A DNA stretch of 22,311 bases from a virus. Positions 1-22,311 of this stretch are shown piece by piece (position 1 is the stretch's first letter; every line of letters begins with the position of its first letter). Location of the stretch: positions 1 through 22,311 of the IMG/VR virus record IMGVR_UViG_3300048044_000115; one strand, 5' to 3'. Made by a program: the position numbers and the translations under genes. A model generated the notes under the pieces. That model worked only from the letters and a program-made list of their open reading frames with translations. It had not been told where the DNA came from and ran no database searches.

Positions 1-438
1 CAGCTCGTCTACGGCCTTGTGAAAATCGTCGCGCGTTCCGCCTTTGGCCATGGTCTCTTCCAGCGCGTCGCGGATCTTCGCGATCAGCCTCTGGTCGCTG
101 ACCCCAGCCACCGTGAAGGCATCGTTTCTGTATTGGCTGCTCAGCCCGTCGAAGAGATCCCGCGTGACCGGCGTCAGATTGCGCAGGTACTCGACCGCGC
201 CCTCCGGAGGCACATCGAAGCTGAAACCGACGTTGAGCGTGTCGCCCTGGGCGTCGTCGTCCGCAAAGTTCTTCAGCCGCGAGCTGGTGGCCAGGTGCAC
301 GGGACGGCGCAGCTTCTTTAGCCCGACGCCGGCGATATGCAGCCTGCCCAGCAGATTCGCAGCGGCCAGGTGGTGAGCCAGAAGATCGCCGAGCTTTGTC
401 TGCTCTGAGCGCACGAGATGGATTGAGCCGAGTGCCAA
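1..438 (-). CDS. Phage minor head protein, Mu gp30 / F-like, N-terminal part (runs off window)
   Basis: This is an open frame of 146 codons from a TTG start to the window edge with no stop, so only the N-terminal part is visible. It starts two bases after the stop of the portal gene, with a GGGGGAG ribosome site upstream. It is the gene after portal in Mu-type phages, where the minor head/head-morphogenesis protein (gp30 or F, SPP1 gp7 family) sits. The visible residues resemble the helical N-terminal half of that family: the start is ALGSIHLVRSEQTKLGD, followed by a stretch around residues 75-100 containing LNVGFSFDVPPEGAVEYL. The diagnostic C-terminal Cys/His motif would be outside the window. 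The role (a few copies near the portal, needed for head assembly) is inferred mainly from position. Confidence 0.65.
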   Translation of the reverse strand, partial: MALGSIHLVRSEQTKLGDLLAHHLAAANLLGRLHIAGVGLKKLRRPVHLATSSRLKNFADDDAQGDTLNVGFSFDVPPEGAVEYLRNLTPVTRDLFDGLSSQYRNDAFTVAGVSDQRLIAKIRDALEETMAKGGTRDDFHKAVDEL

Positions 439-439
439 G

Positions 440-1900
440 CTATTTCTCCCCCGGTGGCATGGCCGTCGCAACAATCTCGCGCACGCGGCGCGCAAAGATG
501 CCCTTGGCGTCGCCCTGCAACTGTGCAAAGAGCCTGTCGTATTGCTCCATCTCCTCGCGCATTGCTGCCTCGGCCTGGCGCTCGGCGAAGGTGGCGCTGG
601 AGCGGTCGGTGAGCGCCACAGACGGCGCGGCCGCGTTCGGCACTAGCTCCTGATCTTCCGTTTCGGTCGTAGTCAGCGGCCGGTCGTAACGGTCACTGAT
701 GTAGCCGACACTGAACTTTTTGCCCATGCGCATCAGGCCGGTGTCCACGGTGAGGGCAAGATTGAGATCCTCAGCCTCTTCGAGATCGAATTGCCAGATC
801 GGCATGGGCGCCGTTGGCCCGAAGTTCCAAAGCACCAGCGGCTTGACGAGCTGATCGTTGATGACCGATTGCAAACTGCGGCAAAGCTCGACGCTGCGCT
901 TATCCAGCGTGTCGGCATGGGTCTGGCCCTGGGCCTTCGATCCGCCGCCGCCTTCGTTGCCGAAGCTGGTCAACGTCTCGCCCATGACCCGGCGCGCGAT
1001 GGAGTACTGCATTGCCTGAAAGAAGTTTTCGTAGACCTTGGGGTCTTGAGACCGGGCTATCTTGAGCAGTTCCTGGTCATACTCGAAGCCCTTGGGAACG
1101 GCGACGGCCGTGTTGTCTCTGATGGCCTCGGCAATAGCCACCGCCTGCTGGCGCTCCGACGCATTGTCCGCATCGTTGTAATGCACCACGGCGGTGCCCG
1201 GACCCTTTTCCGCATACTGCATCCACAGCCGCTGGATGTTGCGCTTAAACCAGCTCGGCCAGAAGACTGCCTTGAGCAGCGGGCGGCCCATGCGGTTGCG
1301 GCTGCGCTTGCGATAGCTGAAGATCAGGAACTTCTCCTCGGGCATCGTTGCGCCTTGAGAGGCCCAGGGATTAGCGAGCAGTTGCAGATTGCCCACCTGC
1401 GGGTAAAAGCGATTGCCGAAGAGAAAAAGCTCCTGTGGGCAATCGCTGATGTCCACCAGCTCCGCCTGGCCCTCCGAGGTGTCGAAGATCATCTCCTGTA
1501 CGCTGAAACCGTAGCCGGGAGCATCGAGAACGCAATCCAGCACAGTGTGGAAGTCGAGTTTGCCGAGCTGCGTTTCGACGAACTCCTTTACATCCTTGGC
1601 CAGAGATGATTCATCACGCGGAGCGGGCAGCACGCTGCGATCCCGTTCGAGCACCGAGAGCTTGAGCGTATCCAGGCAGTTGGCCACATCCTCGTCTTTG
1701 TCTTCCAGCTCACGGTAGTAGGCCATAGTCTCCGGCTGGTTGTAGGTCATCGCGGCCCAGATCGACGTGGGGTTGCGCGTACCGCCGAAGGCCAGCGTAT
1801 TGCGGTAAAGTGAGATCTGCTGCATGTAGAGGCTGGTAGACGAGATCATCTCGCCTTTGGGCGGCAGCGGCGGAACGGCGGCAATCTTTTTGTTGGCCAT
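440..1900 (-). CDS. Phage portal protein, DUF935 family (Mu gp29-like)
   Basis: This is a 486-residue protein of the DUF935/Mu gp29 portal family. Such proteins form the dodecameric ring at one capsid vertex through which DNA is packaged and ejected. The start MANKKIAAVPPLPPKG at 1900 is chosen because its ATG overlaps the TGA of the terminase gene (TGATG); the frame stays open 23 codons further but only inside the terminase gene. Family features are the SIWAAMTYNQPETMAYYREL segment (about residues 45-65), the LDAPGYGFSVQEMIF stretch (about 125-140), and the MGRPLLKAVFWPSWFKR motif (about 205-220). A Gly-rich GNEGGGGSKAQGQTH loop follows (about 320-335). Length and neighbours (terminase before, minor head after) match Mu-type phages. 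Confidence 0.93.
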   Translation of the reverse strand: MANKKIAAVPPLPPKGEMISSTSLYMQQISLYRNTLAFGGTRNPTSIWAAMTYNQPETMAYYRELEDKDEDVANCLDTLKLSVLERDRSVLPAPRDESSLAKDVKEFVETQLGKLDFHTVLDCVLDAPGYGFSVQEMIFDTSEGQAELVDISDCPQELFLFGNRFYPQVGNLQLLANPWASQGATMPEEKFLIFSYRKRSRNRMGRPLLKAVFWPSWFKRNIQRLWMQYAEKGPGTAVVHYNDADNASERQQAVAIAEAIRDNTAVAVPKGFEYDQELLKIARSQDPKVYENFFQAMQYSIARRVMGETLTSFGNEGGGGSKAQGQTHADTLDKRSVELCRSLQSVINDQLVKPLVLWNFGPTAPMPIWQFDLEEAEDLNLALTVDTGLMRMGKKFSVGYISDRYDRPLTTTETEDQELVPNAAAPSVALTDRSSATFAERQAEAAMREEMEQYDRLFAQLQGDAKGIFARRVREIVATAMPPGEK

Positions 1901-3327
1901 CACAGGTACCCCTTGATTTGCGAATAAGTCGTGGGTGTCTCCGGCGTCTGGACGCCGGTCAGCACGCACGCGCCGCCGTCGCCTGCCAGATCCGCCAGAG
2001 CTTTAGCCCAGAAGGCGTCGGCGTGGGCAAAGAGCTTTTTCTTGACGCCGCCCGCGACGGCCGTGTCCACCTCGATGCGCGGCGCGTCGAAGGTGACGCC
2101 GCTGGCCGTGGCCTGGCGCTTGATCGCCTGCAGCTCGGCGCGGATCTGCGGATCGTAGGGAATACGGCTGCGCTGCTGCTCCAGGCGCTTCTTGATGCGG
2201 ATGGCAAGATCGGTCTTCATCTTCACGCCGTCATCGTTGGAGCCGCCGAAGCTCACGCCCATCAGCCGGCCTTCGTTCTCCAGATTCAGAAGATCGAAGA
2301 GGCCCACGCCCATGCCGGTCTTGTCGATGGCGCTCCGGGAAGTCATGCGAACAAGCGGATTCAGTCTCTTGCACTGCTCGGGAAAGCTCATGGCGTGCAG
2401 CTTGACGATGGCGCGGGTCCAGGCCACGTCGCCGATCTTTTCATCGAGCCACAGACATGTGGCGTCGTGATCGCGGCCCACGTCGATGCCGCTGTAGAGC
2501 GAACCGCGCGGATGGAAGTCCGGCGGCAGGTCGATGGTGGCGCCGGCATCTTCACAGGCGGCAATCAGGTCGAGAGTCAGCCAGGCCCCGGTGCTCTTGA
2601 GAAATACGCAGCAGAACTCCTGATTCCATGTGTCGTCATCGTTCAAGCCGCGGCGCATCTCTTCGATGTTGATCGGGCAACCCTCGGCCACAGCCGTGTA
2701 AACATCAAGCCAATGACCGGACCATCCATCTTTCTTTATCGGGAACTGTGTGGGGGCAACGCCCATCTCCAAGCCCAGATTGCGAGCGATGTCGAAGAAC
2801 TTGCCCTGCTCGCCGTTGGGCGTGGAGATCACTTCCAGCGAGTTGCCCAGCGCCACCTGGCGGAAGACGGCCGCAAAGATCGCGTAGCTGTCTTCGTGAT
2901 GCGCGAATTCATCAAGCACCGCGTCGCCGGGATAGCCGCGCGCCGTGCGCGGGTTGCCCGGGAGCGCAATGATGCGGCTCCCGTTCGGAAAGGCTATCCG
3001 GCTTTGAATCGCATCGATGCGGCCAAGCGCATCGACGAAATCTTCGTTGGCGATCATCTGCGCCGTGCCACCCATGAGCTGGCAGATCTTCGCGCACGTC
3101 TCTACGAATTCGATCGATTGGGCTTTCGAGGCGGAGAGCACTGTCGTCGTGCGTCCCGGCACGCGCATCGACATTTCGACGCGGCGGTATGCGGTGGCAA
3201 AGGAGTAACCGACGCGCGCGGCTTTCACCGCGATTTTGAAGCGGGAATTGTCGTCGATCCAGCGCTGCTGATACGGCCGCATCTGCAGCACAGCGGGAGG
3301 CTTGGCTATGTGCTCATTGTTATCCAT
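1900..3327 (-). CDS. Terminase large subunit (Mu gp28-like)
   Basis: The 475-residue packaging motor has an N-terminal ATPase and a C-terminal RNase H-fold nuclease. Visible motifs are a degenerate P-loop KAARVGYS at residues 35-42 (the lysine sits at the front of the loop, as in several terminases, not in GKT) and Walker B AVLDEFAHHED with D139/E140. The coupling motif VISTPN is at about 167-172, and the nuclease motif begins YSGIDVGRDHDAT with D282 as a likely metal ligand. The start overlaps the small terminase gene by 8 bases and the stop overlaps the portal start. In Mu-like phages this enzyme cuts at pac near one end and packages headful lengths with host DNA attached. The family assignment is firm; the gp28 label also rests on context. 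Confidence 0.93.
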   Translation of the reverse strand: MDNNEHIAKPPAVLQMRPYQQRWIDDNSRFKIAVKAARVGYSFATAYRRVEMSMRVPGRTTTVLSASKAQSIEFVETCAKICQLMGGTAQMIANEDFVDALGRIDAIQSRIAFPNGSRIIALPGNPRTARGYPGDAVLDEFAHHEDSYAIFAAVFRQVALGNSLEVISTPNGEQGKFFDIARNLGLEMGVAPTQFPIKKDGWSGHWLDVYTAVAEGCPINIEEMRRGLNDDDTWNQEFCCVFLKSTGAWLTLDLIAACEDAGATIDLPPDFHPRGSLYSGIDVGRDHDATCLWLDEKIGDVAWTRAIVKLHAMSFPEQCKRLNPLVRMTSRSAIDKTGMGVGLFDLLNLENEGRLMGVSFGGSNDDGVKMKTDLAIRIKKRLEQQRSRIPYDPQIRAELQAIKRQATASGVTFDAPRIEVDTAVAGGVKKKLFAHADAFWAKALADLAGDGGACVLTGVQTPETPTTYSQIKGYL

Positions 3328-4024
3328 GAGCGATCACCAGTGGCGGCAAACCAAAGGTGCGTTCGCGGAGGAGGTTGATGTCCTCGATGGAGAACTGTCC
3401 GGTGCCTTTCTTCGCGGCGGACTGGGTAGCTTCGTCAACCCTCGCACACGCGGCCTTTTCCCGATCTTCGAGGAGCTTCATCTTGCGGGTGTCCACTTCC
3501 ACACGCTTGGCTTGCAGCTCCACACGCTGCAACCGCGCCAGGGTCAGCGAGAGCGCATTCAAGCCCTTGAGAAATACATCCTGGTCACCTGGGCCTACCT
3601 TCTGCATCAGCGTGAAGACCTGGTCGCGCATGGCGTTCATCACCGCGGCGTTCGTTCCCGGCAGATCGTTGCCGGCAAAAGCTGCCGCCCACTCCCGCGC
3701 CTTGGCGCTCTCGGCCAGCACTTGCCGGCGCACCTGCGAGACGCGCAGGTCGAACCATCGCTGCAGCGAAGACTTAGCCAGGCACAGGCCGGGGAAGAGA
3801 TCCAGAACGTCGTGCTCCACCTCGGGCCAGTCGATAAAGCCGCCGCCGTCTTTCTCCCACTCCGCGCTGTAGGGTTTCGCCGATTGCTCGGCGATCTCCA
3901 CCCAGGTGCGCCCGTGGTCATAGAGCCCCTTGATCGCGTCCTGCGCGCTCTGCGGCAGGCGATCTATCTTGAGCGGCAGCTTCGTCTTCCGCGGCTCTCC
4001 GGTCTTTGGCTTGGGCTTGGTCAT
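3320..4024 (-). CDS. Terminase small subunit, DUF3486 (Mu gp27-like)
   Basis: This is a 234-residue protein in the position of the Mu gp27/DUF3486 family, immediately before large terminase. A basic start (MTKPKPKTGEPRKTKLPLK) leads into a helix-turn-helix-like region. A LPQSAQDAIKGLYDHGRTWVEI segment resembles the family's LP..... D.I...L..G.T..EI pattern. A long helical middle and a C-terminal coiled region follow (about 150-200, rich in L, R, K and E). Small terminases recognise the packaging site and load the large subunit. The start at 4024 is preferred because it overlaps the TGA of the preceding small gene (ATGA). An in-frame ATG seven codons upstream at 4045 is possible. Confidence 0.82.
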   Translation of the reverse strand: MTKPKPKTGEPRKTKLPLKIDRLPQSAQDAIKGLYDHGRTWVEIAEQSAKPYSAEWEKDGGGFIDWPEVEHDVLDLFPGLCLAKSSLQRWFDLRVSQVRRQVLAESAKAREWAAAFAGNDLPGTNAAVMNAMRDQVFTLMQKVGPGDQDVFLKGLNALSLTLARLQRVELQAKRVEVDTRKMKLLEDREKAACARVDEATQSAAKKGTGQFSIEDINLLRERTFGLPPLVIAHG

Positions 4025-4173
4025 CGTTTCTTTCTTGAGGTGCATACCTCATCAAGAAGCTCTTCGAACTCCCGACGCCTCTGTGTCTCGCGACCGTCGG
4101 GATTTTGCCTATTAAAGGCCGCCTGGCATTGAGGGCAGGCTAACTCCGGGTTGTGCATACATCCAACGCTCAT
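4021..4173 (-). CDS. Small Cys-rich phage protein (50 aa)
   Basis: A 50-codon gene filling the gap between small terminase and the gp26-like gene. The ATG at 4173 has a strong ribosome site (GGAGGA 5 bases upstream), and the TGA overlaps the ATG of the DUF3486 gene (ATGA), which supports a real coupled gene. The product starts MSVGCMHNPELACPQCQAAF. It has C5, H7, C13 and C16 in a compact zinc-knuckle-like arrangement, then a highly charged helical tail ending KKR. No family is recognised. It may help DNA binding or packaging, judged only from where it sits. Confidence 0.7.
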   Translation of the reverse strand: MSVGCMHNPELACPQCQAAFNRQNPDGRETQRRREFEELLDEVCTSRKKR

Positions 4174-4188
4174 AACTTCCTCCGCCAG

Positions 4189-4509
4189 CTAGTCGAACAG
4201 CACCTCGTCCGTGTCTTTGCGGCGGATCACGGCTCCGAGGCCAGCCGCGGTGAGCATGATTTCCTCAGCGATGGTGCGCTCCCGGATATCGCAGAACCGC
4301 TGATTGAAGCTGACGTACCCGAAGATTTGGAGATCCTGGAGCATGGTCAGCACCTGGCGCTGGCTCATGTGCGCGCCCAGGCTCTGCATCATCTTGGCCA
4401 TTTCGAAGTCATCCATGCGGTCGGCCTGATTTTCGTGATTCTGGCGAATCAGCTTCAACATGTTCCCGCGGCGCCGCCTCGTCTGGATCAATTCCTGCTC
4501 AGTTGCCAT
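4189..4509 (-). CDS. Winged-helix-like phage protein (Mu gp26 position, VpaChn25_0724-like)
   Basis: A 106-residue protein between the gp25-like membrane protein and the terminase genes. It looks like the small conserved Mu-phage family often named VpaChn25_0724. An N-terminal helix (RRRRGNMLKLIRQNHE) is followed by MMQSLGAHMSQRQVLTMLQDLQIFGYVSF, which reads as a helix-turn-helix with a following strand, then ERTIAEEIMLTAAGLGAVIRR as a wing with the usual L T..G L. motif. The start at 4509 has a good ribosome site (GGGGAG) inside the end of the upstream gene, and the two genes overlap by 11 bases. The function of the family is unknown; a DNA-binding accessory to packaging or late expression is a guess. 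Confidence 0.7.
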   Translation of the reverse strand: MATEQELIQTRRRRGNMLKLIRQNHENQADRMDDFEMAKMMQSLGAHMSQRQVLTMLQDLQIFGYVSFNQRFCDIRERTIAEEIMLTAAGLGAVIRRKDTDEVLFD

Positions 4510-5062
4510 TGTTTCTCCCCGCTCTCAGTTCGTTCATTGCGTCGGTGAGATCGCGTAGCGATGTCAATGCGCCCATCGATGTTGTCAAATTGGTTAGCGC
4601 CTCGGTTTGCTTTTCCAGCGTCAAGTCCTGCCGGTCAAACCGCTCATAAATTCCCGGAAACTCCTGGGCCGCGTAGACCGCCAACATACGCACCTCTTCC
4701 GCTTGCTTGCCGCCCAGGTCGGCCAGCCGGGTCAGCGCGGTCGCTGTCCGGTTCGATGCCTCGGCGGCGGACTGCACTCCGTTGGCTACCATGCTGAAAC
4801 TCTCGCGCACCGTCGCGTTCAAGCCCTCGAGAAATCTCCCCAGCACAAACAGCGCCACAATCGCGATCAGGAACGCCGGGCCCCAGCTCTCCAGCAGCTT
4901 GAAGGATTGCTCTGGCTGGACCTTCAGAACCTCGTAGCCGCCTACCACAATCGCCGCGCCGCTCGCTCCGCTGATCGCCAGGCCCACATGCTTGAGCCAG
5001 CCGGCGCGGAAGCCCATGTCCAACCCAGCCCTCGGAGGTCCGTTCAGGCCCAGAATCGTCAT
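4499..5062 (-). CDS. Membrane/coiled-coil phage protein (DUF2730/gp25-like position)
   Basis: A 187-residue protein with two hydrophobic segments (about residues 25-46, HVGLAISGASGAAIVVGGYE, and about 60-80, WGPAFLIAIVALFVLGRFLE). A long heptad-rich helix runs from about 85 to 180 with many S, T, E, Q, A and L. In Mu-like phages a short protein with one membrane span and a coiled coil (DUF2730, gp25) lies at exactly this place before gp26. This one is longer and has an extra span, so it may be a divergent or analogous protein. It starts ATGA-overlapped with the preceding holin-like gene. Spanin- or holin-accessory roles cannot be excluded. Confidence 0.55.
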   Translation of the reverse strand: MTILGLNGPPRAGLDMGFRAGWLKHVGLAISGASGAAIVVGGYEVLKVQPEQSFKLLESWGPAFLIAIVALFVLGRFLEGLNATVRESFSMVANGVQSAAEASNRTATALTRLADLGGKQAEEVRMLAVYAAQEFPGIYERFDRQDLTLEKQTEALTNLTTSMGALTSLRDLTDAMNELRAGRNNGN

Positions 5063-5505
5063 TGAGCGGCTCCAGCGGCCGCCGAGCCTGTAATTACAGG
5101 CAGCGGAGGACCATTGCTGTTGCCGGCCAGGTGCTGAACCGCTGTGGCTAGCTCCTGAACCGAGTTGGCCGAAAGATGCAGACTTGCCGGAGCCAAAGTT
5201 TCTGGCGCCAGCGCAGCCAAGCCCGGAAGCATGTCCTGGACAATCAGCGCCGGCCTTCCAGCCCGCGCATCTATCCCGGCCTGCGCCACGCCTTGAAGCG
5301 CTGTCAGTAGCTGCGCCTGGTGCCGGTTCGCCTTGGCGCTGAATCCGGCGATCGAGAGCCCCACTCCGAGCAGCGTCAGGCCGTCAACCCCGTCGAGCTT
5401 TCCGTACCAAACCCCAACCACGGCCGCCGCCATCACCAGGCCGCCCCCCAGGATGGTCTTCTTCCCCTGCCACCAAACCACCACCTCAGCCCAAAACTTA
5501 CCCAT
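5059..5505 (-). CDS. Putative holin-like small membrane protein
   Basis: A 148-residue protein with a start motif MGKFWAEVVVWWQGKKTI and two predicted membrane segments (about 18-33 and 40-55) separated by a short KLDGVDG turn. A soluble Ala/Leu-rich tail runs from 60 to 148. Phages often carry such proteins (WxxxKTxxGG...hydrophobic...LGVGLSIAGFSAKANRHQ) near lysozyme, where they are annotated as holins or holin-like. A strong ribosome site (AAGGGGG) precedes the ATG, and the stop overlaps the next gene (ATGA). The long tail is atypical for a holin, so the role in making the lysis pore is tentative. Confidence 0.45.
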   Translation of the reverse strand: MGKFWAEVVVWWQGKKTILGGGLVMAAAVVGVWYGKLDGVDGLTLLGVGLSIAGFSAKANRHQAQLLTALQGVAQAGIDARAGRPALIVQDMLPGLAALAPETLAPASLHLSANSVQELATAVQHLAGNSNGPPLPVITGSAAAGAAQ

Positions 5506-5549
5506 AAAACCCCCTTCGTTGCCTTATGCGCGCACATTACCGCCGCGAA

Positions 5550-5795
5550 TCAAGCAGCTTCCGCGATCAGCTCCGCTTCGGACTCCTTCGGTGCGTTCCT
5601 TTTGCAACCGCCGCAAATCCATCCCTCGGAGGCTTCGTAAACTCCATCAACAGGCTTCTGGCATTTGTCGCAGATATAAGCGCCTCCATATCCCCCTGTT
5701 GCGAGCGGCATCCTTGCCCCCGGCACGGAGCCCCCAGAGAACCTCCGGAGAGGTCCACCAACCCACATCCTTTTCGGTTTGAGAGCATTTTCCAT
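5550..5795 (-). CDS. Small zinc-ribbon protein (81 aa)
   Basis: An 81-residue protein with a C-terminal zinc ribbon CDKC...CGGC, with the two pairs about 20 residues apart. A Gly- and Arg-rich N-terminal half precedes it (PLRRFSGGSVPGARMPLATG). The start at 5795 is chosen because AAGGA lies 8 bases upstream. The frame is open to a TTG at 5864 but without a good ribosome site. No family is recognised. The two Cys pairs suggest a structural zinc site that could bind nucleic acid or protein. It sits between the nuclease gene and the holin-like gene in the leftward operon. Confidence 0.6.
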   Translation of the reverse strand: MENALKPKRMWVGGPLRRFSGGSVPGARMPLATGGYGGAYICDKCQKPVDGVYEASEGWICGGCKRNAPKESEAELIAEAA

Positions 5796-5894
5796 TTCCG
5801 CCATTCCTTCCCACGTCTCAGAAGCCACATAAAGCAGCTTTCCCGCTTGTGTCGGCCCGTTCAAGGGGGTCCGATGGCATCAACCTACCTTTTG

Positions 5895-5928
5895 CCCCCC
5901 CCCGACGCGTCCTAGCGCCTTCTGGCGC
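5895..5928 (+). terminator. C9 tract, 8-bp palindrome and terminator-like hairpin read on the plus strand
   Basis: A run of nine C (5895-5903) is followed by the perfect palindrome GACGCGTC (5904-5911). Then comes a hairpin GCGCC-TTCT-GGCGC (5915-5928) followed on the plus strand by GTTTTTG. The shape is that of an intrinsic terminator, but it acts on plus-strand transcripts while every gene around it is on the minus strand. It could block antisense transcription into the late operon. On the minus strand the hairpin has no T-run after it. Confidence 0.4.
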
Positions 5929-5948
5929 GTTTTTGCCTTTTGCCGGTC

Positions 5949-6536
5949 TCAGGTGCCGGCCACCGCCTGGGCGACGGTCAGATTGTCCGGCCTCGCCCAC
6001 ATCGCGGCGAACTTCGCCACGAACGCCTTGGTACCCCCCGCGCCCGTCGCAAATGTCGCCGAGTTGTCCTGCCGAGCCTCCCCTTGTTCCGAGAAGTTGG
6101 CGGACCCATCCCGCACCAGGCCCGAATCGACGCAATAGCTTTTCAGGTGCATCAGAACTTTGGATTGCTTGACGCGGATCTGAACATTTTTCAAACCGAT
6201 CAGCGCGTGCAGCGGAATCCGCGCGCAAGTTACATCTCCCCGGCATTCCGCCTGCAGCTCGCCCCGGTCGAGATAGATGAACACCTCGACGCCATGCGCC
6301 GCCCGGTCCGCCAGCACTTTCACAATCGCTTCGTCCGTCAGGCTAAAAGCCGCCAGGCCGATGGTCTTGTGCGCCGAGCCGAGCGCGGCCGCGTCCTGCG
6401 TTTCCAGATTCGTCTCCGGCGAGTAGTAAGTGCCCGACGGCAACGGCTGCTGCGCATAAGCCAGGCAGCTCGCCATCCACACGGCCACGCCGAACCCCAG
6501 CGCCAGCAACACCCATCCGCGAATTTGCTTCTTCAT
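5949..6536 (-). CDS. Secreted phospholipase D-family (HKD) nuclease, Nuc/EndA-like
   Basis: A 195-residue protein with an N-terminal signal peptide (KKQIRG, then a hydrophobic core, likely cut after AYA at about 28). It carries one HKD motif: H130, K132 and D137 in HLKSYCVD, followed by GSANFSEQG with S145 and N147. This is the single-domain PLD arrangement of Nuc/EndA-type endonucleases, which dimerise to form one active site and cut DNA in the periplasm or outside the cell. HGVEVFIYLDRGE (about 81-93) matches the family's strand before the motif. The ATG at 6536 overlaps the upstream stop (ATGA). Such a secreted nuclease is not part of the Mu core. It could degrade host debris or incoming DNA, or act in lysis. 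A phospholipase activity is also possible in this fold. Confidence 0.8.
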   Translation of the reverse strand: MKKQIRGWVLLALGFGVAVWMASCLAYAQQPLPSGTYYSPETNLETQDAAALGSAHKTIGLAAFSLTDEAIVKVLADRAAHGVEVFIYLDRGELQAECRGDVTCARIPLHALIGLKNVQIRVKQSKVLMHLKSYCVDSGLVRDGSANFSEQGEARQDNSATFATGAGGTKAFVAKFAAMWARPDNLTVAQAVAGT

Positions 6537-6784
6537 AACGCCTCCATCAGGCTGAGAATCTTGCTGCTCACAAAGCCCTCTGACTTCCACCAGGGGCGCT
6601 CGGTGCAGGTGAACGCCAACTTCTGCGCGCCTTCGTCGTAGGTCCACGCGATGGTGATTTTGTCGCCCGTCGCCGTTCCCGTATTGCCCACACAGTCCGT
6701 CTTCTCCGATTGCGCCCGGATGCGCGCGCGGACCGCATGGTATCTCATCAGCGTGATCGAACTGAATGTGACGCGTACCGCCAT
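6533..6784 (-). CDS. Small hypothetical protein, paralogue of the gene at 6862-7119 (83 aa)
   Basis: An 83-residue protein of unknown function. Its second half runs G-N-T-G-T-A, then KITIAWTYDEGAQKLAFTC, and ends in a helix SSKILSLMEAL. It lines up with the neighbouring 85-residue protein, which has G-D-S-G-T-T, ITATIGWLFDGAKLSITV and a C-terminal helix AAVNKAL. Both look like a short beta-sheet domain with a terminal amphipathic helix, so the pair probably arose by tandem duplication. The start at 6784 has a GAGGG ribosome site and the stop overlaps the PLD gene start. A phage particle or immunity role cannot be decided. Confidence 0.6.
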   Translation of the reverse strand: MAVRVTFSSITLMRYHAVRARIRAQSEKTDCVGNTGTATGDKITIAWTYDEGAQKLAFTCTERPWWKSEGFVSSKILSLMEAL

Positions 6785-6806
6785 CCGCGTGCCCTCTTTT
6801 TCGCTC

Positions 6807-6839
6807 CCGCCGCCCGGCCTGGTTTGGTCCGGGCGGCGG
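6807..6839. repeat. Perfect 11-bp inverted repeat between the two paralogues
   Basis: CCGCCGCCCGG at 6807-6817 is exactly complementary to CCGGGCGGCGG at 6829-6839 with an 11-base loop. It lies in the 77-base gap between the two paralogous genes. There is no T-run on the minus strand side, so it is more likely an mRNA-stabilising or attenuating hairpin than a full intrinsic terminator. It might adjust expression of the distal genes (PLD, holin-like, capsid). Confidence 0.6.
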
Positions 6840-6861
6840 AAGGCTTCTTGGGTTTTCTCGT

Positions 6862-7119
6862 TTACAGCCCCAATGCCTTGTTGACCGCAGCCGCGATCTG
6901 GCCCTCGACTATGCCGGTGCAGCCAAACGTCGCGGAGAGGACAGTGATGCTCAGTTTTGCGCCGTCAAAGAGCCAGCCTATGGTTGCCGTAATAGGTCCC
7001 TTTTTCGCCTGCGTCGTACCGCTGTCGCCGGAGATCGGGTAGCCGGCCGCCGCGACTTCGGTCTCCATCGCGGCGTACTGTGCTGGCGTAACCGGCCAGA
7101 CTTGAGGTTTGTTGCTCAT
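6862..7119 (-). CDS. Small hypothetical protein, paralogue of the gene at 6533-6784 (85 aa)
   Basis: An 85-residue protein of unknown function. A helical start (VTPAQYAAMETEVAAAGY) is followed by GDSGTTQAKKGPITATIGW, LFDGAKLSITVLSA and a terminal helix. It shares the G(D/N)(S/T)GT...IT...W..D.(G)A.KL pattern with the next gene. The ATG overlaps the stop of the lipoprotein gene (TGATG), and GAGGA lies 5 bases upstream, inside that gene. A single Cys makes a zinc role unlikely. Confidence 0.6.
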   Translation of the reverse strand: MSNKPQVWPVTPAQYAAMETEVAAAGYPISGDSGTTQAKKGPITATIGWLFDGAKLSITVLSATFGCTGIVEGQIAAAVNKALGL

Positions 7120-7778
7120 CAGAATCCTCGCTGCGCTTCGGCGGCAAAGAACTGAGCCGGAGTAGGAACGGTAGCGAGAGCCAGATCATGCGAAACGCCC
7201 AGAGATGCCCGCTGCATTGCCGGCTCGTCCATGTATGGACGCACCTGCGCCAGCGTCACATGAACCTGCGTAGCCATGGCCGCCACCTGCGCCTTGGTGC
7301 TGATGCTCTGCACCAGTGCCAGAAGAGTGTTGGCGATGGTTGCGATCAGGTTGATGTTTCTGGTTGCCGTGGCCTGGCTTACGGGATTCGTGATCTTGGC
7401 CGCCGCCAGCAGCGCCGAGTTCGCATTCTGCTGAATCTGCACAACCAACGCCTGAAGCGTCTGGAGCGCGGTCTGGGTCGGGTTGGCAAGATAGTTCTGC
7501 GCGGCCAGCTCAAACTGCGGCCCGAAAGTGTTGAGAGCCAGGGTCATTGGCCCGAGCACTGCCACGGTCACCGGGTCGAGAGCTTCCACCGCCGCATTGA
7601 CGGTATCGGCTGTCGAGATGAAGACCGGCGCCCAGTTGACGATCTCCTGAGCCACAGTGACCCGTTGCTGCTGTGTGCATCCGGCTGTATTCAGAGCAGC
7701 CAGAGACAGAATCATGGTCGCCAGAGCCATGGGCATCACTACCGCCCAACGACGAAGTTGCGATTGCGGGTTTTGCAT
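7119..7778 (-). CDS. Putative phage lipoprotein, helical (219 aa)
   Basis: The N-terminus has basic residues (QLRRW), a hydrophobic stretch and a TAGC sequence with C34, so it looks like a lipoprotein signal with a weak lipobox. The mature part is almost entirely Ala/Gln/Thr/Leu/Val helices (for example PTQTALQTLQALVVQIQQNA) and resembles a long coiled-coil bundle. This fits an envelope-anchored protein. In a lysis region the candidates are an outer-membrane spanin-like protein or a superinfection-exclusion lipoprotein. No close family is recognised. A strong ribosome site (AGGAGAG) precedes the ATG at 7778. Confidence 0.55.
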   Translation of the reverse strand: MQNPQSQLRRWAVVMPMALATMILSLAALNTAGCTQQQRVTVAQEIVNWAPVFISTADTVNAAVEALDPVTVAVLGPMTLALNTFGPQFELAAQNYLANPTQTALQTLQALVVQIQQNANSALLAAAKITNPVSQATATRNINLIATIANTLLALVQSISTKAQVAAMATQVHVTLAQVRPYMDEPAMQRASLGVSHDLALATVPTPAQFFAAEAQRGF

Positions 7779-7806
7779 ATATCTCTCCTCTTCAACGGTT
7801 GACGGG

Positions 7807-7986
7807 TTAAATGCTTTGCGCCGCGTTGAGCGCGGCGCAGATCTTGGTTGCGAGAACTTCAGCGTCCGGCGCCCATGCGGCTATCTGCACAATTGCGAAG
7901 TTCGGGTCGTCACTCCATTGCGTATCAGAGATGAGCCAATAGCGCTCGCCATGTGGCACCGGCGGGATGAGCTCGTAGCGCTTCAA
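7807..7986 (-). CDS. Small hypothetical protein downstream of lysozyme (59 aa)
   Basis: A 59-codon gene that I start at the TTG overlapping the lysozyme stop (TTGA at 7983-7986). Product: LKRYELIPPVPHGERYWLIS, then a QWSDDPNFAIVQIAAWAPDA stretch and a helix ending LNAAQSI. The frame is also open upstream as far as 8085, but that part lies inside lysozyme and is low-complexity Gly/Ser/Arg, typical of a shadow. No function is recognised. It is probably part of the lysis segment. Confidence 0.5.
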   Translation of the reverse strand: MKRYELIPPVPHGERYWLISDTQWSDDPNFAIVQIAAWAPDAEVLATKICAALNAAQSI

Positions 7987-8438
7987 GCCGTCACCGTGCC
8001 TTTCCAGAGCGCCACTTCCTCTTTGCGTCGCGCCTCCAGATCGGCCAGCTCGACTTCCTTGCCGGCTTCCATGCCGTGATCCCAACGCAGCAACTGCCCG
8101 GCCGCATCGTCGTAGTGGCCGGCGTTCAAGTCTTTGAGCAGTGTGGAATTGCAGAGGCGCGTGGGGCCCAGGTTGAAAACGAAGTCCACCAGCGCGTCGA
8201 ACTGGCCTTGGGTCAACGGAACCTTGACCAGGTGCTCGACGGCCTCTTCGGCATCGTCCACGTCGCAGGCCAGCATATGCGCGGCCAGCCTCTCGTCCAC
8301 ACCGTCGGGAAAGCTGTCGGGATGCAATAGGCGGTGGCCCCAGCCGATGGTCGGAACGCCTCCCGTGTCCAGATAGACCCTTCCCCGGAAACCCTCGCTC
8401 CGCTTGAGCAACGCCATTCCCGCCGCGCTGAATTCCAT
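7983..8438 (-). CDS. Endolysin, GH24 (T4-type) lysozyme
   Basis: A 151-residue muramidase that cuts peptidoglycan to release phage. The catalytic triad is clear: E15 in LLKRSEGFRG, D24 in YLDTGG and T30 in PTIGWGH. The family's LTQGQFDALVDFVFNLGPT segment follows (about 75-93). There is no signal peptide or SAR anchor, so it must reach the periplasm through a holin. It is separated from the holin-like gene by six genes, unlike compact lysis cassettes. The start ATG at 8438 aligns with the usual GH24 N-terminus. Confidence 0.93.
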   Translation of the reverse strand: MEFSAAGMALLKRSEGFRGRVYLDTGGVPTIGWGHRLLHPDSFPDGVDERLAAHMLACDVDDAEEAVEHLVKVPLTQGQFDALVDFVFNLGPTRLCNSTLLKDLNAGHYDDAAGQLLRWDHGMEAGKEVELADLEARRKEEVALWKGTVTA

Positions 8439-8500
8439 CGTCGCCGCCTATTCCTTGATCCCTGGTCCCTGCTTTTGCTGCGTTGACGTTGGCGCCTGTC

Positions 8501-8728
8501 TCAGTCGGCGGGCGAGAAATCGACGTAGAACACCTTGCCGATGGCTAGTGTCGCAATCACTTCGGGCACGGTGACGGCCATGGTGATGGAGCCGCTGGGG
8601 GTTGACTTGGCGTAGCTGTTGTCTTCCGGTGTGTTGGAATAGAGCGCTGACAGCTCGATCTCGACGTAGGGATCGGCGGACTGAAAGTGCTTGTGGCTGC
8701 GGACGGTGAATTTTCCTCTGATGTTCAT
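8501..8728 (-). CDS. Small hypothetical phage protein (75 aa)
   Basis: A 75-residue protein, first gene of the leftward block. It looks mostly beta-strand: KFTVRSHKHFQ, YVEIELSALYSN, SGSITMAVTVPEVIATLAIGKVFYVDFSP. A GGGAG sequence lies 11 bases before the ATG, and the preceding region could hold the late promoter. The protein has no Cys and no membrane segment. A structural or regulatory role cannot be told from sequence. Confidence 0.55.
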   Translation of the reverse strand: MNIRGKFTVRSHKHFQSADPYVEIELSALYSNTPEDNSYAKSTPSGSITMAVTVPEVIATLAIGKVFYVDFSPAD

Positions 8729-8988
8729 GGTGGTGGGAAGCTCCCTCTTCCTTGTTTTTCGGAGGCCGGGGATTGGAGCGTGTTACCGCACTGCCTCCAA
8801 CCCCACGGACACTCGTCTGCTCTGGCTCTCCGCCTGTCTCCTTTCGGAATTTGGCGGTGCTTGCCGTTCAGGTTAGTGTGCAGAATAGAACGCGGCTTCG
8901 CCGCGTGATGGAAGAGGTGTTCAAGGTGCGATAGCTGGAATGATGCGCGTCGTGGTGAGCGGCGAAAAGGGGCTCGATGATTGCGGAA
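8729..8988. other. Intergenic region between late block and lysogeny genes, with hairpin at 8891-8905
   Basis: No convincing gene is seen in these 260 bases. A compact hairpin CGCGGC-TTC-GCCGCG lies at 8891-8905. Read on the minus strand it is followed by TTCTATTCTG, so it may end the repressor transcript before it enters the late genes. The promoter of the leftward late block is probably here, but I see no clear -35/-10 pair, as would be expected if a phage activator is needed. Confidence 0.4.
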
Positions 8989-9594
8989 TTAAAGCAACTT
9001 CAAAATATGATCCGGGCGCGTCTGCAACCAATTTCGGCACTGTGTGCGTAACTCTTCGGATACGGGGCGTCCAATCCGTTTACGCGGAGGAACGTCGAAA
9101 TCCATGATGGGCAAAACCGAGCATCCACACATCCAGCCGTTCGGTGGAAAGATGTCTTCCCAAATTGGATCATCCGGGCGAGCGATATATTGATCAAGCG
9201 ATGAATGCTTCTTGCAGTACTGGGACATACAGTCAAGCTGCCAATAAGGCAAATCGTCTTTCGACAACTCTCTGATCTGGTTATATCGATGAGACGCGTA
9301 AATATCCAAAACAACGCTAGTGAAGAGTATCTCTGGCCATTTTCTGGAATCCGAATGTGGCGTTGCGTACTCTTGCCAACTGGATATGCAGAATGGTGCA
9401 TCGGGCGTATTGCACCAACGCCGGAAATCTCGTTCCGTCTCGCCTTTCTTTGCGCTTTTAAGGATGTGCTGAGCAATTACCGGAACCGCATCGGCGCGAT
9501 AAATTCCATCCCAACGGAGAACCTGTTCCACCATCGACATTGCGTGCTGCCCCATGTCATAGTCGGTTTCTAAGTTGAAGTTAAATCCTGCCAT
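8989..9594 (-). CDS. Stand-alone phage Mu F / SPP1 gp7 minor-head domain protein, coupled to repressor
   Basis: A 201-residue protein whose second half (about 88-163) reads as the phage Mu F/SPP1 gp7 head-morphogenesis domain (PF04233). The stretch is LDIYASHRYNQIRELS, then YWQLDCMSQYCKKHSSLD with the C, C, H and D of the usual D..TC..H..LD motif. It ends DDPIWEDIFPPNGWMCGCSV, which matches the family's DP.W...PPNGW.CRC ending, with the Arg of CRC changed to Gly. It lacks the portal-side N-terminal half of a complete minor head protein. The true minor head gene is at the left window edge. The ATG at 9594 overlaps the repressor stop (TGATG), so it should be made in the lysogen. Codon use looks more AT-rich than in the structural genes. 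Role unknown; a decoy that disturbs head assembly of other phages is a hypothesis. Confidence 0.65.
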   Translation of the reverse strand: MAGFNFNLETDYDMGQHAMSMVEQVLRWDGIYRADAVPVIAQHILKSAKKGETERDFRRWCNTPDAPFCISSWQEYATPHSDSRKWPEILFTSVVLDIYASHRYNQIRELSKDDLPYWQLDCMSQYCKKHSSLDQYIARPDDPIWEDIFPPNGWMCGCSVLPIMDFDVPPRKRIGRPVSEELRTQCRNWLQTRPDHILKLL

Positions 9595-10127
9595 CACGTT
9601 CTCACTTTCCGGTTCGATGGACTTCGGGCCTCCTGGACTTTGGCTTCGATCTGTGAGGCTTCCAGATGCCCGTTCTCCCGCCAGCTATCGTACGCCCAGG
9701 CTAAAACATCCGCCCGAATCTTCGTTGAAAAATATCCGCCGGCTTTGTTCATCGCCCTTTCCACCGCTTCAAGCACCTGCGCCAGCAATTTCGCGTCCAC
9801 CCGTTCGCTCTTCTTTCGTCCCGTCGGCGATGGGGATACAGCTTGTAGCCCTTGAACCTCGAATCCAACGCGCTCTGAGGCGCGAGCTCTCCACCATGGG
9901 CGCTCTTCTTCTGGAACCAATTCCGCCAACCTGAGGAGATTTTTAGCTGATGGAATCGCCGGCTTCCTGCTCTTTTCCCATTTAGATACAGATACTTGTG
10001 TCACTCCGCAGAATTCCGCCAAGTCTATCTGTTTCAGACGTCTAGTGTCCCGCAATGCCTTAATTTTTTGGACTAGCGACTGCTCCGCATCGAGACAGAT
10101 ACCTGTGGTTATTTTTTCGCTTGACAT
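9594..10127 (-). CDS. XRE-family phage repressor (CI/c-like)
   Basis: A 177-residue protein with a helix-turn-helix at about residues 31-52 (LKQIDLAEFCGVTQVSVSKWEK), the classic XRE/lambda-repressor type. A Trp-rich linker and a C-terminal helical part (about 110-170) that may serve oligomerisation follow. No S24 peptidase motif is seen, so induction would not be by LexA-like self-cleavage. The start MSSEK at 10127 is chosen because the frame further upstream runs through the control region. It is divergent from the early operon, and its start codon overlaps the -35 box of the early promoter. One operator copy lies inside its own codons 6-10. It should keep the transposition genes off in the lysogen and regulate itself. 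Confidence 0.85.
   Translation of the reverse strand: MSSEKITTGICLDAEQSLVQKIKALRDTRRLKQIDLAEFCGVTQVSVSKWEKSRKPAIPSAKNLLRLAELVPEEERPWWRARASERVGFEVQGLQAVSPSPTGRKKSERVDAKLLAQVLEAVERAMNKAGGYFSTKIRADVLAWAYDSWRENGHLEASQIEAKVQEARSPSNRKVRT
10099..10112. promoter_or_regulatory. Operator O1, first copy of ATACCTGYGGTTAT direct repeat
   Basis: ATACCTGTGGTTAT is repeated with one mismatch at 10131-10144, start to start 32 bp (about three helical turns). Each copy is an imperfect palindrome. This copy lies within the first codons of the repressor gene, suitable for autoregulation. Binding by the adjacent XRE protein is inferred. Confidence 0.6.
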
Positions 10128-10149
10128 CACATACCTGCGGTTATATGGT
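10121..10149 (+). promoter_or_regulatory. Early promoter (TTGACA-17 bp-TATGGT)
   Basis: TTGACA at 10121-10126, a 17-base spacer and TATGGT at 10144-10149 form a near-consensus sigma-70 type promoter pointing into the transposition operon. Transcription would begin near 10156, leaving a leader of about 45 bases before the first ATG at 10202. The -35 box overlaps the repressor start codon on the other strand. Confidence 0.65.
10131..10144. promoter_or_regulatory. Operator O2, second copy, inside the early promoter
   Basis: ATACCTGCGGTTAT matches O1 at 13 of 14 positions. It fills the spacer between the -35 and -10 boxes of the rightward early promoter and overlaps the first base of the -10 box. 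A protein bound here would exclude RNA polymerase. Its complement also contains TATAAC, which could be part of the -10 of the repressor promoter. Confidence 0.6.
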
Positions 10150-10201
10150 GATCTGGAGGCAAACAGCGTATCGAAACCCGGTTCGCCTCTGGACAGGATA
10201 T

Positions 10202-10411
10202 ATGAACGCAAACACCTTTCGCACCAAGTTGACCCGCAATATTCAGAGCCGAGTGGCTCGACAGCTCGGACTCAGCCGCTCACATTTGTGCCTTGTGGCC
10301 AATGGCCTGCGGCAGTCTCGCCAGGTTGAGATCGCCTTGGCCAAGGAATATGCACGCATCGAACGCGAAGTGCAGCGGTTCGCGCGGAAGACAGAAAGGC
10401 GCGCAGCATGA
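10202..10411 (+). CDS. Small Cro/Ner-like HTH DNA-binding protein (69 aa)
   Basis: First gene of the early operon, 69 residues. A basic start (ANTFRTKLTRNIQSRV) leads into a helix-turn-helix ARQLGLSRSHLCLVANGLRQ (about 20-39) and a charged helical tail ending TERRAA. The place (directly after the early promoter, facing the repressor) and size match Ner of Mu or Cro of lambda, which shut down the early and repressor promoters. Start at 10202 with AGGA just upstream; the frame continues upstream only through the promoter. Its stop overlaps the next start (ATGA). Confidence 0.65.
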   Translation: MNANTFRTKLTRNIQSRVARQLGLSRSHLCLVANGLRQSRQVEIALAKEYARIEREVQRFARKTERRAA

Positions 10412-10827
10412 ACAAACGCCTCGTTCTCTTTTTCGCCGCCATCGGCCAAGCCTTCCGGCTTTTGATCTTGCCTGCATCTTTGCCGGGAGCATCTCCCGCA
10501 CAGCGTTCTGAGAATCACTGGGCAGATGGGACAGTCGCTGTCTCTTTGATACCGATGTTTATTGAGATGCAGAAGATAGGGGCAGTCTCGAACTTGGGGC
10601 AGGATGCGAGACTCGATGGGGTCTGTGGGCGCGTTGCTATAAGAATGAAGATCCCGGTCGGCGATGTGGTTGAGGTCGCTGGAGGACGCCGCCACTCTGA
10701 CAAAGTTCTAGTGGCCATCGAGGATGAAAGCAGAAAGACTCTCGCTAAAATAAAAGCCTTTTATGCCGCCCGCTCTGCAAATCCATCATGGAACGCAGCC
10801 GCCTCCAAGAAAACGGGCGCGAAATGA
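10408..10827 (+). CDS. Hypothetical early protein with hydrophobic N-terminus (139 aa)
   Basis: A 139-residue product with a hydrophobic N-terminal segment (LVLFFAAIGQAFRLLILPAS) that could be a signal or membrane anchor. A beta-rich middle follows (GRVAIRMKIPVGDVVEVAGG, then KVLVAIEDESRK), and then a basic helical tail ending TGAK. No family recognised. The ATG overlaps the previous stop, and its own stop overlaps the next ATG (ATGA). Placement between the Ner-like gene and the transposase marks it as accessory cargo; it may work with the membrane phosphatase two genes downstream. Confidence 0.6.
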   Translation: MNKRLVLFFAAIGQAFRLLILPASLPGASPAQRSENHWADGTVAVSLIPMFIEMQKIGAVSNLGQDARLDGVCGRVAIRMKIPVGDVVEVAGGRRHSDKVLVAIEDESRKTLAKIKAFYAARSANPSWNAAASKKTGAK

Positions 10828-10994
10828 AAACCCTCTCCGCACGCCTCACCGCTGTCTTCACGCGCGTCTTTCTCTGGCTGCGCGCAGATATGTACCGCAC
10901 GCTGCAGGACTGGCGCACATGGGAGTCCATAAAGGCTGAACTCAAAGCCATCGAGCGTCGCGAACGCGCGACGAAGATCGGGGGTGCGAAGTGA
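10824..10994 (+). CDS. Small basic hypothetical protein (56 aa)
   Basis: A 56-residue helical, basic protein: MKTLSARLTAVFTRVFLWLR, then DMYRTLQDWRTWESIKAELK, ending KIGGAK. The first 20 residues are amphipathic with aromatic residues and could lie on a membrane. The ATG overlaps the preceding TGA, and the TGA overlaps the GTG of the PAP2 gene. The last codons double as the ribosome site of that gene. No function recognised. Confidence 0.6.
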   Translation: MKTLSARLTAVFTRVFLWLRADMYRTLQDWRTWESIKAELKAIERRERATKIGGAK

Positions 10995-11806
10995 ACCCTT
11001 TTGCATCCTTCCTGACTATTTATCCGGGCGTTGCCGTGACCGCGCTAATCGTGCCTTTGCTGGCCGTGCGCTGGTTTCTCGCTCCCGCCGCGCGCAAACA
11101 GACAGAGTGGCTTTTCGTCGCCGCGCTGTTGATCGAACCCGCGGGAATCCTCTCGCAGCTCACGGCCAATTCGCTATCGCAGTTGCGTCCGCTCAAGTTG
11201 GACGCTTATATCTATCAGTTCGACCGCCTCTTCGGCTCGCCGAGCTTTCACCTGGGCCAGCTCGTGGCCGTGCATCTCTGGCTCAGAACTCTGGTCAGCG
11301 TGAGCTACGGGCTTTTGCCCATGGCCATGCTCGGCGCCTTCGCCGCCACGCTGCTGCTGCGCCCCGAGCGGGAAGCGATTCGCGTGGCGCAGACCTTCCT
11401 GCTGAACCTCTTCGCCGCGCTCCCGATCTATTTGCTCTTTCCCGTATGCGGCCCGGCGTTCGCGTTTCCATCTTTCCCGGCACTGCCGACGGCCGGCCTT
11501 GTTCCGCATCTTCTGGCCATCTCCGCCGCGCCCAACGGAGTGCCTTCCGTTCACATGTCCAGCGCTCTTTTGGTTTTGTGGTTCCTTCGCCGTTGGAACT
11601 GGGGCCGCGCCCTCGGCGGCGTCTACGCCGCGCTGATCGTCCTCGCCACCTTAGGGTCGGGCCAACACTACCTTTTCGATCTGATCTGCGCGGTGCCTTA
11701 CACCGCAGCGGTGGTTTGGGCCGTGGATAGATTTGCCGCGCGCTCAGCGGCCAGCCAACACACAGAAACCTTTCTTGACCAGCAATTGCAAGGGGCCGCT
11801 CTTTGA
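10991..11806 (+). CDS. PAP2-superfamily membrane phosphatase, Aur1/inositolphosphotransferase-like
   Basis: A 271-residue polytopic membrane protein with about six hydrophobic segments. Two of the three PAP2 signature motifs are visible: PSVHMSSALL with S186/H188 (about 185-194) and GSGQHYLFDLICAVP with H226/D230 (about 222-236). These carry the phosphate-binding and nucleophilic histidines. The first motif (KX6RP) is not clear, as in the Aur1-like PAP2 branch. A PVCGPAFAFP stretch (about 151-160) also fits that branch. Such enzymes hydrolyse or transfer phosphate from lipid phosphates (phosphatidic acid, undecaprenyl pyrophosphate, phosphoinositol). GTG start overlaps the upstream stop, with a GGGGGTG ribosome site. 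In a phage early operon directly before the transposase this is unexpected. It may alter the host envelope, for example against superinfection. Confidence 0.8.
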   Translation: MNPFASFLTIYPGVAVTALIVPLLAVRWFLAPAARKQTEWLFVAALLIEPAGILSQLTANSLSQLRPLKLDAYIYQFDRLFGSPSFHLGQLVAVHLWLRTLVSVSYGLLPMAMLGAFAATLLLRPEREAIRVAQTFLLNLFAALPIYLLFPVCGPAFAFPSFPALPTAGLVPHLLAISAAPNGVPSVHMSSALLVLWFLRRWNWGRALGGVYAALIVLATLGSGQHYLFDLICAVPYTAAVVWAVDRFAARSAASQHTETFLDQQLQGAAL

Positions 11807-13662
11807 GCACTCAACTCTCGATTTGCTTGCCGATGTCCGTGCCTGTTGCTTCGCCTCAGCGAATTTTGCTGCCCTCGCCGCGAGACCAGGAGCAAGCCTC
11901 CCAGCGGCTCGCCGTCGTGCAGCAGATTCTGGAATATCAACGCGATCCCGCGCGGTTTGGCCGTCTGCAACTGCGAGATGGAACGCCTGTCACGAGCGCG
12001 TCCCTGATGGTGGAGTACGCCGCCGAAGCGCACAGCATCTCCCGAGGCACGCTCTACAACTGGCTGCGCGCATACAAGGCAGGCGGCTTTGCGGCGCTGG
12101 CTGACCGTAAACGAAAAGACGCGCACACTTCAAGATTCTTCGAGGCCTATCCTCGGGCCGCGTGGCTCGCCGCATTTCTTTTTTTGGACCAGCGCATGTC
12201 CTGCCGCGTCGCCCACGAGAACATCGTGAGCAACCGCGAAATGATCGAAGTCCCCCAAGAAGATTTGCCTTCATACGAGACGGTGAGAGCGTGGTTAAAA
12301 TCCATGCCGCCGTCGCTCGTCGTCTATGCCCGTGAAGGCCGCAAAGCATACCAGGAACGCATGAGCCCCTATCTGACGCGCGGCTTCACCGACGTGTACG
12401 CCAACGCTGTGTGGGTTGGGGATCACATGATCCACGACGTGGAGTGCGCCAACGATTGCTTCTCGAATGTCGAGTGGGGTTCGCCGGTCCGCATACGGCT
12501 CACCGGATGGCTCGACTATCGCTCGCGGATGCCGATGGGCGCGAGCTGGTGCTGGGAAGGCAGCTCGCGCTCTATCGCCGCCGCCATGCGCCGCGGCATT
12601 ACGAAGTACGGCCCTCCCGAATGTGTCTACGTTGACAACGGCAAGGATTATCGCAAGGTGGGCAAAGGCGCGACCCCCGGCTACATGATGGAGTCGCCAC
12701 TGGCGCCGCAGGATTGGCGCAAGGCTGAGCTTGAGTCCATCGAGGCCACCGGCTTTCTGGCGCGCGTGGGGACTGCCTTAACGCATTGCGCGCCTTATCA
12801 CGGGCAGGCGAAGCACATAGAGCGCTTCTGGGGCACCGTCCACGAGCACTTCGATAAATGCTGGCCGACATACACCACAGGCAGCCCCTTCACGCGTCCC
12901 GATTCCACTTCACTCGCGATGATGGAACACCGCAAGCTGACCCGCCATGGCCGCGTTGCCGAGTCGAAGCATCCCAAGGCTTCAGTCTTCATCGGCGCCT
13001 GCCTGGCCTGGATGGAGGAATATGCGGATTCGCCTCACACGGGAATTGGCATGGACGGCGGGACACCGCGCCAGGTATTTGAAAACAATCTCAACCCCAA
13101 CCAGCGTCCCGCGCCCGATCCGGCGACACTCGCTCTTTTAATGGCGGAACACGAGCGCAGAATCGTTCAGGAATGTGCTGTTCGTTTGAACAATCGCCGC
13201 TACGTGCCCGCTGACCAGGCCGGCTTCGCCGCGCTGCACAACTTGAATCAGTGCGACATCCTGATCGCCTACGAGCCAGGCGCGCCGGAAGACGCCGCCG
13301 CGCTCGATCTCGACGGCAACTTTATCTGCGCCCTTCAAAGCGAGGAACTCGTGCGCTTCGCGCCCAGCGACCCGCACACACAGTCGCTGATCTCCGAGAG
13401 CATGAGGCAGCGCCGCCACCTGGAAAAGCAGACGCGCGAAGCGCTGGGCACAATCAGCCTGGTTGCGCGGCAAAATGGCGCGCTCTCGCCGCTGGAGCAA
13501 ATGGCCCGGCGGCTGCAACTCCCCGCCGATACCGATATTTCTGACGTAATTACCCAGCGCAATCCCCACCTCGCAAAACTGTCCCCTGACAATCAACCCT
13601 CGAACCGGCCAGCGACGCCGGCAGAGGCCGCACGCATCTTTTTGGAGAGACAGAAAGCATGA
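11803..13662 (+). CDS. A: MuA-like DDE transposase
   Basis: A 619-residue transposase that cuts and joins phage ends during integration and replicative transposition. An N-terminal HTH (ISRGTLYNWLRAYKAGGFAALADRKRK, about 79-105) is followed by the RNase H-fold catalytic core. Its triad is D207 (VWVGDHMIHDV), D278 (CVYVDNGKDYR) and E340 (GQAKHIERFWGTVHEHF). A Mu-type beta-barrel and C-terminal region follow (about 450-619), where MuB contact is expected. Length is close to MuA (663). TTG at 11803 is chosen because it overlaps the PAP2 stop (TTGA) with AAGGGG 7 bases upstream; an ATG at 11833 is the alternative. The stop overlaps the MuB start. Confidence 0.95.
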   Translation: MSTQLSICLPMSVPVASPQRILLPSPRDQEQASQRLAVVQQILEYQRDPARFGRLQLRDGTPVTSASLMVEYAAEAHSISRGTLYNWLRAYKAGGFAALADRKRKDAHTSRFFEAYPRAAWLAAFLFLDQRMSCRVAHENIVSNREMIEVPQEDLPSYETVRAWLKSMPPSLVVYAREGRKAYQERMSPYLTRGFTDVYANAVWVGDHMIHDVECANDCFSNVEWGSPVRIRLTGWLDYRSRMPMGASWCWEGSSRSIAAAMRRGITKYGPPECVYVDNGKDYRKVGKGATPGYMMESPLAPQDWRKAELESIEATGFLARVGTALTHCAPYHGQAKHIERFWGTVHEHFDKCWPTYTTGSPFTRPDSTSLAMMEHRKLTRHGRVAESKHPKASVFIGACLAWMEEYADSPHTGIGMDGGTPRQVFENNLNPNQRPAPDPATLALLMAEHERRIVQECAVRLNNRRYVPADQAGFAALHNLNQCDILIAYEPGAPEDAAALDLDGNFICALQSEELVRFAPSDPHTQSLISESMRQRRHLEKQTREALGTISLVARQNGALSPLEQMARRLQLPADTDISDVITQRNPHLAKLSPDNQPSNRPATPAEAARIFLERQKA

Positions 13663-14624
13663 TCGACCAAACACAGACATCGGCGCAGGCACAGCGGCTC
13701 GCGTCCGACTTCATGATTCGCAGCGGCATGTCGCCGGTGGACTTCGCGCGGAGAATCGGCTACTCGCCGAACACCCTCGCGCAGTTCATGAACGGCCACT
13801 ACAGCAACATCACCAACTCCTCGCGCATCTGCGCGGCCATCACCGGCTTTGTCGCAAACACCCCGGTAGAGCCAGAAGCCCCATTCGCAACGCAGATCTA
13901 CGAGACCGGCACTGTGCGCGCCATGCGCGGCGTCTTCGCCCGGCTGTTGGAGCGGCCGCAAGTTTACATGGTTTATGCCCCGCCTGGCTCGGGCAAGACG
14001 GACGTATCCCGCTACCTGATTGCCGAGCACAACGCCCAGCGCGCAGCCGCTCAGAAGACATTCATCTTCCGCGTCTATTGCCGCGCGCGCATCTCGCCCC
14101 GCGACCTGATGAAGCGCGTGGCCACCGCCTGCGGAACGCAATCGGATACGGCCATCGACCGCGCGATTCATAACCTCCGCTTCGATTTTCGCGGGGCGCG
14201 CGTGGTTCTTTACTTCGACGAGGCGCAGCACCTCTCCATCGATTGCTTCGAGGTTGTCCGCGAGCTGCTCGATGAAGATCCGCGCTTCTCCCTCTGCTTT
14301 GCGGGCAGCCACGAGCTTGACAGGATATTCGCTCGCTTCGCCGGCACGCTGGAGCAACTGGAGCGCCGCATCAGCGACAAGATCACGCTGCCCGCCATCA
14401 CCGCCGACGAGGCCGCGGGCATCCTGAAGTCGGAATTGTCCAGCCTCACGCTCGACTCCGCGCTGATCCGCCAGCAGATTGAGCTGGCCACCATCGCAGT
14501 CCGCGTGGACCGCAAAACCCAGCGCTACATCAGCATCGGCCGTTTGATGGCCGCCGTTCGCGAGATACGCGAAGGACTGGCCGCGCAGGACGATATTGCC
14601 GAGAAAGTTGAGGCCGTGGCATGA
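13659..14624 (+). CDS. B: MuB-like AAA+ ATPase, target-DNA activator
   Basis: A 321-residue ATPase with an N-terminal XRE-like HTH (PVDFARRIGYSPNTLAQFMN, about 26-45) and an AAA core. Walker A is YAPPGSGKTD (K113/T114), Walker B is VVLYFDEAQ (D187/E188), and the likely sensor is FAGSHE (about 215). The domain order matches MuB, which binds target DNA non-specifically, polymerises with ATP and delivers the target to the transposase. It also protects the phage's own DNA from self-insertion. Directly after the transposase with ATGA overlap, as in Mu. Confidence 0.95.
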   Translation: MIDQTQTSAQAQRLASDFMIRSGMSPVDFARRIGYSPNTLAQFMNGHYSNITNSSRICAAITGFVANTPVEPEAPFATQIYETGTVRAMRGVFARLLERPQVYMVYAPPGSGKTDVSRYLIAEHNAQRAAAQKTFIFRVYCRARISPRDLMKRVATACGTQSDTAIDRAIHNLRFDFRGARVVLYFDEAQHLSIDCFEVVRELLDEDPRFSLCFAGSHELDRIFARFAGTLEQLERRISDKITLPAITADEAAGILKSELSSLTLDSALIRQQIELATIAVRVDRKTQRYISIGRLMAAVREIREGLAAQDDIAEKVEAVA

Positions 14625-14926
14625 AAAAGCTATTTTTCGGCACCGGCAAAAACCTCATCATCGAGTCCGCGGAAGATTTGGAAGTCTCCATGCGTGAGTA
14701 CCCGCTCGCCAGAATCCTATGCGTGCGCCGGCGTACACGTTGGGCTTGTCTGCGCCGCTGGGCAGCCTTCTGGGAAGTCTGGACACCCTCGGCGCACCTG
14801 CACAAGCTCTGCGATCTCTGGACGAAGGCGGCAGTGATCGCGGCCGCTCTTTACTTCGCTGTCGAGATCGGCGCGGCTTTTCTGCCCGGCGGCGCCGTCG
14901 AGCGCGTGCTAGGAGGTGGCCGGTGA
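14621..14926 (+). CDS. Hypothetical protein with C-terminal membrane segment (101 aa)
   Basis: A 101-residue product with an Arg/Trp-rich middle (RRRTRWACLRRWAAFWEVW) and one likely membrane segment (AAVIAAALYFAVEIGAAFL, about 70-88). ATG overlaps the MuB stop (ATGA), and the stop overlaps the next GTG with AGGAGG before it. No family recognised. Membrane-bound early phage proteins of this size can be toxic or exclude other phages, but nothing in the sequence decides this. Confidence 0.55.
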   Translation: MKKLFFGTGKNLIIESAEDLEVSMREYPLARILCVRRRTRWACLRRWAAFWEVWTPSAHLHKLCDLWTKAAVIAAALYFAVEIGAAFLPGGAVERVLGGGR

Positions 14927-15147
14927 GAGACACCAAAGCGCTCGACAACTTTCTGCGACAAACGGCGATTCGCACCGAGGAGCTTCAAGCCCAGGTCGAG
15001 CGGCTGATCCGCATGGACTTGAACGGCGGCAATTCCGTGCCCGGCGTGGCTTATGAGCTTGGAAAAGCCCGCGGGATCAGCCGTTCCATCAACGCTTTCC
15101 TCGATAAGGCGAAGCTGGAACTCGACAAAATCGGAGGCGCGAAGTGA
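14923..15147 (+). CDS. Small helical hypothetical protein (74 aa)
   Basis: A 74-residue, mostly helical protein: FLRQTAIRTEELQAQVERL, then GVAYELGKARGISRSINAFL, ending KIGGAK. The GTG start at 14923 has a strong AGGAGG ribosome site and overlaps the previous stop (GTGA). Probably a small DNA- or protein-binding accessory factor; no family recognised. Confidence 0.55.
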   Translation: MRDTKALDNFLRQTAIRTEELQAQVERLIRMDLNGGNSVPGVAYELGKARGISRSINAFLDKAKLELDKIGGAK

Positions 15148-15464
15148 GCGATCAACCTCAGAATCGCATGGTCTACATCGACCAGCACGGCAAGCCGCAA
15201 TGCGTAAGCGCCAAGGCTGTGACCGCCATTCCCTCCGAGTTCGGCGATTGCCTCAAAACGCTGTGCGCCGACATGCAGCTCGCGCTCGATTGCATCGACG
15301 AATTCGGCGGTGTGCCGGTGCCTGTCGCCAAGGCCATCTTGCGCAACATGGAGCCGGCCCACGCCGCCATCGACATGGCCGTACGCTGCTCGCCGGCAAA
15401 AACGGCGCACGGGGTCCCCGGCGATAGGTCTTCGTCGCTGGGGTGTTTGGAGGTGATGAACTGA
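15144..15464 (+). CDS. Hypothetical protein (106 aa)
   Basis: A 106-residue product with an N-terminal strand (RMVYIDQHGKPQCVSAKAV) and helices in LKTLCADMQLALDCIDEFGG. The Cys residues do not form a clear zinc pattern. GTG start overlaps the previous stop, and its ribosome site is the GGAGGC in the end of the upstream gene. The stop overlaps the next ATG (TGATG). Unknown function. Confidence 0.5.
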   Translation: MSDQPQNRMVYIDQHGKPQCVSAKAVTAIPSEFGDCLKTLCADMQLALDCIDEFGGVPVPVAKAILRNMEPAHAAIDMAVRCSPAKTAHGVPGDRSSSLGCLEVMN

Positions 15465-15742
15465 TGCTCATTCCTCTGCAAGCTCCACCGTTTATCTGCC
15501 GAGTCTGTGGCGCTCCGAAGCTCAACACGAATCACTGGCTCTTCGCCATCGTGAAGCCGGGCTTCGAAGGCATTCTCTTCCAGCCGATCGAGGCCACGGA
15601 CCCAGACCGCAATCCACTTTTCACCTACGAGGAAATCTGCGGCCAGGGCTGCTGCCACACGCGGCTCTCCCGCTATCTCGACGACCTCAACGAAACCTTC
15701 AAAGCAATCCAGAAAAGCGAGGCTGACCATGACTCCGAATAA
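15464..15742 (+). CDS. Zinc-ribbon-like hypothetical protein (92 aa)
   Basis: A 92-residue protein with an N-terminal CRVCG pair (about 13-17) and a later CGQGCC cluster (about 60-65), a likely four-Cys zinc site around an Ile/Phe-rich beta segment. ATG 15464 has GGAGG 10 bases upstream. It overlaps the next gene by 14 bases. No family recognised. Confidence 0.55.
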   Translation: MLIPLQAPPFICRVCGAPKLNTNHWLFAIVKPGFEGILFQPIEATDPDRNPLFTYEEICGQGCCHTRLSRYLDDLNETFKAIQKSEADHDSE

Positions 15743-16286
15743 GAAACAAGCTCCCACTCCCGAAATGATCGACGGTCTCTGCATGAACTTCGACGCGGCG
15801 AGGGCTGTCGTGGAGGAGGCGCAGCAGAAGCTCTCCACCGCCAAAGGCGCGCTGCTGGAAGCCGTGCAGAATTACGGCTACACGCCCGCCAACGCCGAAA
15901 AGACCACGCGGTTGGAAGGCACGCTCTACATTGCCGACGCCACCGTGGCCTCCACCGTCGAGATCATCGAGGCTCCGGTTGGCGAGCTGCAGAGCGAGCT
16001 CTCGCGCCTCAAGCTCCCCAAGGTCTTCATTGAACTCTTCGACCGCAAGGTGAAGCACACGCTGCGCAAGGACGCGGCCGGCACGCTGAAGCTGGCCATC
16101 GGCGGTTTCTCCAGCGACGTGCAGAGCCGCCTGCTCTCGATCTTCTCGTCGTGCTTCAACGTGAACGCGAAGGCTCCGGCGCTCTCGGTGGAGCTGGCCG
16201 CCGCGCTGCGCCAGAAAGAAGCTGAGGCCGTGGCCAAGGCCGAGCGCAAAGCCGCCAAGGCCGCGAAGAAAGGCGGAGCGAAGTGA
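15729..16286 (+). CDS. Coiled-coil early protein, possible Gam-like nuclease inhibitor
   Basis: A 185-residue protein with a long helix in the first 50 residues (AARAVVEEAQQKLSTAKGA). A mixed middle holds RLEGTLYIADATVASTVEII and LKLPKVFIELFDRKVKHTL, and a highly basic Ala/Lys tail ends it (KAERKAAKAAKKGGAK). Mu Gam is of similar size (174 residues), also starts with a long coiled coil, and lies after B in the early operon. Gam protects phage DNA ends from RecBCD. Sequence likeness is weak, so this is mainly a positional suggestion. The Lys/Ala tail suggests DNA binding. Confidence 0.35.
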   Translation: MTPNKKQAPTPEMIDGLCMNFDAARAVVEEAQQKLSTAKGALLEAVQNYGYTPANAEKTTRLEGTLYIADATVASTVEIIEAPVGELQSELSRLKLPKVFIELFDRKVKHTLRKDAAGTLKLAIGGFSSDVQSRLLSIFSSCFNVNAKAPALSVELAAALRQKEAEAVAKAERKAAKAAKKGGAK

Positions 16287-16489
16287 CACGACTCGAACGT
16301 CGCATTGAATGTGTGGAAATGGCCATCGCTTCGGCGCAGTCGCACCTGAGCACGATCAAGGAAAACCCCTCCATCAGCTCACTTGCATGTTTATTTGCGG
16401 CCAGCAAGCAGATTCAGAAAGAGACGGGCGATCTGCAGAGAGTCTTACACAAAATGTGGCGCGCGAATCCGAAAGAGGTTGTGCGATGA
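16283..16489 (+). CDS. Small helical hypothetical protein (68 aa)
   Basis: A 68-residue all-helical product: TRLERRIECVEMAIASAQSH, then LFAASKQIQKETGDLQRVLH. Start GTG overlaps the previous stop; the ribosome site lies in the end of the gene before (GGCGGAG). Stop overlaps the next ATG (ATGA). Unknown. Confidence 0.5.
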   Translation: MTRLERRIECVEMAIASAQSHLSTIKENPSISSLACLFAASKQIQKETGDLQRVLHKMWRANPKEVVR

Positions 16490-16692
16490 CAAACAAAGAG
16501 ATGATCTTAACCGCCGCCGCCATCACGCCGATGCCTCGCCGGATGCGGGCGACATGTCCCAACTGCGGCCAAGCCCTCGACCCCTGGAATACATGTCCAG
16601 GTGTCTCGGCGGAGGTGGCGGCGGCAATTTCCACGGTGCAGCGGCCGGTCTACTGCGACAGAAAGGCAGGCCCTGATGCTTACGCCGCCTGA
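16486..16692 (+). CDS. Small Cys-rich zinc-binding protein (68 aa)
   Basis: A 68-residue protein with CPNCG (about 24-28), then a Cys in WNTCPG and one in VYCDRK. This is a plausible zinc site though less regular than a ribbon. ATG overlaps the previous stop. It overlaps the next gene by 17 bases. No family recognised. Confidence 0.5.
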   Translation: MTNKEMILTAAAITPMPRRMRATCPNCGQALDPWNTCPGVSAEVAAAISTVQRPVYCDRKAGPDAYAA

Positions 16693-17161
16693 GACAACCA
16701 CCATGGCCCCGCGCGGAAAGCGCTGTTCGCGTTGCCTCTGCTGTGACGCCATCATCGTCTTCGAAGGCGAGGCTCTCTGCGCCGCCTGCGACGACGGCAC
16801 GCACCCGGCGCTGCCTGAACGGCACAACAAGTTTGAGTCGGATTCGGCCAACTGTCCGGCTCAAAAGGAGGGGGAGGCAACGCCTACTGGATCAATAGCG
16901 CGCGCGGCGACCTCCTCTAAACCTTCCAATCCGCAACCCTTCAAGGAGGAACCGATGCAAAGACTCACCGATGAAATGAGACAGGCGATCCGCGAAGCCT
17001 CCGCGAGCGAATCGTGCGCCTCAATTGCGAAGCGCCTCGGCATGAAGGAAGCCACTGTTTGGTGGCACCGCGACAAGTACCCAACGAGGCGAAGAGCGAG
17101 AAGCCGGTCGGTGAAGGGGATGGACGCCGGCGCTCAACTGGTGGAAGGAAGCGTCCAGTGA
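16676..17161 (+). CDS. Zinc-cluster plus HTH protein, with strong internal start at 16955
   Basis: A 162-residue frame. The N-terminal part holds CSRCLCCDA and CAACDDG (about 17-41), a zinc cluster. A low-complexity linker (about 60-92) leads to a C-terminal HTH (ESCASIAKRLGMKEATVWWHRDKY, about 110-133) with a basic tail (RRRARSRSVKG). An in-frame ATG at 16955 has an excellent AAGGAGG ribosome site 6 bases upstream. The HTH part may therefore also be made alone as a 68-residue protein, or the two may be separate genes fused by chance. A role in early transcription control is possible. Confidence 0.55.
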   Translation: MLTPPETTTMAPRGKRCSRCLCCDAIIVFEGEALCAACDDGTHPALPERHNKFESDSANCPAQKEGEATPTGSIARAATSSKPSNPQPFKEEPMQRLTDEMRQAIREASASESCASIAKRLGMKEATVWWHRDKYPTRRRARSRSVKGMDAGAQLVEGSVQ

Positions 17162-17397
17162 GCAACACCGCTCTCAAGGCCGCGCGCCATAGCGTCTTCC
17201 GCAAGCTCGAAGCCCTTGCCAATGCTTGGGCAGCGTTTCCTTCTTGGGAAGAGGTTGATGCTGAGGATGATCCGAAAGAATCTCTGCGCTTCGCCGACAC
17301 GCTCGACGTGCGCGTTGACAAGCTCATCACGGGCATCTCGCTGATGCGCCACGCGGCCTTGGCTGCGATCAGAGAGCGGAAAGAAGGCCCGCGATGA
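17158..17397 (+). CDS. Small hypothetical protein (79 aa)
   Basis: A 79-residue helical product: NTALKAARHSVFRKLEALAN, then an acidic stretch VDAEDDPKESL, and RVDKLITGISLMRHAALAAI. GTG start overlaps the previous stop (GTGA), with GGAAGGA upstream. Its stop overlaps the next ATG. Unknown. Confidence 0.5.
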   Translation: MSNTALKAARHSVFRKLEALANAWAAFPSWEEVDAEDDPKESLRFADTLDVRVDKLITGISLMRHAALAAIRERKEGPR

Positions 17398-17903
17398 CCG
17401 AACGATCTCTCTTTCCGGACCTGGCTGTTTCCATCGAGCAGCGTGTACAGAGCATCGACGCGGAGATTCTCTGGCTGCTTTGCGGCAAGCCGGGAAAACT
17501 TGGGATGACGCTCTCCCTCGAAGAGAAGGCGGTCCTGACCGCTATTCGATATTGCCGCGGCGCTGCTAATTCGGTCACTATCCGCGAGATGCGGACATGG
17601 AAGAAATGTGAGGCTCTTGCCGACCGGCAGATCAAACAGATCGTGCGGTCTCTTCGCCTGCAGTTTGCTTTACCGATCGGATCGAGCAAAAAGGGATCGG
17701 ACGGCGGCTATTTCCTTATCGTGACGGATGCGGACCGCACCATTTTCAGGAGCGGCGTTCTCGACCAGGTGCGCGCGGAACTCGAAATTCTCAGGTCGGT
17801 AGATGGAGATCAAGCGGCGCTGGAACTGCTGGGCCAGCTCTCGCTCCAGCTCAAACAGAACAGTGAAAAGGAGATTGCTGATGTTCGTGCGCTCGATACA
17901 TAA
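17394..17903 (+). CDS. Winged-helix early phage protein (169 aa)
   Basis: A 169-residue protein with a likely winged helix: LEEKAVLTAIRYCRGAANSV, TIREMRTWKKC, then ADRQIKQIVRSLRLQFALPI as recognition helix, and SDGGYFLIVTDADRTIF as the wing. The LPIGSS.....GYFLI pattern is common in phage DNA-binding or replication-associated proteins. A C-terminal helix (about 122-155) may dimerise. Starts ATGA-overlapped. DNA binding is likely; the target is unknown. Confidence 0.6.
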   Translation: MTERSLFPDLAVSIEQRVQSIDAEILWLLCGKPGKLGMTLSLEEKAVLTAIRYCRGAANSVTIREMRTWKKCEALADRQIKQIVRSLRLQFALPIGSSKKGSDGGYFLIVTDADRTIFRSGVLDQVRAELEILRSVDGDQAALELLGQLSLQLKQNSEKEIADVRALDT

Positions 17904-18225
17904 GGTGGATGCACCTTCGGTCTCATCAACGCTGCCAGCGAAGGCTGTCTTCGTCTGCCAGATTCCCGGCTGCGCTGTGGCAATCGAACGCGCGAAGCTG
18001 ATGTGCCCGACGCATTGGTTTGAAGTGCCAGAGGCCGTACGCACAGAGGTCTATCGCGCCCTGGATGCATGGTTCAAAGGCAAAGAAAACGTGCGGCCTT
18101 ACATGGCGGCGCGGCTCACGGCGCTTATTCACGTCGGCAAACTCCACCACATCGATATGTCCGCGCTTGAAGCGAAGCTCGACCAGGTCCGCGCGGATCT
18201 CCGCGCGGAACAGGCGAAAGGATAG
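17881..18225 (+). CDS. Small phage zinc-finger protein (114 aa)
   Basis: A 114-residue protein with a C/C/C/H motif: CQIPGC (about 26-31), then MCPTHWFEVPEAVR (about 41-54). This Cx4C...C..HW..VP arrangement recurs in small phage proteins of unknown function. A C-terminal helix (ALEAKLDQVRADLRAEQ) follows. ATG 17881 has GGAG 7 bases upstream and lies 23 bases inside the previous gene. Single-strand DNA or protein binding is possible. Confidence 0.6.
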   Translation: MFVRSIHKVDAPSVSSTLPAKAVFVCQIPGCAVAIERAKLMCPTHWFEVPEAVRTEVYRALDAWFKGKENVRPYMAARLTALIHVGKLHHIDMSALEAKLDQVRADLRAEQAKG

Positions 18226-18260
18226 TTACCCAGAAAATCATTTTGAAGGGGGAATGAACC

Positions 18261-18506
18261 ATGAGCGAAGTGAATAAGTTGGCCAACGCCCTGGCGCTAC
18301 AGGCCGCGGAAGAAGTGCTGGTATCCATGACACTATCCGTCGAGAGTGACGGCATAGAATGGCGTGACATCGACACCGATAACCTCGACGGAATTCAACT
18401 CGGCAGCGCGCTCAAGGATGAACTGCGCTACCTGAACCTGCGACAAGCCATCGTTTGGCACGAGACGAAACCGAATCTCTTCCGCATCGTCGAGGTGACC
18501 GCATGA
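18261..18506 (+). CDS. Small acidic hypothetical protein (81 aa)
   Basis: An 81-residue product with a helical start (VNKLANALALQAAEEVLVSM), an acidic stretch (DGIEWRDIDTDNLDG), and a C-terminal HETKPNLFRIVEV. The ribosome site GAAGGGGG lies upstream of the ATG, after a 35-base gap from the previous gene. Its stop overlaps the next ATG. No family recognised; the strongly negative charge could suit mimicry or binding to a basic partner, but that is a guess. Confidence 0.5.
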   Translation: MSEVNKLANALALQAAEEVLVSMTLSVESDGIEWRDIDTDNLDGIQLGSALKDELRYLNLRQAIVWHETKPNLFRIVEVTA

Positions 18507-18745
18507 GATTAATAAAAGCACTTCAAACCCCGACTTTTACAAAGGCACTCGCCAACTTCCAGGCGATGGAACCTTCAGCGCTCGCCTTCATGATGTCTCT
18601 CGCTATCGCCGGCGTGACGCCAACTACTCAGGATATCCCCGAAGTCCCCGTAGAAACCAACCGACTCCATTCAACGCTGGCTCTAGCTTTTGCTTACGGC
18701 CTCCAGCGCCAGAAAGCAAACCGCCCGAAAGGAGTCACCGCATGA
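18503..18745 (+). CDS. Small hypothetical protein (80 aa)
   Basis: An 80-residue helical product (RLIKALQTPTFTKALANF, LAFMMSLAIAGVTPTTQDI, LHSTLALAFAYGLQRQKA). The middle is hydrophobic but short for a membrane span. ATG overlaps the previous stop, and its stop overlaps the receiver-like gene. Unknown. Confidence 0.5.
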   Translation: MRLIKALQTPTFTKALANFQAMEPSALAFMMSLAIAGVTPTTQDIPEVPVETNRLHSTLALAFAYGLQRQKANRPKGVTA

Positions 18746-19170
18746 GGCCAAAGAAGAAGATTCTGTTGGTGGGCGCATCGGAGGACCGGCTCTCCATTCT
18801 GAAGTTCATGCTCCACACCAACGGCTACGCCGTCACGGAAGTGCTTGGCGCGGAGCCGGCGGTCGAGCATCTTCGCGCGCAAACCTACGATCTGCTGTTC
18901 TGCGATTATTCGCGATTGCCGGACATCGAGCGTCTGCTCGACCAGGCTTGGGAGATCGGCTCCGCTATGCACTCCCTGGTGTTGGCCCCAGATCTCCCGG
19001 CGTCGCCAGAGGGCCTCAACGCGGATGCCGTGCTGCTGCGCGGCGGTTGCTCGTCGTTTGCGCTGCTCGAATGGGTAAGGCGCCTCACCGCGAAGAAGCG
19101 CGGCCCACGGAAGAAGATGCCTGTTATCTCTGTGCCCGTGATGTGCGCGGAAGATCGGAGGCTTGCGTGA
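18742..19170 (+). CDS. Degenerate response-regulator receiver (REC) protein, stand-alone
   Basis: A 142-residue protein that reads along the receiver fold. Strand 1 is KKILLVGASEDRLSIL, a helix ends NGYAVTEV, and strand 3 is YDLLFCDYSRLP with the phosphoacceptor-position D55. Strand 4 is SLVLAPD, strand 5 is DAVLLRGG, and the last helix is ALLEWVRRL. The Asp pair after strand 1 that binds magnesium is replaced by Gly-Ala, the Thr/Ser of strand 4 by Ala, and the conserved Lys by R100. Normal phosphotransfer is therefore doubtful. Length is that of a single receiver plus a basic tail; there is no output domain. A host-borrowed domain used as a protein-binding module is the likely reading. Coupled to neighbours by ATGA and GTGA. 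Confidence 0.6.
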   Translation: MRPKKKILLVGASEDRLSILKFMLHTNGYAVTEVLGAEPAVEHLRAQTYDLLFCDYSRLPDIERLLDQAWEIGSAMHSLVLAPDLPASPEGLNADAVLLRGGCSSFALLEWVRRLTAKKRGPRKKMPVISVPVMCAEDRRLA

Positions 19171-19580
19171 AAGCCCTGAGCATACGAGCGCCCTGGTGGT
19201 GGTACATCCTGCACGCCGGCAAAGACATTGAGAATCGGGACTGGCCGACGCGCGTCCGCGGCCGCGTGCTGATCCACGCCAGTAAATCATGGATACAGAA
19301 AGACATCGCACTTGACGATTGGGACGCGGGAGAGATGGCCGCAGAGGCGGGTGCGGCAAACGTGCCACCACCTAATTTTCCAGAAATGCGCGAATGCGGC
19401 GGTTGCATCGTTGGCTCAGTGGAGATCGTCGATTGCGTAGCCCTCAGTTGCAGCCCATGGTTTGTCGGTAACTACGGCTTTGTGTTGCGCGATCCGGTGA
19501 CTTTTGCGACGCCCATCCCGTACAAAGGCGCGTTGGGATTCTTCGGCGTGCCAGACGGTCTGGTGAGGTCTCAGCTATGA
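19167..19580 (+). CDS. ASCH-domain protein
   Basis: A 137-residue ASCH-domain protein. The signature start KALSIRAPWWWYILHAGKDI-ENRDWPTR is followed by GRVLIHASK, GCIVGSVEIVDCV and the end YKGALGFFGVP, all in family order. ASCH proteins have a PUA-like beta-barrel that binds RNA or modified nucleosides; one bacterial branch hydrolyses N4-acetylcytidine. They are common in phage early regions with unknown roles. The GTG at 19167 overlaps the receiver stop (GTGA), and the stop overlaps the next ATG. An insertion at about 45-75 (KDIALDDWDAGEMAAEAG) is longer than in the minimal fold. Confidence 0.85.
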   Translation: MKALSIRAPWWWYILHAGKDIENRDWPTRVRGRVLIHASKSWIQKDIALDDWDAGEMAAEAGAANVPPPNFPEMRECGGCIVGSVEIVDCVALSCSPWFVGNYGFVLRDPVTFATPIPYKGALGFFGVPDGLVRSQL

Positions 19581-19783
19581 CCAGCGAGGAGCGTTCCTGC
19601 CTCGGAAAGATTCGGCACGGAAGCCAGCGCAAGGCCTGCGCCGCGCTCAATGGATCGCGGCGCAATTTCGGCGCGCTGGCTGGCGAGTTACAGGTCTATC
19701 TCTGCCGCTTCTGCAAAGGCTGGCACATCGGCCACGTCAAGCTACACCCGGAGCCGATGCGCCGGCTGCCAAGGTCTAAATGA
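19577..19783 (+). CDS. Small zinc-ribbon phage protein (68 aa)
   Basis: A 68-residue protein with one Cys near the N-terminus (SCLGKIRHG), another at C21, and a YLCRFCKGWHIGH motif (about 41-53). The last of these is the core of a small zinc-ribbon family frequent in phages and mobile elements. Likely ligands are C43, C46, H50 and H53, or an N-terminal Cys. ATG overlaps the ASCH stop (ATGA). Function unknown. Confidence 0.65.
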   Translation: MTSEERSCLGKIRHGSQRKACAALNGSRRNFGALAGELQVYLCRFCKGWHIGHVKLHPEPMRRLPRSK

Positions 19784-19811
19784 AAACAGCAACCGACAAA
19801 GGAGAACAGAG

Positions 19812-19997
19812 TTGCAAGAACACGGGTATCAACGAAATTGCCAGCATATGGGCTGTACGAACCTGATCGATCCGAAGCGGCGGACTGCGAAGTTTTGTTC
19901 GGATGCTTGTCGCCAGGCGGATGGACGCGAGATGCGGAAGAATAAGCCTCCAGTGCTTTGTTCGGTATGTAAGAAGGCCCTGGATCACAGGAAATGA
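19812..19997 (+). CDS. Small double zinc-knuckle protein, DUF2116-like (61 aa)
   Basis: A 61-residue protein from a TTG at 19812 with AAAGGAG 7 bases upstream. C10, C15 and the CSDAC pair (C29, C33) give a Cx4C...FCSDAC site like DUF2116-type knuckles. A further pair is CSVC (C50, C53). Stop overlaps the next ATG. Probably a nucleic-acid- or protein-binding zinc module; no more specific call. Confidence 0.6.
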   Translation: MQEHGYQRNCQHMGCTNLIDPKRRTAKFCSDACRQADGREMRKNKPPVLCSVCKKALDHRK

Positions 19998-20566
19998 ATA
20001 TGCAGATCACTAAGCCACAACTCGGAAGGCTGCAAACGCTCTTCAGCCAATTTTCGCACCATGAGATTGGCGTCGGAACGAGTCGCGAAGAACGTCTGGG
20101 TTGGGCCTCTCTGAGGCTGCGTAAGCCTGTGTCTAGCTTTAGTGATCTAACCTCTGATGATGCTGGTTGGCTGATTGATCAAATCCAAACGCAGCTCGGC
20201 GTGAAAGCCCCCGCCAAGCCCCGCAAACGCCTCGATCGCGATCAAGCTCGTAGGGCTGGGATAGATGGCCGGCACGATGGCCAGGAGTTCTCTAGCGCCC
20301 CGGAAATGGCCTCCTCGGCTGATTTGGCCACCATCGAAAGTTACTACGCACGCCTCGGTTGGGAACGCGCCCAGTTCGACGCCTGGATGCGTTCTTCGCG
20401 CTCACCACTCAAGCACAAGGCAGCGCCCTCAATCGCTACAGTGGCCGATGCCAACCGCGTGCGCTGGGCGCTCAAAGGTATGTTGCAGCACGCCGGTAAG
20501 TGGGAAGATCGGGGCTCCCAGAGGCAGGTCTCAGCCGATGGGGTGAAAGATCGGAGGCCAGCATGA
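19994..20566 (+). CDS. Conserved phage protein of unknown function (190 aa)
   Basis: A 190-residue protein. The N-terminal 70 residues (ITKPQLGRLQTLFSQFS, then REERLGWASLRLRKPVSSF and LTSDDAGWLIDQIQTQLG) fit a small phage family I have seen in early regions, with a R-L-W-A-S...SF..LT...A..LID pattern. The C-terminal half carries a second helical part (SADLATIESYYARLGWERAQ...). GemA/Mu gp16-like (DUF1018) is a possible relation because of the place, but I cannot confirm it. ATG 19994 overlaps the previous stop; a second ATG at 20000 has better spacing to AGGA. Confidence 0.5.
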   Translation: MNMQITKPQLGRLQTLFSQFSHHEIGVGTSREERLGWASLRLRKPVSSFSDLTSDDAGWLIDQIQTQLGVKAPAKPRKRLDRDQARRAGIDGRHDGQEFSSAPEMASSADLATIESYYARLGWERAQFDAWMRSSRSPLKHKAAPSIATVADANRVRWALKGMLQHAGKWEDRGSQRQVSADGVKDRRPA

Positions 20567-20808
20567 GCTTCCGCTCTCCCGATCAGTTACTTCTCCCCTG
20601 GAGCCCGCGCTTTTCTATCTCCACGGCGCGCACTGCGGAGATCCTTGATGTTTCCGTCCAAACTGTGACGCGTATGATAGAAGACGGCACGCTCAAGGCC
20701 TACAAGGTCCGAGACAAGCTCAACAGCCCCTGGCGCATCAACTACGATTCGCTGATGGCGCACATTGAAGCTATCCACACAAGCAACGGGCTCGACCAGC
20801 GTTTTTGA
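20563..20808 (+). CDS. Excisionase/MerR-type HTH protein (81 aa)
   Basis: An 81-residue DNA-binding protein with a helix-turn-helix of the HTH_17/excisionase type. ISTARTAEILDVSVQTVTRM is followed by IEDGTLKAYKVRDK and SPWRINYDSLMAHIEAI, the usual S.A..LGVS..TV.R.I..G.L.A....W.I recognition pattern. The ATG overlaps the previous stop. Near the phage end, such a protein could regulate early genes or shape the transposase complex. The last 43 bases of this gene are duplicated about 300 bases downstream. Confidence 0.8.
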   Translation: MSFRSPDQLLLPWSPRFSISTARTAEILDVSVQTVTRMIEDGTLKAYKVRDKLNSPWRINYDSLMAHIEAIHTSNGLDQRF

Positions 20809-20809
20809 A
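20767..20809 (+). repeat. 43-bp direct repeat, copy 1 (end of the HTH gene)
   Basis: This segment (from GAAGCTATCCACA to GTTTTTGAA) is found again at 21068-21110 with 38 of 43 bases identical. Here it is the 3' end of the HTH gene and encodes EAIHTSNGLDQRF plus stop. Confidence 0.8.
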
Positions 20810-20822
20810 CTGAGGTAAAATC

Positions 20823-21032
20823 ATGTGGACAAAAACAGCACCGACGGAACCAGGGTACTACTGGTGGAGAGACCTGAGAGAATATCGCAACAGGAATCTG
20901 ACCGTCGTGATGTATTGCGCTGGGTGGTGCTTTCCAGGAAACGAGATGCCTCTTGAAGATAAAGAAATGGAGGACGCCGGTGAGTTCTGGAGCGAACCTA
21001 TCACGCCGCCCGCAGACGATCGATTCTGGTAA
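20823..21032 (+). CDS. Small hypothetical phage protein (69 aa)
   Basis: A 69-residue protein starting WTKTAPTEPGYYWWRDLREY. A strand follows in LTVVMYCAGWCFPGN, and it ends FWSEPITPPADDRFW. The PtepGyYWwR...W.epI.pP pattern is one I know from small phage proteins, where it has no known function. The ATG at 20823 has GAGGT 6 bases upstream. This is the last gene of the early operon before the non-coding phage end. Confidence 0.6.
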   Translation: MWTKTAPTEPGYYWWRDLREYRNRNLTVVMYCAGWCFPGNEMPLEDKEMEDAGEFWSEPITPPADDRFW

Positions 21033-21067
21033 CGTGGCCGGGAATAACGCCGTTGTGCGTGTCGATG

Positions 21068-21110
21068 GAAGCTATCCACATAGCCAACGGGCTCGACCAA
21101 TGTTTTTGAA
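21068..21110 (+). pseudogene. 43-bp direct repeat, copy 2: remnant of an HTH-gene tail
   Basis: A second copy of the HTH gene tail with 5 mismatches. In frame it still encodes EAIHIANGLDQCF and a stop, but no HTH part precedes it. It looks like the residue of a second excisionase-like gene, or of a segment duplication that also enclosed the 69-residue gene between the copies. Confidence 0.65.
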
Positions 21111-21276
21111 GGTATCTCGGGTCTAAGTTGGTTGATAGGTTCTGTAAGGTTGAGTTACTCTGTTTTTGAACTTGCAATCTTGCTCGTTTTGGAGCCAGAA
21201 ACCGGCCTTTTCTGACCGACTTTTAGGCTAGAATTCGACCCCTACTCAGCCTTGGATGGGCGTGGCCGCCTTATTT

Positions 21277-21298
21277 TTTCTATGATTTTCCATAGAAA
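21277..21298. repeat. Inverted repeat / hairpin at early-operon end
   Basis: TTTCTATG (21277-21284) is perfectly complementary to CATAGAAA (21291-21298) with a six-base loop, preceded by a T-run. It may be a transcript end or a protein-binding palindrome. Confidence 0.5.
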
Positions 21299-21532
21299 TC
21301 ACGTTATCAGACATTGAGACCTTTTGCACTGTTTTTGGTGCAAGTTTTGAGGCCTGTTTTGGAGGGTGGATAGCGCTTCGAGCGGCGTCTGGCGCGGAGT
21401 TTGGGAGTTTTTCACAAAAATGTCATGCGGCTATTTTTGCCGAGTTTCGCATTATGGGATGGCTCGGTTGGATTCCGCCACGCGCTTGACGGTTTTTCAA
21501 CGACTTACGGGCAAAATCTAAGCGAAATCTCT

Positions 21533-21559
21533 CCACCAGTGCAATCTAATTCCTGTTTT
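21533..21559. repeat. Putative transposase-binding site, inner copy
   Basis: A 27-bp segment with CCACCAGTGCAAT...AATTCCTGT, repeated at 21639-21665 with 24 of 27 bases identical in the same orientation. The offset of 106 bp is nearly that of the first two MuA sites at the Mu left end (about 105 bp as I recall). Binding by the transposase is inferred. Confidence 0.5.
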
Positions 21560-21638
21560 TAATTTCCGCCGTCGAGCTGTGGAAAAGCGCGTTTCACCCG
21601 CGTCAAACCCGACGATACCCGCCTTCTCCCGTCATATC

Positions 21639-21665
21639 CCACCAGTGCAATACAATTCCTGTATT
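21639..21665. repeat. Putative transposase-binding site, outer (terminal) copy
   Basis: Outer copy of the 27-bp repeat. Read inward from the proposed terminus, the complementary strand starts TG(TG)AATACAGGAATTG, fitting the 5'-TG ends of Mu-type elements with the first binding site a few bases inside. Confidence 0.5.
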
Positions 21666-21671
21666 CACACG
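21666..21671. other. Proposed prophage/host junction
   Basis: The phage most likely ends with CA at 21666-21667 or 21668-21669, directly outside the terminal repeat. Host sequence in the form of a palindromic repeat starts at 21671. Mu-type insertion would leave a 5-bp target copy starting here. The other junction is outside the window, so the duplication cannot be checked. Confidence 0.4.
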
Positions 21672-21709
21672 TGCCCCATCCATTTCGCGTTCTTTGCGAA
21701 ATGGGTGGG
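21671..21709. repeat. REP-like palindromic host repeat, copy 1
   Basis: GTGCCCCATCC leads into a 14-bp stem (21675-21688 with 21696-21709, one T-G pair, 7-base loop) closing with GGGTGGG. The same frame (GTGCCCCATCC, variable stem, GGGTGGG) recurs at 22274-22311. The inner stem differs (ATTTCGC here, TTGCGC there), typical of a dispersed REP family. Confidence 0.7.
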
Positions 21710-21764
21710 AAACCACAAACCTCGACCATCCCCACCCATCGGGCCACACGCTACACTGGAAGCA

Positions 21765-22229
21765 ATGAACGAATCCCTATTCCCTGATCCTGCCGCCGGC
21801 GCGCCCAGCCCGCGGTTCACTGCCCACTGCGACGGCGGTTCCCGCAGCAATCCCGGCCCCTCGGGCTATGGCGCCGTTATTGAAGATTCAAAAGGCCACG
21901 TTGTCGCCGAACTAAGCGAGTACCTCGGCATCCAGACCAACAACTACGCCGAGTACTCCGGCCTCCTGGGCGTGCTCCGGTGGTCCGTCGAACACAACGT
22001 GAAACACCTGCGCGTGGTCTCCGACTCCGAATTGATGGTCAAGCAGATGCAGGGCAAGTACAAAGTCGCCAGCCCCATCCTGCGACCGCTGTTTGAAGAG
22101 GCCCGCCGCCTCTCTCGGAACGTTGCCAGTTTCGAGATCCGCCACACCCTGCGCGGCGGCAACAAGCAAGCCGACAAGCTGGCTAACGATGCAATGGACA
22201 AGGGCATGGGCCGGAGCAGGCCTGTCTAA
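21765..22229 (+). CDS. Ribonuclease HI family protein (host gene)
   Basis: A 154-residue RNase H-fold protein with the full active-site set: D23 in AHCDGGSRSNPGPSGYG, E63 in TNNYAEYSGLL, D87 in VVSDSELMVKQM, and D137 in NKQADKLAN. This branch (NNYAEY, SDSELMVKQMQGKYKV) is the YpdQ/archaeal-like RNase HI type that cuts RNA in RNA-DNA hybrids. The start at 21765 is chosen since the frame further upstream crosses the palindromic repeat and the phage junction. The phage end lies only about 95 bases upstream, so the promoter may have been displaced or replaced. Base use returns to GC-rich, as expected for chromosome. Confidence 0.92.
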   Translation: MNESLFPDPAAGAPSPRFTAHCDGGSRSNPGPSGYGAVIEDSKGHVVAELSEYLGIQTNNYAEYSGLLGVLRWSVEHNVKHLRVVSDSELMVKQMQGKYKVASPILRPLFEEARRLSRNVASFEIRHTLRGGNKQADKLANDAMDKGMGRSRPV

Positions 22230-22273
22230 AAGGAAGGCGGGCGGGCCATTCTTGAACCAACCACAAAAGCGGG

Positions 22274-22311
22274 TGCCCCATCCTTGCGCTTTTTTCTAGC
22301 GCAAGGGTGGG
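22274..22311. repeat. REP-like palindromic host repeat, copy 2
   Basis: GTGCCCCATCC, then TTGCGC and its complement GCGCAA around a 9-base T-rich loop, closing with GGGTGGG. The whole stem is 13 bp (22277-22289 with 22299-22311, one T-G pair). Placed 45 bases after the RNase H stop, it could act as its transcription end. It is preceded by GG, whereas copy 1 is preceded by AC, the last bases of or next to the phage. Confidence 0.7.

Follow-up and report, generated by a model that had tools for sequence, protein, structure and literature searches.

The window analyzed here, 22,311 bases long, is a complete virus record, the record itself being a fragment of a Mu-like phage. From the left, its minus strand carries a truncated late MuF gene, a portal gene, a terminase gene (PF17289, 43 bits), a gene for a PLD-like protein, a lysozyme gene, a stand-alone MuF domain gene and a repressor-type HTH gene; the plus strand carries a PAP2 gene and genes for a MuA-like transposase and a MuB-like ATPase. 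The PLD-like protein (5949-6647, minus strand, 48.6 bits), encoded between lysozyme and terminase, has a hydrophobic N terminus by eye and relatives in several of the phages with a stand-alone gene, and the PAP2-superfamily phosphatase gene (10991-11806, plus strand, 69.7 bits) lies directly upstream of the transposase gene. The minus-strand features on which the analysis centers are as follows.

1..528, minus strand: late MuF (minor head) gene belonging to this phage, cut short where the record ends
440..1969, minus strand: portal gene (Portal_Mu, PF06074, 237 bits), upstream of the late MuF gene
7983..8438, minus strand: phage lysozyme gene, beyond the cassette
8989..9594, minus strand: stand-alone MuF domain gene, 201 amino acids from the ATG at 9594-9592, with the stop at 8989-8991 and an alternative GTG at 9597
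9592..9596, minus strand: TGATG, overlap of the repressor stop and the stand-alone start, an arrangement also found in locus L021
9594..10211, minus strand: repressor-type HTH gene (HTH_3, 36 bits; cut-off, 23), upstream of the stand-alone gene

The ATG of the stand-alone gene (9594-9592) overlaps the repressor TGA at 9596-9594, confirming the junction noticed in an earlier, sequence-only reading of this DNA. The minus strand between 8400 and 10500 showed no promoter-like site. Judging from its position, the lysogen most likely translates the gene from the repressor message. Its GC content is 48.9%, versus 59.7% for the window.

The stand-alone protein matched phrog_220 ("minor head protein and DNA pilot") over residues 32-173 with an E value of 6.9e-18, and a tblastn search of 50,697 phage records gave 194 with similar stretches, at least 80% of the query being covered in 51; most of the 60 listed among these 194 carry annotations for virion morphogenesis, F-like or minor head proteins. 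Together, these results place the homology to MuF far beyond chance. The PF04233 match anticipated in the sequence-only reading is present (E=6.7e-5), with its 24 bits lying under the gathering cut-off of 29.6, and TIGR01641 also stays below its cut-off (E=9.7e-5, 22.7 bits; cut-off, 39.65). Only L024 exceeded the PF04233 cut-off among the five stand-alones scanned with Pfam (L024, 41.7 bits; L132, 29.4; L023, 24.4; window, 24; L162, 14). The Pfam and NCBIfam cut-offs alone would therefore leave the window protein unnamed. By homology, the open reading frame 8992-9594 (minus strand) is a genuine stand-alone MuF (gpF/gp7) domain, as first proposed, with the six invariant residues described below adding to the phrog_220 match. 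No toxin family in Pfam, NCBIfam or PHROGs was matched by the window protein, in agreement with the earlier view that no toxin domain is attached. The PADLOC defense models, queried with three stand-alones (window, L132 and L162) at E<=0.1, gave no matching family.

All 88 aligned MuF rows, the ten stand-alones among them, share residues H130, W145, P150, P151, C156 and C158 without exception, the rows having been selected for the PP..C-x-C motif. The codons concerned in the most informative columns lie at the following positions.

9121..9129, minus strand: codons of C156-G157-C158; CGC in 10 of 10 stand-alones and CRC in most late MuF proteins
9205..9207, minus strand: codon of His130, invariant in 88 of 88 MuF rows
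9214..9216, minus strand: codon of Cys127; at this column 8 of 10 stand-alones have Cys, and all of the 78 late MuF rows have Arg

The Cys-His spacing is C-x2-H in eight of the ten stand-alones, C-x4-H in L132 and C-x-H in L162, and the residue pattern suggests a putative Cys/His/Cys/Cys metal site. The Gly that had been placed at the last position of the CRC motif is indeed present but occupies the middle of C-x-C. It had been read as a possible mark of a dead, dominant inactive copy. Gly occurs at this position in all ten stand-alone lineages and in 13 of the 103 late-type MuF open reading frames with the motif (R in 73, others in 17); Arg to Gly is therefore a family trait rather than an inactivating accident, and the former reading is abandoned. 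The window protein ends 43 residues beyond C-x-C. Twenty-eight columns are conserved in at least 70% of the 78 late rows, of which the stand-alones keep 16: 2 of 9 before residue 116 and 14 of 19 from residue 116 on.

A confident AlphaFold2 (AF2) model of the stand-alone was reached only with a deep alignment. The prediction from 88 rows gave a pLDDT of 87.9 and a pTM of 0.86, with helices between residues 18 and 110, and an earlier one from eight stand-alones gave a pLDDT of 64.6. The usual N-terminal half had been described as missing. This holds in part: about 60-100 N-terminal residues are gone relative to the late protein, but a helical N-terminal MuF part is modeled, in diverged form. 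Foldseek searches of the eight-sequence model against BFVD and the PDB returned nothing at E<=0.001, and no PDB chain reached E<=0.001 with the 88-row model. No MuF relative was recognized among PDB sequences, which the stand-alone matched only at E>=0.58. The best VIA match to the 88-row model, Nab2 (Z 5.5), was treated as noise.

Stand-alone versions were found in ten lineages of one Mu-like group through IMG/VR protein scans, a MuA-anchored scan of 61 loci and HMM screens. The window protein is identical in L002, L003 and L004, and L009 is a fragment. Identity to it is 87% in L005, 85% in L006, 54% in L021, 46% in L007 and 45% in L008, and falls to 37% in L023/L022, 36% in L024, 26% in L162 and 21% in L132, whose protein is identical in contig L177. 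Lengths range from 185 to 242 amino acids. More distant stand-alones may be missing, because one IMG/VR relative scan covered the best 80 of 252 relatives. Further scans with L023, L024, L132 and L162 as queries added only copies of known lineages, one scan being judged by HMM. Ten long open reading frames (377-456 amino acids, 32.7-62.7 bits) scored slightly higher with the stand-alone HMM than with the late HMM and were classed as late by length and score, irrespective of neighbors.

The group that carries the stand-alone is known here from metagenomes alone. No close isolated phage was found either by MuA (22-26% identical among the matches listed, 8 of 19 records) or by portal (25-27% among the matches listed, 8 of 82). 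The L023 protein matched 116 phage records, with one place per record. The matches listed for the two queries (60 of 194 for the window protein and 30 of 116 for L023) are annotated as virion, head, portal, capsid or hypothetical proteins or are unannotated, as judged by annotation rather than by neighborhood. Matches in plasmids (20 of 72,556 records) are mostly annotated as phage minor head or capsid proteins, and a scan of genome contigs found only two Morganella late-type MuF genes. According to a survey, a portal or terminase gene lies near 85% of 614 phage muf genes (PMC5576092). Among the titles and abstract starts listed from open-licence PMC articles, none described a MuF gene standing alone behind a repressor.

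In nine of nine lineages with visible upstream DNA, the window included, the stand-alone is preceded on its own strand by a repressor-type HTH gene; L024 falls outside this count, as its contig starts 263 bases before its stand-alone. Homologues of this subfamily are thus not confined to the late head operon. Five of the phages concerned supplied the repressor HMM and so match it by construction; HTH_3 was above cut-off in all seven repressors scanned with Pfam (window, L006, L007, L008, L023, L132 and L162). The repressors of L007 and L162 also have a Peptidase_S24 domain, and those of L005 and L021 are 40% and 37% identical to that of the window. No gene intervenes between repressor and stand-alone in the window, L021 and L162, one does in L005, L006, L007, L023 and L132, and two open reading frames do in L008. 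The intervening gene of L023 (9369-9986) is ORF6C/anti-repressor-like. Terminator-like hairpins lie directly 3' of the stand-alone in L007 (10 pairs), L008 (13) and L024 (9); no convincing terminator was found there in the window and L021, these five loci being the ones examined for such hairpins. Lysozyme families were found beyond the cassette in the window, L005, L006, L021, L007 and L024.

The stand-alone does not sit directly downstream of the portal gene, where a separate MuF gene follows, but behind the repressor. Late-type MuF genes of 267-305 amino acids follow the portal in L002/L003/L004, L005, L006, L021, L007, L008, L022/L023 and L024, that is, in the eight of ten lineages with the late region covered; no late MuF was seen in the DNA analyzed for L132 and L162. 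In L002, with a stand-alone identical to that of the window, the late gene is whole (19070-19987, 305 amino acids, PF04233 69.3 bits). The sequence-only reading had placed this phage's own minor head gene just left of the window; the gene exists, but at 1-528 (minus strand) within it, cut by the record end. The position outside the head operon, the coupling to the repressor and the retention of a separate late MuF are thus all borne out. As the same phage has a separate late MuF, the stand-alone does not replace an absent head subunit.

In a tree of 88 MuF domains, the ten stand-alones form one side of a branch, with SH-aLRT support of 87 against all others (not starred) and 97 against the group's own late MuF proteins, and the long branches of L132 and L162 meet in this tree. 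There is therefore no sign of recent duplication from each phage's late gene. The dN/dS ratios were 0.22 for window/L005, 0.23 for window/L006 and 0.10 for L007/L008, and 0.71, on very few changes, for the closest pair, L005/L006; these values indicate purifying selection in three of four close pairs. The stand-alones of L005 and L006 are 96% identical, and their repressors only 42%. Synonymous divergence (dS) between these loci is 0.024 for the stand-alone, 0.89 for the portal, 1.15 for the late MuF, 1.30 for the lysozyme and 3.07 for the repressor genes, and the low value for the stand-alone indicates that it moved recently between these divergent phages, independently of the head genes.

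The stand-alone was detected in 9 of 52 loci that contain the repressor and at least 3 kb beyond it, requiring seven changes on the MuA tree. Shuffled distributions required a mean of 8.6, and 23 of 500 shuffles were as low as 7, so the gene is only slightly more clustered than chance; the redundant loci L115/L117, L125/L126, L149/L167 and L164/L165 were kept in this count and in that of the joint motif below. The late MuF proteins of L119, L122 and L155, in which no stand-alone was detected, interleave in the tree with those of phages that have one, giving no sign of self-avoidance there.

The sibling locus L116 has a MuA 92% identical to that of the window, and blastn aligned the two in twelve stretches of 73-95% identity. 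A block around the repressor lacks a match, and two further features lie within it or beside it.

8815..8911, minus strand: conserved noncoding leader-like element between the stand-alone and the lysis/late genes, where identity with L116 resumes
8955..10901: block without a blastn match in L116, comprising the stand-alone, the repressor and about 690 bases of the early region, flanked by stretches 84% and 95% identical
9601..9610, minus strand: joint motif GGAAAGTGAG, located where the repressor gene ends and preceding the cargo gene

The L116 counterpart without a match (11456-13579, reverse complement) holds a Peptidase_S24-type repressor, a small gene without a Pfam match and a D12-class methylase gene; the window repressor has no S24 match in Pfam. 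Beyond this single large difference, the two diverge in the first 695 bases, in 645 additional bases next to MuA and in smaller gaps. The alignment thus places the stand-alone in a block exchanged, together with the repressor, between otherwise largely collinear siblings. The slot behind the repressors carries varied cargo, including some small proteins that look membrane bound or secreted by eye. Recurrent small cargo proteins, combining a CxxC-type motif near the N terminus (MANCKYCG...) with a hydrophobic C-terminal part, were seen by eye in L116, L132, L127, L158 and others, and genes that look like the D12-class methylase gene of L116 were seen in the slots of other loci.

The motif [ACG]GAAAGTG[AC]G had 23 hits in 138,050 slot bases, versus 10 in 1,959,218 bases elsewhere, across 56 MuA loci. 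It stands directly before the stand-alone in the window, L005, L006, L021, L162 and L024, and in L005 (L118) it precedes both the inserted gene and the stand-alone. The motif could serve in ribosome binding, or it could mark a recombination joint. The leader-like element lies downstream of the stand-alone in nine of ten lineages, the exception being L162, and comprises a GC hairpin, TANTCTG, an inner hairpin, often with a GAAAGGA-type loop, and CCAGAGC. A pattern search found it in 29 of 69 loci, with and without a stand-alone (odd hits in L125 and L126 were dropped), in 19 distinct copies. The inner hairpin appears in most single folds, with z scores of -1.2 to -4.3 relative to mononucleotide shuffles, and Rfam gave no match at gathering thresholds for eight sources. 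The element is possibly a late leader or a structured RNA.

The single clade, purifying selection, patchiness, movement and exchanged block together identify the stand-alone as lysogeny-cassette cargo rather than a head operon component: the gene is a lysogeny accessory encoding a diverged MuF domain, carried in an exchangeable immunity cassette of Mu-like phages. Lysogenic-conversion cargo behind phage repressors is typically accessory, lower in GC, patchy and exchanged with the immunity module. The stand-alone resembles it in these traits but differs in that the cargo is a virion-type domain.

The most studied MuF protein, gp7 of SPP1, is bound to the portal, is present in few copies in the head and supports the start of infection (PMC6316719, PMC5576092), and the function of the MuF domain was called unknown in 2017 (PMC5576092). 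Mu gpF and SPP1 gp7 (PF04233, TIGR01641, phrog_220) share the homologous domain and the invariant H130, W145, P150, P151, C156 and C158 with the stand-alone. In contrast to them, the stand-alone is shorter, lies behind a repressor rather than a portal gene, exists beside a normal gene and has CGC in all ten lineages; compared with late MuF, it usually has Cys in place of Arg three residues before the His. MuF polymorphic toxins use the same delivery domain in temperate phages (PMC5576092), whereas no C-terminal toxin domain was found in the stand-alone and it lies outside the packaging module.

Two published prophage proteins offer a precedent for another role. Tab, from a Mu-like prophage, blocks virion assembly of the invader and has a counter-defense gene (PMC10884400), and Tai likewise blocks invader assembly, with counter-defense genes in some Tai phages (PMC11364771). 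Because these systems show prophages blocking the assembly of invaders, the explanation ranked first is that the stand-alone acts against competing phages by interfering with assembly or ejection, which we regard as quite possible, if somewhat short of an even chance. More specifically, and to be taken as a tentative proposal, the MuF domain may have been domesticated as an immunity weapon, a swappable cassette providing a second, repressor-independent layer that poisons the portal or head of heteroimmune superinfecting phages. The short MuF form made by the resident prophage would already be waiting when a superinfecting relative starts its heads. It would occupy the portal or minor-head site of the invader, as could be expected given that portal docking is known for a MuF protein, and the invader's heads would then fail in assembly or DNA ejection. 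On the phage's own induction, the repressor transcript would stop, and the full-length late MuF or some antidote would take over.

The sequence-only reading had suggested a putative decoy of this kind. The interference model is favored by the homology to minor-head proteins, the coexistence with a late MuF, the place behind repressors, the block exchanged with them, the hairpins 3' of the gene, the independent movement, the patchiness and the three low dN/dS ratios. Weighing against it are the interleaving of late MuF proteins in the tree, the dN/dS of 0.71 for L005/L006, the negative PADLOC result, the lack of a promoter-like site, the lack of a convincing terminator in the window and L021, and the points that follow. 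SPP1 assembly proceeds normally when gp7 is missing, and about 25% of the virions made in its absence remain able to infect (PMC6316719); given this dispensability, a decoy against MuF function alone would be weakly protective unless the portal was actively blocked. In addition, the loss of seven of the nine conserved N-terminal columns means that the stand-alone may no longer dock on the portal. The proposed logic, the spoiling of invader virion assembly, is that of Tab of Pseudomonas phage JBD26 (PMC10884400) and of Tai (PMC11364771). Tab works via the tape measure protein, and its gene is found between terminase genes together with one for anti-Tab (PMC10884400), whereas the stand-alone is a head domain in an immunity cassette for which no antidote was found, and the two are likened by proposed logic, not by sequence. 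An antidote search by gene content, in which the best 40 rows were considered and the contigs partly cover the late operon, found no gene tracking the stand-alone. Ranked highest were the stand-alone itself and, as explained by contig coverage, late head genes together with frames that overlap them.

Retention of the C-terminal core that is invariant in aligned MuF domains would also suit a pilot role, in which the lysogen pre-loads its first virions with the stand-alone, which is ejected and biases the next infection, e.g., toward lysogeny, or supports its establishment. MuF proteins are head components, and domains linked to them are believed to pass into the host (PMC6316719, PMC5576092, PMC5512222); in addition, the link to the repressor fits a lysogeny-related role. 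However, the stand-alone was not detected in 43 of the 52 loci, among them the sibling with a 92% identical MuA, and it moves between phages independently of the head genes, which makes a pilot unlikely.

The varied content of the slot (D12 methylase in L116, the ORF6C/anti-repressor-like gene in L023 and small proteins) raises the question of whether the MuF fold has simply been recruited for a host-directed function, as in lysogenic conversion by other slot cargo. The subfamily signature, which differs from that of late MuF, is consistent with such a change of role. This is rather unlikely, as the stand-alone largely preserves the C-terminal core that head proteins conserve best (16 of 28 columns, 14 of them from residue 116 on).

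The translational overlap with the repressor in the window and L021 points instead to a regulator or sensor of the immunity region, possibly binding metal or nucleic acid, which would either modulate the repressor or respond to an invader on detecting its portal or late proteins. The extra Cys near the invariant His and C-x-C would fit a metal site, and SPP1 gp7 is titled a DNA-binding protein in a reference cited by PMC6316719 and PMC5576092. Against this, the near-identical stand-alones of L005 and L006 lie behind repressors of 42% identity, those of L007 and L162 lie behind S24-type repressors, and one or two genes intervene in six lineages; these divergent repressors and intervening genes argue against a dedicated repressor partner. 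No effector domain was found in Pfam, NCBIfam or PHROGs, and a regulator of this kind is doubtful. A chance open reading frame or decaying fragment of a displaced head gene, to which the low GC content (48.9% versus 59.7%) and diverged sequence might point, is highly improbable and largely refuted by conservation: ten lineages in one clade, dN/dS of 0.10-0.23 in three pairs, a retained motif and similar lengths of 185-242 amino acids.

The stand-alone proteins represent a lysogeny-cassette branch of the MuF family, which has been known as portal-bound head proteins and toxin carriers. If interference with invaders is their function, phages would be reusing a piece of their own head against competitors, and assembly-blocking defense would extend to the head and portal, as Tab and Tai, the two such systems found in print, are directed at the tail. 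The gene is also a testable candidate for how heteroimmune Mu-like phages could bring about mutual exclusion.
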